A stretch of DNA of 64,000 nucleotides from Microbulbifer sp. THAF38 (GTDB lineage Bacteria > Pseudomonadota > Gammaproteobacteria > Pseudomonadales > Cellvibrionaceae). The DNA lies in assembly GCF_009363535.1 (NCBI RefSeq), contig NZ_CP045369.1:1995001-2059000 (forward strand), written 5' to 3'. A program made the position numbers and the translations under genes. The notes under the pieces are model-generated. The model was not told where the DNA came from and searched no databases. It saw only the letters and a list, made by a program, of their open reading frames with translations. Positions 1 to 64,000 of this stretch are shown here, one piece after another (within the stretch, counting starts at the first letter, position 1; the number at the start of each line of letters is the position of its first letter).

Positions 1-122
1 GTATTCGTGAAAAGCTGAAGTACAGCGACGTACCGGATGGCTTGAAAGGCCTGGGCATCACCTTCGTAACCGTTGGTCTGATGTCCCTGGGCTTCATGTC
101 CTTCGGCGGCATCGATATCTAA
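1..122 (+). CDS. nqrE: NqrE, C-terminal end (Na+-translocating NADH:quinone reductase subunit E), partial
   Basis: The first 122 bases hold the last 39 codons of a gene entering from the left. The frame starting at base 3 reads [18 protein letters not shown] and ends in FGGIDI before a TAA. This matches the C-terminus of NqrE, an integral membrane subunit of the sodium-pumping NADH:quinone oxidoreductase that, with NqrD, holds a membrane 2Fe-2S cluster. nqrF follows after 17 bases, the conserved order of this operon. Only the tail is visible, so the call rests on this match and on the neighbour. Confidence 0.85.
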
Positions 123-139
123 GCGGGGAAAACAATAGA

Positions 140-1363
140 ATGAGTATTGAAATTATCCTCGGCGTAGCGATGTTTACCGTCATCGTACTGGCGCTGGTGG
201 CGGTGATCCTTGCGGCCCGCTCGCGCCTGGTAAACACCGGCAACGTCAACATTTTGGTTAACGGTGAGAAGACTCTCACCGTACCGGCCGGCGGCAAGCT
301 GCTGCAAACCCTGGCTGCCAATAATCTGTTCCTGGCCTCCGCCTGTGGTGGCGGTGGTAGCTGTGCGCAGTGTGTATGTAAAGTGACTGCGGGCGGTGGC
401 GATATGCTGCCGACCGAAGCGGCTCACTTTACCCCGCGCGATGCGAAAGAAGGCAAGCGCCTTTCCTGTCAGGTTGCAGTTAAGCAGGACATGGAAATCG
501 AAGTGCCGGAAGAGGTGTTCGGCGTGAAGCAGTGGGAGTGCACTGTGGAATCCAACCCCAACGTTGCCACCTTCATTAAAGAGCTGACCTTGCGTCTGCC
601 CGAAGGCGAAAACGTTGATTTCCGCGCTGGCGGTTACGTTCAGCTGGAAGCCCCGGCTCACCACGTTAAATTTGCCGACTTCGAAGTGGAAGACCAGTAC
701 CGCGGTGATTGGGAGCACTTTGGCTTCTTCAAGCTGGAGTCCAAGGTCACCGAGCCAGTGGTTCGCGCCTACTCCATGGCTAACTACCCGGAAGAAAAGG
801 GTGTTGTTAAGTTCAACATCCGTATCGCGACTCCGCCGCCCCGTACCGAGGGTATCCCGCCGGGTCAGATGTCTTCCTACGTGTTCAGCCTGAAGCCGGG
901 TGACAAGATCAAGGTGTACGGACCCTTCGGTGAGTTCTTCGCCAAGGAAACCGACAACGAGATGGTGTTTATCGGTGGTGGTGCCGGTATGGCGCCGATG
1001 CGTTCACACATCTTCGACCAGCTCAAGCGTCTGCACTCCAAGCGCAAGATCAGCTTCTGGTACGGCGCGCGCTCTCTGCGCGAGATGTTCTACGAAGATG
1101 ACTACAACGGCCTGGCTGCTGAGTTTGATAACTTCAAGTGGCACGTGGCGCTTTCCGATCCGCAGCCGGAAGATAACTGGACGGGTTATACGGGCTTCAT
1201 TCACAACGTTGTGTATGAAAATTACCTGAAAGACCATCCGGCTCCGGAAGACTGTGAGTACTACATGTGTGGGCCGCCCATGATGAACGCCGCGGTAATC
1301 AATATGCTCAAAGACTTGGGCGTAGAGGATGAAAATATTCTCCTCGATGACTTCGGTGGTTAA
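140..1363 (+). CDS. nqrF: NqrF, NADH-oxidising subunit of Na+-NQR
   Basis: Subunit F takes electrons from NADH through FAD and a 2Fe-2S cluster and feeds them into the Na+ pump. The 407-residue protein has one N-terminal membrane anchor (about residues 3-26), a plant-type ferredoxin domain with cysteines 69, 75, 78 and 110, and a ferredoxin-reductase domain with the FAD-binding RAYSMANY motif, a [14 protein letters not shown]-binding loop and a YYMCGPP motif near the end. The length is normal for the family. The ATG is preceded by GGGGA. It follows nqrE directly and precedes apbE and nqrM, which supply flavin and iron to the same complex. Confidence 0.97.
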
Positions 1364-1377
1364 ACGGAGAGCTTAGT

Positions 1378-2436
1378 TTGCTAAACGCAATCAAAGCCCC
1401 GCAAAAAACAAAAACAGGGCCCGTTTTTCCGGCCCTGTTTTTGCTTTGTGTGGCTGTAATTTTTTCAGCCTGTACTCCAGGGGTGGAAAACTGGCAGCTC
1501 AGCGGCCGTACCATGGGTACCAGTTATCACATCACCCTAGTGGATGTTCCCGATGCTATAGACCGCAATGCGTTGCAGAAGCTGATCGATAGCGAGTTGC
1601 AGCAGGTCAACCAGGAGATGTCCACTTACATCAACGATTCCGAGTTGATGCTGCTAAATCGCGGCCCTATCGGCGAACCCATCCCGGTCAGCCAGCCACT
1701 CGCAGATATTGTAGAGATGTCCCTGGATATCTACCGTCGTAGCAATGGCGCCTTCGAGGTGACCGTTGGTCCTCTGGTCAATTTGTGGGGGTTTGGCCCC
1801 AAGCCTGAGCCGGAGCAGATTCCCGCTGATGCGGATATCGAACGCCTGCTAAAAGTTGTGGGATCTGATGCACTTTCGGTAACTCGTCAGCCGAATACCA
1901 TCACCCGCCAGCGGCCCGTGGAAATAGATTTGTCGGCTATTGCCAAGGGGCATGGTGTCGACCGGGTCGCCTTGTTATTGGAGCGTCAAGGGGTTCGTAA
2001 CTACCTGGTCGAGATCGGTGGTGAACTGCGAACCCGCGGGGTGAATCCAAAAGGTAAGGCTTGGCGAATTGGTATTGAAGCTCCAGATTCCTTCGGACAA
2101 ATGGTTCAGCAGCCTATAGAGGTTAGTGGTAAAGCGGTGGCCACCAGTGGCGATTACCGCAATTACTATGAGCGCGATGGCATCCGCTATTCGCACAGTA
2201 TCGACCCGCGTACCGGGCGGCCATTAACTCACAATCTCGCTTCGGTCACTGTGGTGGCTGAGAGTTGCGCAGAAGCTGATGGTTTGGCCACCGCCCTCAA
2301 TGTACTTGGTGCTAAAGAAGGGTTGGATTTGGCTGAGAGGGACAACCTGGCCGTTTTTATGCTGGTTAAAACTGATAAAGGATTTGAAGAGCGGTTTAGC
2401 TCCGCTTTTGCTCCTTACCTAGAGAGGTCTGAGTAA
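1378..2436 (+). CDS. apbE: ApbE, FAD:protein FMN transferase (lipoprotein)
   Basis: ApbE attaches FMN covalently to a threonine in target proteins; in this operon the targets are expected to be NqrB and NqrC. The 352-residue product has a hydrophobic N-terminus and a lipobox ending FSAC (Cys32), so it should be a periplasm-facing lipoprotein. Family features are GTSYHITL, the EVTVGPLVNLWGFGP segment, EIDLSAIAKGHGVD, and SHSIDPRTGRP with the metal-site residues. The start is a TTG 14 bases after nqrF, preceded by CGGAGA at a good distance; no better ATG lies nearby. The stop codon overlaps the nqrM start. Confidence 0.93.
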   Translation: MLNAIKAPQKTKTGPVFPALFLLCVAVIFSACTPGVENWQLSGRTMGTSYHITLVDVPDAIDRNALQKLIDSELQQVNQEMSTYINDSELMLLNRGPIGEPIPVSQPLADIVEMSLDIYRRSNGAFEVTVGPLVNLWGFGPKPEPEQIPADADIERLLKVVGSDALSVTRQPNTITRQRPVEIDLSAIAKGHGVDRVALLLERQGVRNYLVEIGGELRTRGVNPKGKAWRIGIEAPDSFGQMVQQPIEVSGKAVATSGDYRNYYERDGIRYSHSIDPRTGRPLTHNLASVTVVAESCAEADGLATALNVLGAKEGLDLAERDNLAVFMLVKTDKGFEERFSSAFAPYLERSE

Positions 2437-2678
2437 TGACAATTTTTATCTTTGCTTTTGTTGCCATGTTGTTAGTTGTCGCTGGCATGGCAATCGGCGC
2501 CATGGTGCAAAACAAGCCATTAAAAGGTTCCTGTGGTGGTTTGAATAATATTGGTATGAAGCAGGATTGCTCCATTTGTGGTGGCAATGACGACAAATGC
2601 GAAAAAGAGCAGGAGCGACAGCTTCAAGAAAAAGCTGCCGCTGAAGATCTTGCTTACGATGCCACTAAAAGCAAGTAA
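2436..2678 (+). CDS. nqrM: NqrM, Na+-NQR maturation protein
   Basis: This 80-residue membrane protein (DUF539 family) is known to be required for assembly of the Na+-NQR iron centre between NqrD and NqrE. It has one N-terminal transmembrane helix (about residues 3-24) followed by the conserved cysteine pattern GSCGGL, DCSICGG and KCE, thought to carry iron. The ATG overlaps the apbE stop by one base, indicating translational coupling. A highly charged Glu/Lys-rich tail follows the cysteines. Confidence 0.93.
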   Translation: MTIFIFAFVAMLLVVAGMAIGAMVQNKPLKGSCGGLNNIGMKQDCSICGGNDDKCEKEQERQLQEKAAAEDLAYDATKSK

Positions 2679-2687
2679 GCAGTCCCC

Positions 2688-2708
2688 AAGCCCGTGAGCA
2701 ACGGGCTT
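2688..2708 (+). terminator. Probable terminator after nqrM
   Basis: An 8-bp perfect stem (AAGCCCGT / ACGGGCTT) with a 5-base loop starts 10 bases after the nqrM stop and is followed by GTAGTTTTAT. The U-run is short, so termination may be partial. It fits the end of the nqr operon. Confidence 0.6.
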
Positions 2709-2722
2709 GTAGTTTTATATCA

Positions 2723-2750
2723 TTGGCACCAATCGTGCCGATTTTAATAT
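2723..2750 (+). promoter_or_regulatory. Possible sigma70-type promoter for sthA
   Basis: TTGGCA at 2723-2728 and TAATAT at 2745-2750 are 16 bases apart, about 60 bases before the sthA ATG and just after the nqr terminator. A small inverted repeat (GGCAC / GTGCC) overlaps the -35 element and could be an operator. This is pattern matching only. Confidence 0.4.
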
Positions 2751-2810
2751 TGAGTGTGAGTCGCTAGTACGGCTTACATTCCGTTTTGGAAAAAAGAATT
2801 AGAGCAATAG

Positions 2811-4208
2811 ATGGCAGAGCAAAAGTTTGACTTGGTTGTAATTGGTTCTGGCCCCGCAGGTGAGGCCGCCGCAATGAGTGCCGCGAAAAAGGGCATGCGC
2901 GTCGCAGTGATTGAAAAACGCCAGGTAGTGGGTGGCAATTGTACCCATAAAGGCACTATTCCCTCCAAGGCACTGCGCCACTCTGTCAAACAATTAATGC
3001 GCTATAACACTCAGAGTGTTTTTCGTGCTCTGGGTGAGCCGCGCCGCCTAACGTTTCCCCAGGTGATGCAGACGGTCAATAAAGTGATTTCCTATCAAGT
3101 GGAAATGCACACTTCTTTTTATGCGCGTAACCGAGTTGAATTGATCGTTGGGGCAGCAAATTTCCGCGATGCTAATAGCGTGGAAGTACAACTGCCCGAT
3201 GGTGCTATGGAAATTGTCACCGCGAAAAAATTTATTATCGCCACCGGCTCCCGCCCATATCGTCCCGCCGATGTAGACTTCGATCACGAGCGTGTTTACG
3301 ACAGCGATATGATTCTGGATATGCAGCACACGCCGCATTCCATCATGATCTACGGCGCCGGCGTGATTGGCTGTGAATACGCTTCTATTTTTGCTGGTCT
3401 CGGCATCAAGGTAGATTTGATCAATACACGCAGTAGCCTATTGGAATTCCTGGATGATGAGATCTCTGATGCCCTGAGTTATCACCTACGGGATATGGGA
3501 GTCACTGTTCGTCACCAAGAAGAGTATGCGCGTGTACTCCCGAATGAACAGGGCGTAATTATGGAAATGCAATCTGGTAAGCGTATCCATGCCGATGCTC
3601 TACTCTGGTGTAACGGCCGTACAGGTAATACCAGCTCCCTGGGACTGGAAAATGTCGGCCTCGAAGCCAACCATCGCGGCCAGTTAAGCGTGGATGATCA
3701 CTACTGTACTGAGGTGGAAAATATCTTTGCCGTCGGCGATGTTATTGGTTGGCCCAGCCTTGCCAGTGCCTCCTATGACCAGGGTAGGGCGGTAGCGGCG
3801 GCCATAGCCGGCCGCGGGCACCGTGTAATCGAGGATGCGCCCACTGGTATTTATACCTTACCGGAAATTTCCTCAGTGGGTAAAACCGAATCCGAACTCA
3901 CCGCTGCCAAGGTACCCTATGAGGTGGGGCGCGCGCTCTTTAAGCACACAGCGCGGGCTCAGATATCCGGCGAGCGCGTGGGCATGCTTAAGATTCTATT
4001 CCATATCGAGACCCGTGAGATCCTAGGCATCCACTGTTTTGGTGCTGAGGCGGCAGAGATCGTGCATATTGGCCAGGCCATCATGAAGCAGCCCTCTCCA
4101 AATAACACTATTGATTATTTCGTGAATACCACATTCAACTATCCCACCATGGCGGAGGCCTATCGCAGTGCCGCACTGGATGGCCTCAACCGGGTTGCAC
4201 GGCTATGA
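2811..4208 (+). CDS. sthA: Soluble pyridine nucleotide transhydrogenase SthA
   Basis: This flavoprotein moves reducing equivalents between NADPH and NAD+ in the cytosol and rebalances the two pools. The 465-residue product has the N-terminal FAD fold ([13 protein letters not shown]), the [17 protein letters not shown] segment, a second Rossmann motif ([18 protein letters not shown]), [13 protein letters not shown] for FAD and the C-terminal dimer domain. The second redox-active cysteine of lipoamide dehydrogenases is replaced (NCTHKGT), which is typical of SthA and separates it from Lpd. The thioesterase gene downstream overlaps its stop (ATGA), so the two are probably cotranscribed. Confidence 0.96.
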
Positions 4209-4669
4209 CAGAACCCTCACCCAGTGAGTTTCAGGAATTGGTAAAGGGTTTTTTTGAACAAATCCCTTTTAATCAACAAATTGGACTTGAGATGCGCTCC
4301 CTAGACCTAGAGGCACTTACTCTTTCCGCCGGCTTTCAACAACGTCCGGAGTTGATAGGTAACGTCTGGACGAATATTTTGCACGGCGGCGTAATTGCCA
4401 CTGCTCTGGATACTGTCGGTGGCCTTACCGCAATGGTTGCTGCATATCAGCGCATGGGGGATTTGCACTGGAAAGAAAAAGCCGATCGCCTTTCTAAGCT
4501 GGGTACGGTAGATATGCGCGTGGATTATTTAAAGCCCGGAAGGGGGGAGCACTTTCTCTGTGAAGGCTCGATTCTACGCACGGGCAATAAACTCGTGGTT
4601 GCGCGCATGGAGTTAAGTAATGACCGGGAAGAATTAATTGCTACTGGGACTGCGACATTTCTCTACTGA
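4205..4669 (+). CDS. Hotdog-fold thioesterase family protein
   Basis: A 154-residue protein with the hotdog thioesterase (PaaI/YbgC-like) pattern: [18 protein letters not shown] is the conserved HGG segment followed by the long central helix, and [11 protein letters not shown] matches the adjacent strand. Such enzymes hydrolyse acyl-CoA or acyl-ACP thioesters; the substrate here cannot be read. An insertion of about 15 residues ([17 protein letters not shown]) follows the helix. Its ATG overlaps the sthA stop codon, so it is translated from the same message. Confidence 0.85.
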
Positions 4670-4751
4670 TGTCCCCTTGGGTTAGTTGCAAGAACTGACT
4701 TGCAGCTAATTCGGTAAGCTGAAATGCTTTTGTAAATTGCGAGGGGACTTT

Positions 4752-5198
4752 GTGAAAATATTACGATGTGAAAGCCATCATGTGCCTGAGGTGGCTCAAT
4801 TATTTGATGAATACAGGGTGTTTTGTGGCTATAAATCGGACTTAATTGGAACTGAGTCTTTTCTAACCAGCTTGATCGACAGTCAGGCTTCCACACTTTT
4901 TATAGCAATAGATTCCGAGTGTCCTGAGGTAATGGGTTTTGTGAATCTTTATCCCAGCTTTTCTTCCCTTGCTCTTGCACGTCTGTGGATTTTAAATGAC
5001 TTAGGGGTGTCAAACCGCTATAGGGGGAGGGGCGTTTCTAAGAAGCTGATCCAGGCTGCGATAGATTTTGCAAAGGAAACTCAGGCCATTCGTATTGAAC
5101 TTAAAACAGAGAAAAGAAACAATCGCGCACGTCAATTATATCAGTCTTTAGGTTTTGAGATTGACTGTGAAAATATTTACTACAGAGTACCTTGTTAA
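4752..5198 (+). CDS. GNAT-family N-acetyltransferase
   Basis: A 148-residue protein whose central motif A, YRGRGVSKKLIQAAIDFA, is the acetyl-CoA pyrophosphate-binding loop of GNAT enzymes; the C-terminal part ends with ARQLYQSLGF, the typical motif B. The substrate is unknown. I chose the GTG at 4752 because GAGGGG lies just before it; an in-frame TTG at 4737 has no such site. The gene stands alone, beside the integron integrase, in DNA richer in A+T than the nqr region, so it may be part of the accessory block. Confidence 0.85.
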   Translation: MKILRCESHHVPEVAQLFDEYRVFCGYKSDLIGTESFLTSLIDSQASTLFIAIDSECPEVMGFVNLYPSFSSLALARLWILNDLGVSNRYRGRGVSKKLIQAAIDFAKETQAIRIELKTEKRNNRARQLYQSLGFEIDCENIYYRVPC

Positions 5199-5278
5199 AA
5201 AGCAACGGGTCTTTTAGTAGAGAGTGAGAGAAGGACTTAAAGCTCAGCAGTTTTTAGAGGTCTTGCCTGGGGCTCAAT

Positions 5279-6259
5279 CTAATCTAATGGACTGTTAATT
5301 TCACGTTCATGTACACCAATCACATGAGTGTAGATCATCGTAGTACTTATATCATTGTGACCAAGAAGCTCTTGAATATTGCGAATGTCTGCACCCGATC
5401 GTAATAGGTTGGTAGCGAATGAATGCCTGAAGGTGTGACAGCTGGCTTTTTTTCGTATACCCAAGGTCGAAATAGCCCTAGCAACTGCACGTCTAATCTG
5501 TTGTTCCGCTAGATGATGCCTTCGTATGATTCCGCTACGAGGATCCAGCGAACGCTCTCTGGCTGGGAACAGATACTGCCAGGCAGGGTTAGTTTCCGCT
5601 TTTGGGTACTTTTTCGACAGGGCAAATGGTAAATAGACCTTACCAAAACCTTCTGCAAGATCTTGCTTGTGTATGGTCAGTGCCGTATGGATTTGTACCC
5701 GAATAGGTTCAACCAGAGAATTGGGCAGAAGGGTTCTTCGCCACTTTTCACCCTTGGATTCCCTTACCACCAAGAATTGATCAGAGAAATCCACATCTTG
5801 TACTCGAAGCCGAACCGCCTCCATCACACGGAGACCTGATCCATACATCAATGATGCAGCGAGTTTAGCCGGACCGTTCAGCTTGCTTAAAATCCCAGTG
5901 GCTTCCTGATGGCTAAAAACCACAGGCAGCCGCCGTGGGCGGTGGCTACCTTCAAATTGAAGCTGCCCCAAGTCGACACCCATAAATTGCTTATATAAAA
6001 AAACAATCGCATTTAAGGCTGTTCTTTGTGTATTGACTGATACAGAGCGGTTGGCAGCTAGGTGACTTAACCAAAGGTCCACTTCAGGCTTGCCGAGGTC
6101 TTCTGGCCGCTGCATTTTATTGAAGCGGATAAAATCCTTAATCCAATAACAATAGGTCTGCTCAGTCTTATAGGCTAAGTATCGAGAGCGCATAAAAGTA
6201 CGTAAACGATCCATAAATTGGGATGGATGCTTGGGGATAGGTACAGGAATGTCATCCAT
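5279..6259 (-). CDS. intI: Integron integrase (tyrosine recombinase IntI)
   Basis: A 326-residue tyrosine recombinase that would recombine attI and attC sites to capture or shuffle gene cassettes. All catalytic positions are present: R144 ([10 protein letters not shown]), K169, H275 and R278 ([18 protein letters not shown]), H301 (LGHNDISTT) and the nucleophile Y310 (MIYTHV). Between K169 and H275 lies the extra segment unique to IntI proteins ([18 protein letters not shown], then [13 protein letters not shown]), which separates it from XerC/D and phage integrases. The end (INSPLD) also resembles IntI1. No frameshift or stop is visible, so the enzyme should be active. It diverges from the cassette gene. 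Confidence 0.96.
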
Positions 6260-6620
6260 TTCAAAATACCTGTTATGTATTTATGTACAGTATTGTGGAG
6301 GAAGTGACCGGATTGCAAATCGAATTTCAATCAATTTGATTGTTATTTTGAGGTTTTGGAGTATTTCATTTAAAAAGTTAATAAATACAGAGAGTTATGA
6401 GTAAATAGAAATTCCTGGATAGTAATCATGTCGATCACTTTTCCATTGAGTACGATAGTGCAAATTCAAGGTAAGTTTCTGACTTAAGTGGATATTTGGA
6501 AAGTTGACGCAGGATTGCTTCCGGGATAACAATCAGGATAATAGAGGGCGTTGTGATTACTATATAAATGTTACACGTCAGTCACCACATGAAGTGTCAA
6601 CCGAAAAATGGATGTCATAG
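6260..6620. other. attI: Integrase/cassette intergenic zone with presumed attI
   Basis: These 361 bases between the divergent integrase and first cassette gene should hold attI, the integrase promoter and the cassette promoter. The best crossover candidate is G6550|TT, in GAGGGCGTT; it resembles the GAGGCGTT at the right end of the attC at 8984. If correct, the cassette starts at 6551 with a 70-base leader before its ATG. The exact attI cannot be fixed by eye. An AT-rich palindromic element lies at 6270-6290. Confidence 0.5.
6270..6290 (-). promoter_or_regulatory. SOS-box-like inverted repeat with non-standard spacing upstream of intI
   Basis: CTGT and ACAG half-sites flank 13 bases (normal LexA boxes have 8) eleven bases upstream of the integrase ATG. 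Integrase genes are often LexA-controlled, so the position is suggestive, but the spacing argues against normal LexA binding. Confidence 0.2.
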
Positions 6621-8885
6621 ATGAATAAGCTTTCGCAAAAAGAAAGGGTCGTATCACTAGGGATAGATCTTCTTCTGCTTTTGATTATTTGTACCATAGC
6701 ATTTGGCAGCTTATACCCACCAGTAGGTGATAGTGGATTCTGGTTTTACGCCGCATTGCTCAGCGTTCTTGTCGGGTCAAAAATAGTAACCCCATTTTAT
6801 GTAAAGCCTGTTGATGCTATTTCATATTCAGTCCCTGCATTTGTATCACTAATGCTTGTGAATAGTTGGGCTACGTGGCCGATTGAGACTAAGATTGCAT
6901 TTTTTGCGGTGTCATCACTATCTGGATTGATTTTAATTATTTCGTTGCTAGCTATCATTCTGAATAATTGGGGTAGTGAAAGGATACAAAAGGTCTCAAA
7001 TAAAATTCGGATATTTCTTGAAGTGTTCGCAAAACCTCAAGTTATCTACACTCCAATTATTATATTTGCGATGTATTCCTATCACATTGGGAAGCCAAAT
7101 GAATTAATACTAATATCTATAGCCATATTGCTTACAGTAGCTATGTCGGCTGGGGATGTTTTAGTTAAGACATTCAACAGGATTAGAAAAACAACTAAGA
7201 TAGGCCAGCAGGTATCTAGCGTCGCAGAAATTGCGGCTTACCAGCAGCCAAAAATCATTCTACTTCGTCAAGCTAAAGATAACGATTTGCCGCTTAAGAA
7301 AATTGTCTACGTAAAAGATAAGCATTCCAACTCTAAGTTGGCTCTTACACTTGATTTAGTCGGTCGAGATAATGGTGTTCTGACTCGCTCTGTTGAAATT
7401 GCAAGCCTCCAATCTGGACAATATCAAGAGCTCGAGTCTGTTGTTTCAAATGACTCGGTTGCGGTAATTGAAGAAGAATATCTTCTAGAAATTTGTGCTA
7501 CAGAAGGAATTGATTTGGCATCTGGGGATAGCGTTGTTGGTATTGTAGCACCCGACACTTCAATTGAGAGGTTGTTCTTTGAGGTAGTAGATAACTCAAA
7601 TATTGAAGAAGGACGCCTAGTAACCGTAAACATACAAGGCCAAAAGGTTCTCTATCAAATCGTTGGCGGTTTGACGAGAGAAGAAGCCGTACATCAAAAA
7701 AATACTTATGGTTATTTGCGAGTTCAAGCGCAGCAAGTCGGTGTTTGGAACGAACAGCAGAGAAAATTCACTCAGTTTAGTTGGCTGCCTAACATCAATG
7801 AACCGGTATATCTTGAGGCGCAAGAAAACTACGCTATTGAGCCAGATACTATAGGTCACTTTCCCGATAGCAATTACCAAGTAAAAATTGGAAATATAAA
7901 TCATTTAGTAACTCATAATACGGCGATTCTTGGGATTCTTGGCGTAGGAAAGTCCATGCTCGCAATAGAGTTGCTAGAGAGAATGATGGTCGAGGGAATT
8001 AAAGTTGTATGTCTAGATCTAACGGATCAATATTCATCAGAACTGTCGGACTATTATAACGCTCCATATGAAGAAGAATGTATTCAAAGGCTAAGAGCTG
8101 CCACTGATCAAGATCGAGATGTATGGCAGGAAAATCCGGAGCAAGGCGGTAGCTTACCTAATTTGAAGAATGCATTTTTCGAAGATTTAAATAGATTTAT
8201 TAACAATTCAGATGGGCATCTTCTAAAAATTTATAACCCAGCAGAGTTTGTTGCTACACGACAAGATAGGGCGCCAGGTAGCTTTCAAACTAGGGGCCAG
8301 TGGCAGCGTGGCGCTCCACTATTTAGTGTTACACCTGTAGAAATTACGAAAATTGTATCAGAGACTGTTCTTGATATTCTATCTGCCGAAATGTCAGACA
8401 ATGCTAGGGTTTGTTTGGTTTATGAAGAAGCCCACTCGCTTGTTCCAGAATGGAACTCTGTTGTTGCAGAAGGTGATAAGCACGCAACTAGCGGTACAGC
8501 TAGAGCAATTCTCCAAGGAAGAAAGTTTGGTCTTGGATGCTTGCTGATTACACAGAGGACAGCAAATGTTACGAAAACTATCCTCAATCAGTGCAATACT
8601 ATATTCGCTATGCGCACATTTGATGATACTGGAAAGGAATTTCTAGGTAATTATATTGGAAAAGATTACGCTCAATCTTTGTCTTCAGTAAAAGAGCGTC
8701 ATGCAGTCTTCTTTGGTAGAGGATCTAGTTGTGAAAACCCAGTTTTGATGAAAGTAAACAATAGAGATGATTTTTTGAGATCATATAGAGGAATACATCA
8801 ACCCCCTGTATTTCCTCCAGTAGACTCTATTCCTGCTCAAGAACAACAACTAGAACCTGAGTTCGATGATGATGTCCCGTTCTGA
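6621..8885 (+). CDS. Membrane-anchored HerA/DUF87-type ATPase, integron cassette gene
   Basis: This 754-residue protein has about six predicted membrane helices in residues 13-182, then a linker, a beta-rich region (about 205-400) that could be a HAS-barrel, and a P-loop ATPase domain. The Walker A is GILGVGKS (438-445), the Walker B region is CLVYEEAH (598-605), and GRKFGLGCLLITQRTANV (633-650) matches the HerA/FtsK-like helicase-translocase superfamily (DUF87). The C-terminus is acidic (EFDDDVPF). Soluble HerA proteins act as hexameric DNA translocases and recur in phage-defence systems with nuclease or SIR2 partners; no partner gene is seen here. It is a large cassette and is followed directly by attC. 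The function is unknown; defence is an inference. Confidence 0.85.
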   Translation: MNKLSQKERVVSLGIDLLLLLIICTIAFGSLYPPVGDSGFWFYAALLSVLVGSKIVTPFYVKPVDAISYSVPAFVSLMLVNSWATWPIETKIAFFAVSSLSGLILIISLLAIILNNWGSERIQKVSNKIRIFLEVFAKPQVIYTPIIIFAMYSYHIGKPNELILISIAILLTVAMSAGDVLVKTFNRIRKTTKIGQQVSSVAEIAAYQQPKIILLRQAKDNDLPLKKIVYVKDKHSNSKLALTLDLVGRDNGVLTRSVEIASLQSGQYQELESVVSNDSVAVIEEEYLLEICATEGIDLASGDSVVGIVAPDTSIERLFFEVVDNSNIEEGRLVTVNIQGQKVLYQIVGGLTREEAVHQKNTYGYLRVQAQQVGVWNEQQRKFTQFSWLPNINEPVYLEAQENYAIEPDTIGHFPDSNYQVKIGNINHLVTHNTAILGILGVGKSMLAIELLERMMVEGIKVVCLDLTDQYSSELSDYYNAPYEEECIQRLRAATDQDRDVWQENPEQGGSLPNLKNAFFEDLNRFINNSDGHLLKIYNPAEFVATRQDRAPGSFQTRGQWQRGAPLFSVTPVEITKIVSETVLDILSAEMSDNARVCLVYEEAHSLVPEWNSVVAEGDKHATSGTARAILQGRKFGLGCLLITQRTANVTKTILNQCNTIFAMRTFDDTGKEFLGNYIGKDYAQSLSSVKERHAVFFGRGSSCENPVLMKVNNRDDFLRSYRGIHQPPVFPPVDSIPAQEQQLEPEFDDDVPF

Positions 8886-8891
8886 AAAAAC

Positions 8892-8990
8892 GTGTAACAA
8901 GTCAAAGCACTCGGACTTGTTAAAGTTGTCATCTTTTTTGTGTCAAAAAGAGCCGCCAACTTCACCAAGTCGGTGTTTGAGGCGTTAAAT
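8892..8990 (+). other. attC: attC recombination site of the HerA cassette
   Basis: The 99-bp site begins with GTGTAAC (R'' side) and ends with GTTAAAT, a perfect match to the GTTRRRY core. The two arms are imperfect inverted repeats over about 36 bases: the left arm TAACAAGTCAAAGCAC and the reverse complement of the right arm, TAACGCCTCAAACACC, agree except for a short mismatched block and single unpaired bases, and the pairing continues through GGACTTG...AAGTTG. Such extrahelical bases and a mismatched spacer are features of folded attC sites. The loop is AT-rich. Its position 7 bases after the cassette stop is typical. Confidence 0.85.
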
Positions 8991-9667
8991 GCAAAACTTA
9001 CCCACGTTTAATAGACACCCTGTATTGTTAGATTTAGGCCTAACATGAGTTAGAGTATATGAACTTATAGATATAAAGTTTGCACAGAAGATAAGCCAAT
9101 AGATATTGGCCTTTGACATAGCTCTCGAGCTCCAATGACCTGAGTTGAGTATGAATATAAAGGATGAAGAGTATTACGATGCTATGTGAGCGGAGAGCGG
9201 AAATTCCTACCCAAGTTATTCAGGTATGGTTAATGGTATTGAGTCTCCCTTGAAATATCTGGCCTCTAGGTTTACGGCGAAAACTACTGGCTCAAGTCTC
9301 TCGTGAGTACTATAAGTACTCTTTAAACAGTCAAGCACAATCACTACTACTATTTATGCGCTGGCTGAATCTCGCGACCTGTAAAAGTTCTCCGCTATGA
9401 CCTAACACTGAACTACATTTTTCTAGCCTCTAGATCTAAAAACTCTTCAGTAGATCTTTATTCAACTCTATTAGATTTTCTGGCCATATTATCCATGCAT
9501 GTAGCTTTCAGGTAAGTATTCCAATACTATCTACTTGAGTTGGAAAGCAGTGAATAAAGCGACACTGGGATATCTACTAAATTTTCGAATTAGTCTGGGT
9601 GAAGTTAAGTGTGGAATTTTTGTATTGGCATCTTCTATCTAACCAATAGATTAACCGAGCTTATATT
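8991..9667. other. Apparently non-coding, decayed stretch after the integron
   Basis: No convincing intact gene occurs here. At 9027-9044 a GTTAGAT core is followed at once by GCCTAAC, the two integron core consensus forms back to back around the palindrome TTAGGCCTAA, but no attC arms surround them. A frame at 9151-9306 reads protein-like but has an in-frame stop. A 7-bp hairpin (GAGTACT / AGTACTC) lies at 9305-9321. The stretch may be the ruins of further cassettes. Confidence 0.5.
9151..9306 (+). pseudogene. Possible disrupted small gene with in-frame TGA
   Basis: From ATG 9151 the frame reads MNIKDEEYYDAM, then a TGA at 9187, then 38 further codons including YPSYSGMVNGIESPLKYLA before TGA 9304. 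The part after the stop looks like normal protein. It could be a cassette gene killed by a Trp-to-stop change, or chance. I do not recognise a family. Confidence 0.25.
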
Positions 9668-10771
9668 TTGATGTTTATATTCATAGTAATCTATAGCGTT
9701 GTAATGGCAATATTTACCCTGCTACCTACTTTAAGGTATGAGGCTTGGTATATACGCGGATTTGATTTTCCGAGATTGCAGTTCTCAATATTGTTAATTT
9801 TTCTTTTGATACTTCAATGTATTTTTCTTGATTTTAGTAGCCCCATGGCTTACGGCTTGGTTCTAGTTAGTCTTTTTTGCTTAGGATGTCAGTTGTGGCG
9901 GATAGTTCCTTACATGTTTCTTTTCCCAATTCAAGTGGGGCGTGTAAGTTCACGGGAAGGACATCTTGAGGATTACGATAACATTAGTATTTTGACTGCT
10001 AATGTACAAGGTTCAAATAGAAGAGCAGCAGACTTTTTAGATATCGTTAAGCGGTATAATCCGGACATTATACTCACGCTTGAGTCCAATAAATGGTGGC
10101 AGTCTCAGCTAGACACGTTAGAAGCAAGCTATCCATATACGATAAAGTGTCCTCTCGAAAATTTATATGGGATGCACGTTTATTCCAAGCTCCCTTTGTC
10201 GGATAGTCAAATACAATTTTTGGTTGAAGATAATGTGCCTTCTATGCACACTCTGGTTCAGACTCCTCAAGGCCATATGATTAATGCTCATTTTTTGCAT
10301 CCTGCCCCTCCAAGTCCAACTGAAAATGATACTTCTGAAGAGAGGGATGCGGAGCTCCTGGTTGTTGCAGAAAAAGTGAAGGACAAGACTTCGCCCATTA
10401 TCGTTGCAGGCGACTTTAATGATGTGACTTGGTCTCGTACTACACGACTATTCAGAAAAGTTAGTGGGCTGCTAGATCCACGTATTGGGCGAGGCCTGTT
10501 TAATACTTTTCATGCTAAATATTGGTTTATACGTTGGCCATTGGATCATTTGTTCCACAGTAAACACTTTAAACTACTAAGTATTCAGCGTTTACAGGAG
10601 TTTGGTTCTGACCATTTCCCTTTATTGATCCATTTGCAGATTCAGGCTCAAGTTGTAGCTGATGAAAGTACAGAATCATTGGCACCAAGAGAGGAGAGCG
10701 TAGCTCAAGAAAAGACCGCTCAGCAAAATGTTGATGTTAGTGATGTGGCTTCTTTGGGAAGTTCAAAGTAG
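9668..10771 (+). CDS. Membrane-anchored endonuclease/exonuclease/phosphatase (EEP) family protein
   Basis: A 367-residue protein with two or three N-terminal membrane helices (about residues 1-20, 38-55, 60-85) followed by an EEP hydrolase domain. Catalytic landmarks are the SILTANVQGSN strand, the metal ligand glutamate in DIILTLESN, INAHFLHP, VAGDFNDV and the final GSDHFPLL. EEP enzymes cleave phosphodiesters in nucleic acids, nucleotides or lipids; membrane-anchored members are common in marine gammaproteobacteria and their substrate is unknown. A charged tail of about 45 residues follows the domain. There is no attC after it, so it is probably not a cassette. Confidence 0.85.
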   Translation: MMFIFIVIYSVVMAIFTLLPTLRYEAWYIRGFDFPRLQFSILLIFLLILQCIFLDFSSPMAYGLVLVSLFCLGCQLWRIVPYMFLFPIQVGRVSSREGHLEDYDNISILTANVQGSNRRAADFLDIVKRYNPDIILTLESNKWWQSQLDTLEASYPYTIKCPLENLYGMHVYSKLPLSDSQIQFLVEDNVPSMHTLVQTPQGHMINAHFLHPAPPSPTENDTSEERDAELLVVAEKVKDKTSPIIVAGDFNDVTWSRTTRLFRKVSGLLDPRIGRGLFNTFHAKYWFIRWPLDHLFHSKHFKLLSIQRLQEFGSDHFPLLIHLQIQAQVVADESTESLAPREESVAQEKTAQQNVDVSDVASLGSSK

Positions 10772-10786
10772 TTGGTAGCGTTGCTC

Positions 10787-10810
10787 TAAGGCATATAGTG
10801 TTATGCCTTA
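10787..10810 (+). terminator. Probable terminator after the EEP gene
   Basis: An 8-bp stem TAAGGCAT / ATGCCTTA with an 8-base loop sits 16 bases after the stop and is followed by AGTTTTC. Confidence 0.55.
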
Positions 10811-11129
10811 AGTTTTCAGGTGTTAGTGATTAATTTATACTTTGACTAATGACTAAGTAATAGTTCGGCAATGACTTCTTTTTATATTGTGGGGTTGATT
10901 CGGGGGTAGAAATGCTCATTGAATCTTTTAAGGTCGTCAGGAGAGAATAGAGGGGGGGTGCGGGTTGGCAAAAATGGTAGGGCTAAATTTATTTAAATTA
11001 AACTTCGGTTAGATTGGGCAAGCGATTAAGGATCATTCACTTGCACATACATGCTGTCCGTTCTTACTGCTGATTTTTATTAAAAATCCGTTTCTTGTAG
11101 AAAATTGTGGGCTAAATATTTATAGAGTG
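10811..11129. other. AT-rich intergenic region, nothing recognised
   Basis: The convergent space between the EEP gene and the BON-domain gene. I see no open reading frame or RNA gene here. Confidence 0.5.
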
Positions 11130-11152
11130 GAGGGGCTGCTTTGCAGCCCCTC
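11130..11152 (-). terminator. Terminator of the BON-domain gene
   Basis: A perfect 10-bp stem GAGGGGCTGC / GCAGCCCCTC with a TTT loop lies 8 bases beyond the minus-strand gene's stop. The U-rich tail on the minus strand is poor, but the stem is strong. Confidence 0.6.
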
Positions 11153-11160
11153 AAGACTTA

Positions 11161-11715
11161 TTATCCGGTTACTTTTAGCTTGTTAACCACCTTTTGCACA
11201 TCGTCGGTATTCTCTGCGATGGCCTGCGCTAGGTCTTTCTGAGCGCTAGACTTGACGGAGCCTTTAAGGGTAATCGTGCCTTCTTGAGCAGACACATCAA
11301 TCTTAGTTCCGGAGACTTCTCGGTCAAGCAATAATCGTGTTTTTACAACGGTGGCAATCTTGGTGTCTGTATATTCCTTTGAGATGCTTTCTCCAAGGCT
11401 TTCTTTGTTGACGACAGTAAGTTTGTTATTAACTTTCTTGACGCCATCAATGCCAGTAATTAGTTCCTCTGCGAGACGTTTATCGATATTACTTTCCACC
11501 TCGCCTGTCAGCATAACTACACCATTATTGACATCAGTATCAATGGCAAAATTGTTTAGGTTCTCATTGAGTAATAGGATGGTCTCTGCTTTTCCGTCGA
11601 GCCATGCATCACTCATAGTTAAGCTTTTCTGATCTGATTTTTCCCCTGCCATAGCACCAGCTGAAAAGGATACTGCGATGATGGCGGCGCTAAGAGTGCT
11701 TTTCATAAGATTCAT
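11161..11715 (-). CDS. Two-BON-domain periplasmic protein (OsmY-like)
   Basis: A 184-residue protein with a signal peptide (cleavage near AGAMAGE, residue 23) and two BON domains (about 45-110 and 118-183). Each has the motif pattern V-x-L-x-G-x-V: NNGVVMLTGEVES and QEGTITLKGSVKS. BON proteins such as OsmY are periplasmic and respond to osmotic or envelope stress, probably by binding phospholipids. The first ATG is preceded by GGAG; an internal ATG three codons on is a weaker choice. It lies just downstream of an unknown helical protein gene on the same strand. Confidence 0.88.
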   Translation of the reverse strand: MNLMKSTLSAAIIAVSFSAGAMAGEKSDQKSLTMSDAWLDGKAETILLLNENLNNFAIDTDVNNGVVMLTGEVESNIDKRLAEELITGIDGVKKVNNKLTVVNKESLGESISKEYTDTKIATVVKTRLLLDREVSGTKIDVSAQEGTITLKGSVKSSAQKDLAQAIAENTDDVQKVVNKLKVTG

Positions 11716-11749
11716 AAATTACTCCATTCTTTGCTTGTGACACAGTAAC

Positions 11750-12259
11750 TCAAGCAGCTTTCATGCCAAGTTTTTCTGATGATGTTTTCATGCTTTTTTC
11801 TTGGTTAAGGGTAATAAGGTGTTTTTCCAGTTGTTCGATAGCTGTTTGTTGCTTTGCTGTTAGTGCGGAGAGCGCCATTCTCAGGTGGCTATCGCCTGTG
11901 GATTGGATAACTTTTAGCTGATGAAAACTCTGTAATTTTTCACATTCAATGAGTCTGTTAATTAGTCTTTTGGGAGGATGTTTTATGATTATGGCAATTG
12001 GTCGTCGTTCTATTATCCACTTTTTTATCGAAAGTGATGTGTTGAAGGAGGCTCCGTCAAGTAAATTTTTTACATTCTCATGTAAATCTTTCAAATTCTT
12101 GAAAGTCTCCCTAATGCTTGGATTTCCTATGTTACCTAGACCGGTTTTATAAAATAGCCTGGCATTTAAGCTTAGGTAGTAGATGGTGTTTATTTCATGC
12201 TCTATTGATTGTTGTGATAAGTTTGATGACGTTGATGGTTTCATTGGTAGATGTGACAT
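11750..12259 (-). CDS. Uncharacterised helical protein
   Basis: A 169-residue protein with no signal peptide or membrane segment. The sequence suggests a helical bundle, with helices around residues 15-70 and 105-150 (EIDxIYYLSLNAR-like start, then LINRLIECEKLQSFHQLK). It faintly recalls DUF2383/ferritin-like stress proteins found near BON-domain genes, but I cannot assign a family. It lies 34 bases upstream of the BON gene on the same strand, so the two may form a small stress operon. Confidence 0.6.
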   Translation of the reverse strand: MSHLPMKPSTSSNLSQQSIEHEINTIYYLSLNARLFYKTGLGNIGNPSIRETFKNLKDLHENVKNLLDGASFNTSLSIKKWIIERRPIAIIIKHPPKRLINRLIECEKLQSFHQLKVIQSTGDSHLRMALSALTAKQQTAIEQLEKHLITLNQEKSMKTSSEKLGMKAA

Positions 12260-12604
12260 TTTTTATCTCTATTAAATTCTGTGAGTTTGGGTAGGTTTAA
12301 GTGCCTACTATTGGGAATTTGTAAGTTGTTCATTGAGCTTCCTTTGAGGAAACTCAAGCTTTTATTCTATGTTGAGCGATGGGTGGTGATTTATAGCTGT
12401 AGGATGGTTTTATATCGGGGCAGTGTCGGTCAGAATTGGAGGCGCTGATTTCTTGAGTTCTGGGTGATTGCGGGCATGAAAAATATAGTATGAGTGTTTT
12501 GTTGTAATGTCTTAAATTTTAGTTCCGTATTCTATTGCTGTAGTTGGCTCCCGGATTCTTATTGAATGGAGCCTGCTTGAATTAAAATCTAATAATTAAT
12601 TGAT
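12260..12604. other. Intergenic region, nothing recognised
   Basis: AT-rich sequence upstream of the helical-protein gene. It should contain that gene's promoter, but I see no clear -10/-35 pair and no coding frame. Confidence 0.4.
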
Positions 12605-12638
12605 CTCTAGGGAAACGATCTGGGGCGTTTCCCTAGAG
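12605..12638 (-). terminator. Strong hairpin terminator after the small lipoprotein gene
   Basis: A perfect 13-bp stem CTCTAGGGAAACG / CGTTTCCCTAGAG with an 8-base loop lies 57 bases beyond the lipoprotein stop. It is flanked by AT-rich tracts on both sides, so it could work in either direction. Confidence 0.65.
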
Positions 12639-12694
12639 TAGATTTTTAGCAATATAAGGATGAGAAGGGTGTTTCATCTCCCCTTGCAAAACAA

Positions 12695-12892
12695 CTAGCA
12701 GTCGGTATCTTTTGCATTGCCCCCCTCTTTAACTTCTTCACAAGCATCTTCAATCTGATTGCCGGCTTGCTCAGCTTTGTTGTCGATTCGCTCTCCGAGG
12801 GTTTCAGCAGATTGCTCCTCACAGGCTGCGAGAGAGAAACTGAATACTGCTGCAAGTAGAACTAAACTGAGTTTCTTCATTGAATTGTTCAT
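12695..12892 (-). CDS. Small lipoprotein
   Basis: A 65-residue protein with a lipoprotein signal peptide: KKL, a hydrophobic stretch, and a lipobox ending LAAC (Cys24). The mature part is only about 40 residues, acidic, with two further cysteines (DACEEV and the final DTDC). The ATG is preceded by GGAG at a good distance. An overlapping reading frame on the same strand lacks these features. Function unknown; small lipoproteins of this kind are often envelope-stress proteins, which would suit the BON-gene neighbourhood. Confidence 0.7.
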   Translation of the reverse strand: MNNSMKKLSLVLLAAVFSFSLAACEEQSAETLGERIDNKAEQAGNQIEDACEEVKEGGNAKDTDC

Positions 12893-13189
12893 GGGGCTCT
12901 CCTTTGGTCGAATTTTGGATCACTAAACTCTTTGCTAAAACTTGCTAGACAAAAAGTGTTTATTTCAATAATCCAGATAACTGTATCTGTAATAAAGCAA
13001 GAGCTATGCCAATTTGTTATTTTCAGTTTTTACAGGGTGAAAGGCTATTTTTACTGTTGGTAGGGATGGAGGCGTGAAAATATTTCAAGGGTCTATGTAA
13101 TATCTTCACTTACTGCTCCTAGCTGTAAGGAAAGCTATCAAGCATTTTATTGTGAGACGGAAGAGATAATAGAGGTGAATCGAAGTAGA
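12893..13189. other. Intergenic region, nothing recognised
   Basis: AT-rich sequence between the small lipoprotein gene and the trmA terminator. No gene is seen; the lipoprotein promoter should be at its left end. Confidence 0.4.
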
Positions 13190-13218
13190 CTTGGGGGCGA
13201 CACAGTGATGCCCCCAAG
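13190..13218 (-). terminator. Probable terminator after trmA
   Basis: A 9-bp perfect stem CTTGGGGGC / GCCCCCAAG with an 11-base loop lies 19 bases beyond the trmA stop. The minus-strand tail (TCTACTTC) is only weakly U-rich. Confidence 0.5.
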
Positions 13219-13236
13219 AATAAGCCCAACAGGGTT

Positions 13237-14325
13237 TTATTTACGAACCAGCATGAGGCCGGTTTCTGTGTGGTCTGTGTAGGGGAATTGATCGAATAGG
13301 GCAAAGCGCTCTATACGATGGGTTTTGCTTAAAAGCTTGAGGTTTTCCAGTTGGGTTTCCGGATTGCAGGAGATATACAAAATACGAGGAAAGCGCGCAA
13401 CCATCGCACAGGTATCCTCATCCAGTCCTGCCCGGGGTGGATCTACCAATACAGTGTCAAAATTGTAGTCAGCTAGATCTATGTGAGAGAGGCGGCGAAA
13501 TGGGCGAACCTTGTCTATAGCTTGGGTAAATTCCTCACTGGATAGACGCACGATATCCAGGTTGGTGACGCCATTGGCTTGAATATTTTCCTGGGCAGAA
13601 TTGACCGAAACCTTGGAGATTTCTGTGGCCAGTACCTTCTCAAAATTTTCACTGAGCGGAATGGTGAAGTTGCCGTTTCCGCAGTAGAGTTCAAGCAGGT
13701 CGGTGGAGTTTTGCCCGCAAGCATTCTTCGCCCAATGGATCATGGAACGACAAATGTGCCCATTGGGTTGGGTAAAGCTGCCTTCTACTTGTTTGTACTG
13801 ATACTTCTTGCCATCGATATCCAGTTGCTCGGTGACGAAGTCCCGCTCTAATACGACTTTCTGCTTGCGTGAGCGGCCTAGTATGGGAAAGCCCAGTTTT
13901 TCCTGTAGGGCTGTGGCTTCTTGCTCCCAGATTTCATCCAGCTTTTTGTGATAGATGAGTGTAATGAGCGCGTCACCACTCAATGTGGTGAGGAATTCGG
14001 CGGAGAACAGGCGTTTGCGCAGCACCTCGCTGCTGTTAACAGCCTCCAGTACCTTGGGCATCAGCTGATTCATCAGCTCTGAACCCACGGTGAATGTATC
14101 GATGATAAAAGGCTTCTTGTATTCGCCTTGGCGATACATAGCGTAATGGGCTACGCCGCCTTCATGCCAAACCTTGAACTCGGCGCGAAGCCGGTAGTGG
14201 ATGGGCGGCGATGGAAACAGCTCGGGTTCCAGGTCGGTGAATTCCCGATAGGCCTCGGCCAAGCGCTTGGCCTTTTGATGGAGCTGTTGTTGATAGTCGT
14301 CGGTGTTAACGCGGTGCAGTGCCAT
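13237..14325 (-). CDS. trmA: tRNA (uracil-5-)-methyltransferase TrmA
   Basis: TrmA makes ribothymidine at position 54 in the T-loop of tRNAs, using S-adenosylmethionine. The product is 362 residues from the ATG at 14325, close to E. coli TrmA. It shows the N-terminal HYRLRAEFKVWHEGG segment, the SAM-binding DLLELYCGNGNFTIPL, DTVLVDPPRAGLDE, and the nucleophile loop YISCNPETQ, ending in HTETGLMLVRK with the general-base glutamate. A longer frame begins seven codons upstream (14346), but family alignment favours the later ATG. No strong ribosome site is visible for either. It diverges from the YjbQ gene. Confidence 0.95.
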   Translation of the reverse strand: MALHRVNTDDYQQQLHQKAKRLAEAYREFTDLEPELFPSPPIHYRLRAEFKVWHEGGVAHYAMYRQGEYKKPFIIDTFTVGSELMNQLMPKVLEAVNSSEVLRKRLFSAEFLTTLSGDALITLIYHKKLDEIWEQEATALQEKLGFPILGRSRKQKVVLERDFVTEQLDIDGKKYQYKQVEGSFTQPNGHICRSMIHWAKNACGQNSTDLLELYCGNGNFTIPLSENFEKVLATEISKVSVNSAQENIQANGVTNLDIVRLSSEEFTQAIDKVRPFRRLSHIDLADYNFDTVLVDPPRAGLDEDTCAMVARFPRILYISCNPETQLENLKLLSKTHRIERFALFDQFPYTDHTETGLMLVRK

Positions 14326-14380
14326 ATTAGAATACGGTAGTCTCATTGGTAGAGCGGGCGCGAATTATATAGGAATCCGT

Positions 14381-14785
14381 ATGGCAATAGGTGAGATTGC
14401 AATAAGAGTGTCGGGGCAGGGGCTTCAGGAGTTTACTGGTCAGGTGGCTGATTGGGTTTCCAGGCAGAATGTGGGGGAGGGGCTTTGTACGCTATTTATT
14501 CAACATACCTCGGCGAGTCTGTTGATTCAGGAGAACGCAGACCCCAGCGCGCGCAGGGATCTGGAGCACTGGCTCAATCGGTTGGTGCCAGAGGATGACC
14601 CCCTTTACACCCATACTCTCGAGGGACCGGATGATATGCCGGCCCATATCAAGGCAGCTCTAACAGCCACTAGTCTTTCCATCCCCGTGCTGAATGGGCG
14701 ACTTATGCTGGGCACTTGGCAGGGGGTCTACTTGTGGGAGCACCGCCACCATCACGGCGAGCGCAGAGTCATTCTGCATATCTAA
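14381..14785 (+). CDS. YjbQ/UPF0047 family protein
   Basis: A 134-residue protein of the YjbQ (UPF0047) family, which forms trimers and has been reported to have a weak thiamine-phosphate synthase activity. Diagnostic parts are CTLFIQHTSASLLIQENADP and the C-terminal GTWQGVYLWEHRHHHGERRV with conserved histidines likely to bind metal or phosphate. The ATG at 14381 is chosen because AGGA precedes it and the family starts there; a longer frame from 14303 overlaps the trmA start region on the other strand. Confidence 0.92.
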   Translation: MAIGEIAIRVSGQGLQEFTGQVADWVSRQNVGEGLCTLFIQHTSASLLIQENADPSARRDLEHWLNRLVPEDDPLYTHTLEGPDDMPAHIKAALTATSLSIPVLNGRLMLGTWQGVYLWEHRHHHGERRVILHI

Positions 14786-14794
14786 GCGCCCATC

Positions 14795-15130
14795 CTAGAG
14801 ACAGTTGGTGGGTTTGGGCAGCCCGGCGATCTTACTGGCAATCTTGGCGGGGCTGGGGGGGAATAGCTGCATTAGGTAGATGCTGCGCCCTTTCTCCGGG
14901 CCCAGACGTTGACCGATAAACTTTACTAACGGACGCATGGCGGGAGAGAGCTCGAATTGGCGGTAGAATTCCTGCAGTAGCTCAATCACTTCCCAGTGTG
15001 CACTCGAGAGCTCTATCTCCTCGGTTCGAGCCAGCTCTTCGGCGACATCGCGGTTCCAGTCATTTAAGTTGCGCAGGTAGCCCTCTTTGTCTAACGGGAT
15101 TTCCTGGCCATTTACATTCAGGTTGCTCAT
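14795..15130 (-). CDS. tusE: TusE/DsrC-family sulfur relay protein
   Basis: TusE accepts persulfide sulfur from TusBCD and passes it to MnmA for 2-thiouridine in tRNA. The 111-residue protein contains LNDWNRDVAEELA, LSSAHWEVIELLQEFY and the mobile C-terminal arm GLPKPTNCL with the conserved penultimate cysteine. The ATG at 15130 gives the usual start (MSNLNVNGQEI); a frame opening seven codons earlier reads into tusB. It is the last gene of the tusDCB-E group, separated from tusB by 8 bases. Confidence 0.93.
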   Translation of the reverse strand: MSNLNVNGQEIPLDKEGYLRNLNDWNRDVAEELARTEEIELSSAHWEVIELLQEFYRQFELSPAMRPLVKFIGQRLGPEKGRSIYLMQLFPPSPAKIASKIAGLPKPTNCL

Positions 15131-15138
15131 TGTTCGTA

Positions 15139-15429
15139 TCACCGGAACCAACTGACGATGGGATTATGCTCGGTGCATAGCTGCACCCAGCGGGTGTCGT
15201 CGATCATCTCTACCGAGTCAGATGCCGAGCTAGTCTGCAATCCGCGGGCTTGGCTATCGGCTGATAGGCAGTAGATCTTTGTTTTATGTAGACTCTGAAG
15301 GGCTTGGTGCTGTAGGGCGTAGACCCCGTCTTCGATCAAGAGCAGGGCATCGCCCTCGGCAAGGCTCTGCAGGCAATCGTGGAGGGCCTGGCAGCTAAAG
15401 GGAGATTTACTGACAACATGTAAGGTCAT
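15139..15429 (-). CDS. tusB: TusB, sulfur relay subunit
   Basis: A 96-residue subunit of the TusBCD heterohexamer. The start MTLHVVSKSPF and the pattern ALLLIEDGVYAL fit TusB/DsrH. It lies one base after the tusC stop and 8 bases before tusE, in the canonical order. TusB itself is structural; the active persulfide is on TusD. Confidence 0.9.
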   Translation of the reverse strand: MTLHVVSKSPFSCQALHDCLQSLAEGDALLLIEDGVYALQHQALQSLHKTKIYCLSADSQARGLQTSSASDSVEMIDDTRWVQLCTEHNPIVSWFR

Positions 15430-15430
15430 A

Positions 15431-15793
15431 TTAAAAGCTCAACACACACTGATAAGGAGCGATCAACTCTCCGGGGTTGCCCACCAGGGTCACTTCCGCG
15501 CCTGGTATTTGAATTAGATCAGGGCCAATACCTCTCTCCTCCAGGCTGCGTTGACAGACATAGAGTTGCTCGACGCCAAACATGGGGAGTGCCATGAGAT
15601 TACGACGCAGGCTTTTTTGTTCTATGGCCTCTGGGGCTTGGTTGTCCAGCAGTTGAAATATGCCATCGCCCAGGAAGAGCAAGTCAATTTCCTGCTCCAT
15701 AGCTGCGGAGGCGAGGACGGCTTCAATGCCCTCTCTGGCTAGGGCACTGCCGTAAGGAGCAGCTCGGCATAGGGCCAGGGTTTGATTGCTCAT
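15431..15793 (-). CDS. tusC: TusC, sulfur relay subunit
   Basis: A 120-residue DsrF-like subunit. It shows the APYGSALAREGIEAVLASAA start and LLFLGDGIFQLL core typical of TusC. The ATG has a perfect GGAGG upstream. It follows tusD by two bases, so the three subunits are cotranslated. Confidence 0.92.
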   Translation of the reverse strand: MSNQTLALCRAAPYGSALAREGIEAVLASAAMEQEIDLLFLGDGIFQLLDNQAPEAIEQKSLRRNLMALPMFGVEQLYVCQRSLEERGIGPDLIQIPGAEVTLVGNPGELIAPYQCVLSF

Positions 15794-15795
15794 TG

Positions 15796-16188
15796 TTAGC
15801 CTCCAAAAGTGATCAGGCGCTCAGAGTTGGCCACAGCATCGGTGAGCTGACCGAGGCCGGCCAGTTCGAAGCCTTCTGCGAGATTGGCCGCGGGCTTTTC
15901 CAAGCGCTGAGCCTCCCGCTGGCTTAATACACCGCGCCTCTGTGCGGCGGCAATGCAGATAACTAAATCCAGGTTGTGCTTCTGCTGAAGCGTCTGCCAT
16001 TCACGGATCAAGTCGGCCTCGTCTTGGGGGGGGGCGGCAATCATGTTGCCGTTTTGTACGCCATCACAGTAGAAAAATATCCGGTAGATTTCATGTCCCT
16101 CAGCCAGTAACACTTTGGCAAAACGCAATGCACTGGCGGCGGATTGGGAGGCGTGAGGAGCGGAGTATATTGCCAGGGAAAACTTCAT
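15796..16188 (-). CDS. tusD: TusD, sulfurtransferase subunit
   Basis: TusD receives sulfur from TusA on a conserved cysteine, which here lies in LVICIAAAQRRGVL. The 130-residue product starts MKFSLAIYSAPH, the usual TusD N-terminus, and contains FYCDGVQNGN. A longer frame starts 13 codons upstream but runs into the yccA terminator hairpin, so the ATG at 16188 is preferred, although its ribosome site is poor. It is the first tus gene. Confidence 0.93.
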   Translation of the reverse strand: MKFSLAIYSAPHASQSAASALRFAKVLLAEGHEIYRIFFYCDGVQNGNMIAAPPQDEADLIREWQTLQQKHNLDLVICIAAAQRRGVLSQREAQRLEKPAANLAEGFELAGLGQLTDAVANSERLITFGG

Positions 16189-16205
16189 AGGGGGCCAAAT
16201 AGTAA

Positions 16206-16228
16206 AATGCCCCGCAGAGCGGGGCATT
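16206..16228 (-). terminator. Terminator between yccA and tusD
   Basis: A perfect 10-bp GC-rich stem AATGCCCCGC / GCGGGGCATT with a 3-base loop, followed on the minus strand by TTTTACTATTT. It lies 25 bases beyond the yccA stop and 18 bases upstream of the tusD ATG, so it could separate the two or set the ratio of read-through. Confidence 0.8.
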
Positions 16229-16253
16229 GGGACTTGCTCAGCAGTGCTGGTGC

Positions 16254-16937
16254 TTAGTCATCAGAGGATGCGAATCCAAGGATGTGCAGCAGGCTGGTGA
16301 ACAGGTTAAAGATATTCAGGTACAGGGAAGCGGTGGCCATCAGGTAGTTAGTCTCACCGCCGTTGATGATGCGACTGGTGTCATACAGGATGAAACCTGA
16401 CATCAACAGGGCAACAACACCACTCAGGGCAACGCTGACCAGAGGCATATGAATGCCGAAGAAGCCCGCGATGATGACTGCCAGGAAACACACCAGGACA
16501 GCGATCAGGCCGACGGCCAGGAAACCACCCATAAAGCTGAAGTCTTTGCGAGTAGTCAGTACATAAGCAGACAGAGCAAAGAAAATCAGGGCAGTGGTAC
16601 CCAGAGCTTGCATGACGATCTGGCCGCCGCCAGCGAGGCCCAGGTAGTGGTTGAGCAATGGGCCGATGGACGCGCCCAGAAGACCGGTGAATGCGAACAC
16701 AACACCTACACCGGCGCTAGAGTTGGCGGTGCGCGGCAGTACGAACCAGATCAGGGCCAGGGCTCCCAGGGAGCAGATCAGGCTCATGCCTCGGCCCATA
16801 CCGACGGCCATGGAAATACCGGCTGTGACGGCACTAAAAAGTACGGTCATGGCCAGTAGGGCATAGGTATTGCGCAACACCTTCGCCGATTCCGAGCGGT
16901 CCAGTGCGCGGGTATTTGTATAAGCTTGCGGTTGCAT
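16254..16937 (-). CDS. yccA: Bax inhibitor-1 / YccA family membrane protein
   Basis: A 227-residue protein with seven predicted membrane helices and the BI-1 family signature in the C-terminal half (LMSGFILYDTSRIINGGETNY, then ATASLYLNIFNLF). E. coli YccA binds and modulates the membrane protease FtsH. It sits directly upstream of tusDCB, a neighbourhood also seen in E. coli and Pseudomonas. Length and topology are normal. Confidence 0.93.
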   Translation of the reverse strand: MQPQAYTNTRALDRSESAKVLRNTYALLAMTVLFSAVTAGISMAVGMGRGMSLICSLGALALIWFVLPRTANSSAGVGVVFAFTGLLGASIGPLLNHYLGLAGGGQIVMQALGTTALIFFALSAYVLTTRKDFSFMGGFLAVGLIAVLVCFLAVIIAGFFGIHMPLVSVALSGVVALLMSGFILYDTSRIINGGETNYLMATASLYLNIFNLFTSLLHILGFASSDD

Positions 16938-17115
16938 TTAGCGACTCCTGCTATTTAATCGATACCGGAATCATATAGCTCGCGGTGGGGACCATCAAGT
17001 CGGTAAATCCCTTTTAAGCGCTGGCTATAAATCGAGATGAATTCGAAAAACCGTAGTTTTATTAGGGGTTTAGTCGAATCTTCTCCTGCTAATAATGAGG
17101 GCCTCAGGGGATTTT

Positions 17116-19563
17116 TCAAGTAGGTTTAGTTGCTCCCGGGCGAAAAGGCACCTCGATATCAACAATCAATGGCAGGTGATCCGAGGCCTGCCGGGTGAGT
17201 GTGGTACGGGGCACTCGCACTTTTTTCACTGCGATGCCGGCACTCAAGAAAACATGGTCGATGCGAACTTTGAGAAAAGTGCCTTTGGGAGAGTGTCTGG
17301 GGGCCTGTTCCTGGGCGTCGCGCAGGTAACCACTTAATCGCTTGCACTCGGCAGAGTTGGGCAGTGCGTTGAAGTCGCCGAGTAAAATCCGCTCGCCCTT
17401 ACAGCGTGGGTTCCCCAGCCATTCTGGCCCCAGCAACGCATCCACCTGGCGCAGGCGTTCAATACGGGAGAGGCCCAGGTGGGTGTTGATCACCTGGATC
17501 TTGCTGCCATTGTGTTCAATCTCTACCCAGATGGCGCCGCGAGGTTCATCGGCAGCCGGATTGAATAGGCGTCCCTTGCCCTCGGGTGGTCCCGGCAAAA
17601 TCCCTTTTTTGATCAGCTTGGCTGGTAGATGAGTAAGAATGGCATCGCCGTAGAGTTCTTCATTGAGGTGAATGGCGGGCTGGAAGTGCACATCCATCGC
17701 GAGCAGCCGCGCCAGCCGCTCTGCTTGATCGAGCCCCCCGCTGCGTTTACGTCTCACATCTAACTCCTGCAGGGCGACTATATCGGGGCGGTAGCGGGCG
17801 ATTACCCGGGCGATGCGCTGGGGTGACAAGGTGCCATCGGTTCCCTGGCAGCTGTGCACGTTATAGGTCATCACCCTTAGGGTTTTTTGCGGCGCTTGGT
17901 GCTCATCCAGTTTCATGGGACGGGCCCCACGCAGGTAGGCCCTTGCAGCGGTACGCAGATCCTGTGGGCGCCAATACCCCAGGCGAGGGTCTGGAGGTTG
18001 GATATCTTGCGGCATCAGGGCAAAGGCGTGGGTTTCCCTGGGGCCGGCGGCGCCGTGGCTGCCGTTTTCCATCGCGAAGGTCAGCGGTTGCTCTTCAGTG
18101 GAGCACCAGCCGTACATCATAAAGTCGCCGGCGTCTGGGTGGCTGCACAGGCTCATCATGTCGGCTATAGACTGCTCTGGATAGGGATGCTCATCTCCCA
18201 TCAACTTGCGGCCATCCTCCGGCAATCGCACCGGGCCGTGTTTCCACCAGCCGTGTACTGGGGAATCTGCTGAAGTGGGGTCCACCCGATAGAGCACCAG
18301 AGGTATTTTGGCCTCTTCAACGATCTTGCGGGCGACTTCCTCGCGACCGATATCTCCCAGCTCCAGGTTATAGAGCATGGCCAGTGGACCGAGGGCAGTG
18401 AGCGCCAATGGCGTTTTCTGAGCAGTCTGCTCGGTTGGTTGCTCCTGCTTTTCAATATCCTTTTTATCCATCCACTCGCTGCCAAACAGGCGCGCGCGCT
18501 CCAACTGAACGCCGTGCCTGGTCTGGCCAGGTTCAATTTCAGGTGGCTTGGCGAGCCCAGAGAGTGTTTCTGATAGGGCATCGCCAAGGCTGCGGCCATA
18601 AATCTCTTCGTAGGGTTTGGTTTGCTCCTGGCCGTGGTCGGAAAAAATCCACACATCGTAATGGCGCCGATCAGAGACATGCGCGGCACGCCAGATTCGG
18701 GCCACGGCATCGTCAATGCCCTTCAAGACCCAGTGGGCAAACGCCGAGCGTGGACCGCGGCGATGGGATTGCTCGTCATAGCCGAGCAAATTGACATAGA
18801 TAATGGGTAGGCCACGGCTGATATCGACCTTGGCGCCCATAGTACAAAACTCCCGCGAGAGGATGGTGACGCCGACCCGCGTGGGGATAAACATCAGTTC
18901 CTTTATAAAACTTTGCCCCTGCATGACCCCGCGCACGCAGTCTATGAGCGAGAGTAATAATTCCACCAAAATTAGCGCGCCCGTGCGTATCAGGCTCCAT
19001 AAGTTGCTGAGGATAAGGACTGCGATAGTCCACGGGCTGGCGCTGCGCAGGGCCGGTCCCCAACCTTGATCGGCCGGGCAAAAGTGGGCTTCGCCTGTTT
19101 TGGTGCCGGCGCGAAATAGGCTCAGGTAACAACTTCCGCCGCGCAGCAGCGGATCGCGCTGCTGGAACATGGCTCGGCTTTCCACCAGCGCGGCTACTTC
19201 AGGATCGTACATACGGCCTAGCTTTTGGGTTTCGTGTATCAAAAAACCAAAGGCCGGTACCGCCTGGCGTACGCCATAGAAAAGTTCTGCCTGCACGGCG
19301 GGGGTGGTGGAGGGGACTCCCGAAAACATGTGCTCCAAACGGTAGTGCTCTTTGCGAATCAAACGCTTCAAAAAAGGCATCCTGCCTCTGGCCAAGGCCT
19401 TTAATAATTCCGGGTGGGCCAGGCCGTCGATTTGGATCAGGATTAACCCCGGAGCATGGGGCTGGTGACCGCTGGTAGAAAGTCCCAGCAACTTGGCGAT
19501 CCACTCGCTGCGGCTGAAGCGGCGGCGCCAGCGCCTGATGGATAGTCCGACTCGGCTTATCAT
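17116..19563 (-). CDS. Fusion of an alkaline-phosphatase-superfamily hydrolase and an EEP phosphoesterase
   Basis: An 815-residue protein with two phosphoesterase modules. Residues about 35-545 resemble the alkaline phosphatase/phosphodiesterase superfamily: metal site LIQIDGLAH (D46), candidate nucleophile Thr in GVPSTTPAVQ (86-87), GYDEQSHRRGP, FSDHGQEQ and HGAAGPRETHAF. One or two hydrophobic segments (about 178-205) suggest membrane association. Residues 563-805 are a complete EEP domain: RVMTYNVHS, QELD (E600), NTHLGL, GDFN (D730) and SDHLP. It ends a four-gene operon, 9 bases after the glycosyltransferase. A lipid or glycolipid phosphodiester substrate is plausible but inferred. Confidence 0.85.
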   Translation of the reverse strand: MISRVGLSIRRWRRRFSRSEWIAKLLGLSTSGHQPHAPGLILIQIDGLAHPELLKALARGRMPFLKRLIRKEHYRLEHMFSGVPSTTPAVQAELFYGVRQAVPAFGFLIHETQKLGRMYDPEVAALVESRAMFQQRDPLLRGGSCYLSLFRAGTKTGEAHFCPADQGWGPALRSASPWTIAVLILSNLWSLIRTGALILVELLLSLIDCVRGVMQGQSFIKELMFIPTRVGVTILSREFCTMGAKVDISRGLPIIYVNLLGYDEQSHRRGPRSAFAHWVLKGIDDAVARIWRAAHVSDRRHYDVWIFSDHGQEQTKPYEEIYGRSLGDALSETLSGLAKPPEIEPGQTRHGVQLERARLFGSEWMDKKDIEKQEQPTEQTAQKTPLALTALGPLAMLYNLELGDIGREEVARKIVEEAKIPLVLYRVDPTSADSPVHGWWKHGPVRLPEDGRKLMGDEHPYPEQSIADMMSLCSHPDAGDFMMYGWCSTEEQPLTFAMENGSHGAAGPRETHAFALMPQDIQPPDPRLGYWRPQDLRTAARAYLRGARPMKLDEHQAPQKTLRVMTYNVHSCQGTDGTLSPQRIARVIARYRPDIVALQELDVRRKRSGGLDQAERLARLLAMDVHFQPAIHLNEELYGDAILTHLPAKLIKKGILPGPPEGKGRLFNPAADEPRGAIWVEIEHNGSKIQVINTHLGLSRIERLRQVDALLGPEWLGNPRCKGERILLGDFNALPNSAECKRLSGYLRDAQEQAPRHSPKGTFLKVRIDHVFLSAGIAVKKVRVPRTTLTRQASDHLPLIVDIEVPFRPGATKPT

Positions 19564-19572
19564 AATCTGTGA

Positions 19573-20847
19573 TTACGGCTCTGGTGCCTGGCCAAATGCG
19601 GCGCCTGCGGCGCCGGTCAGCCCCTCGATAATCTCCCACTGGGCGCCGATAAGGTTGCGCATACGCATCCACTGGGCAAAAAGGGAATCATCCATAGCCC
19701 AACCGTATTTCAGAAGTGGTTGATAGAGGTCCAGGGCCCGCTGCGCGCAGCTGTGCATGGAAAAATCCCGCGCGGTGTTTAGGGCCTCGCGATTGAGGGC
19801 TTGACGCTGTTCCGGGGGAAGCTGGTAATGCCAGCGAATGGCGTCGATAAAGCCATCCAAATTTACATCCGTCACCAGAAGTCCATTTTTGCCGTTGCGC
19901 ACCATCTCCCGTGAGCCGTTGGCATCCAGGGCGATAACCGGCACACCTCCGGCCATCGCTTCGGAGAGTACCAGTCCCTGGGTTTCACTGGTGGAGGCGA
20001 ACACAAAAGTATCCATTGCGTTGTACATGTCCCGCCGTGCTTCGCCGAGCACCGCGCCGGGCATGTGCAGGCGTTGGGCCAAGCCGCGGCTGGCAAAGAT
20101 TGCTTGCAGTTCTTCCTCGAGAGGACCGCTGCCGGCAAACAGGAAGTGGGCGTTTTCCTCATCACGCATAAACCGGGCTACCGCGTTGCAGAGAAAGCGC
20201 AGGTTTTTTTCCTGCCCGAAGCGACCCAGGTGGCCCACTACAAAAGCGGACTCGGGAATATCCAGGCGGCGGCGGACTTTGCTGCCGTCGCCGTTGTTGT
20301 AATCCTCCAATTGAACGCCAGTGGGGACCTCGGCGATAGGCGTCTGCACGCCGCGCTCGCGCAGCAATTTGACAATACTGTGACTGGGCGCCAGTACCAG
20401 GCTTGCCAGGTTCGCGTAGCGGGTGGCGAGTTCAACCACAAAGCGCTTGAGCACCTGTGAGTCTGCGGGGACATAGTGGGTGTAGTGCTCGTAGAGCGTG
20501 TGGTGGGTAAAGACCAAAGGCAGTTCCCGCTGTCTGGCCACCCTGAGGGCGGTCATTCCCAGAAGGAAAGGGTGGTGCGCATGCACAATATCTGGCTTAA
20601 ATTGATCCAGCCGATCGCTCAAGTCTGGTGAGAAAGGCAGTGCTACCGAGAAGTCACTGCCATTGAAATTCTGGATTGCGTGGATGCGGACTACATTCTT
20701 TTCCCCGGCGATTTTCTCAGGGAATTCCGGAGCCACTATCAACACATTGTGGCCCCGCCTGCGATATTCCTCACTAAACGCGGCGACCGAGTGCGCCACG
20801 CCACCGACGTGGGGCAGGTAGGTATTGGTCAGCATGACGATATTCAC
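19573..20847 (-). CDS. GT4-family glycosyltransferase
   Basis: A 424-residue retaining glycosyltransferase with the GT-B fold of family GT4: NTYLPHVGGVAHSV (glycine-rich N-terminal loop), VHAHHPFLLG, GHLGRFGQEKNLRF at the start of the donor domain and the E-x7-E motif ETQGLVLSEAMAGGVPV. The start is a GTG at 20847 whose GTGA overlaps the stop of the upstream glycosidase gene; the frame stays open for 123 further codons upstream but that is the shadow of the glycosidase. Donor and acceptor are unknown; relatives act on diacylglycerol or phosphatidylinositol-type lipids. Confidence 0.9.
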   Translation of the reverse strand: MNIVMLTNTYLPHVGGVAHSVAAFSEEYRRRGHNVLIVAPEFPEKIAGEKNVVRIHAIQNFNGSDFSVALPFSPDLSDRLDQFKPDIVHAHHPFLLGMTALRVARQRELPLVFTHHTLYEHYTHYVPADSQVLKRFVVELATRYANLASLVLAPSHSIVKLLRERGVQTPIAEVPTGVQLEDYNNGDGSKVRRRLDIPESAFVVGHLGRFGQEKNLRFLCNAVARFMRDEENAHFLFAGSGPLEEELQAIFASRGLAQRLHMPGAVLGEARRDMYNAMDTFVFASTSETQGLVLSEAMAGGVPVIALDANGSREMVRNGKNGLLVTDVNLDGFIDAIRWHYQLPPEQRQALNREALNTARDFSMHSCAQRALDLYQPLLKYGWAMDDSLFAQWMRMRNLIGAQWEIIEGLTGAAGAAFGQAPEP

Positions 20848-23087
20848 AGGGGTTTTAACTCCACAGACTCTAGCCCCTCGCCAACCAGTGTGGGTGGAAA
20901 GCCGATTGGGTTGACGGCTATGGCAGGTGGCTTTCCATTCCAGTCTGCCGTCCAGGATACCTTCGGGTGAATTCCGGGAGTGATCTCCAATGAAATCACG
21001 CCAAAGCGGGTCGGTGCCGGGCCGAAGCAAATGGGTTCTTTGGTGGAGGTATCCTTGAGCCATTCCGGTGGTAATCCTGAGACCAGAATCAAGGCGTCCT
21101 GTTCCTCCCGCACAAAGCAATTGCGCTGCATGGCGACCCACTCCGCAGCCGCCCAGGCATGCTGTCCATCCCCCATACAGCCACCCAGAGAGTGGGGGTG
21201 AATGGCTTCCGGCCACTGGCCTGTGGGAGAGGCGAGCTTGGCGACATTGCGCATTAATTCCAGGCAGCGCCGGTCCCCGGCGCGCAGCAAGACTTGGGCG
21301 ATATGTAACGTGAGATAGGCATTGATGCCCGAGTGGATCATGTCCTGAAAAAAGCCGCCGCTGACAAAGCAGTTGTCGATCAAGAAGTCGGCCAGATCGG
21401 TCAGCCGGGGATTATCCGGTGAGTAGAGCTGCAGCGGGTAGCCGGCCACCACTGATCCAATAGCTCCAGCATCCAGGCGCCGGTTGGGAGAAGCGGGCAT
21501 GGCGGCGCGCCCGAGTCGCTCCTGAGCGCCGTTAAGGCTCTCATCGATGGTGCGCTGGAAATCGTTGGCTGCGGTATTGAACCGATGGGCACTGTCGTCG
21601 ATGCCCTCTCTGGTGCAAATCTCGGCTGCGGCGTGTAACCCGGCCACTCCCCAGAAGTCATCCCAGTAGTAACAGTCATTGGGGCCCAGGTGTTCAGCAC
21701 TAAAGCCCGCCGGAAGCAGTCCGGCACAAAGGCTGCCATCCTGGGGCAGACGTTTGTTGATGATCCATCTGGCGCCTTTGAGGATGGGGTCACACCAGAG
21801 CTGCTTGAGGGGCCTGTTGGCCAGCTGGCAATACAAGTTGAATATCCAAAGCGCCTCGCCGTTGGAGTCCCACTCACCGTCCTGGGAGTGAAAGAAACCG
21901 TCCCGCTTCTGTCGTTGGGGAAACTGATCTAAAGCGCGTTCTGCACGATCTATTAACCCTGCGTAGAGCAGTGACTGAATCATAAATGCGGCGTCACGGA
22001 ACCAGAATCGCTTGTAGGTATAGGGGCCTGGGTAGACATCCTTGGGGGAGTGCAGGATCAATGTGCGAATGGCTGAGTCGTAGAGGAACTGGAAATCCCT
22101 GTCTGGTACCCTGAGCGCACAGTGGTCCGCTAAACTTCCTTCCCAGCTTTTCGCTTTCGTGTCTTTTGGAGTTTCGGAGTCCAGGGGGATTGAGACCTCG
22201 AGCTTTAGGGGCTTATGGCGCTCTAAACGAAACATCGCTGCGGCGGTGGCCATTCCCACGTCGCACTCGCCTTGCATTCGGCCGGTCAAGTCCTTCAGGT
22301 GCAGGTAAATATCGCCACCGCGATAGTTCGATGCTAAGTGTTTGTCGATGGGCTGGCTGAATGAAACCGCCTGTTTGTCCTCAATCAGCCAACCCTTGCC
22401 CTCGTCATTCAGGCGGACTTTATGCACAAAGCTGACCCCTTCAGGGTTGCAAGGGCGCAGGGCTACCAGCAGCCAGCCGCCGTCCCGGCAACTGGCTTTG
22501 AGCTTTATTTTGCAGTGGGGCACGCCACTCTGTGCTGTCACTGCAACATGATTTCGCAGTTTTAGGCCTCTGCGGGCAGACTCTGTGACTACAGCGAGGT
22601 TGTCAGCCAGCTCCTGATGCTGCTCACAGTAGGTGAGAGAGGCTGGGGTGAGTTCTTCGCCACCGTCGCCAATCACCCAGGCATCAATGGACCAGCCGTC
22701 ATAGTAAGGCGTCACCAGTCCACGGGGATCAACTACGGGCAGTGCCTCGCAGTCGGGTAGCCCCACCGCGGTCCAATTGCGGTGACTGAGGTTGCAGTGG
22801 GTTATCGAAAAGGCTCTGGGGATAAACGAATTGTCACGTGGGTCAAACTGTCTTTGTATCCAGTAGGGCCAAACCCAATCCAAATTGTGTTGGATCACTT
22901 TGCTATTGATCAGCGCGCGGGCGTGGAACACCGCTCCTGCACGCAGGAGTTCAATGGGCTCACTCACTTCAGAGGGTTCTGCAAAGCGCTGCAGATGCGC
23001 CATCAGGGTCAGTGGGTCGAGGAAACCGTGGGCGGTGGCGAATCGGCGAACAAAGAAGCGCCAGGGTAGCCATTTCATCCAAGGCAT
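20844..23087 (-). CDS. GH15/amylo-1,6-glucosidase-like alpha/alpha-barrel protein
   Basis: A 747-residue soluble protein whose C-terminal half is an (alpha/alpha)6 barrel of the glucoamylase/glycogen-debranching type: TYKRFWFRDAAFMIQSLLYAG, GEWDSNGEALWIF, YYWDDFWGVAGLHAA and GQWPEAIHP with acidic residues in typical catalytic positions. The N-terminal half is beta-rich. The ATG at 23087 overlaps the TAA of the VTT gene (TAATG); an earlier in-frame ATG lies inside that gene. No signal peptide is evident, so it is probably cytoplasmic, working with the GT4 enzyme. The glycan is not known. Confidence 0.85.
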   Translation of the reverse strand: MPWMKWLPWRFFVRRFATAHGFLDPLTLMAHLQRFAEPSEVSEPIELLRAGAVFHARALINSKVIQHNLDWVWPYWIQRQFDPRDNSFIPRAFSITHCNLSHRNWTAVGLPDCEALPVVDPRGLVTPYYDGWSIDAWVIGDGGEELTPASLTYCEQHQELADNLAVVTESARRGLKLRNHVAVTAQSGVPHCKIKLKASCRDGGWLLVALRPCNPEGVSFVHKVRLNDEGKGWLIEDKQAVSFSQPIDKHLASNYRGGDIYLHLKDLTGRMQGECDVGMATAAAMFRLERHKPLKLEVSIPLDSETPKDTKAKSWEGSLADHCALRVPDRDFQFLYDSAIRTLILHSPKDVYPGPYTYKRFWFRDAAFMIQSLLYAGLIDRAERALDQFPQRQKRDGFFHSQDGEWDSNGEALWIFNLYCQLANRPLKQLWCDPILKGARWIINKRLPQDGSLCAGLLPAGFSAEHLGPNDCYYWDDFWGVAGLHAAAEICTREGIDDSAHRFNTAANDFQRTIDESLNGAQERLGRAAMPASPNRRLDAGAIGSVVAGYPLQLYSPDNPRLTDLADFLIDNCFVSGGFFQDMIHSGINAYLTLHIAQVLLRAGDRRCLELMRNVAKLASPTGQWPEAIHPHSLGGCMGDGQHAWAAAEWVAMQRNCFVREEQDALILVSGLPPEWLKDTSTKEPICFGPAPTRFGVISLEITPGIHPKVSWTADWNGKPPAIAVNPIGFPPTLVGEGLESVELKPL

Positions 23088-23794
23088 TAGAGGTCCTCTT
23101 CTTTCACGATCTTCTTCAGGGCGCGTCGCGCCATACGGGTCAGGCCGATCAAGGCCAGCACGGCGAGTACAAATCCCATGATATATAGCGCCCATTGCGC
23201 CGTAGTGCGCTCTTCCACCTCGCCCAGGGATGTTAGATCTGCGGCGATGGAGCCCACATACACATTGTTCAGTGTGAGGGGAATAACCCCCAGGGCATTG
23301 CCCAATACAAAGTCTCTCAGCCGCACCGGTGTCAGCCCAAAGAAGTAGTTGGAAAGCTTGAAAGGGAACAGCGGCACCAAGCGGGTCAGCATGATCATCT
23401 GCCAGCCCTCACGCCTTATTACCTCGCCCACGGTGGCGGGTTTGATATGGGACATAATCCAGCGCGATGGTTTTTCTCCGAGTAGATAGCGGGCGATTAG
23501 AAATGCCAGGGTGGCGCCGAGAACCGTCCCTGCCAGCACCAGTAATGTCCCTTTCACAACGCCGAATACAAACCCGGCTCCCATAGTAAAAATAATGCCC
23601 GGCAGCAACAGCACGATTGCCAGAGCAACGATCAGAACGAACAGCAGGCTGGTTTGCCAGCCCCGGTCATTGAGCCATTGGAACAGTTCGATCAGTTGTT
23701 CATCCAGATTGAAATAGTGCAGCAGGCTGAGCGCCCCGGCCACGGCGATCAGGCAAATCAGAATCACAATTACCGGGAGGAACTTCGCCGCCAT
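23087..23794 (-). CDS. TVP38/TMEM64 (VTT-domain) membrane protein
   Basis: A 235-residue integral membrane protein of the VTT/DedA-related superfamily, with helices near residues 5-25, 48-105, 155-185 and 200-225. The family signature appears as the re-entrant G-rich segment GAGFVFGVVKGTLLVLAGTVLGATLAFLIARY and the motif LVPLFPFKLSNYFFGLTPV. VTT proteins include lipid scramblases. It is the first gene of the four-gene operon; the next gene's ATG overlaps its stop. Confidence 0.9.
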   Translation of the reverse strand: MAAKFLPVIVILICLIAVAGALSLLHYFNLDEQLIELFQWLNDRGWQTSLLFVLIVALAIVLLLPGIIFTMGAGFVFGVVKGTLLVLAGTVLGATLAFLIARYLLGEKPSRWIMSHIKPATVGEVIRREGWQMIMLTRLVPLFPFKLSNYFFGLTPVRLRDFVLGNALGVIPLTLNNVYVGSIAADLTSLGEVEERTTAQWALYIMGFVLAVLALIGLTRMARRALKKIVKEEDL

Positions 23795-24100
23795 AAAACT
23801 GCTCGGGAGCTAACAACAAACGGTTTTGATTGCCGCCAGTTATTAGCCTAGCCAATGGAAAAGGGCAGGTGAAACTTCATAGTGGCGCCCCTGGGTTTTT
23901 AATGGGGTAGGGGAGCTCATAAAGCGATGGTCCATCCGGGGAAGGGATAAGGCCGATATGAAAAATAGAAATATTAAGAGGGAAGTATTGGATGGCGTGG
24001 GGATAGGCGTATGCACTTAGATCTGTTCACTAAGCACATATACTTACTTGAATAATTGCATATTGAGCGGGTGTGTGCTGCTGCCAGGAAGGGGTGATCG
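23795..24100. other. Divergent intergenic region, nothing specific recognised
   Basis: The space between the leftward glycan/phosphoesterase operon and the rightward efflux operon, so both promoters should be here. I see no clear consensus elements, RNA gene or operator. Confidence 0.4.
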
Positions 24101-25423
24101 TTGTTCAAGGGCGGGTTCGCAATATGGGTCTTTATCGGCGCTGCCTGGAGCTCTGTCCCCGAGCCCGTGCTCCCACTCAATGAAGCTGTGCAGACGGCGA
24201 TTCGGGCAAACCTGCGGGTGCAAGGTGCTGCACTGGAAGTCGATGAGGCAGGCGATTCGGTTGAGGCTTTGAAGACCCGTCGCTACCCCCGGCTTGAACT
24301 GGATGCCGCCATCAATCGCAATCTCACTACCCAGAGCTACACCTTTCCTGAGGGTAGCCTTGTTCCCGATTCTGAAATCGGTCCAATACCGCCAGAAAAT
24401 GTAGAAATCACCTCGGAGGAGGGAACGACTAAGATTGTTTCCTTTAGTGCGCGCCAACCCTTAACCAAGCTTTACACCATTGCCCTGGAAATCTGTGAAG
24501 GTTATGTCACCACCGAGATGGCGGTGCAAAAAGTGCGTTGGACCCAGCAGGATGTTGCCTATCTGGTGAAGCTACAGTATTTCGAGGTGGGCAGGATCCT
24601 TGGCGATTTACAGGCCATTGATGAATCCATTCTCTTTTTGAGCTCACTGAGCGATCTGGTGCGCAATTATGTCGATCAGCAGGTAGCTCTGGAATACGAG
24701 TTGCTGGATGTGCGCGCCCGACTAGCCCAGCGTCAGCTGGAGCGCCAGCGCATGGTTGATGAAATGATCACAGCCAAAGAGCGGCTGAATGCTTTAATGG
24801 GGCGCGATGTGGAAACGCCATTTAACGTTGAGCATCTTCCACTTCCTCATCAAGTCGTCTATGACACCGATGAATCCCTGCTGCTGGCCTTTGATCAGCG
24901 CGCCGACTTCATTGAGTCGCAACTGGCCATAGAAAAAGCGGAGTACAGTTACGACGTCAAAAAATCAGAATACATACCCGATGTGGATATCCACTTCAGC
25001 TATATCAAACTCTATAACGTCAATCTGATTCCCGATGCAGAGGCATTCGTTGCATTGGATTTCCGCTGGGAGTTTTTTGACTGGGGGCGTAAACGCGATG
25101 AGCTGGCGAGTCGCGCGAGTAAGATCGCCGGGGCAGAAGTGAAAATGGGCGAAGTGCGCAATCAAATCGAAATTGAGGTGCGCGATAGTTTGCGCAAACT
25201 GCGTACTTCACAAGAGTCGGTAGGAGTTGCCCGAGAACTGCAAGCGGCCTATCGGGAAAAGCTACGGGTGATGATTAACCGCTATCGCGAACAGACAACG
25301 CTCTTGACCAATGTCCTGGAAACAGAAACCCAGCTTGAGCGCGCCAACAGGGATTACAACAAAGCGGTGCTATCTGTTTGGGGGGCGCTGGCCGAATATG
25401 AAAAAGCGGTTGGGGAGGTGTAG
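24101..25423 (+). CDS. TolC-family outer membrane efflux protein
   Basis: A 440-residue protein of the outer membrane factor family, the exit duct of a tripartite pump. It has a short N-terminal hydrophobic signal, the LNEAVQTAIRANLRVQGA first helix, and two long repeats of coiled-coil helices (about 130-250 and 290-440) separated by beta-strand segments (QPLTKLYT and DFRWEFFDWGRK, the conserved porin-like strands). The start is a TTG preceded by AGGAAGGGG. It precedes an adaptor and an RND permease with 2- and 18-base gaps, forming one operon. Confidence 0.9.
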   Translation: MFKGGFAIWVFIGAAWSSVPEPVLPLNEAVQTAIRANLRVQGAALEVDEAGDSVEALKTRRYPRLELDAAINRNLTTQSYTFPEGSLVPDSEIGPIPPENVEITSEEGTTKIVSFSARQPLTKLYTIALEICEGYVTTEMAVQKVRWTQQDVAYLVKLQYFEVGRILGDLQAIDESILFLSSLSDLVRNYVDQQVALEYELLDVRARLAQRQLERQRMVDEMITAKERLNALMGRDVETPFNVEHLPLPHQVVYDTDESLLLAFDQRADFIESQLAIEKAEYSYDVKKSEYIPDVDIHFSYIKLYNVNLIPDAEAFVALDFRWEFFDWGRKRDELASRASKIAGAEVKMGEVRNQIEIEVRDSLRKLRTSQESVGVARELQAAYREKLRVMINRYREQTTLLTNVLETETQLERANRDYNKAVLSVWGALAEYEKAVGEV

Positions 25424-25425
25424 CG

Positions 25426-26532
25426 GTGCTACGGTCCACCCCATGGCTGCTGCTTTTACTTTTACTTACTGCTTGTCACGGTGAGCCGCCAGGAAAACAG
25501 CCGGTGCCTGTTCAGACCACTGTAGTGCGCACCGAAACGGGTATTGAGGGTTTCCCCTACTCCGCAGTGGTTAATCCCTATACCCAGGTCAATGTGGCTT
25601 TTCGCACAGAGGGTTATATCGATGAAATCCCATCCCGCAGGGCCTTGGGGGAAACCCGCATACTGCAGGGAGGGGATCGGGTGATACAAGGAGAGCCTCT
25701 GGCAATAGTCAATGACGAGCAATACCGGGATAAAGTCGTGGAAGCCGCGGCGAATGTGAGTAAAGCAGAGGCTGCAAGGCGCAAAGCGGATTTGGATTAC
25801 AAACGGGCCTCAGCCTTGTTCGCCACCGCAAGTATTACCGCACCAGATTACGATGCAGCTAGGGAAGAGTACGAGGTTTCACAGGCTGCAGTGGTGGGTT
25901 CGAAAGCACGGCTCGATAACGCCAAAGAGGACCTCAATGACACGGTACTTCGCTCCCCCCTCACCGGGGTCATACTACAGCGCAATATAGAGGTTGGGAC
26001 CCTGGTACATCGGGATACGGTGGGTTTTGTCGTTGCCGATACTTCCCGCGTCAAGGTGGTCTTTAATGTACCCGATGTGGTCTTGCGCTATGCCAAGTTG
26101 GGCAGTGTTTTATCCATGCATACAGAATCTTTAGCGGGAAAGGTTTTTACGGGGCAGGTTTCTGAGGTCTCACCTAAAGCTGAGGAACGCACCAGGGTTT
26201 TTGCCATAACGGTGACGGTGCCCAATCCCGATGCCCTGCTGAAAACGGGCATGATAATGAGCCTTGTGCTGGATAAAACACAAGAGCCTCCTAATCGTGT
26301 AGTTATCCCTTTGTCTTGCCTTGTGACCCCCACCAATGAAGAGGGAGGCTTTGCGGTTTTTGTCTTGGAAGTCGATAAAGATGTCTTGCGGGCAAAACTG
26401 CGCAGAGTGGTTCCAGGCGCGGTACTTGGGAACCGTATTGTTATCCTGCGCGGGCTGGAGGTTGGAGAGCGGGTGGTCTCCAACGGCACGGCACAGCTAC
26501 AGGATGGTCAAATGGTGAGGGTGGTGCCCTAG
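25426..26532 (+). CDS. RND efflux periplasmic adaptor (MFP), lipoprotein
   Basis: The adaptor couples the inner membrane pump to the TolC-like duct. The 368-residue product has a lipoprotein signal ending LLTAC (Cys17), a beta-strand/lipoyl region (NVAFRTEGYIDEI ... GDRVIQGEPLAIV), a coiled-coil hairpin (about 105-170), and the mirrored lipoyl motif LRSPLTGVILQRNIEVGTLV. GTG is the likely start, two bases after the preceding stop. Substrate unknown. Confidence 0.92.
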   Translation: MLRSTPWLLLLLLLTACHGEPPGKQPVPVQTTVVRTETGIEGFPYSAVVNPYTQVNVAFRTEGYIDEIPSRRALGETRILQGGDRVIQGEPLAIVNDEQYRDKVVEAAANVSKAEAARRKADLDYKRASALFATASITAPDYDAAREEYEVSQAAVVGSKARLDNAKEDLNDTVLRSPLTGVILQRNIEVGTLVHRDTVGFVVADTSRVKVVFNVPDVVLRYAKLGSVLSMHTESLAGKVFTGQVSEVSPKAEERTRVFAITVTVPNPDALLKTGMIMSLVLDKTQEPPNRVVIPLSCLVTPTNEEGGFAVFVLEVDKDVLRAKLRRVVPGAVLGNRIVILRGLEVGERVVSNGTAQLQDGQMVRVVP

Positions 26533-26550
26533 TGCTTTAAGGGAATTACT

Positions 26551-29500
26551 ATGGCGGTTAAGGACGAAAAAACCCGAGAGGAAATCCTGGAAGCGGAGAG
26601 CGAACACCGCTTTAATACCGCGCGTTTTTTTGTTGATAATGCCTCTATATCTTGGGCGCTATTGGTTGGCGTTATGTTTTGGGGCTTGGTTGCCTACCTG
26701 GTAATGCCAAAAAGTAAGGACCCAGATATTCCCGTTCGTATAGCAACGGCAACGACCAAGTGGCCCGGGCAGAGTGCTATTAAGGTAGAGGAATTGGTAA
26801 CGCGCCGTATAGAGAATGCCATCGCCCAGAGTGAATACTTATACCAGCCTGATGCCCGCTCTTTCGCCATAAAATCACTCACTCTTAATGGGGTCTCAAT
26901 AGTACAAACCCAGTTGGCGCCTCATACCGATGTTACTAAAGCATTTAATGACATTAATTTAAAGCTGATAGATGCACAAAGTACGTTGCCATCTGGGGCA
27001 GAAGCCACGCTTTTTAATAGCGAGTTTGGGGATACCGCAGCGGTGCTTTTAGCGGTGGCCAGTCCTCGTGCCGATGCGACGGAGATTAGTCTCAGGGCCG
27101 AGAATATTCGCGAGGCCATATCGGAAGTCCGCGCAGAGTATAAACGCCAAGGATTGGAACAGCGCGTGAGTATTATGGTGGCCCTACCACTTTCAGTGTA
27201 CGGGGCCGATGTCATGGCAGCGTTTCGGGTGTTTTCCCGTTGGCTGAAAGATGAGGGCTACGGCATCGCTTTTAAAATCCTATCTGGACCGGGTTATATC
27301 GGTGTGGACTTTACAACGGATAAGAGTGATGAAGAGTTAATGCTGGCGGAAAAGCGATTTTTGAATGAGCGGCTCAGCGCACAGAAGTTTTTTCCCGATG
27401 CCTGGAGTCCGTTTATCGTGCGGGATATTGCACAAACACGTGAGAGACTGGATGCGGTGGCCGGGGCAAAATATAGCTATCGACAACTGGATGATTTCTC
27501 CGATCTCATTGCTGCCAATATCCGTACTCTGCCCCAGGTTAAACGGGTGCTGCGCTCAGGGGTACTACACCAGCAAGTCGACTTGATTTACTCTCAGGAA
27601 CGGCTTGCCTCATACGGCCTGCGCCCGGATATGATCGCACCGATACTCAATGCGCGTAATACAACTATCCCTGGCGGTACTCTAACCGTGGAGGATATGG
27701 ACGTTGCAATATTTCCCAGTGGAGATTTCACCAACTACGAGGAAATCGGGGACGTGCCTGTAGCCCTGAGCCAGGAGGGTACTCCGGTTTACCTACGGGG
27801 TGTATTAGATGTCTCAATGGGTTATGAGTTGCCGCCGCAGTTATTGAATTATTACATCAGTAGGTCAAAGCACGATGGAGCCTGGCATCGCCATCGCAGT
27901 GTTAACTTGTCGGTGCAAATGCGTGCCGGAGAACAGATTGGTGAGCTGGGTAAGGTACTCACTCAATTACTGGATAAAGTCAGAGCTGACTTGCCGCCGG
28001 ATTTAATTATTGAGCGTGTCTCTGATCAGCCCCGACAGGTAAAAGAGAGTGTCGGGCTTTTTATTGAGGCCTTGGTCGAAGCCATTATTCTCGTCGTGAT
28101 TGTCGCCTTCATCGGCTTTTCAGATTGGCGTTCTGCTGTGCTGTTAATGATTTCCATCCCGATTACCTTGGCGATGACGTTTGGTTTTATCCAATTTATG
28201 GGGGTGGAAATCCAGCAGGTCTCTATTGCAGCACTGATTATTGCTTTGGGGCTATTGGTGGACGACCCTGTCGTTGCAGGGGATGCCATTAAACGACAAA
28301 TGGCCGCGGGTAAACCATCCTTTATCGCTGCTTGGCTCGGGCCAACTTTACTGGCCAAGGCGATTTTCTTTGCAACGCTGACTAACGTAGTGGCTTACCT
28401 GCCTTTCTTACTATTAACCGGTAATCAAGGGGATTTTTTGCATAGCCTACCGGTTGTTATGGCAAGCGCCCTGATTGCTTCACGTATCGTATCCATGACC
28501 TTTCTCCCCTTTATTGGAAATCTCGTTTTGCGTCCGCCAAAGCATACCGAGCCCAGTTTGGCAGAACGAAGAAAGCATGGACTTACCGGCTTCTATTATC
28601 GTACCGCTAATTGGGCAATAGATAATCGGAAGCTTGTTTTGTTAGGGTTTTTAATAGTTTTGATAGCCGGGTTTGCCTTGAAAACCCAGCTAAAAAATGC
28701 TTTTTTCCCCGATGATGTTCAATACCTTTCCTATGTGGATATCTGGCTGCAAAATGATGCGAGTATTGATGCTACGGATAATGTAGCCAAACAAGCGGAG
28801 CAGGTAATACGGGAGACCATTGCCAAACATCAAGGAGCGAGTAGTAAAGATCTTGATGAGTCAATCCTGCAAGCTCTCAGTACGACTGTCGGAGGAGGAG
28901 CCCCGCGCTTTTGGTACACCGTAAATCCGCGACCTCAGCAGGCCAATTATGGGCAGATAATAATTCGACTTAGTAATAAAGATTTAACCCCAGAATTAGT
29001 GCCGATACTCCAGAAAGCTCTCAGTGCAAAGATTCCAGGTGCCTATCTGGATGTCCGTCAACTGCAAACAACGCCGGTGGATTATCCATTTGAGATTCGG
29101 GTGTCCGGGCGGGTAACAACTGGGTCCGAAGAGGAAAAGAGGGATATTTTTACTCTGCGTCAGATTGCAGAAAAAGTAAGGGCTATTGTACAGCAGTCTC
29201 CCTATGCGCGCACTGTGCGGCAGGACTGGGGGGATGAGAGCTTAACTCTGAATATGAATGTTTTGGAAGATCGTGCAGCGATGTCCGGGGTTACCAATTC
29301 GGATATCGCTCTTTCTTCATCAACCGCAATTAATGGTAATGAGGTTGCTACGTTACGTCAGGGGGATAAAGAAATTCCCATTGTTGCTCGTCTGCGACTA
29401 GATCAGCTAGGGCGCTTGCAGGATATCAATAACCTCTATGTATTTGCCTCTGATAGTGAAGTTAGAGTGCCGCTGGAGCAGGTTGCAACAACTGGTGTCG

Positions 29501-30240
29501 ACTTCAAAACTGAAAGAATTCGACGGCTGGAAAAATTTCGAACTATCACAGTGTTCGCCTATCCTTATAGTGGATTTATATCCTCGGATATTATGGGCGA
29601 TGTTAAACAAGAGCTGGAGGCCTTACAGAAAACATTGCCGAGTGGTTATCAGCTACAGGCTTCTGGAGATGCGGCAAACTCCAAACATGGCTTTTCACAG
29701 TTGCTCATGATTCTTGGTGTTTCTTCTGGTGCAATTTTTCTGGCCCTGGTATTCCAATTCAGTAATCTTTTAAAACCACTAGTGGTATTTGCTACGGTGC
29801 CACTTGGAATGGTTGGTGCTTTGGCTGCGTTATATATCACCCGCCAACCGTTTGGTTTTATGGCCTTTCTGGGTATTGTCAGCTTGGTAGGGGTGATTGT
29901 TAGCCATATTATTGTCCTGTTTGACTTTATTGAAGTACGCCATGCCGCTGGCGATCCATTTAGAGAGGCGCTATTAGATGCGGGCATTTTACGACTAAGG
30001 CCAATACTAATCACTATTGCGGCTACCACCTGTGCCCTGATACCTCTCGCCTTTCATGGAGGCCCGCTATGGCAACCCTTGTGTTTTGCCCAAATCGGAG
30101 GGTTGATTTTGGCGACTTGTGGCACCTTACTATTGGTGCCGGTGCTTTATACCGTTATGGTGGTGGATCTCAAGTGGATTCGTTGGGTAGAAAAACCCTC
30201 AGATCAGGATGACAACAGTCAAAGCACTGTAAAGGCATAG
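26551..30240 (+). CDS. RND-family efflux permease with an enlarged N-terminal periplasmic domain
   Basis: A 1229-residue proton-driven RND transporter, about 200 residues longer than AcrB-type pumps. The proton-relay aspartates of helix 4 are present (LLVDDPVVAGDA, D571-D572). The position of AcrB Lys940 in helix 10 has no lysine (LVGVIVSHIIVLFDF, about 1112-1126). The extra length lies mainly in the first periplasmic loop, roughly residues 195-312, before the LDDFSDLIAANI segment that matches the normal porter domain. Twelve membrane helices can be placed. AAGGGA precedes the ATG. It completes the efflux operon; no regulator gene is adjacent. Confidence 0.93.
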   Translation: MAVKDEKTREEILEAESEHRFNTARFFVDNASISWALLVGVMFWGLVAYLVMPKSKDPDIPVRIATATTKWPGQSAIKVEELVTRRIENAIAQSEYLYQPDARSFAIKSLTLNGVSIVQTQLAPHTDVTKAFNDINLKLIDAQSTLPSGAEATLFNSEFGDTAAVLLAVASPRADATEISLRAENIREAISEVRAEYKRQGLEQRVSIMVALPLSVYGADVMAAFRVFSRWLKDEGYGIAFKILSGPGYIGVDFTTDKSDEELMLAEKRFLNERLSAQKFFPDAWSPFIVRDIAQTRERLDAVAGAKYSYRQLDDFSDLIAANIRTLPQVKRVLRSGVLHQQVDLIYSQERLASYGLRPDMIAPILNARNTTIPGGTLTVEDMDVAIFPSGDFTNYEEIGDVPVALSQEGTPVYLRGVLDVSMGYELPPQLLNYYISRSKHDGAWHRHRSVNLSVQMRAGEQIGELGKVLTQLLDKVRADLPPDLIIERVSDQPRQVKESVGLFIEALVEAIILVVIVAFIGFSDWRSAVLLMISIPITLAMTFGFIQFMGVEIQQVSIAALIIALGLLVDDPVVAGDAIKRQMAAGKPSFIAAWLGPTLLAKAIFFATLTNVVAYLPFLLLTGNQGDFLHSLPVVMASALIASRIVSMTFLPFIGNLVLRPPKHTEPSLAERRKHGLTGFYYRTANWAIDNRKLVLLGFLIVLIAGFALKTQLKNAFFPDDVQYLSYVDIWLQNDASIDATDNVAKQAEQVIRETIAKHQGASSKDLDESILQALSTTVGGGAPRFWYTVNPRPQQANYGQIIIRLSNKDLTPELVPILQKALSAKIPGAYLDVRQLQTTPVDYPFEIRVSGRVTTGSEEEKRDIFTLRQIAEKVRAIVQQSPYARTVRQDWGDESLTLNMNVLEDRAAMSGVTNSDIALSSSTAINGNEVATLRQGDKEIPIVARLRLDQLGRLQDINNLYVFASDSEVRVPLEQVATTGVDFKTERIRRLEKFRTITVFAYPYSGFISSDIMGDVKQELEALQKTLPSGYQLQASGDAANSKHGFSQLLMILGVSSGAIFLALVFQFSNLLKPLVVFATVPLGMVGALAALYITRQPFGFMAFLGIVSLVGVIVSHIIVLFDFIEVRHAAGDPFREALLDAGILRLRPILITIAATTCALIPLAFHGGPLWQPLCFAQIGGLILATCGTLLLVPVLYTVMVVDLKWIRWVEKPSDQDDNSQSTVKA

Positions 30241-30359
30241 GTAATCTACTTATCAGTCATGTATCTAAGAGTGGGAATAGTCATCTCATACTCCTTGAGT
30301 AGCTGGGCATTGACTATGGTTGGGACTCATAACCTCAATCAGAAATGAAAGGATGTCAG

Positions 30360-30638
30360 ATGCGTCTTTTGATGAAAATCCTGATCCCCGTTAAGAGCGG
30401 AAACAATGCTATTGCCGACAAGTCTATGTCGAGGGTATTTAATGACTTCATTGCCTCTGCAGAGCCGGAGTCCTCTTATTTTTTTCTTGAAGATGGCAAA
30501 CGTGGAGCCATTTTTATCCTGGAGGAAAAGCGACAGGATCATTTGATGGCTTACAATGAAAAATTTTTCTCTGCTTTAAATGCTGAAATCTGGATTACAC
30601 CCGTTTTAAACCAAAAAGAGTTGCAAAAGCACCTTTAA
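30360..30638 (+). CDS. Conserved small protein, muconolactone-isomerase-like fold (uncertain)
   Basis: A 92-residue protein beginning MRLLMKILIPVKSGNNA and containing PESSYFFLEDGKRGAIFILE. The pattern resembles a widespread family of about 95-residue proteins sometimes mis-annotated as pantothenate synthetase, with a ferredoxin-like alpha/beta barrel fold. The function is unknown. The ATG at 30360 is used because AAGGA lies 6 bases before it; an ATG five codons earlier is less well placed. It lies 119 bases after the efflux operon. Confidence 0.65.
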   Translation: MRLLMKILIPVKSGNNAIADKSMSRVFNDFIASAEPESSYFFLEDGKRGAIFILEEKRQDHLMAYNEKFFSALNAEIWITPVLNQKELQKHL

Positions 30639-30800
30639 GCGATGCTTGGACACTGATCGAGAGCTGTTGGGACCATAGGTTTAGGACATTAGACTGATCT
30701 TTGGTTTTCTTGTGAGTTTCACAGTAACCTCTTATCTTTATAAGTCTTTTAAAGGCTTGTAAGTATTAATCCAGGAATTGCAATTTATCTGGGGTTCTAT

Positions 30801-31409
30801 ATGCCTATTAGTGATAACAGAGGAAGTAGGGAGGTATCAAATAGTTTAAAAGTTCTATTGTTTTTTTTAATTTTTGGATTCTCTTACAGTACTGTAGGAT
30901 TACAGCTTGGATATTCTTCTAGTGGTTATTACTGGCAATCGGGTAATGCAAATATCAAGCAGCTTCATTTAACTGAGAGCTGTTCGCCATTTAAAAAGAT
31001 TGCAGCTACACCTCAAAACCAATATGCATCGAGTGAGCTTCTTGGGATTGTAATTTTTAGGACCATTGCCAGAGATGTTTCAACCTCGCAAAGAGTAAAA
31101 ACGCCACCTATACGTCATTTCGACGCCGTCACCGAAATCGATTTCAAACCGAACTTGGCCCGTAAAAGGTACCACCGTATTTGTGATCGCAAGGCACCAC
31201 AGAATTTAAACTCCTGTGCCGAGGCGCAATGGCAGTACCGTCAAGCTAAGGCTTGCTTGCAGGCTCGAGAGGACTGGGAAGTTAAGTGGGGCACTTCGGA
31301 AACCGCAGAGCCCCATGAACGAGCACTGGAGAATGTTAGATCAAGAGTAAAGAATGCTGAGAGGGATCGGCGCCGGTATTGCGAACTCGGGAAAAATTCT
31401 AAGGATTGA
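30801..31409 (+). CDS. Hypothetical protein with one N-terminal membrane segment
   Basis: A 202-residue protein with a hydrophobic stretch at about residues 17-35 (VLLFFLIFGFSYSTVGL), probably a signal or anchor, and a basic, cysteine-containing C-terminal half that is likely helical (ERALENVRSRVKNAERDRRRY). I do not recognise a family. No strong ribosome site is visible, so the start is uncertain. Its base composition resembles the surrounding AT-richer accessory DNA. Confidence 0.55.
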   Translation: MPISDNRGSREVSNSLKVLLFFLIFGFSYSTVGLQLGYSSSGYYWQSGNANIKQLHLTESCSPFKKIAATPQNQYASSELLGIVIFRTIARDVSTSQRVKTPPIRHFDAVTEIDFKPNLARKRYHRICDRKAPQNLNSCAEAQWQYRQAKACLQAREDWEVKWGTSETAEPHERALENVRSRVKNAERDRRRYCELGKNSKD

Positions 31410-31626
31410 GCCTCTCTGAAGGGATCGAATATAGCTCCAACTTTTTGGGTAGTTCAACAAGTTGTGAACTCGGCCTAGGTGCATGGTGCATGTTGGTTTT
31501 AACTTGGGATGGCTTATCAAGGGCTCCCGCTCTTGTTCTTGCTGGCAATCAATTTCTCTAGCAGTGACTCACCGCTTTGCTATCTGTAGACTGTTTCACC
31601 AGTAGGACTTGAAATGAGCGAAATTT

Positions 31627-32556
31627 GTGGAAGAACGTGTATTGTTGACTGGTGCCAGTGGCTTTGTAGGTAGAGCGCTCATGCCGGCCCTACGAGATAA
31701 AGGCTTTAATGTACTGCCCGTGTATCGTCAAGCGATTGAGGGAGGGCTTCAGATACCGCAAATAGACGCGGAGACTGATTGGAATTCCGCTCTCAGAAAT
31801 ATTGACGTTGTCATTCATGCAGCTGCGCGAGTTCACGTAATGCATGAAAGTGCTGCTGATCCCCTGGCAGAGTTTCGTAAAGTAAACTTGGAAGGCACCC
31901 TCCAGCTTGCTCGTCAGGCTGCCTTATCTGGAGTGAAAAGATTTATCTTCCTGAGCTCTATTAAGGTGAACGGGGAGTCTACCACCGGTAGGGCGCCATT
32001 TACTGCTGAGGAAGCCCCACATCCGGCCGATCCCTATGCCATTTCTAAAAAAGAAGCTGAGGATGCGCTGCTGGCCTTGGCTGAGGAAACAGGTTTGGAA
32101 GTAGTCATTATCCGCCCACCATTGGTGTATGGACCGGGGGTGAAGGCCAACTTTCAATCCATGATGCGATGGCTTCAGAAAGGTGTCCCGCTACCCTTGG
32201 GCTCGATAGAGAATCGTCGCAGCTTGGTCTCTGTCTATAACCTGATCGATTTGATTGCAGTTTGTATTGCTCATCCAAAGGCCAGAAACCAAATCTTCCT
32301 TGTGTCCGATGACTTAGATATGTCCATCACAGGTTTGCTGGTGCGACTCGCCAGCGCTCTGGGCTGTCATGCCCGATTAGTACCCGTGCCGGAATCTGTG
32401 CTGACATTCACTCTCACCCTTTTGGGAAAAAAGGCCATAGCTGATCGTTTGTGTGGCTCCTTGCAAGTGGATATCGAGAAAACCAAGCTATTACTGGGCT
32501 GGGAACCACCGGTAACTGTAGAAGAGGGGTTGGCTAAAACTGTTGAAGGCCTATAA
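31627..32556 (+). CDS. NAD-dependent epimerase/dehydratase (nucleotide-sugar type)
   Basis: A 309-residue extended short-chain dehydrogenase: TGASGFVGRAL is the NAD-binding loop, HAAARVHVMHE the adjacent strand, SSIKVNGEST supplies the catalytic Ser, and DPYAISKKEAE the Tyr-x3-Lys pair. This matches UDP-sugar 4-epimerase-like enzymes of surface-polysaccharide loci (WbpV/Gne-like). No polysaccharide genes are nearby. The start is a GTG; an ATG 13 bases upstream is out of frame. Confidence 0.88.
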   Translation: MEERVLLTGASGFVGRALMPALRDKGFNVLPVYRQAIEGGLQIPQIDAETDWNSALRNIDVVIHAAARVHVMHESAADPLAEFRKVNLEGTLQLARQAALSGVKRFIFLSSIKVNGESTTGRAPFTAEEAPHPADPYAISKKEAEDALLALAEETGLEVVIIRPPLVYGPGVKANFQSMMRWLQKGVPLPLGSIENRRSLVSVYNLIDLIAVCIAHPKARNQIFLVSDDLDMSITGLLVRLASALGCHARLVPVPESVLTFTLTLLGKKAIADRLCGSLQVDIEKTKLLLGWEPPVTVEEGLAKTVEGL

Positions 32557-32593
32557 AAATCTGGTAAGAGCTAATTTTTCTGGTCATAAAACA

Positions 32594-32621
32594 GAGGCCG
32601 CGAAGTAGCTACTGCGGCCTC
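32594..32621 (-). terminator. Terminator between convergent genes
   Basis: An 8-bp GC-rich stem GAGGCCGC / GCGGCCTC, with a small inner palindrome GTAGCTAC, lies just after the lipoprotein stop; on the minus strand it is followed by TGTTTTATG. Confidence 0.65.
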
Positions 32622-32628
32622 CCGTCCC

Positions 32629-33180
32629 CTAGCCTTGTCTATTGACAACAGCAGAGTAAAAACCCATTAGATATGAGCTGGGAACATCAATAACTGAGCG
32701 ATGCCCTGATTTTGCGTACAGTTTCACTCTCAGTTTATCTCGGCGTTTGAGGGCGTCGGTAATTTGATCCTCGCTCAATGCTACCTCTAATGTCTCTTCA
32801 AGCATGCAGCTATTCGTTGAAGCGCAGTTGAGTGTTTTTCTATTCAGCTGAGAGAATTCAAGCTGGCCTCCACTACCTAAGATCGCTTTTTCATAGTTGC
32901 GCCAGTTTTCCCGGTAAGTAATATCAATCTGTAGCAGATACTGAGGGGAGGTACCATCACTGGGGGCAAGAGCACGCATTTTATAGTAGTACAAATTGTA
33001 AGCGGAACCGTCTGTGGTCCCCTGCATTGGGGGGCCGCTATATTCAGTTGCACTCTCATCGGCGGTAATCTGTATTGCCACTGCCTGGCGAACTTCGCTA
33101 GCGCTTTTTTGTGTAATGCTCGTCGTAGCGCTACACCCGGCTAATAAGATAGCCGCCAGACCGATCGCAAATTTGCTCAT
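32629..33180 (-). CDS. Hypothetical lipoprotein
   Basis: A 183-residue protein with a clear lipoprotein signal peptide ending LLAGC (Cys16). The mature part is predicted to be mostly beta-structure (PQYLLQIDITYRENW, EFSQLNRKTLNC) and has two cysteines (NCASTNSC) that may form a disulfide. The family is not recognised. GGAAGGGTAT precedes the ATG on the minus strand. It converges with the epimerase gene. Confidence 0.75.
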   Translation of the reverse strand: MSKFAIGLAAILLAGCSATTSITQKSASEVRQAVAIQITADESATEYSGPPMQGTTDGSAYNLYYYKMRALAPSDGTSPQYLLQIDITYRENWRNYEKAILGSGGQLEFSQLNRKTLNCASTNSCMLEETLEVALSEDQITDALKRRDKLRVKLYAKSGHRSVIDVPSSYLMGFYSAVVNRQG

Positions 33181-33616
33181 ATACCCTTCCTGCTACGATA
33201 GAGGCTTTGATTTTATAGGCGCGAAGTATCTCATATTTGAAGCCTGTTGTAGGGATTGAAGCGCACTTTTTTACATAATTGAGCACATTAACAGTCATAT
33301 TTGATTTGATTCGTCAATACATCCAATTATAAATTTGCCTTTACTCATATCACATTTGCATATTGGTATTGCCGGCTGTAGGAATGCTGTAAGCAAGGAT
33401 CAAGCAATCTGTAAAGTTCATTGATAGAGCATCTATTATTACCGAAAAGTCTGAGTCATAGAGTTTCAGCGTGATTGCTAGCTCAAATTATCATAAACGA
33501 TTAAAGAGCTGGTGGTTTGTGGTTGTGGATTGTCGGTCAAATTCACGTGGCTATAAAAGTAATCAATAAGCATGATCAATGTTCTTATAATATATGGAAA
33601 GGTTTGAGGTGCTCTA
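33181..33616. other. AT-rich intergenic region, nothing recognised
   Basis: The divergent space between the lipoprotein gene and the patatin gene. I see no coding frame or stable hairpin. Confidence 0.4.
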
Positions 33617-34762
33617 ATGAAGGTCAGGTATATTACGGCCATTATTGTGCTCATTTTGGGTCTGCTGGTGTATTTCTATAACCATCAGTTTATCCAAGGA
33701 GTAAAGTTTGAATCGCAGCCAATTGCGAGCGAGCTAATAAAGAGTAATGAGGACCTTAAAAAGAAAGAAACAATTAATATCTTGATTATCGAAGGTGGCG
33801 GTGTTCGCGGCCTTATTCCCCTCTATCTGATGCGCTATATTGAGGAACAGCTTGGCAGGCCCATTGAGGAATTTTTCGATGTGTTTAGTGGGGTGTCGAC
33901 GGGTGCAATTATTGCAACCAGTTTAAATATACCGGATGCGGAGTTTAACCGCTTAGACTCGGGGAAAACTCTCTCAAAAAATGAAAAGCTAATCAGTATT
34001 TATGAAAACGAAAGTGAGTACATTTTTTCTGCACCTTGGTATCACAACATTTTAACGGCCAATGGTTATCTTTCCCCTAAGTTTAAGGGAAGTCACCTGT
34101 GTAAAGTGTTAAAGAAAAATTACTCCACTCAGATGAACTTCACTAGTTTGAACAATTATGTAATCATTCCTTCTCTGGATATACATAATGGCCAATTGCA
34201 TCTGTTTAAGAACCGGGGAGATGAGGTAGGTAAGCTACCAACAAATACCCTATATCAACTGGTTCTAGCAGCGTCCAGCGCAGAAGCTTATTTCACCCCA
34301 GTAGATTTTGTAACTGCGGATGGTACTTTAAGCCATCGGTATTTTGCAGATGCGGCAATCACAGCTAACGACCCAGCTAGCATTATATTGCATGATGTAA
34401 TTAATGAGTTTCCTGATAAAAACTATTATGTGTTGATTCTTGGGTCTGGTATTCATCCGGTGCAGACTATGGATTTTAATTATAGGAGCTTGAAAAGCTG
34501 GGGGAAATTGCGTTGGTTTCAAGATGCTATATTTAGTATGACAAGATCTATGGATTATCAACAAATATTTTCTCTAGAGATAGCAAAATCTTTAGCATCC
34601 TCGCGGGTGAGCTATGACTACCTAAATATTCAACTGATAGATCCATTTGTTGGCCCTTTTGATTATAAATCAATTGACAAGCTTAAGGTTCTTTCAGATA
34701 GACTTATTGAAGAAAATAAGGCGGAGATCGATCGGGTGATTGATTCTCTTGAAGGAGAATAG
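33617..34762 (+). CDS. Membrane-anchored patatin-like phospholipase
   Basis: A 381-residue protein with an N-terminal membrane anchor (about 5-22) and a patatin lipase domain: oxyanion loop GGGVRG (60-65), nucleophile motif GVSTG with Ser94, and the catalytic Asp245 in YFADAAI, where the usual DGA/DGG is DAA. Patatins hydrolyse acyl chains from membrane lipids. Patatin effectors occur in CBASS phage defence, but no nucleotidyltransferase gene lies nearby, so a general lipase role is as likely. The gene is AT-rich and isolated. Confidence 0.9.
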   Translation: MKVRYITAIIVLILGLLVYFYNHQFIQGVKFESQPIASELIKSNEDLKKKETINILIIEGGGVRGLIPLYLMRYIEEQLGRPIEEFFDVFSGVSTGAIIATSLNIPDAEFNRLDSGKTLSKNEKLISIYENESEYIFSAPWYHNILTANGYLSPKFKGSHLCKVLKKNYSTQMNFTSLNNYVIIPSLDIHNGQLHLFKNRGDEVGKLPTNTLYQLVLAASSAEAYFTPVDFVTADGTLSHRYFADAAITANDPASIILHDVINEFPDKNYYVLILGSGIHPVQTMDFNYRSLKSWGKLRWFQDAIFSMTRSMDYQQIFSLEIAKSLASSRVSYDYLNIQLIDPFVGPFDYKSIDKLKVLSDRLIEENKAEIDRVIDSLEGE

Positions 34763-34794
34763 CAAAACAGCTAGGACTAATTCTGTTGGTGTTG

Positions 34795-35433
34795 TTAATC
34801 TCTTGTATTTCCTACTAATCCAGGCAGCTCGTCCATTGTAGTGAAGCTCACAATACCTTTAATGTTGCACTGCTCTTCAAATCTATTAAAGAAGAAGGTT
34901 GTCATTCCTGCATCTGTACCAGCTTTAACGCCCACGGGACCATCATCAATAACGATGCAGTTTTCTACAGGATAACCCATCCGCTTGGCTGCATGTAGAT
35001 ATATACCTGGATCTGGCTTCCAAATACCTACCTCGTAAGAGCTATATAAATTGTCCCCAAAGTATTTGGATAAACCACATAGGCCTAAAGTATGCTTTAT
35101 TTTTTCTATTGGTCCGCTAGATACCACTGCCTTTGGGGCATCTAGTGCTTCTAGAGCCTCAATTACCCCTTCAACAGGTCTAAGTTCTTTGTTAAATAGG
35201 CCTGATACTATAGTTCGATACTCTTGTACGAAATCTCCTGGCAGGTCGAGTCCATTTTCCTTTTCTAAAATAGATAGTAGGCTTGAGAGTTTCCATCCTC
35301 TGAAACGGATCACTAACTCATCAGCATCCAGTGCTATCCCAAAGCGCCTGAACATTAGCACGAGGCCTATGTTACAAAGATACTCGCTATCAACTAATGT
35401 TCCATCATTGTCAAAGAGTAAACAATTATCCAT
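34795..35433 (-). CDS. HAD-superfamily phosphatase (YieH/beta-phosphoglucomutase-like)
   Basis: A 212-residue haloacid dehalogenase-type enzyme with all four motifs: FDNDGTLVDSE (nucleophile Asp8 and acid Asp10), AVVSSGP (Thr/Ser motif II), GIWKPDPGIYL (Lys motif III) and CIVIDDGPVGVKAG (motif IV). The cap domain between motifs I and II is helical, as in subfamily I phosphatases such as E. coli YieH (6-phosphogluconate phosphatase). The exact substrate cannot be read from sequence. It converges on the patatin gene. Confidence 0.9.
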   Translation of the reverse strand: MDNCLLFDNDGTLVDSEYLCNIGLVLMFRRFGIALDADELVIRFRGWKLSSLLSILEKENGLDLPGDFVQEYRTIVSGLFNKELRPVEGVIEALEALDAPKAVVSSGPIEKIKHTLGLCGLSKYFGDNLYSSYEVGIWKPDPGIYLHAAKRMGYPVENCIVIDDGPVGVKAGTDAGMTTFFFNRFEEQCNIKGIVSFTTMDELPGLVGNTRD

Positions 35434-36039
35434 GGCTCAAAATATAAGAAAAAGAGTATTTGGGAGAGACATCTTAGCATTTTCAAAGTGATATCTAGAG
35501 CTGGTTAATCGTTCCATGTAAATGATTTTCTACTAAGCGCTATATGGCATGGTTAATGGGTGCTTCCTGAAAGCTAAAATTTCAGGAGGGAGGCAAGTAT
35601 AAGTGCAGTAAGCATTATCTAGCTGGCCCAATCAAGCCAGCTCCAGAGCTAATAATTGCTATTTTCATAATGCGTTTTCCTTAAAGCAATGGTAGCCAAG
35701 CCATTGTATGAGGGTGTTGATCAGCAAGGCGGTTGTCGTTGCACAGTAAGTACTTTTACTGTTGATTAATACTTGCCGCAGCTCAAAGTGGCATTGGGCA
35801 AAGCAGCCGTGAGACAGATGGTAGGACTAGTATCCATTTATGATTTATCTTTGTCAGGTTGTTTGGTGTGCCAATCATACGAACCTAAGCACATGCCAAT
35901 ATATTGGACGCAATGACTATTGCAATCGGGGTTAGGTTATATTCCTTCTTCCTTCAGATAACAAATATCCCATGTAGTGGCCAGCTAGCCCAATTGAGCC
36001 CCTTGAACATGGCTTCGCTACGATGAATGGAGAGCTCTT
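35434..36039. other. AT-rich intergenic region with a gene remnant
   Basis: No intact gene is present. A 17-codon remnant with a dinucleotide-binding motif lies at 35615-35668 on the minus strand, and an 8-bp hairpin (TCCTGAAA / TTTCAGGA) lies at 35565-35587. The rest looks featureless. Confidence 0.45.
35615..35668 (-). pseudogene. 5' remnant of a Rossmann-fold (FAD/NAD) gene
   Basis: An AAGGA-preceded ATG opens MKIAIISSGAGLIGPAR and then a stop. The start is typical of FAD- or NAD-binding oxidoreductases (GxGxxG-type loop), so this may be the severed beginning of a lost gene. It is only 17 codons, so chance cannot be excluded. Confidence 0.3.
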
Positions 36040-36774
36040 ATGTGTTACTCCTTTACGGTTCCTAATGATAAATCCATGTCATTACTTCCCATTGAATACA
36101 AGAGAGATGCTCTTGCTTGGCAGCAGTTCCGCTTGGACCAGAAGTGGGAGGTTTCTGCTGGCAGGGCAGAGGCTCAGCAGGTTCTTGGTTTGAAGGGGCA
36201 GCCCCGGGCGAGCCAATTTCGCTTGGCAGGGGTGGGTGAGAGAGTATATCCACGGTATTTTACGCCGGGTATCACTAGTGATGGGGCGCAAAACTGGTTG
36301 CGTCCTTTGCGCTACTCCTTGCGGTCTGCAAATTCTACAGTGGATCTATCGACCCGCTATAGCCTCTATAACGCCCGGTTGGATAGATTGCTGGATGCAA
36401 AGACTTGGCGGCCTTTAATAGGGCGCCAGCATGGCATTTTACCTTTTTGCAGCTTCTTTGAGTGGGTGGAGCTCAAAGGGCGGAAGACACAGGTTCAATT
36501 TACTCCATTGGGTAAAGAAATCATGTGGGCACCCATCCTCTGGGATTACTGGGAATCTGTTGGAGGGGAGGTTGGCTACTACTCATGCACCTTAATTACT
36601 GATGAACCGGCACCTGAGGTTGCAGCGGCTGGCCACGATAGAAGCCCAATCTTTTTGGCTGCTGAATATGTACAGGTTTGGTTGGATGCGGAATCTTATA
36701 CTGCCCCTGAATGGCAGAAATTTTTGAAAGGGCATCGCGAGCAGGTAGCGTATGGGGCCTTCGCTATTGCCTGA
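36040..36774 (+). CDS. SRAP-domain protein (YedK/HMCES family)
   Basis: SRAP proteins react through an N-terminal cysteine with abasic sites in single-stranded DNA and protect them. The 244-residue product keeps the active-site residues: Cys2 after Met cleavage, N111 and R113 (YNARLD), E141 in FFEW and H199 in GHDRSPIF. The usual CGR start is CYS here and an extended N-terminal part is present. The start ATG must be used because Cys2 is catalytic. It stands alone between AT-rich spacers. Confidence 0.9.
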   Translation: MCYSFTVPNDKSMSLLPIEYKRDALAWQQFRLDQKWEVSAGRAEAQQVLGLKGQPRASQFRLAGVGERVYPRYFTPGITSDGAQNWLRPLRYSLRSANSTVDLSTRYSLYNARLDRLLDAKTWRPLIGRQHGILPFCSFFEWVELKGRKTQVQFTPLGKEIMWAPILWDYWESVGGEVGYYSCTLITDEPAPEVAAAGHDRSPIFLAAEYVQVWLDAESYTAPEWQKFLKGHREQVAYGAFAIA

Positions 36775-37263
36775 AAATTTAAGTGGTTACTTGTGGCTTT
36801 TCACTTCTCAGCAGACAAATACTTTGACGTTGCTCTTGGCCGCTATGGCCGCTTAACTTTATGCCTTGCTTGGCATAAAACGACTCAAGCATTGGTGCTG
36901 CTATAGCAAATACTGCTGTTCCTATCTCGCTGTTAGTGGTTCTTTTCTCAAGCTTAGTTGTGTTGTGAAAGTTGCTTTTAGTATTCCGCTGGCAGGATGA
37001 ATTCTAGCTGCTGGGCTGAGAGCTCTTATTGCTCCTTAACTCCTTGCTGGGGACTGCGTTAGCGATAATGGCATTTGCCAATTATGCGGCAATCCTGAAA
37101 GGCAAAAAATAAGTTAAGCGGCACTTGAAAAAGGAAAGCGGGTGCTTGAGAGCTTGAGGGGCGTGATGGTGCAGGAATTAGTTTAGTTTCACTCGTTGGT
37201 TTGCAGGCTTTACCCTTCAACGAAGATGTGGGCTTGGGCCCTGAATTGCCAAACTCATAAACG
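36775..37263. other. Intergenic region, nothing coding recognised
   Basis: The only structure I see is an 8-bp hairpin TTTATGCC / GGCATAAA at 36858-36879, about 85 bases after the SRAP gene and possibly its terminator. Confidence 0.4.
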
Positions 37264-37292
37264 AAAGAGCCCGGCATAAAGCCGGGCTCTTT
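37264..37292 (-). terminator. Terminator downstream of tRNA-Ser
   Basis: A 12-bp stem AAAGAGCCCGGC / GCCGGGCTCTTT with a 5-base loop starts 7 bases past the tRNA 3' end. It carries U-rich tails on both strands and is probably bidirectional. Confidence 0.8.
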
Positions 37293-37298
37293 TTTATA

Positions 37299-37386
37299 TG
37301 GCGGTGGGGCAGGGATTCGAACCCTGGGACCTGTTACAGTCAACGGTTTTCAAGACCGCCGCTTTCGACCACTCAGCCACCCCACC
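37299..37386 (-). tRNA. tRNA-Ser (anticodon UGA)
   Basis: The minus strand folds as an 88-nt class II tRNA. The acceptor stem is GGTGGGG / CCCCACC, followed by discriminator G and encoded CCA. The anticodon arm reads CGGTCTTGAAAACCG with anticodon TGA, there is a long variable arm (TTGACTGTAACAGGTC) and the T-arm is CAGGGTTCGAATCCCTG. The long variable arm and anticodon identify tRNA-Ser(UGA). Confidence 0.97.
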
Positions 37387-37508
37387 AAATTGTGCTGCGC
37401 ATTATACATAGCTTCGTGCTACATACAACCGTCTTTGTGAAATTTTTTAATAAGTTCAATAAGTTAGGTGAATTATTGATCAATCTAGGTGAATTCTTTA
37501 GGCATTAA

Positions 37509-37541
37509 AAAGCCCCCGGCAGCTTAGCTGCCGGGGGCTTT
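37509..37541 (-). terminator. Terminator of rne
   Basis: A very stable perfect 15-bp stem AAAGCCCCCGGCAGC / GCTGCCGGGGGCTTT with a TTA loop, followed by TTTTTAATG on the minus strand, 12 bases past the rne stop. Confidence 0.9.
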
Positions 37542-37553
37542 GATTGGCGCTGT

Positions 37554-40475
37554 TTAGCCAGCTTCTGCTGAGTTGTGGTCAGTATCAGTTTGTGTTTGCG
37601 CTACCCGGCGAGCCATGCGCGGATCGTTGGCTGGGCGTGCCAGGGCGCGTGGGCTGTGCTCAATGGCCGCTGGTTGAGCGGTATCCAGTGGTTGCTGTGA
37701 GCCCATCTCGCGGTGCTCGGTAACGATAGCCAGCTCAAGTAATGGTTTGGGGTTGATGCGCGGGTCATTGCCTGCGCGCCCCTGGGTTGCCGGAGCATTG
37801 ATTTCCTCGGAAGCTATAGCTTCTTCGGCCATGATCTCTTCTCTGGCAATAGCATCACTTTGCTTTTCAGTTGCTTTTGCGGCCTCGCTGGCTTCCTGCA
37901 GGGCCGTCTCCTCAGCGTCCTGCTGCTCCACAATGGCTTCCGCGGTTTTAGCGCTTGCCGGTGTTTTGGTGCTAGTGGCTTCTTGAGAAGCCTTTGCGGT
38001 TGCCTGGGGGGCTTCCTTGGTTGCAGCAGGTGTTACCGCTTGCTGGGTCTCCGTTGCGGAAGTGGTCGGCTCCGCTTTTACTCTGGCCGCTGCAGTTGCT
38101 TCTGACGCAATGGGCGCTTGCGTAGGCGCTTTCTCTGCGGGCTTGGGTTTGGAAGCCTGAGTGGGTTCGGGTGTCTTCTGTTCACTGTGCTTGGCTTTGG
38201 GTCTTGGCACCTCGCTTGCAGAAGTGTTGCTGGAGCTAGAAGTGTCGCTGGAGCTTTTGGCCGTGGTATCCCGGGATTTTCTGGCTTCGCTCTCTGCTTC
38301 GTCAATGGCTTCATTGACTTCGCGATTCAGCTCTTCCTGACTTTGGGCTACGGCTGTGGCAGCAGTGTTTTCTGCACGACGGCCACGGCGTCGAGCTTGC
38401 GGGCGGCCGCGAACATTGCTGGGGCGGCGTGACGGACGCTGCTGATCAGTGCTCTCTTCTACTTGAGTAGCATTTTCATTGGTGTTGCTGTCGGAGATGT
38501 TGCCGCGGTTTTCGTCCTTGCGGCGGTTGTCCCCGCTGCGACGACGACGACGGCGACGCTGCCCCTCGCCACGATCCGCTCCGCTGTCGCGCTCATCGTA
38601 CGGCTTTGCGGTCTGCTTGGGCTCGCGCTGGTCTTCGCTCTTGGCGTCTTCGCGGCGATCGTCTCTGCGGCGTGTCTGGCGCTCACCGCGGTTTCCTCGG
38701 TTGCCACCGCGCTGGTTGCGATTACGGTTGCGGTTGCGCTGGTAATCTTTGCCGCGGTTTTGCGACTTTTGATGCTTTTTGGGCTCTTCTTCTTTGCTGG
38801 TGAAAAGCTCCGCAATAGCACTAATCAGACGGCTAAACAGACCCGGCTCCGGTTTCTTTTCGGGAGTGGGTGCCGGTGCAGCGTGTGCGAGCGGCTGAAC
38901 AGTCGGTTGAGCCAGTGGGCGCTTAGGCTGCTCTTCTTTCTTGGTGACGGTTTCCTCAACGCTTCCAGAAATTTTATAGGAGGTTTCGAGGGTAGAGGTA
39001 TCGTCATCGCGCAGGCGCTGCACTTCAAAGTGGGGGGTTTCAATCTCCGAGTTGGGTACAACCACTACACGGGTATTGTTGCGCGCTTCAATCTGGGAAA
39101 TAGCCTTGCGCTTCTCGTTGAGAAGGTAGGTGGCGACATTCACCGGAGTGATTGCGCGAATCTCTGCGCTGCGCTCTTTCTTGGCTTCTTCTTCCACCAG
39201 GCGCAGGATTGAGAGGGCCAGGGATTTGGTGCCGCGAATGGTACCTTGGCCGCTACAACGGGGGCAGACGCGGAAGGTGGTTTCGCCAAGAGATGGACGC
39301 AGGCGCTGACGGGACATTTCCAGCAGGCCGAAGCGGGAGATACGGCCAACCTGTACGCGTGCGCGGTCCATGCTGAGAGCTTTTTCCATGCGCTTCTCAA
39401 CTTCGCGCTGGTTGGATTTGCTCTGCATGTCGATAAAGTCGATCACTACCAGGCCGCCCATGTCGCGCAGGCGCAGCTGGCGAGCGATCTCGTCGGCGGC
39501 TTCCAGGTTGATACTGCGCGCGGTCTCCTCGATGTCGCCGCCTTTGGTGGCACGGGAGGAGTTGATGTCGATAGAGACTAGCGCCTCGGTAACATCGATA
39601 ACGATGGAGCCGCCGGAGGGAAGTTTCACTTCACGTTCAAAGGCGGTCTCGATCTGGCTTTCAATTTGGTAGCGGTTGAAGAGCGGAATACTATCTTCGT
39701 AGAACTTTACCTTATGGGCGTAGTGGGGCATGACCTGCTCGGCAAAGCCCTTTACTAGCTTGAAGGCATCTGCATCGTCGACAATGACTTCGCCAATATC
39801 ATCGCGCATGTAATCGCGAATCGCCCGAATGATTACATTGCTTTCCTGGAAGAGGAATTCGGGTGCGCTATTCTTGTCCGCTGATTCTTTGATTAGGCTC
39901 CACAGCTGCAGGAGATAATTGAGATCCCATTGCAGTTCTTCGCCGCTGCGACCAACACCGGCGGTGCGCACGATAATGCCCATGCCGGAGGGGACGTCTA
40001 CGCTTGCCAGGGCATCGCGTAGCTCGGATCGCTCGTCACCTTCAATACGGCGAGAGATACCACCGGCACGGGGGTTGTTTGGCATCAGTACCAGGTAGCG
40101 CCCGGCGAGGCTGATAAAGGTGGTCAGGGCTGCGCCTTTGTTACCGCGCTCTTCCTTATCGACCTGAACGACGACCTCCATTCCCTCTTTAACGACATCT
40201 TTAATCTTGATACGGCCTTCGATGTCCTTGGGCTGTTTGAGGAAGTATTCGCGGGAGATTTCTTTCAGGGGAAGGAAGCCGTGGCGCTCTTCGCCATAGT
40301 CGACAAATGCGGCTTCGAGCGAGGGTTCTACGCGGGTAATTTTACCTTTGTAGATGTTGGCTTTTTTCTGCTGGCGGGTGCGATTTTCAATATCCAAGTC
40401 ATAGAGCCACTGGCCATCTACCAGGGCTACACGCAACTCCTCAGGCTGGGTTGCGTTGATCAGCATTCTCTTCAT
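37554..40475 (-). CDS. rne: Ribonuclease E
   Basis: RNase E is the main endonuclease of mRNA decay and rRNA/tRNA processing and the scaffold of the degradosome. The 973-residue product has the S1 domain ([25 protein letters not shown]), 5'-sensor, DNase I-like domain with catalytic aspartates ([21 protein letters not shown]) and the zinc link CPRCSGQG. The tail starts with the membrane-binding helix [15 protein letters not shown], then Arg-rich RNA-binding stretches, a low-complexity Ala/Thr/Glu region and two NDPR motifs near the end ([18 protein letters not shown]). [13 protein letters not shown] at 40475 matches the usual start; a frame nine codons earlier has weaker support. Confidence 0.97.
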
Positions 40476-41261
40476 GCGTGTCGATTTCCTTGCTTTGCGC
40501 AAAGGTTTGACACCGCTAGTTGCAGGCTTGATTGTTGGCCGCCAAGAGGAGAGGACCTGGTGGCGGGGCAGAGAAATGAGAGAGGCTGTCTGTTCCGCAA
40601 ATTCAGTCTACGCGGCTTTTCGAGACGAGCGTTCGCCCAATATTTTCACTGCAAAAACTCCGGATACACGCTGCTGTGGTGTTATCCGTTGGTACTTATT
40701 AGTACCTTTCTTCCTTTAGTACCTTATGTTTAGTACTGCCCTGTACCGGGGCCGTGGGTTTCCATGGCCGGATTGGGCGCCACCCTTCGGTCTGTTTCAA
40801 GCTGGGTGGCAAGGTTTGCGTCATTATTACTGGCTCTGCAGCTCGGCTTTTGGCCGGTACCTTTCTTCTATATTTTGTTGACCAGGTCATTGGAAGCAGT
40901 TTTAGCCTGGTTGCCAGTTCGGTCGCTGGCATTATCTGCAGAGCGGGACGCAAATTTTGAGTCGTCCTTTCAAGCGCTGCGGGTCGCGGCCCGTCTTACC
41001 TTCGCGATTGTTACCCACTTAACTGTGGGCTGTTGTGCCGGTGAGGCCCCCTTGAGATTCTCGTTTTGGGAAGCACTCATCAGCTCAGTTTTTATCAATA
41101 ACGCGGGTATGCCCGCGCACTGGCCGAACAGCGGTATTTTCTCTGAAGCCATGGCTATCTCTTCATGTGGGAAGCCGCCAATGGCCGAAAACCAGCCGAA
41201 TTCAGGCCGGCCGAATATAGCACGGGCAGGGAGGTGCTTCAATTGTCCCCTAAGCGGCGCT
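40476..41261. other. Long divergent region between rne and rluC (rne 5' leader)
   Basis: About 785 bases separate the two starts, as in other gammaproteobacteria where the rne leader mediates autoregulation by RNase E. I see three tandem TTAGTAC motifs at 40699, 40716 and 40730. A rightward frame stays open from 40764 into rluC, but its translation shows no family features and I regard it as non-coding. Confidence 0.5.
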
Positions 41262-42275
41262 ATGATGCGCGTCATGCGAAGTACACCTCCCCTTAAAACG
41301 AAAACGGCTGCGGCCGACACTCCCTCTGATACCTGGAATCCCTCTGGTGGCGTGCAGCTTTTAACTGTGCCGGAAGAGCTGGCTGGTCAGAGGATTGATA
41401 ATTTCCTGCAGGCACGCCTAAAAGGTGTGCCCCGTTCACGTGTCTACCGAATCCTGCGTAAGGGCGAGGTAAGAGTAAATAAAGGACGGGTCAAGGCGGA
41501 ATACAAGCTGGCAGCGGGCGATGTGGTGCGTGTGCCGCCAATTCGTGCCGCAGAGCAGGCTCCTGCCCCCCTTGCGGGAGAGCAGCTGCGCCAGTTGGTG
41601 CGAGATTCCATTCTTTATGATGAAAATGGCCTGCTTGTGATCAATAAGCCCGCGGGGCTTGCCGTTCACGGTGGCAGTGGAGTCCGGCTTGGATTGATTG
41701 AGGTGCTCAGGCAGATGTATCCGCAGAGCCCATTTATTGAACTGGTGCATCGCCTCGATCGGGATACGAGCGGTGCAATTATGGTGGCCCGCAAGCGCAA
41801 CGTTTTGCAGCATGTGCAGTCGGAGCTGAGAGGTGGCCGAATAGGGAAGTCTTATTTGGCGCTGGCAGTGGGTAAGTGGCCCCGGGGCAGAAAGGTTGTT
41901 GAGGCTCCTCTGCGCAAGAATACCCTCAAGAGTGGCGAGCGGATGGTTTCGGTGCACCAGGATGGCAAAACATCCGAGACGCGCTTCCAGGTGCTGGAGC
42001 GCTTCAAGGCGGCAACACTGCTGGCCGCAGAGCCGGTAACCGGTCGCACCCACCAGATTCGCGTGCATGCTCAGTTTGTCGGTTGCCCCTTGGCGGGCGA
42101 TAGCAAATACACCAGTGACGAGGATAACCGCGCTTTTCGCGAGCGTGGGCTAAAGCGCCTTTTCCTGCATTCTGCTTCTGTGCGCTGTACCCTGCCAGAT
42201 GGTACCGCTGTGAGTGTCGAAGCGCCCCTGCCCACTGAAATGCAGGCGTTATTGAAGAAGTTGCGGGAAGAGTAG
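41262..42275 (+). CDS. rluC: Ribosomal large subunit pseudouridine synthase RluC
   Basis: RluC makes pseudouridines 955, 2504 and 2580 of 23S rRNA (E. coli numbering). The protein has an N-terminal S4 domain (GQRIDNFLQARLKGVPRSRVYRILRKGEVRVN) and the catalytic motif HRLDRDTSGAIM with the essential Asp, followed by GRTHQIRVH. Start choice is uncertain: ATGs at 41262, 41265 and 41274 are in frame and none has a clear ribosome site. A TATGAT element overlaps the first ATG, so a nearly leaderless message from 41274 is possible. It diverges from rne, as is usual. Confidence 0.93.
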   Translation: MMRVMRSTPPLKTKTAAADTPSDTWNPSGGVQLLTVPEELAGQRIDNFLQARLKGVPRSRVYRILRKGEVRVNKGRVKAEYKLAAGDVVRVPPIRAAEQAPAPLAGEQLRQLVRDSILYDENGLLVINKPAGLAVHGGSGVRLGLIEVLRQMYPQSPFIELVHRLDRDTSGAIMVARKRNVLQHVQSELRGGRIGKSYLALAVGKWPRGRKVVEAPLRKNTLKSGERMVSVHQDGKTSETRFQVLERFKAATLLAAEPVTGRTHQIRVHAQFVGCPLAGDSKYTSDEDNRAFRERGLKRLFLHSASVRCTLPDGTAVSVEAPLPTEMQALLKKLREE

Positions 42276-42286
42276 GGCGGTAAGCG

Positions 42287-42931
42287 ATGCTGGTGATCCT
42301 CGATTGGGATGGCACTGTTTGTAATTCTGAGGCGCGGATTGTGGCCTGTATGCTGCGTGCAGCTGAGCGGGTTGGCTTGCCTGCGCTTACCCCTGATGCG
42401 GTGAGTAATATTATTGGGTTGGGTTTGCCGGAGGCGGCAGCCACCCTTTTTCCAGAGGCTCCCGATGGGGATCGACAAGCGCTGAGGCAATTCTATTCGG
42501 AGGAGTGGATGGCTGCGCGGGTGGAGCCTGTGCCCTTATTTGAGGGAGTGTTGGATACTCTGGATGAATTGCTCTCTCGGGGGCACCAGTTGGCGGTTGC
42601 TACAGGAAAAAGTCGTCGCGGTCTCAACCGGGAGTTTGAGGAGCATGGTCTGGGGCATTTGTTTGTGGCGAGCCGCTGCGCGGATGAAACTGCCTCCAAG
42701 CCCGATCCGCGCATGCTCAGTGAGCTACTGGTCGAAATCAGATGCGGGGTTGGTGAGGCGGTGATGGTCGGCGACACTACTTATGATTTGGCGATGGCGG
42801 CGGCGATAGGTATGTCTTCAATCGGCGTTAGTTACGGGGCTCACTGCCCGACTCGCCTGCAGGAGTATCGTCCCCAGGCGATTATCGACGAATTTGCAGG
42901 CTTACTGGATTGGGCTCCTCTCACTCCTTAG
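42287..42931 (+). CDS. HAD-superfamily phosphatase (Gph/YqaB-like)
   Basis: A 214-residue HAD hydrolase with motif I LDWDGTVCNSE, motif II ATGKSRRGL, motif III KPDPRML and motif IV VGDTTYDLAMAAAIGM. Its place directly after rluC is conserved in many gammaproteobacteria, where it is annotated as a phosphoglycolate-phosphatase-like protein of unknown substrate. The ATG is 12 bases after the rluC stop. Its end overlaps the convergent maf gene by 11 bases. Confidence 0.9.
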   Translation: MLVILDWDGTVCNSEARIVACMLRAAERVGLPALTPDAVSNIIGLGLPEAAATLFPEAPDGDRQALRQFYSEEWMAARVEPVPLFEGVLDTLDELLSRGHQLAVATGKSRRGLNREFEEHGLGHLFVASRCADETASKPDPRMLSELLVEIRCGVGEAVMVGDTTYDLAMAAAIGMSSIGVSYGAHCPTRLQEYRPQAIIDEFAGLLDWAPLTP

Positions 42932-43532
42932 GCGTTGATTCGGGAGCTGGTTGTAGAGGGTCTATGCCAAATTCACCGAGTAGATCTACCAAGCGGATAA
43001 GGGGAAGGCCCACAAGGGTGTTGATGTCTGTGCCGTCGAGTTTTTCAAATAAGGCGATACCGAGGCCCTCAACTTTAAAAGATCCGGCACAATCGTAGGG
43101 CTCTTCTAGCTCCACATATCTTTCAATCTGCGCCAGGCTGAGCGGGCGGAAATACACCGTGAAAGTTTCCACAGTGCTTGCTTGGCGGCCGCTTTCGCTG
43201 TCTAAGAGTGACAGGCCGGTGTGAAATATGACTTTGTTGCCAGAGCAGGCTTGTAGCTGGGCAATGGCTTTGGTGCGGTTGCCGGGCTTGCCTAGAATCC
43301 CGCCTTCATATTCTGCTACCTGGTCTGAGCCGATGATTAGGGCTTTGGGGTGATCTTTTACCAAGGCCTGGGCTTTTTCCTGTGCGAGTCGCAGGGCTAG
43401 CGCGCCTGCACCTTCCCCTGGCCTGGCTTCTTCATTTATATGAGGTGCCGCGTGGCGAAAGGGCAGGTTGAGCTGTTGTAGTAACGCTCTTCGATAGGGG
43501 GAGCTGGAGGCTAGTATCAGTGGAGAGGCCAT
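42921..43532 (-). CDS. yceF: Maf-family nucleotide pyrophosphatase (YceF type)
   Basis: A 203-residue house-cleaning enzyme that hydrolyses non-canonical nucleoside triphosphates; YceF-type members prefer 7-methyl-GTP. It shows the Maf start LILASSSPYRRALLQ, the conserved IIGSDQVAEYEG and LGKPGN loops, and SFKVEGLGIALFEKLDGTD, characteristic of the YceF rather than the YhdE subgroup. In E. coli yceF also lies beside yceD-rpmF, in the opposite direction, exactly as here. Confidence 0.93.
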   Translation of the reverse strand: MASPLILASSSPYRRALLQQLNLPFRHAAPHINEEARPGEGAGALALRLAQEKAQALVKDHPKALIIGSDQVAEYEGGILGKPGNRTKAIAQLQACSGNKVIFHTGLSLLDSESGRQASTVETFTVYFRPLSLAQIERYVELEEPYDCAGSFKVEGLGIALFEKLDGTDINTLVGLPLIRLVDLLGEFGIDPLQPAPESTPKE

Positions 43533-43639
43533 TATTTGGGCAGTTCCATGGTTGTTTGGTCAATGTTTGTGACCGAGCGATACTGCAGTGACTGAATTGT
43601 TTTGACAAGGGTAGGGTGAGTCCATAGAATTGCGCGCTT

Positions 43640-44182
43640 ATGTCGATAGCCCCCTCTAAATCAGTATTGCCAAAGAGCGTTGACGCTCGAAAATTGGTGC
43701 AGCGCGAACAGTATCTGGAAGGTATTTTGCCTCTGGAATCACTGGGGCGCCTCCGTGAGGCTGTAGAGTCTGTGGAAGGGGAGGTTGTGGCTGATATTCA
43801 GTTTGGTCGCGACCTGCAAAATCACCTCACTGTTAGTGGCAAGGTGTCGTGCACGGTGGATTTACTATGCCAACGTTGCCTACACCCCGTGCGCGAGCAG
43901 CTCGAAGCGCAATTTTGCTGGGGTATCGTTTGGTCTGAAGAGCAGGGCAAGGCCCTCCCCAAAGACCTGGATCCGGTTATTCAGGATAGCGATGAGCTAA
44001 ACCTACACCAGATCCTGGAAGATGAAATTTTGCTTAATCTGCCGATGGTGGCTTATCACGATGCGGAATGTGTCTCTAAGGACAGTTTCCATGTCGGTGA
44101 GAAGGAGTCTGAAGCGGGTGAGCAACGGGAAAACCCCTTTAAAGTGCTGGAGCAGTTGAAGGGTTCTTCGGGGAAATCCTAG
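43640..44182 (+). CDS. yceD: YceD (DUF177) family protein
   Basis: A 180-residue protein of the DUF177 family, linked to 23S rRNA accumulation and always found ahead of rpmF. The conserved cysteine-containing core VDLLCQRCLHPV is present, as is the acidic DELNLHQILEDEILLNLPMV segment. It opens the ribosomal/fatty-acid cluster and the reading direction changes here. Confidence 0.92.
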   Translation: MSIAPSKSVLPKSVDARKLVQREQYLEGILPLESLGRLREAVESVEGEVVADIQFGRDLQNHLTVSGKVSCTVDLLCQRCLHPVREQLEAQFCWGIVWSEEQGKALPKDLDPVIQDSDELNLHQILEDEILLNLPMVAYHDAECVSKDSFHVGEKESEAGEQRENPFKVLEQLKGSSGKS

Positions 44183-44256
44183 ATTTTTCCGGGGAGTTTG
44201 GGCTCGCCGGTAGGCGCCCCGGTTCCAGCGAAATTTGTTTATTTTAGGAGCTAGCA

Positions 44257-44451
44257 ATGGCTGTTCAACAAAACAAGAAGACTCGTTCCCGTCGCGGTAT
44301 GCGTCGTTCACACGACGCTCTGGGCGCCGGTGCAACTCTCTCCGTAGACCCCACTACCGGTGAAAAACACCGTCGTCACCACGTGACCAAAGACGGTTTT
44401 TACCGTGGTCGCAAGGTGCTCGAAATCGGCGGCGGCTCCGAAGAAGAGTAA
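44257..44451 (+). CDS. rpmF: 50S ribosomal protein L32
   Basis: A 64-residue basic protein with the L32 start [22 protein letters not shown] and the [14 protein letters not shown] end. The ATG has an AGGAG site at the right distance. The gene sits between yceD and plsX as in most gammaproteobacteria. This version lacks zinc-binding cysteines. Confidence 0.98.
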
Positions 44452-44454
44452 GCT

Positions 44455-45501
44455 TTGTCCAGCCAATTGCGATTGGCCGTGGATGCAATGGGCGGGGACT
44501 TAGGTCCCCGCTCTGTCGTTCCGGCCTGTATTAGATTTCTTCATAACTTCCCCGAAGCGCAGCTAAAACTCTTTGGCCCGCGCGCGCAATTAGAGGCTCT
44601 GTTCCTCGAGCAGCGTTACTCCCAAATCCCTGATCGCCTTGAAATTGTCCCCTGTGAGCAGGTTGTTACCCAGGAGTGCAACCCTTTGCAGGCCGTTCGT
44701 CATAAGCGCGACTCTACTATGGCTAAGGCTTTGAAGGCGGTGGCAGAGGGGAGTGCTCAGGCGATGGTGACTTCAGGAAATACCGGCGCCCTATTGGCTC
44801 TGAGTCGCAGCGTTCTAGGTAATATTGAGGGCGTTCGCAAACCAGCGCTGGGCAAGTCCGTACCCTCAGGGCACGGTTCCTGCTACCTTTTGGATCTCGG
44901 CGCCAATGTGGGGTGTAGTGCTGAAGACTTGTTGCAGTTTGCGCGTATGGGAATAGAGGCCCAGCATCTGCATACCGGTATCCCTCGCGAGGATATCGAA
45001 GTGGCCCTGCTGAATATCGGTGCAGAAGCGCACAAGGGAACCGCAGAGATACGCAGGGCTGCCGAGCTTTTCGAGGCAGACCCGGGAGTCAACTATGTCG
45101 GCTTTGTGGAAGGACATGACATCTTTACCGGCGCTGTCGATGTGGTTGTGTGTGATGGCCTGATGGGAAATGTGGCCATGAAATCCGCTGAGGGCGTAAT
45201 AAGACTTATGGGTCAAAAAGCGTTCACCATCGAGAAAAAGGGGTGTTTCAAGCGTTTTTTTGGCCAATTAGCCATAAAGCTGTTGCGAAAATGGCGCACA
45301 CAGGTAGAGCCTGCCCGCTATAATGGCGCCAGCTTTGTAGGGGTGAAGGGCAACGTGATTAAAAGCCACGGAGGTGCCAGCAGCGAAGCTTTTTACCGGG
45401 CTATGGTGACGGCAAAAGAATGTGCCGATGCCAATTTAGCCGCCAGAGTTGGCGCTGCCCTGGTGCAAGCTGGTGAGCGAAACTCAAAGGAAATGGGGTA
45501 G
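44455..45501 (+). CDS. plsX: Phosphate acyltransferase PlsX
   Basis: PlsX converts acyl-ACP to acyl-phosphate for phospholipid synthesis at the membrane. The 348-residue product starts LAVDAMGGDLGP and contains MVTSGNTGALLALS, YLLDLGANVG and KGNVIKSHGGAS, all family signatures. The start is a TTG, three bases after the L32 stop, so translation is probably coupled to rpmF. fabD, not fabH, comes next. Confidence 0.96.
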   Translation: MSSQLRLAVDAMGGDLGPRSVVPACIRFLHNFPEAQLKLFGPRAQLEALFLEQRYSQIPDRLEIVPCEQVVTQECNPLQAVRHKRDSTMAKALKAVAEGSAQAMVTSGNTGALLALSRSVLGNIEGVRKPALGKSVPSGHGSCYLLDLGANVGCSAEDLLQFARMGIEAQHLHTGIPREDIEVALLNIGAEAHKGTAEIRRAAELFEADPGVNYVGFVEGHDIFTGAVDVVVCDGLMGNVAMKSAEGVIRLMGQKAFTIEKKGCFKRFFGQLAIKLLRKWRTQVEPARYNGASFVGVKGNVIKSHGGASSEAFYRAMVTAKECADANLAARVGAALVQAGERNSKEMG

Positions 45502-45553
45502 ATGGTTCGCCCCGCTCCTACTGAAATTTGCCAAATAGGTTTAAGGATATCTT

Positions 45554-46498
45554 ATGACCAATGCCGCGCTTGCATTCGTCTTTCCTGGGCAGGGATCTCA
45601 AAAGATCGGTATGCTCTCCGAGATTGCTCAGGAAGCCCCAGAAATCCAGTCCACCTTTGCTGAGGCTTCGGAGGTTCTTGGATACGACCTTTGGGATCTC
45701 TGTCAAAATGGTGAGCAGGAAGCGATCAATCTAACCCAGCGCACCCAACCCCTTCTTCTGACCTCCAGTGTTGCTCTCTATCGTCTCTGGCGTGCCCGTG
45801 GTGGTGCTGTGCCTGCGCGCATGGCGGGGCACAGTCTGGGAGAGTGGTCTGCATTAGTATGCTCTGGTGTTTTGGCTTTTAAGGATGCTGTCCACCTGGT
45901 CCGTGAGCGCGGCCGCCTGATGCAGGAAGCTGTACCCGTAGGCACTGGAGCTATGGCCGCAGTGATTGGCCTCGACGATGCGGTTGTGGAAGAGGCCTGT
46001 GCTGAAGCCGCTCAAGGGGGGGTAGTTGCCGCGGTGAACTACAACTCACCGGGGCAGATTGTTATTGCCGGCAGTAGTGCTGCGGTTGAAAGGGCCATAG
46101 ATGCCTGTAAATCAGCCGGCGCCAAGCGTGCAATGCCTTTGCCGGTGAGTGCACCCTTTCATACTGAATTAATGCGTCCAGCAGCTGAAAAGCTCGCTCC
46201 TCAAATTGAGGCGGCGGAGTTCAGCGCACCGCAAATCCCTGTTGTGCACAATGTGCATGCCGAAGCCGAATCTGATCCGGCGAAGATCAAAGCTTTAATG
46301 ATTGAGCAAATCTATAGCCCTGTGCGCTGGACGGCCTGTGCCCAAAAGCTTGTGAGCGATGGCGCTACACAATGGGTTGAATGTGGTCCGGGCAAGGTGC
46401 TGGCTGGTTTGGTCAAGCGCATCAATCGCAGTGCTACTTGTCACGGTATAGATACTCCTGCCAGCTTTAATGAGGCGCTGAGAGCTACAGCTGCCTGA
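45554..46498 (+). CDS. fabD: Malonyl-CoA:ACP transacylase FabD
   Basis: FabD loads malonyl groups onto acyl carrier protein. The 314-residue protein has VFPGQGSQKIGM, the nucleophile motif GHSLGEWSAL (usually GHSLGEYSAL; Tyr is Trp here), the malonate-binding arginine region VRERGRLMQEAVPVGTGAMAAV and the catalytic histidine in SAPFHTELM. TAAGGATATC precedes the ATG. It lies 52 bases after plsX. Confidence 0.96.
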   Translation: MTNAALAFVFPGQGSQKIGMLSEIAQEAPEIQSTFAEASEVLGYDLWDLCQNGEQEAINLTQRTQPLLLTSSVALYRLWRARGGAVPARMAGHSLGEWSALVCSGVLAFKDAVHLVRERGRLMQEAVPVGTGAMAAVIGLDDAVVEEACAEAAQGGVVAAVNYNSPGQIVIAGSSAAVERAIDACKSAGAKRAMPLPVSAPFHTELMRPAAEKLAPQIEAAEFSAPQIPVVHNVHAEAESDPAKIKALMIEQIYSPVRWTACAQKLVSDGATQWVECGPGKVLAGLVKRINRSATCHGIDTPASFNEALRATAA

Positions 46499-46545
46499 TA
46501 TTGCTCAGGCACGATTGGCAATGGTCGAATAAGGATAATGCAAGT

Positions 46546-47301
46546 ATGAGCCTAAAGATTTCCCTTGAAGGTAAGGTGGCCCTGGTCACTGGCGCCAGTC
46601 GCGGTATTGGTGCGGCAATTGCGGATATGCTGGGTAGCCAGGGCGCAACGGTGATAGGTACTGCTACCAGTGATAGCGGTGCAGAGAAAATCAGTGCGCG
46701 TTTTGCCGAGAAAGGCTTTAGTGGGGCTGGTATGGTGCTTGATGTGACGAGTGCCGAAAGCATCGCCGGGCTACATGAGGCCGTGAAAAATGATTTTGCG
46801 GCGCCTGCCATCCTGGTCAATAACGCGGGCATCACTAAAGACAACTTGCTTATGCGCATGAAGGATGATGAGTGGGACTCTGTGATTGAGACAAACTTGT
46901 CCGCAGTTTACCGCATGACGAAAGCGTGTCTTCGGGATATGACCCGAGCTCGCTGGGGGCGCATCATTAATATCAGTTCTGTCGTGGGTAGCATGGGCAA
47001 TGCCGGTCAGAGCAATTACGCAGCCACCAAGGCTGGAGTAGCCGGTTTTGCGCGCTCTCTGGCTGCAGAGATCGGCTCCCGCGGTATCACTGTCAATACC
47101 GTTGCCCCGGGTTTTATCGATACCGATATGACCAAAGTGCTGCCCGAAGCCCAGCGCGAGGCACTGCTTGAAAAGATTCCCCTGGGGCGCCTGGGGCAGC
47201 CTGAAGAGATCGCTTCTGTTGTGGCATTTCTGGCAAGTGATGCCGGAGCCTATGTCACAGGGGAGACGATACATGTCAATGGCGGCATGTATATGACTTG
47301 A
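46546..47301 (+). CDS. fabG: 3-oxoacyl-ACP reductase FabG
   Basis: FabG reduces 3-oxoacyl-ACP with NADPH in each round of fatty-acid elongation. The 251-residue short-chain dehydrogenase shows TGASRGIG, NNAGITKDNLLMRM, the Ser-Tyr-Lys triad (NISSVVG and SNYAATKAGV) and the family end GETIHVNGGMYM. The ATG at 46546 gives the usual N-terminus; an upstream frame from 46501 adds 15 unlikely residues. Confidence 0.97.
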   Translation: MSLKISLEGKVALVTGASRGIGAAIADMLGSQGATVIGTATSDSGAEKISARFAEKGFSGAGMVLDVTSAESIAGLHEAVKNDFAAPAILVNNAGITKDNLLMRMKDDEWDSVIETNLSAVYRMTKACLRDMTRARWGRIINISSVVGSMGNAGQSNYAATKAGVAGFARSLAAEIGSRGITVNTVAPGFIDTDMTKVLPEAQREALLEKIPLGRLGQPEEIASVVAFLASDAGAYVTGETIHVNGGMYMT

Positions 47302-47380
47302 GATACGCTAAAAATATCAAAATAACTTGTTGATTTTTATAAGATTTGTGTATTTGCTAATGGTGCCGCAGAGCCGTGCA

Positions 47381-47408
47381 TTACAACCCTAAAAACTTGG
47401 GGTACAAT
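47381..47408 (+). promoter_or_regulatory. Possible promoter upstream of acpP
   Basis: TACAAT at 47403-47408 with TTACAA 16 bases upstream (47381-47386) lies in the 222-base gap before acpP. acpP normally needs its own strong promoter, so one is expected here; the -35 match is weak. Confidence 0.4.
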
Positions 47409-47523
47409 GGCCTCTGAATTATCCAAAAGCTGTGTGAGCCGGTCGTTATCGCCGTTAATTGGATTGGCGAAATAACAATAGCGACTAAAACAGATTTTTA
47501 CCCACTAGGAGTTAAATTGAATC

Positions 47524-47760
47524 ATGAGCAGCATTGAAGAGCGCGTTAAAAAGATCGTTGCTGAACAACTGGGCGTGAAGGAAGAAGACGTTAAGCCTGA
47601 AGCCTCTTTTGTTGAAGATCTGGGCGCGGACTCACTCGACACAGTTGAGTTGGTAATGGCTTTGGAAGAGGAATTCGAAACCGAAATCCCCGATGAAGAA
47701 GCTGAGAAAATCACAACTGTTCAGCTGGCAATTGATTACATCAAGGACAACCTTGGTTAA
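47524..47760 (+). CDS. acpP: Acyl carrier protein
   Basis: A 78-residue acidic helical protein that carries growing acyl chains on a phosphopantetheine attached to the serine of [18 protein letters not shown]. Sequence and length are nearly standard for gammaproteobacterial AcpP. It lies between fabG and fabF in the conserved order, and its own terminator follows. Confidence 0.98.
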
Positions 47761-47819
47761 TTCCTGCTGGGTGGTTTAGGCGCGAACAGTTTTATTACTG
47801 TGCGTAGCCAAGCGTTTCT

Positions 47820-47852
47820 GAGAGCCGTTCTATGTTACATAGCGCGGCTCTC
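47820..47852 (+). terminator. Terminator after acpP
   Basis: The stem GAGAGCCG / CGGCTCTC has a second inner stem CTATG / CATAG, followed by TTTTTATTT. It lies 60 bases past acpP and would give acpP its own short, abundant message. Confidence 0.85.
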
Positions 47853-47954
47853 TTTTTATTTGCACTATGGAATTGTGACTACTGTTCGAGTGTTGTTTCA
47901 TTCACAAGCTATTGAAGGAAGAACAGTGACAGTAAGAGTTTCGGGGGGACCGCA

Positions 47955-49196
47955 GTGTCGCACAGAAGAGTTGTTGTAACCGGAATGGGCGCAGTAAGCC
48001 CGCTAGGTAACACCGTAGGGGAGACTTGGTCTGGCATTCTGAAAGGTGTCAGTGGGGCAGCTCCAATAGAAACGTTCGATGTTTCGGCGTTCTCGACCCG
48101 CTTCGCCGCTACGGTAAAAGATTTCGATCCCACGCCCTACATGCCTGCAAAAGATGCACGCAAGATGGACACCTTCCTGCAGTATGGCTTGGTCGCGGGT
48201 ATTCAGGCGATGGAAGATAGTGGCCTGGAAGTGAGCGAAGGCAGTGCACCACGTATGGGGACCTGTATCGGTTCCGGTATGGGGGGCATCATGGCTATTG
48301 AAGACAATGCCCTGTTAATCGCGGAGAAGGGCCCCCGACGGGTATCACCATTTTTTGTGCCGGGTGCCATCATCAACATGGTAGCTGGTAACCTATCGAT
48401 TAAATATGGCCTTCGAGGGCCAAACCTTGCCGTCACAACGGCCTGCACTACTGGTACCCATGCCTTGGGGTTGGGAATGCGGACCATCCAATATGGCGAT
48501 GCAGATGTTATGGTGTGTGGCGGGGCCGAAATGGTCACCACACCTGTCGGGCTCGGCGGCTTCTGTGCGGCCAGGGCGCTTTCCACACGCAATGATGATC
48601 CCAAGACGGCCAGTCGCCCATGGGATAAAGACCGGGATGGTTTCGTATTGGGAGAGGGCGCTGCGGTGCTCGTCCTGGAAGAATATGAGCATGCAAAAGC
48701 CCGCGGTGCGACTATTTACGCCGAGCTTGCGGGCTTTGGTATGAGTGGCGACGCCCACCATATGACCTCGCCCCCAGAAGATGGTGCCGGAGCCGCACTT
48801 TCAATGCAGAACGCACTGAAAGACGCGGGTATGGGGGCTACCGAAATCCAATATATTAACGCCCATGGCACTTCTACCCCGTTAGGGGATACGGCTGAAA
48901 TCCAGGCGGTACGCAATGTTTTTGCCGGCTCTGCAGAAAAGCTGGCTGTAAGCTCCACCAAGTCTATGACGGGGCACCTTTTAGGCGCAGCTGGTGCTAT
49001 TGAGGCGGTTTTCTCCGTTCTTGCGTTGCGTGACCAGATGGCGCCACCAACAATCAATTTAAATAATGCCGATGAGGCTTGCGAAGGTATTAACCTGGTT
49101 CCTCAAGAGGCTCAGCCGATGGCTATCGATTCGGTACTTTCTAACTCATTTGGGTTCGGCGGTACCAATGGTTCACTGATTTTCAAGCGGATCTGA
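47955..49196 (+). CDS. fabF: 3-oxoacyl-ACP synthase II FabF
   Basis: FabF condenses malonyl-ACP with acyl-ACP. The 413-residue protein has the thiolase-fold catalytic triad Cys-His-His: [24 protein letters not shown] and [12 protein letters not shown], and the [10 protein letters not shown] end. The start is a GTG preceded by a GGGGGGA run. Length is normal. Confidence 0.97.
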
Positions 49197-49202
49197 CCTA
49201 TC

Positions 49203-49222
49203 TGCCCGCCTTTGGGCGGGCA
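49203..49222 (+). terminator. Intercistronic hairpin between fabF and pabC
   Basis: A perfect 8-bp GC-rich stem TGCCCGCC / GGCGGGCA with a 4-base loop lies just after the fabF stop. There is no U-run, so it may act as an attenuator or mRNA stabiliser rather than a full terminator. Confidence 0.5.
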
Positions 49223-49242
49223 ACTCTCATTCCGAGGACTGC

Positions 49243-50013
49243 ATGTCCAAATTACCGCAGCTTTTCCTTCGAGGCCATCCTGTGCAGAGCCTGCCAGAAG
49301 ATGAGCTCTATAAAGACGGAATCCTCGAAACTATGCGTTGTCACAACGGGAAGATTCCTCTGTGGCCATTGCATAGAGAGCGCCTTGCACGAGCCTTGGG
49401 TTTGGGCGAGTCGCTACTTGCTGATATTGATCAATGCGTCCCTCTGCTGGCAGCACAGCGGGGTCACAAAATGGCGATCGCTCGGTTACGGGTGGGCCTT
49501 ATTGATGGCCAGTGGTGCTGGGACCTTTCCTTTTTGCCACTGCAGCCGACAGAGGAGGCAGAACTTGGGGTTCACCTTTTCCCCTGTAAGACTCATCTGC
49601 CGGTTTCACAAAGATGGAACTCTGGCTGCAAATTTTTGAGTCGCAGTCGATATAATAGGGCGAAGTCTGAGCTCCCTGAGGGCGACTACCTCGATGGCCT
49701 GATGCTCGACACTGAAGGCAGGGTTATCGAGAGCTTGCGCTGTAATTTACTGGCGCGCTTCGGCGATGGCTGGATAACACCTAACCTAGAGCGGTGTGGT
49801 GTCCGGGGTGTCATGCGAGACTGGCTGTCAAGCAGGATTCAATGGCAGGAGCGAGATATGGATATTCGGGACCTGTGCGGTGCTGAGGAAATAGCTTTGT
49901 GTAACAGCGTGCGCGGGGTATTACCTGTTGTCGAGATTGTCGGTCATAAGCGTTGGAAAATAGGGTCTGGCGTACGTGGGTTACAGCAATTGATTATGGA
50001 AACATTGTGGTAA
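49243..50013 (+). CDS. pabC: Aminodeoxychorismate lyase PabC
   Basis: PabC releases p-aminobenzoate from aminodeoxychorismate for folate synthesis, using PLP. The 256-residue class IV aminotransferase-fold protein has DGILETMRCHNG, HRERLARAL and the PLP lysine in GCKFLSRSRYNRAKSEL, matching the KHLNR motif of E. coli PabC. It is rather divergent: the usual ETSxSNLF segment reads ESLRCNLLA. Position between fabF and mltG supports the call. Confidence 0.9.
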   Translation: MSKLPQLFLRGHPVQSLPEDELYKDGILETMRCHNGKIPLWPLHRERLARALGLGESLLADIDQCVPLLAAQRGHKMAIARLRVGLIDGQWCWDLSFLPLQPTEEAELGVHLFPCKTHLPVSQRWNSGCKFLSRSRYNRAKSELPEGDYLDGLMLDTEGRVIESLRCNLLARFGDGWITPNLERCGVRGVMRDWLSSRIQWQERDMDIRDLCGAEEIALCNSVRGVLPVVEIVGHKRWKIGSGVRGLQQLIMETLW

Positions 50014-51074
50014 AAAAGAAGAAGCAGACAAGCTCCCCGGTTAAATTCTGGAAGGTCCTGTTTGGAGGTTTCCTTCTCTCAGGCCTATTGGTACTGGCAT
50101 CTCTTTGGATGTTACAGGTGGCTCTCGCTACACCGCTACCGGTGGGAGAAAAGGGCCTTCAGTTTCAGGTGAATAAAGGCAGCAGTCTATCTGGCACTTT
50201 GCGTAAGCTGAAAGGTGATGGGGTAATCAACTGGCCGAGATTGGTGCTTGCCTATGCTTACTGGGAGGGCAAAACAGATATCCACTCCGGTGAGTATTTG
50301 ATCCCCCATGGAAGTACAGCAATGGATTTGATCGCCCGGCTAAACCGAGGGGATGTCACTGTTTACCGGCTGACTCTGGTTGAGGGTTGGACCTTCCAGC
50401 AGGCCCTGCACAAGATTCGCTCGGGGCAAAGGGTTGTTAGATCCAAGGCAGGTAGCAGTGTCAGTGCAGCTGCCCGGGCCCTCGGCTTGGAAGAGGGTGC
50501 AGAGGAAGGCTGGATTTTCCCAGATACCTATGTATACCGCTCTGGAACTACGGATATTGAGCTTTTGCGCGAGGCTTACGAACGTATGCAGCGTGTATTG
50601 GATGAGGAGTGGCAGGCAAAAGGAGAGGGGCTTCCTTATGCGTCCCCCTATGAAGCCTTGATCATGGCCTCGCTGATTGAAAAGGAAACCGGTCAGCCTT
50701 CGGAGCGCAGTGAAATCGCAGGGGTGTTTGTACGTCGCTTGAATAAAGGCATGCGCCTGCAGACAGATCCCACTGTCATTTATGGGTTGGGAGAAGATTA
50801 CGATGGTAATCTCACTCGAGCACACCTTCGGGCGCCAACCCCGTATAATACCTATGTAATCAATGGGCTGCCCCCCACACCAATTGCACTGCCAGGGCGT
50901 GCGGCTATCCGTGCTGCACTCAACCCAAAACCTGGTAAAAGCCTTTATTTTGTAGGCAAGGGGGATGGCTCCCATCATTTCTCAGCCACTCTGACAGAGC
51001 ACAACCGTGCGGTGCGGGAGTATCAGCTGAAGAGGCGAGCGGATTATCGCTCCAGCCCGGTTAAAGGAAATTAG
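50007..51074 (+). CDS. mltG: Endolytic murein transglycosylase MltG
   Basis: MltG is an inner membrane lytic transglycosylase that cuts nascent glycan strands of peptidoglycan. The 355-residue protein has a basic start (VKKKKQTS), one membrane helix (about 18-38), a LysM-like region and the YceG domain with the catalytic glutamate in IMASLIEKETG, then LQTDPTVIYGLG and PYNTYVINGLPPTPI. GTG 50007 overlaps the pabC end by 7 bases; an earlier in-frame ATG lies well inside pabC. Confidence 0.95.
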   Translation: MVKKKKQTSSPVKFWKVLFGGFLLSGLLVLASLWMLQVALATPLPVGEKGLQFQVNKGSSLSGTLRKLKGDGVINWPRLVLAYAYWEGKTDIHSGEYLIPHGSTAMDLIARLNRGDVTVYRLTLVEGWTFQQALHKIRSGQRVVRSKAGSSVSAAARALGLEEGAEEGWIFPDTYVYRSGTTDIELLREAYERMQRVLDEEWQAKGEGLPYASPYEALIMASLIEKETGQPSERSEIAGVFVRRLNKGMRLQTDPTVIYGLGEDYDGNLTRAHLRAPTPYNTYVINGLPPTPIALPGRAAIRAALNPKPGKSLYFVGKGDGSHHFSATLTEHNRAVREYQLKRRADYRSSPVKGN

Positions 51075-51079
51075 AGATA

Positions 51080-51700
51080 GTGTCGCGCGGAAAATTCATA
51101 ACCCTGGAAGGTGGTGAGGGGGTTGGTAAGTCCACTAACCTGCAATTTATCACCCAGTGGTTAGCTGATCGTAATATTCCATTCATTCAAACCCGTGAGC
51201 CAGGTGGTACGCCGCTGGCTGAACAGCTGCGGGAATTGCTCCTGGCGAAGCGTGAAGAGGCGGTTGACCCCACGGCGGAACTGCTTATGGTCTTTGCTGC
51301 TCGAGCGCAGCATTTGGCTAAAGTGATTGTCCCGGCTCTGGAGCGTGGTGATTGGGTAGTTTGTGACCGTTTCACCGATGCCACTTATGCCTATCAGGGT
51401 GGTGGCCGAGCGCTCGATAGAGCCTTAATAGAGCGGCTCGAACAAGATGTGCAGGGTGATTTACGGCCCGATAAAGTGCTTCTTTTAGACCTGGATCCGC
51501 AAATAGGTTTGGAGCGTGCAGCCAGTACTGGAGCTGCCGATCGATTTGAAAGTGAGCAGCTGGCTTTCTTTCACCGAGTGCGTGCGGCTTATCGTGAACG
51601 TGCACAGGCGGCCCCCTCACGTTACGCTATTGTTGATGCCAGCCAGCCTCTAGCGCAGGTTCAGCAGCAGCTGGGGCAGGAGTTACAGCGTCTTCTTTAA
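51080..51700 (+). CDS. tmk: Thymidylate kinase
   Basis: Tmk phosphorylates dTMP to dTDP. The 206-residue protein has the P-loop GGEGVGKST, the substrate site TREPGGTPLAEQLR, the DR(F/Y) motif CDRFTDATYAYQGGGR and an Arg-containing lid region. GTG is the start, five bases after mltG. Residues are as expected for the family. Confidence 0.97.
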   Translation: MSRGKFITLEGGEGVGKSTNLQFITQWLADRNIPFIQTREPGGTPLAEQLRELLLAKREEAVDPTAELLMVFAARAQHLAKVIVPALERGDWVVCDRFTDATYAYQGGGRALDRALIERLEQDVQGDLRPDKVLLLDLDPQIGLERAASTGAADRFESEQLAFFHRVRAAYRERAQAAPSRYAIVDASQPLAQVQQQLGQELQRLL

Positions 51701-51736
51701 AGGGCGCTGTAAAAATATTGCCCCCACAGCGCCCTT
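51700..51736 (+). terminator. Hairpin after tmk
   Basis: An 11-bp perfect stem AAGGGCGCTGT / ACAGCGCCCTT starting at the tmk stop, with a 15-base loop and a weak U-run (ATTGTTGG). It may lower expression of holB relative to tmk. Confidence 0.6.
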
Positions 51737-51774
51737 ATTGTTGGTAGTGAAGTTCCCAGTTACAAATTTGGCAA

Positions 51775-52800
51775 ATGGCAGTGTCTGAAGCACCTGAACA
51801 TATCCCTATTCCCTCTCTATTACCCTGGCAAACGGAACAGTGGCAACGGCTCGGTACCCAGTGGCGCGCAGGTCGATGTCCTCATGCCTTGCTGATCAGT
51901 GGTCAGCAAGGTCTTGGCAAGCGCGCTTTTGCCGAGGCTTTTTCAGCGCTGGTATTGTGTGAACAACCCAGAGAAGGGCAGGCCTGTGGAAGCTGCAAAG
52001 ACTGCCACCTTTGGCAGGCGGGATCTCACCCGGATTTTCTTCGGGTGGAGCCAGAGAAAGAGGGAGGGCCGCTCAAGGTTGAGCAGATTCGCCAGCTCGG
52101 CGACTTTGTGTCGCGAACCAGTGGGCGCGGGGGCGCGCGCTTGGTGTGGCTGGCACCGGCAGAGGCGATGAACATCAATGCGGCTAACGCCCTGCTGAAA
52201 AATCTGGAGGAACCGGCGGCATCAGTGATTTTCCTGCTGGTTAGTGACTCTCCGGCAGGCTTGCTGCCAACGATTCGCAGCCGTTGCCAATCTGTTGTAT
52301 TTCCACCTCCTTCAGAAGAAATGGCACTGCAGTGGCTGCGCGCTAGTGACTTGGAGGAAGACTCGGCAACCAGAGCCCTGGCACTCGCTGGTGGGGCCCC
52401 ATTGCTGGCTGCGCAATTGGCAGATCCAAAGTGTGAGGAAATTCGAGAGCGGTTTTTGCAAGAGCTTGTTGCTCTGGCCCAAGGGAGTGCTAGGGCCGTG
52501 ACAGCCGCCGGTCGCTGGGAGACCCCTCCCGAACCCACAGACCTAGGCCAGCTTATTCAATTTTGGCAGCAGTGGGTTGCTCAAATGGCTCGGGTGCGCA
52601 GCTGTGATGCCACTGGTGATACTCAGGTTATGGCACTTTTGCAAAGGTTCCCCGGTGCAGGGCGGGCTAGCTTGCGCACACTGTTTGGCTTTTATGATCA
52701 TCTTCTTCAGGCGCGTATGGGCCTCGCAAGCGGAGCAAATCCCAACCGTCGCCTGTTGCTGGAAGAGTTGATGATTCGCTGGGCCAGGTTATTCGGCTGA
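51775..52800 (+). CDS. holB: DNA polymerase III subunit delta'
   Basis: Delta' is part of the clamp loader that places the beta sliding clamp on DNA. The 341-residue protein has an AAA+ P-loop-like GQQGLGKR, the zinc module CGSCKDC, the SRC motif IRSRCQSVVF and a C-terminal collar domain. The position after tmk is conserved. The ATG lacks a clear ribosome site. Confidence 0.94.
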   Translation: MAVSEAPEHIPIPSLLPWQTEQWQRLGTQWRAGRCPHALLISGQQGLGKRAFAEAFSALVLCEQPREGQACGSCKDCHLWQAGSHPDFLRVEPEKEGGPLKVEQIRQLGDFVSRTSGRGGARLVWLAPAEAMNINAANALLKNLEEPAASVIFLLVSDSPAGLLPTIRSRCQSVVFPPPSEEMALQWLRASDLEEDSATRALALAGGAPLLAAQLADPKCEEIRERFLQELVALAQGSARAVTAAGRWETPPEPTDLGQLIQFWQQWVAQMARVRSCDATGDTQVMALLQRFPGAGRASLRTLFGFYDHLLQARMGLASGANPNRRLLLEELMIRWARLFG

Positions 52801-52925
52801 GTGAAAAACGATCAATAATGGTTGGCGTACTATTTAGTTTCATCAAAGTGTCGATCCGCTGGGTTCTGGACAGAAACAGTACGCTCAGATAAGTTAGCGC
52901 AACATTAAAAACATTGAGGTTGAGC

Positions 52926-53279
52926 ATGAAAGCCATGGGAGGCGGTGCCCGAAACGGCATCCTATCGCTGAAGATTCAGGATAAATCAGTTCTCTACGCG
53001 GCTTATATGCCCTTTGTAAAGAATGGTGGCCTGTTTATCAGTACGGATAAATCCTACAGCCTCGGTGATGAAGTATTCCTGCTGTTAAGCCTGATGGATG
53101 AACCCGAAAAAATTCCGGTGGCCGGCAAGGTGATCTGGATAACCCCCAGTGGAGCCCAGGGAAACCGTACGCCGGGTATTGGCGTTCAGTTTGGGGACAA
53201 GGACAATATTGCGCAAAACAAAATAGAAACTTACCTGGCTGGCACTCTTGAATCCAGCCGACCCACTCACACGTTGTAA
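52926..53279 (+). CDS. pilZ: PilZ-domain protein (type IV pilus assembly PilZ)
   Basis: A 117-residue protein with GILSLKIQDKSVLYAAYMPFVKNGGLFI, the fold of canonical PilZ from Pseudomonas, and GKVIWITP and GIGVQF in the barrel. It lacks the RxxxR and DxSxxG c-di-GMP-binding motifs, as does PilZ proper, so it should act by protein contacts (with PilB and FimX) rather than by nucleotide binding. The ATG at 52926 follows GAGGTTGAGC. Its place between holB and tatD is typical of pseudomonads and relatives. Confidence 0.93.
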   Translation: MKAMGGGARNGILSLKIQDKSVLYAAYMPFVKNGGLFISTDKSYSLGDEVFLLLSLMDEPEKIPVAGKVIWITPSGAQGNRTPGIGVQFGDKDNIAQNKIETYLAGTLESSRPTHTL

Positions 53280-53286
53280 ATTTCAC

Positions 53287-54063
53287 ATGCTCGTAGATTC
53301 TCATTGTCACCTGGATAGACTGAAGCTCGATAAGTTTGATGGCGATCTGGATACTGTTCTGGAGTTCGCTCGCAGTCGGGGGGTCGGGAAATTCTTGTGT
53401 GTTGGTATCAGTCTCGATAATGCCGATGCTGTCGTAGAGATTGCTTCAAAGTATGAAGATGTGGTTTGCTCAGTGGGGATACATCCGCTGGATGTCGAAT
53501 CCGGTCTCGCTGGTGTGGACCAATTGATCGAAATGGCGGGGCGCCCCAAGGTGGTAGCACTGGGGGAGACTGGTCTCGATTATTACTACAGTACCGAGAC
53601 AAAAGAGACCCAACAGCAAAGTTTTATCGCCCATCTACAGGCGGCGGGCCAAGTGGGGCTGCCGGTAATAGTGCATACCCGCGATGCCCGTGAAGATACG
53701 ATTCAGTTAATTCGACAGCACGGAAACCTGCAAACAGCGGGTGTATTGCATTGCTTCACCGAGAGCTGGGAGATGGCTAAGGCCGCACTGGACCTAAACT
53801 ATTACATTTCCCTCTCCGGTATTGTTACATTTAAAAATGCCGGGGACCTGCGCGATGTTGCGCGTAAACTGCCCCTCGATCGCCTACTGGTGGAAACAGA
53901 TTCTCCCTACCTTGCACCGATTCCCTATCGTGGCAAGCCTAATATCCCGGCTTATGTCCGGGAAGTAGCCGAATTCATTGCTGAGTTGCGCGGAATTTCT
54001 TACGAGCAGCTGGCTGAAATCACTACAGAAAATTTTCTCCGATTATTTCCTCGGGCTGCCTAA
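53287..54063 (+). CDS. tatD: TatD-family deoxyribonuclease
   Basis: A 258-residue metal-dependent hydrolase with a TIM barrel: metal ligands in DSHCHLD, the glutamate in GETGLDYYY, HTRDARED, LHCFTES and the final ETDSPYLAP. TatD-type enzymes have 3'-5' exonuclease activity and act in DNA repair or degradation. ATG 53287 lies 7 bases after pilZ; an in-frame start at 53248 inside pilZ is less likely. Confidence 0.94.
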   Translation: MLVDSHCHLDRLKLDKFDGDLDTVLEFARSRGVGKFLCVGISLDNADAVVEIASKYEDVVCSVGIHPLDVESGLAGVDQLIEMAGRPKVVALGETGLDYYYSTETKETQQQSFIAHLQAAGQVGLPVIVHTRDAREDTIQLIRQHGNLQTAGVLHCFTESWEMAKAALDLNYYISLSGIVTFKNAGDLRDVARKLPLDRLLVETDSPYLAPIPYRGKPNIPAYVREVAEFIAELRGISYEQLAEITTENFLRLFPRAA

Positions 54064-54088
54064 GCCCGGCTAGTTAGAAGTTCCCTAT

Positions 54089-54715
54089 ATGATGAAGCAG
54101 CAATTGCAGGTCATGCTGACCCTGCAGGACGAAATTAATACCGTTGTTAATGAAAACTGGCGTGCGCAAAACTTTGCCTGGTATCGGGCTATTTGGGTAG
54201 AGAGTGCCGAACTTTTGGATCACTACGGTTGGAAGTGGTGGAAAAAACAACAGCCTGATATAGATCAGGTGAAACTCGAGCTGGTAGATATTTGGCATTT
54301 TGGCCTGAGCCTTGAATTGCAACAGGGTGCCCCGATTCAGGTTGCTGAAAAGATGCTGCAGGAATTAGAGGCAGGTCAGCGAGCCCCTGGTGATTTTCGT
54401 GAAAACCTGGAGGCCTTCACTTTAAATACTTTGGCAAGCAAACAATTCGATCTGCCAGGGTTTGCTCAGCTTCTCGCCGATACAGAGATGCCTTTTACCG
54501 AGCTGTATCAACGTTATGTAGGCAAGAACGTGCTCAATCGTTTCCGCCAGGATAACGGTTATAAAGAGGGGACTTATGTGAAGACCTGGGGTGGGCGCGA
54601 AGATAACGAGCACTTGGCTGAGATTGCCAGTGAGCTCGACGCCTCCGCTGATGATTACAGCGATCAGGTTTATCGCACCTTGCAGCAACGTTACCGGGAA
54701 ATCGCTTTGGCGTGA
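54089..54715 (+). CDS. Dimeric (all-alpha) dUTP diphosphatase
   Basis: A 208-residue all-helical NTP pyrophosphatase of the dimeric dUTPase family, which removes dUTP. The metal-binding ExxE/ExxD pattern is in AIWVESAELLDHYGWKWW and LVDIWHFGLS, and KNVLNRFRQDNGYKEG is the helix with further substrate ligands. It is not the trimeric Dut. The first of two adjacent ATGs is used. It follows tatD by 25 bases and probably belongs to the same unit. Confidence 0.88.
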   Translation: MMKQQLQVMLTLQDEINTVVNENWRAQNFAWYRAIWVESAELLDHYGWKWWKKQQPDIDQVKLELVDIWHFGLSLELQQGAPIQVAEKMLQELEAGQRAPGDFRENLEAFTLNTLASKQFDLPGFAQLLADTEMPFTELYQRYVGKNVLNRFRQDNGYKEGTYVKTWGGREDNEHLAEIASELDASADDYSDQVYRTLQQRYREIALA

Positions 54716-54789
54716 TCCTTATTTGACGTTTTATTTGAGAAAAATGCAGTTTTACTAGGCAAATTGAGTTGGTAATTTCCCCGCTTGAG

Positions 54790-54817
54790 GTGAAATTTGC
54801 TCGAGAGGCCCTATAAT
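54790..54817 (+). promoter_or_regulatory. Probable mdh promoter
   Basis: A consensus TATAAT (54812-54817) lies 30 bases before the mdh start, with GTGAAA (54790-54795) as a weak -35 element at 16 bases. The perfect -10 supports a strong housekeeping promoter. Confidence 0.6.
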
Positions 54818-54846
54818 GCGGCCGCTTACAAACGAGGAGAACTATC

Positions 54847-55827
54847 GTGAAAGCACCTGTTCGTGTTGCTGTTACCGGCGCTGCCGGTCAGATCAGCTAT
54901 TCGCTGCTGTTCCGCATCGCCTCCGGCGAGATGCTGGGTAAAGATCAACCAGTTATTCTGCAGCTGCTGGAAATCACTCCAGCATTGGAAGCGCTGAAAG
55001 GCGTGGCCATGGAGCTCGAAGACTGCGCTTTCCCGCTGCTGGCGGGTATCGTTCAGAGCGACGACGCTACTGTTGCGTTTAAAGACGCTGATTATGCTCT
55101 GCTCGTGGGCGCTCGTCCCCGTGGACCGGGTATGGAGCGTAAAGACCTGCTTGAAGCAAACGCCGCTATTTTCTCTGCACAGGGTAAGGCGCTGAATGAC
55201 GTTGCCTCCCGCAATGTGAAAGTATTGGTTGTTGGCAACCCTGCGAATACCAATGCCCTGATCGCTCAGCGCAATGCGCCTGACCTGGATCCGCGTAATT
55301 TCACTGCTATGACTCGCCTGGACCACAATCGCGCACTGTCGCAACTGGCCAACAAAACTGAGTCTAGTGTTAACGACATTACCCACATGACCATTTGGGG
55401 TAACCACTCCTCCACTCAATACCCAGACCTGCATCAGGTTAAAGTATCGGGTGACGCTGCCATGGATAAAGTGGAGCAGGACTGGTACGAGAACGACTTT
55501 ATCCCGACTGTTCAGCAGCGCGGTGCCGCCATTATCAAGGCTCGTGGCGCCTCCTCTGCAGCTTCTGCAGCTAATGCCGCTATCGATCATATGCACGACT
55601 GGGCTCTGGGCACCGCAGAAGGTGACTGGACCAGCATGGCTGTTTACAGCGATGGTTCCTACGGTATTCAGGAAGGCCTGATTTACTCTTTCCCTTGCAC
55701 CTGCAAAGGCGGGGATTGGGAAATTGTACAGGGCGTGGATATCAACGACTTCTCTCGCGAGAAAATGTCTGCGACCGAGAAGGAGTTGGCGGAAGAGCGT
55801 GATGCGGTCGCCCACCTGCTGCCGTAA
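54847..55827 (+). CDS. mdh: Malate dehydrogenase
   Basis: Interconverts malate and oxaloacetate in the TCA cycle. The 326-residue protein belongs to the type found in Pseudomonas relatives and cytosolic eukaryotic [24 protein letters not shown] (NAD loop), [15 protein letters not shown] with substrate-binding arginines, NPANTNA, and the catalytic histidine in [13 protein letters not shown]. Start is GTG with GAGGAG upstream. It stands alone between a promoter and a terminator. Confidence 0.97.
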
Positions 55828-55863
55828 CTCTGCCGGTTAACCGGCCTTATTGGCTGGTTCGTC

Positions 55864-55895
55864 AAAAAAGCCCGCACAAATGTGCGGGCTTTTTT
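55864..55895 (+). terminator. Terminator after mdh
   Basis: A 15-bp stem whose core is GCCCGCACA / TGTGCGGGC, with flanking A and T runs and a 2-base loop, ending in seven Ts. A textbook rho-independent terminator. Confidence 0.93.
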
Positions 55896-56231
55896 TATTT
55901 GCGCAGATTAACGGGAATTGCTTCTTTTCTGGCAAAAAAGCTTTCGCTAAAACAGGTAAAAGAGTTTAGGTGGTATTTACGACCTTAGTGTTATCCCCTC
56001 TAATTTTCCGCCCAATCCTATCACCAGTCATCTTTTTGTTGCTGCCGTGATGCTGTAATACGGAGCTCTTGCCTTGCTGGAGCGTAAAATGGCTTTCCGT
56101 AGGGCAATCAAACTAGTGTTGGCTGATGTGAGTATTGGGATAGCTTTGAAACTGGCGGGTCGCTATACGAGTGTGGGCTGGTGGCGGCGGCACTACACTG
56201 ATGGGGTAAGTAATGTCTGGAAACGTTTGCC
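55896..56231. other. Intergenic region, nothing recognised
   Basis: No convincing gene or structure. Rightward frames here overlap the start of the DUF2244 gene and look random. Confidence 0.4.
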
Positions 56232-56753
56232 ATGGTCACAGAAGTCGGCCGCCAAGCCCCGCGATGCGCCTGCATTCTTCTTCAGCCTAACCAGTCTCTA
56301 TCGGCAACCGGAAACCTTTGGGTGTTCTTCTCTCTGGTTGGCGTTTCCCTCGGTATTAGCCTGGCTTTTGCCTTTGCCGGGGCTTGGATGATCCTGCCCT
56401 TTGCTGGCCTGGAAATCTTATTACTTGCGGTATTATTTACCTATGTCTATTTGGAAGGGACTCGTCGTGAGGTAATCCGTATCAGCGATGAACGGGTCGT
56501 CTTCGACTGTTGCAAGGGGTTTCGCCAGCAATCTGTCTACCACCGGGAGTTTTCTCGGAGCAATTTGGCCTTATTGGTGCGAATGGGGAATAGCGCGGCT
56601 GAACCGGCCGCGGTAACCTTTAGTGGCCCTGAGGGCTGCCTCGAAGTAGGTGAATTTTTGACCGATGCCGAGAAGGCGGATCTGGTACAAAAACTCAAGC
56701 GGATTGGTATCTTTGCACGCAGGGAGAAGGAGTTTCGCTTGCATCAGTTTTGA
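56232..56753 (+). CDS. DUF2244-family membrane protein
   Basis: A 173-residue protein with two closely spaced membrane helices (about 28-50 and 52-72) and a soluble beta-rich tail (DERVVFDCCKGF, EVGEFLTDAEKADLVQKLKR). The QPNQSLSATGNLWVF start and overall layout fit DUF2244, whose function is unknown. The ATG is preceded by no obvious ribosome site. Confidence 0.8.
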   Translation: MVTEVGRQAPRCACILLQPNQSLSATGNLWVFFSLVGVSLGISLAFAFAGAWMILPFAGLEILLLAVLFTYVYLEGTRREVIRISDERVVFDCCKGFRQQSVYHREFSRSNLALLVRMGNSAAEPAAVTFSGPEGCLEVGEFLTDAEKADLVQKLKRIGIFARREKEFRLHQF

Positions 56754-56835
56754 TTGAGATCCCATGTGACATTCCAGTTAGTACTTTTCGTTATAATCCC
56801 CACAAAATTCACAGCAACTCCTTAGGGGATTTCTT

Positions 56836-57312
56836 ATGGCCTTTCCCAAAATTGGCAACCTGGCACCGGCTTTCACTCTGACAAATCAGAACGGAGAGAA
56901 GGTTTCACTCAAGGATTTCCGTGATAAAAACAATGTTGTGCTTTATTTCTACCCAAAGGCGCTGACACCAGGCTGCACTACACAGGCTTGTGGCATCCGG
57001 GATGGCGCAGATGCGTTTGAAAAACTTGATACTGTTGTCCTAGGTGTCAGCCCGGATCCGGAAGCCAAATTACAGCGCTTTATCGATAAACATGAACTGA
57101 ACTTTGACCTCCTTTCCGATGAAGATCACAAGATCGCAGACAAATACGGTTGCTGGGGGTTGAAGAAGTTTATGGGCAAAGAGTATATGGGCCTGATCCG
57201 GACAACTTTTATCATCGATAAAAGTGGGCGTTTGCGCCATATTATCGACAAGGTGAAAACCAAGACCCACAGTGAGGATGTGCTTAACTGGGTGGGTGAA
57301 AATCTGGGTTAA
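56836..57312 (+). CDS. bcp: Thioredoxin-dependent peroxiredoxin (Bcp/PrxQ)
   Basis: Reduces hydrogen peroxide and organic hydroperoxides. The 158-residue protein has the peroxidatic cysteine C47 in LTPGCTTQAC and a resolving cysteine C52 five residues later, the signature of Bcp/PrxQ atypical two-cysteine enzymes. RTTFIIDKSGRLRHI is the conserved later strand. TTAGGGGATTTCTT precedes the ATG. Confidence 0.95.
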   Translation: MAFPKIGNLAPAFTLTNQNGEKVSLKDFRDKNNVVLYFYPKALTPGCTTQACGIRDGADAFEKLDTVVLGVSPDPEAKLQRFIDKHELNFDLLSDEDHKIADKYGCWGLKKFMGKEYMGLIRTTFIIDKSGRLRHIIDKVKTKTHSEDVLNWVGENLG

Positions 57313-57733
57313 TGCGCTAGGATTGCGGATTGGTAGTTGTTTTCTAGGGGGAGTAGGTGGCCTCTGCCCCCCGAATTACCTTGGTTTTTAAGAAAAGTGA
57401 GTATTCGGGCCACTCAATTCTGCTCCTTACAGCACAATAAGATGAAAAAAACCACTGTCGCCCCTTGCATTCTCAATTCTTGGTCTATACTGGCAGATGT
57501 AAAGGAAAGGTGCGCCGGCGAGAGAGTGTTTCTCTTTGGGTATTGCCGGAGCGGTTAGTTTAAAAATTGTACATCTCTGTGAAGGATTCGATGTCTGTTT
57601 TTGGTGCGTCCCGCATCGAGTAGTAGTCCGCCGAAGTTGTTGGTGTGTTGGTGTGGGCAGGAGCAACCGGGATTCGCTGGATGCGGACATAGAAAAATAA
57701 CTGCGGCTCACGGAACTCAAAAGGAGCAGCTCG
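57313..57733. other. Intergenic region, possible leader of the regulator gene
   Basis: No gene recognised. A GC-rich segment near 57510-57555 can pair imperfectly (CGCCGGC with TGCCGG, and AGAGA with TCTCT) and may form a structured leader before the AraC-type gene. Confidence 0.35.
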
Positions 57734-58180
57734 ATGAACCATACTCAGCCCGACCAGACTTCGCTCTCAGAAGACAAATCCCTTCAGCAGGCCAGAATAT
57801 CCGGTGACCCGAATATCCTTGACCAGCTGTTGGCACCACCGGAAGCTACCAGCTTTGGCATTGCTGCCAGAGTTATCGATGTGTTGGAGCAGCGCATCGG
57901 TAAGGCTTCTCTCGCTATTCGCCCAGTTGCCTCTGACTTAAGCATGTCCACCCGGACTTTGCAGCGTCGTTTGCAGGAGCATAATCTGAGCTTCGCCTCA
58001 CTGCGTGACCATGTGCGTTTCCGTCACGCGGTGCACTTCCTCAAAGATACCGCCTTGAGTGTCGATGGAATTTCCCGGATCCTGGATTTTTCTGACAGGA
58101 CCAGTTTCACCAGTGCGTTTAAGCGTTGGACAGGTATGTCACCAACAGGTTATCGCCGTCAGGTGCGTCAGCGCTTTTAA
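57734..58180 (+). CDS. Short AraC-type DNA-binding protein
   Basis: A 148-residue protein consisting almost entirely of an AraC-family DNA-binding domain (about 55-145): two helix-turn-helix units, with SDLSMSTRTLQRRLQEHN as the first and the signature ISRILDFSDRTSFTSAFKRWTGMSP as the second. The N-terminal 50 residues are too short for the usual ligand-binding domain. AAGGAG precedes the ATG. The target is unknown; yajC follows but with a gap. Confidence 0.88.
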   Translation: MNHTQPDQTSLSEDKSLQQARISGDPNILDQLLAPPEATSFGIAARVIDVLEQRIGKASLAIRPVASDLSMSTRTLQRRLQEHNLSFASLRDHVRFRHAVHFLKDTALSVDGISRILDFSDRTSFTSAFKRWTGMSPTGYRRQVRQRF

Positions 58181-58295
58181 ATGAGTGGGAATTGATTAGG
58201 TCGGTCTTTCGTCGATCGGCCCAATCCGTTGCCTCAACAGGGGAAACCCGTTAGAGTTGGCGGCAATTTTATAGGCTGACTCTTTGAGGTTTTGC

Positions 58296-58628
58296 ATGAG
58301 CTTTTTTATCCCCTCTGCCATGGCACAGCAAGCGGCACCGGCACCACAGGGTAACCCGATGATAACCCTGTTGATGTTTGCGGGTCTGTTCGCATTCATG
58401 TGGTTTTTTATCATCCGCCCTCAGCGCAAGCGTCAGAAGGAGCACCAGGAACTGGTTGGCGCTCTGAAAAAGGGTGATGAAGTGGTCATGAGCAGCGGTA
58501 TGCTGGGTCGTGTAGACAAGGTAGACGAAGACTACATCGTGCTGGAAGTTGCAGACAATATGTCCCTGAAGTTCCAGAAAGTAGCTGTTCATGCGGTGTT
58601 GCCGAAAGGCACAATTAAAAAGATCTGA
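58296..58628 (+). CDS. yajC: YajC, Sec translocon accessory protein
   Basis: YajC associates with SecDF and YidC at the protein-export channel. The 110-residue protein has one membrane helix (about 18-40, NPMITLLMFAGLFAFMWFF), the conserved FIIRPQRKRQKEHQ just after it, and a small soluble domain with GDEVVMSSGMLGRV. The usual neighbours tgt, secD and secF are not adjacent in this window. ATG 58296 is preceded by GAGG. Confidence 0.92.
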   Translation: MSFFIPSAMAQQAAPAPQGNPMITLLMFAGLFAFMWFFIIRPQRKRQKEHQELVGALKKGDEVVMSSGMLGRVDKVDEDYIVLEVADNMSLKFQKVAVHAVLPKGTIKKI

Positions 58629-58663
58629 TTGCTCTGTTGGTTTGATCTTTTATAGATTTTTAG

Positions 58664-58687
58664 AAAACCCGGCAGTAGCCGGGTTTT
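58664..58687 (+). terminator. Terminator after yajC
   Basis: A 10-bp stem AAAACCCGGC / GCCGGGTTTT with a 4-base loop, running into eight Ts. Confidence 0.92.
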
Positions 58688-58855
58688 TTTTGCTGTTGGT
58701 TTCTACATTGACTAAATATTGAGCCTTGGTAGGCGGCGTTCGTTGCTTAAACCTTAGTTGTTTAAAGCTTAGTTGCTAATACCTAGGCACTTCGAGTTAG
58801 GTAAGAGATTAGGCCAACAAGGTTCTCTCCCTTTTTCTCGGCCTAACTGAATAGA

Positions 58856-59893
58856 ATGGAATCTACTTTGTTTGAAAAGATACCCGTTGAGCTACCCAGA
58901 CGTCTGAATCTGGCCCATCTGCCAACGCCTCTGCAACCGCTCGACCGTATTAGCGAACTTTATTCTTATCCATACGGTGGCCCGAAAATCTGGGTGAAAA
59001 GAGATGATCTGACGGAATCGGGAATGTCTGGCAATAAGCTGCGAAAGCTTGAGTTCGTGGTTGCAGAGGCCCTAGAGCAGGGCAGTGATACCTTGATCAC
59101 CTGTGGTGGTATTCAATCCAATCATTGCCGCACCACTGCGCTTGTTGGGGCTCGCCTGGGTCTCAATGTGCATTTGCTGTTGCGAGGTGAGCCGGTCGCT
59201 GAGGCTGATGGGAACCTGTTGTTGGACCAGTTGGCAGGTGCAGAAGTTACTTTCTATTCGCCAGCAGAGTTTGCCAGGGACATCAAAGGCCTTTTTAATT
59301 CCTGTAAAGATGAATACCGCAAACGTGGCCTTAAAGCTTTTTGTATTCCAACCGGTGCCAGTGATGGCCTGGGTTTGTGGGGGTATCTCTCCGCTTCGCA
59401 GGAATTAATCTCTGACTGCCTAACAAGGGGGTTCGAGCCGGATCATATTGTATGTGCAACAGGGAGTGGGGGTACCCAGGCCGGCTTAACCCTGGGGTGT
59501 CATCTGCAGGGATTTAATGTACAAGTGACAGGTTATGCAGTTTGCGATGATGTCGCATATTTCCAGGCCAAAGTGAAAGAGGATATTCGTCACTGGAGTA
59601 GGCTGACGGGGAATCCTATAGATACGCAATCACTGCAAGTGCATGTCAACGCTGACTATATTGGGCCTGGATATGCCAAGGCTGGACCCCCGATCTACAA
59701 AATGATTGAGGAAGTCGCTCGCTTGGAGGGAATATTGCTGGAGCCTATATATACCGGTAAAGCTTTTTATGGACTGATACAGGAGCTACAAAAAGGCCGC
59801 TACAAAGGCTGCGATAACCTGGTATTTGTACACACGGGAGGGCAATTCGCGTTATTCCCCTATCGCCACAACTTCTCATTTCATAGGGTTTAG
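58856..59893 (+). CDS. D-cysteine desulfhydrase / ACC deaminase family PLP enzyme
   Basis: A 345-residue fold-type II PLP enzyme. WVKRDDLTESGMSGNKLRKLEF contains the PLP lysine (in GNKLRK), and ITCGGIQSNHCR, ATGSGGTQAGLTLG (phosphate-binding loop) and FVHTGGQFALFPY complete the signature. The family covers D-cysteine desulfhydrase and 1-aminocyclopropane-1-carboxylate deaminase; the two cannot be separated by eye, and desulfhydrase is more likely in a marine bacterium. ATG 58856 is used. Confidence 0.88.
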   Translation: MESTLFEKIPVELPRRLNLAHLPTPLQPLDRISELYSYPYGGPKIWVKRDDLTESGMSGNKLRKLEFVVAEALEQGSDTLITCGGIQSNHCRTTALVGARLGLNVHLLLRGEPVAEADGNLLLDQLAGAEVTFYSPAEFARDIKGLFNSCKDEYRKRGLKAFCIPTGASDGLGLWGYLSASQELISDCLTRGFEPDHIVCATGSGGTQAGLTLGCHLQGFNVQVTGYAVCDDVAYFQAKVKEDIRHWSRLTGNPIDTQSLQVHVNADYIGPGYAKAGPPIYKMIEEVARLEGILLEPIYTGKAFYGLIQELQKGRYKGCDNLVFVHTGGQFALFPYRHNFSFHRV

Positions 59894-60000
59894 GCCCCTT
59901 TACTGTTCTAGCGCTGCGGAAGCTGCTAACCTGCGCAACAAATTACGGCTGCGGCTGTATATAAAACAAACAGAATTAGTTCAGAGAAGTGGGGGTTAGT

Positions 60001-61659
60001 TTGGATTCCTTTAATCAGCTGCTACTGTCGCTAGACGGTTTGCTCGGTTCGGCACCTTGGTTCCCGTGGGTGCTACTTGGGGTAGGTTTCTTTTTCACTA
60101 TTTACCTAGGGTTTCCGCAATTCCGTTACTTTGGACATGCGATTAAGATTGTCCAGGGTAAATACGATAAGCCCAGCGACCCAGGTGATACTTCTCACTT
60201 CCAAGCTCTGGCTACCGCTCTTTCCGGTACAGTGGGTACCGGTAACATTGGCGGGGTAGGTCTCGCTATTTTCCTGGGTGGGCCGGCCGCGTTGTTCTGG
60301 ATGTGGATGACTGCCTTCCTGGGTATGACAACCAAATTTGTCGAAGTCACCTTGTCACACAAGTATCGTATTAAAGCGGCGGATGGTTACTATGCAGGTG
60401 GCCCCATGTTCTATATGGAGCGCCGTCTCAATATGAAATGGTTGGCAGTCCTGTTTGCCATTGCCACTGTAATTTGTTCTTTTGGTACCGGAAGCCTGCC
60501 CCAGGTGAATAATATCGCCCAGGCGATGCACGATTCTTTTGGTATTGAGAAAGCCCTAACTGGTGGTGTGCTCGCTATTCTGTTAGGTATGGTAATCATC
60601 GGTGGTATTACGCGAATCGCTAAGGTTACCTCCACTATTGTTCCCGCAATGGCACTGATCTACATCATTGGTGCATTGGGAGTGATTTTCTACAATATGG
60701 AAAATATCATTCCCTCTTTCGTGGCTGTTTTCCGCGATGCCTTTACCGGCAGTGCTGCGGTGGGTGGCTTCCTCGGAGCCAGCTTTGCCTATGCCTTTAA
60801 CCGTGGTGTAAACCGCGGCCTCTTCTCCAACGAAGCCGGTCAGGGCTCAGCGCCCATTGCCCACGCCGCCGCACGTGCCGATGAGCCTGTATCCGAGGGG
60901 ATGGTTTCCCTGCTGGAACCGTTTATCGATACCATCATTATCTGTACCTTGACCGGTCTGGTAATCCTGTCTTCCGGTGTTTGGACTGAGAAACATGAAA
61001 ACCTATTTGAGGGTGCCGATACTTATGTTGTAGAGGGCCGTTACGAAGAGAGTGATCCCGAGCAAGTTAAGCAATTGTTTAACTACCTCAGTGGTCGGCC
61101 TAGCGAAGTGAAGGCCTATAACGGCTCGGTGGTTGTGACAGATGGACATCCGCTCAATGTTCAGGACTTCACCTTGATCCATGCACGCTCAATTGCTGAA
61201 GACCTGGATTTCCGTGTCGGTGATGACCAGTTCAGTGGTGTATTGAATGTTGTAGATGGTAAGTTTGCCAATGAGGATGTAGATATCTGGGGGAAATCCC
61301 TGGTTCATTCAGTGGCTCTGACCAGTAAGGCTTTCCAGCGCGGTTTCTTCGGCGAATACGGTGGGCTGATCGTTACACTTGGCATTCTCCTGTTTGCTTT
61401 CTCAACCGCTATCGCCTGGTCTTACTACGGTGATCGTTCCATGATCTATCTGTTTGGCCCCAAAGCGGTAATGCCCTACAGAATTGTGTATGTCATCGCC
61501 TTCTTCTGGGCAGCGATTGAAGATACCACCGTTATTTGGAATTTGTCCGCGGTAGCTATCGTCATCATGACCTTGCCCAACTTGTTTGGTATCACCATAT
61601 TGGCGAAGGAGATGAAGGATACGGTGAAGGAGTATTGGAAGGATCCCAGTCATAAATAA
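60001..61659 (+). CDS. AGCS-family Na+/alanine (or glycine) symporter
   Basis: A sodium-coupled amino-acid symporter of the AGCS family. The product has about eleven membrane helices and the signature [15 protein letters not shown], then [17 protein letters not shown]. It is 552 residues, about 80-100 longer than usual; the extra length is a hydrophilic segment between two helices (roughly residues 330-430, [15 protein letters not shown] to [12 protein letters not shown]). TTG at 60001 is preferred because GGGGG lies 5 bases before it; GTG at 59989 in the same frame is possible. Confidence 0.92.
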
Positions 61660-61687
61660 AGTGACTTCCCGTAAACGTCCGAATTAA

Positions 61688-61715
61688 AAAAAGGCAGCCA
61701 TTTGGCTGCCTTTTT
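61688..61715 (+). terminator. Terminator after the symporter gene
   Basis: A 13-bp stem AAAAAGGCAGCCA / TGGCTGCCTTTTT with a 2-base loop, placed between the convergent symporter and protease genes and U-rich on both strands. It may serve both. Confidence 0.9.
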
Positions 61716-61776
61716 CGTTACCGGGATAGGCTGGTATGGCAGCTTATCCCGGTTTTTGGTGGCTCAGCAAATGCCC

Positions 61777-63930
<2,154 letters not shown>

Positions 63931-64000
63931 TTATTAGGGACCGAGCACCTGGAACTGGTAGGTAATCCAGTATGGCGTTACCGAACAGTTCAGCAGTTTT

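What the first reader, a model, noticed from the sequence alone, without database searches (positions are those of the whole stretch)
6621..8885. A membrane-anchored HerA-like ATPase as the only cassette of a chromosomal integron
Seen: an N-terminal region with about six membrane helices, a beta-rich middle, and a DUF87/HerA ATPase with Walker A (GVGKS), Walker B and TQR motifs, in a gene whose stop is followed by attC. Known: HerA ATPases work in DNA processing and in multi-gene phage-defence systems with nuclease, SIR2 or DUF4297 partners; integron cassettes increasingly turn out to carry defence genes. Inference: this could be a one-gene defence system in which a DNA translocase is tethered to the membrane. 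The large 2.3-kb size is unusual for a cassette, and no partner effector is present.
Basis: partly seen in the sequence, partly recalled or inferred. Interest (0 to 1): 0.85.

Follow-up and report, generated by a model that had tools for sequence, protein, structure and literature searches.

The report
Membrane-anchored HerA motor in integron cassette
A single integron gene cassette encodes an ATP-driven DNA motor of the HerA family fused to a membrane domain; relatives often sit among restriction-modification genes, and some in integrons or a prophage, so it is probably a one-gene defence against invading DNA.

The parts
5279..6259 (-). integron integrase IntI, 326 aa, divergent from the cassette
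   Evidence: TIGR02249 3.7e-123; 82% identical protein at the same locus in relative G371
6512..6570 (+). attI region, recombination point G^TT at 6570/6571
   Evidence: 81% match over 62 bp (6512-6573) to the relative's sequence between integrase and first cassette; GTTACAC at 6570
6571..8984 (+). the complete gene cassette, 2,414 bp
   Evidence: both G^TT points; a matching unit with the same ends inside a Mu-like prophage, L002
6621..8885 (+). membrane-HerA gene, 754 aa
6621..7205 (+). residues 1-195: about six membrane helices plus two amphipathic helices
   Evidence: model; hydropathy over 99 aligned sequences, weakest for helix 37-52
7206..7514 (+). residues 196-298: beta domain resembling the HerA/ATP-synthase barrel
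7515..7895 (+). residues 299-425: HerA's own barrel domain
   Evidence: lies inside the structural alignment to HerA, model residues about 298-725
7896..8795 (+). residues 426-725: HerA RecA-type motor; GVGKS, EEAH, TQR
8892..8990 (+). attC site
   Evidence: fold z -3.7 and -4.3; same attC type in 36 of 144 family genomes, own included

Best explanation
The cassette encodes a membrane-tethered, probably hexameric, HerA-type DNA translocase that acts alone as a defence against invading DNA. Shown by sequence and model: membrane domain, a barrel-like domain, complete HerA barrel and motor with intact catalytic residues, cassette structure, patchy distribution, and relatives in restriction-modification, integron and prophage loci. 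Inferred: defence as the function; a ring fixed by its N-terminal face to the inner membrane, the face where soluble HerA relatives dock a nuclease or SIR2 effector (recalled, from no call). Proposed: the ring threads phage or plasmid DNA as or soon after it enters, and ATP-driven pulling at the membrane stalls its entry or holds it where restriction enzymes and nucleases destroy it.
Against: No functional data. No nuclease domain was found in the protein, so any DNA destruction must come from elsewhere. No homologue in 50,697 phage records and none by pattern scans of IMG/VR; the prophage case is single. For 26 of 37 loci I have no R-M gene within three ORFs, and several (L007, L013, L017, L019, L023, L123) show no obvious defence gene by eye. 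The loci were found with patterns from this query, not at random, and the control is narrow. Hexamer, direction of pulling and topology were not tested.
Confidence: 0.5

Rival explanations
1. Abortive-infection pore: the HerA part senses phage DNA or a DNA intermediate, and the multi-subunit membrane domain opens or disrupts the inner membrane, stopping infection by killing or stalling the cell.
For: Membrane domain present throughout the aligned family and under purifying selection; no nuclease domain; one relative sits beside a SLATT membrane-effector gene.
Against: No convincing fold or sequence match of the membrane helices to a pore or membrane effector, which is weak evidence either way; the SLATT neighbour was seen in one locus.
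Confidence: 0.25
2. Accessory of restriction-modification (overlaps with the first explanation): it tethers or translocates DNA so that host restriction enzymes or nucleases reach it, and has little effect alone.
For: R-M genes within three ORFs in at least 11 of 37 loci, of type I, II and III, sometimes between their subunit genes.
Against: No single R-M type; this cassette has no R-M gene beside it; defence islands collect unrelated systems, e.g. SIR2/HerA pairs between R/M systems in S. thermophilus (PMC11514479, passages).
Confidence: 0.2
3. DNA-transfer or segregation motor: a coupling-protein or FtsK-like pump that exports or partitions DNA for a mobile element or chromosome.
Confidence: 0.07
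4. Selfish or neutral cargo: the cassette is kept by mobility, with no benefit to this host, or benefits only a prophage or plasmid.
For: One hit in the genome, absent from nearly all relatives searched.
Against: dN/dS below 0.26 in every domain for the two pairs window-L001 and window-L002 (L003 is saturated in most domains); relatives in Proteobacteria, Bacteroidetes and others by record title.
Confidence: 0.08

Closest known systems
SIR2-HerA (Nezha) and DUF4297-HerA anti-phage complexes
   Same: HerA barrel plus RecA-type motor; top fold matches (8xau, 8ziq, 8xaw); defence setting
   Different: those HerAs work with a SIR2 or DUF4297 effector; here the N-terminal end carries a membrane domain and a further barrel-like domain, and no partner gene is conserved
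HerA-NurA DNA end processing (archaea, Deinococcus)
   Same: same HerA fold (4d2i, 9x1m, 7wrw)
   Different: no NurA named among the neighbours scanned; membrane domain here; loci here are not repair loci as far as seen
DndH, TdpA and 'HerA/FtsK capture systems' (PMC10853773 and PMC12839542; passages only)
   Different: multi-gene operons; the passages returned by my terms mention no membrane HerA, and 'transmembrane' does not occur in PMC12839542
Defence genes in integron cassettes (Darracq et al., Kieffer et al.; seen only as reference entries in PMC13092281)
   Same: a probable defence gene as integron cassette
   Different: the papers were not held, so I cannot say whether this family is listed there
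Membrane-anchored DUF4041 defence protein and PD-T7-2 (PMC9519451; passages)
   Same: a defence protein put at the membrane; a HerA-like second protein in PD-T7-2
   Different: the DUF4041 protein ends in a DNA binding/cleavage domain; PD-T7-2 has two proteins
Conjugative coupling proteins TrwB/VirD4 and FtsK
   Same: N-terminal membrane helices (recalled) with a pumping ATPase

Membership tests
HerA superfamily (DUF87) | HerA barrel followed by RecA-type motor with Walker A, EEAH Walker B and TQR motifs | tested here: met
HerA superfamily (DUF87) | hexameric ring translocating DNA | not testable with these tools
   no multimer prediction or biochemistry
SIR2-HerA / DUF4297-HerA systems | adjacent SIR2 or DUF4297 effector gene | tested here: not met
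   the ORFs on either side of the cassette are an integrase, a GNAT and an endonuclease/exonuclease/phosphatase family protein
SIR2-HerA / DUF4297-HerA systems | full match to the anti-phage HerA equivalogs NF042943 and NF042944 | tested here: not met
   48.2 and 46.2 bits against cutoffs 800 and 850
Integron gene cassette | one gene plus attC, bounded by G^TT points, next to attI and IntI | tested here: met
HerA-NurA repair module | neighbouring NurA nuclease | tested here: inconclusive
   none beside the cassette or among the 30 neighbour proteins given to Pfam; other neighbours were not tested for it
Conjugative coupling protein | relaxase or type IV secretion genes nearby | tested here: inconclusive
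   none among the neighbours annotated or given to Pfam, but not every neighbour was scanned
Anti-phage defence system | protection against phage or plasmid entry | not testable with these tools
   needs a laboratory assay

The most novel reading that the evidence does not exclude
An inner-membrane DNA motor that works against injection: the ring, with its barrel face toward the membrane, grips incoming phage or plasmid DNA and uses ATP to drive it back toward the envelope, blocking entry without a nuclease, carried as a self-contained mobile cassette among bacteria and at least one prophage.
Probability: 0.13. Interest if true: 0.85.

Novelty: new variant of a known kind. Interest (0 to 1): 0.6.

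Why it matters
HerA motors in defence are known as engines for nuclease or NAD-consuming partners. A family that replaces the partner with a membrane domain would be a different way to use the same engine, at the point where DNA enters. As one small mobile cassette it is easy to clone and test, and it links integrons, restriction-modification loci and a prophage as carriers of one gene.

Full report
What is there. The ORF at 6621-8885 (+) is 754 aa. The divergent ORF 5279-6259 is an integron integrase (TIGR02249, 3.7e-123). The cassette runs from 6571, after G 6570, to G 8984, 2,414 bp; the stop codon ends six bases before the attC arm GTGTAAC (8892-8898), which is complementary to the GTTACAC at the cassette start. 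The attC bottom strand folds better than all 200 shuffles in one call and 199 of 200 in another. The strongest support is independent: 36 of 144 genomes of the family, own included, carry DNA matching this attC. The own genome gives one hit for the gene, one for the integrase at E <= 1e-70 and one for this attC.

Chromosomal setting. In relative G371 the region matches the window at 88% from 1 to 6265 and again at 6512-6573, ending three bases past the cassette junction. There the array holds other cassettes, and the match resumes at window 13237, in a gene that I call trmA-like from memory. So this is a shared chromosomal integron site with differing content; here one attC-bearing cassette was recognised. 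Proteins encoded at 9668-10771 (Exo_endo_phos) and 11161-11715 were not found at the relative's site; 8985-9667 shows no recognisable cassette and could be eroded array.

Relatives. The protein search scored 955 hits at E <= 0.001 and listed 120, nearly all labelled DUF87. In genomes the gene is rare: hits at E <= 1e-50 in 2 of 369 of the class, 3 of 390 of the order and 4 of 144 of the family, own included, two of the four at only 29% identity. By record title relatives reach Alphaproteobacteria, Desulfobacterales, Bacteroidetes, a cyanobacterium and others.

Integrons and a prophage. The 95% identical L001 gene starts right after an attC-like site (fold z -2.4, 4 of 200 shuffles as good) that follows a gene I read as GIY-YIG-like; no attC was recognised after it. 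L122, from another genus of the family, holds a 29% identical relative between attC-like sites: the upstream one folds at z -5.9; the downstream one, picked by eye, only at -1.6 with 19 of 200 shuffles as good, though its arm matches the cassette start. That genome's integrases lie about 0.8 and 1.8 Mb away. L002, Amphritea, carries the complete cassette with its attC (z -4.7), bounded by G^TT points, in a Mu-like prophage: PHROGs name transposase, DNA transposition protein, late activator, endolysin, terminase and portal around it. Integron parts in phages are already described (PMC9892861; abstract and section 3.3 read). L003 begins with the same GTTACACG but no attC was found after it.

Defence neighbourhoods. 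Of 37 loci (window, L001-L030, L082, L083, L113, L114, L122, L123), at least 11 have an R-M gene within three ORFs: L005 (Eco57I type), L006 (HsdS before, HsdM after), L010 (HsdM, HsdS, HsdR directly before), L011 (BsuBI/PstI type), L018 (MmeI), L020 (Bpu10I and a methylase), L026 (HsdM, HsdS), L027 (methylase before, Res after), L083 (R-M genes by annotation), L113 (Mrr-like next, HsdR third), L114 (N6/N4 methylase next, S8 protease and AAA before). PADLOC tallies for 65 and 94 neighbour ORFs gave 238 and 325 families; of the 25 listed in each, 24 and 23 are R-M. 120 neighbours of 20 control loci gave 13 families, none R-M. Fisher p for 11 of 37 against 0 of 20 is 0.005, with different scanning on the two sides and a narrow control. 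L082 lies by a reverse-transcriptase gene, and L016 holds a homologue of it. For the other 26 loci I have no R-M gene within three ORFs. No partner is shared: among 297 neighbour ORFs of 33 loci only serine recombinases (by eye) and HsdM recur in three or more.

Interpretation. Shown: a mobile, selected, membrane-anchored HerA motor whose relatives are often in defence or mobile settings. Inferred: defence. In known complexes (recalled) the effector docks on HerA's barrel face; here that end leads into the membrane, so the membrane domain takes the effector's place. The simplest mechanism is capture and stalling of incoming DNA at the inner membrane; a triggered pore and an R-M accessory role are the main rivals, and the latter overlaps with the first.

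Literature. Ten library searches were made, seven of them with 'HerA'. In their listings and in the passages opened (PMC9519451, PMC13092281, PMC12839542, PMC12948488, PMC11514479, PMC10853773) no membrane HerA was described. The two Science papers on defence in integrons and the 2004 FtsK-HerA survey were not held, so novelty is provisional.

Noticed in passing
L002:9943-12370: A whole integron cassette with its attC sits inside a Mu-like prophage of Amphritea atlantica, between the late activator gene and the endolysin gene, bounded by G^TT points.
   Followed up: partly
L122:8168-10530: A divergent (29%) membrane HerA lies between attC-like sites, far from that genome's integrases; an attC at 17066-17163 of the same locus is nearly identical to the window's.
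   Followed up: partly
L108 and L118 (relative G371): The same chromosomal integron locus with an array of about 12 kb up to the trmA-like gene, starting with two near-identical tandem units.
   Followed up: partly
L113:2129-8605: A 2,158-aa ORF next to a membrane HerA and an R-M operon, with no Pfam match at 1e-5.
   Followed up: no
L114:628-8102: AAA ATPase and S8 protease genes, then membrane HerA, then an N6/N4 DNA methylase, all in one direction.
   Followed up: no
window 8985-13236: Stretch between the cassette and the trmA-like gene with no counterpart at the relative's locus; its endonuclease/exonuclease/phosphatase-family gene has a relative downstream in L001.
   Followed up: partly
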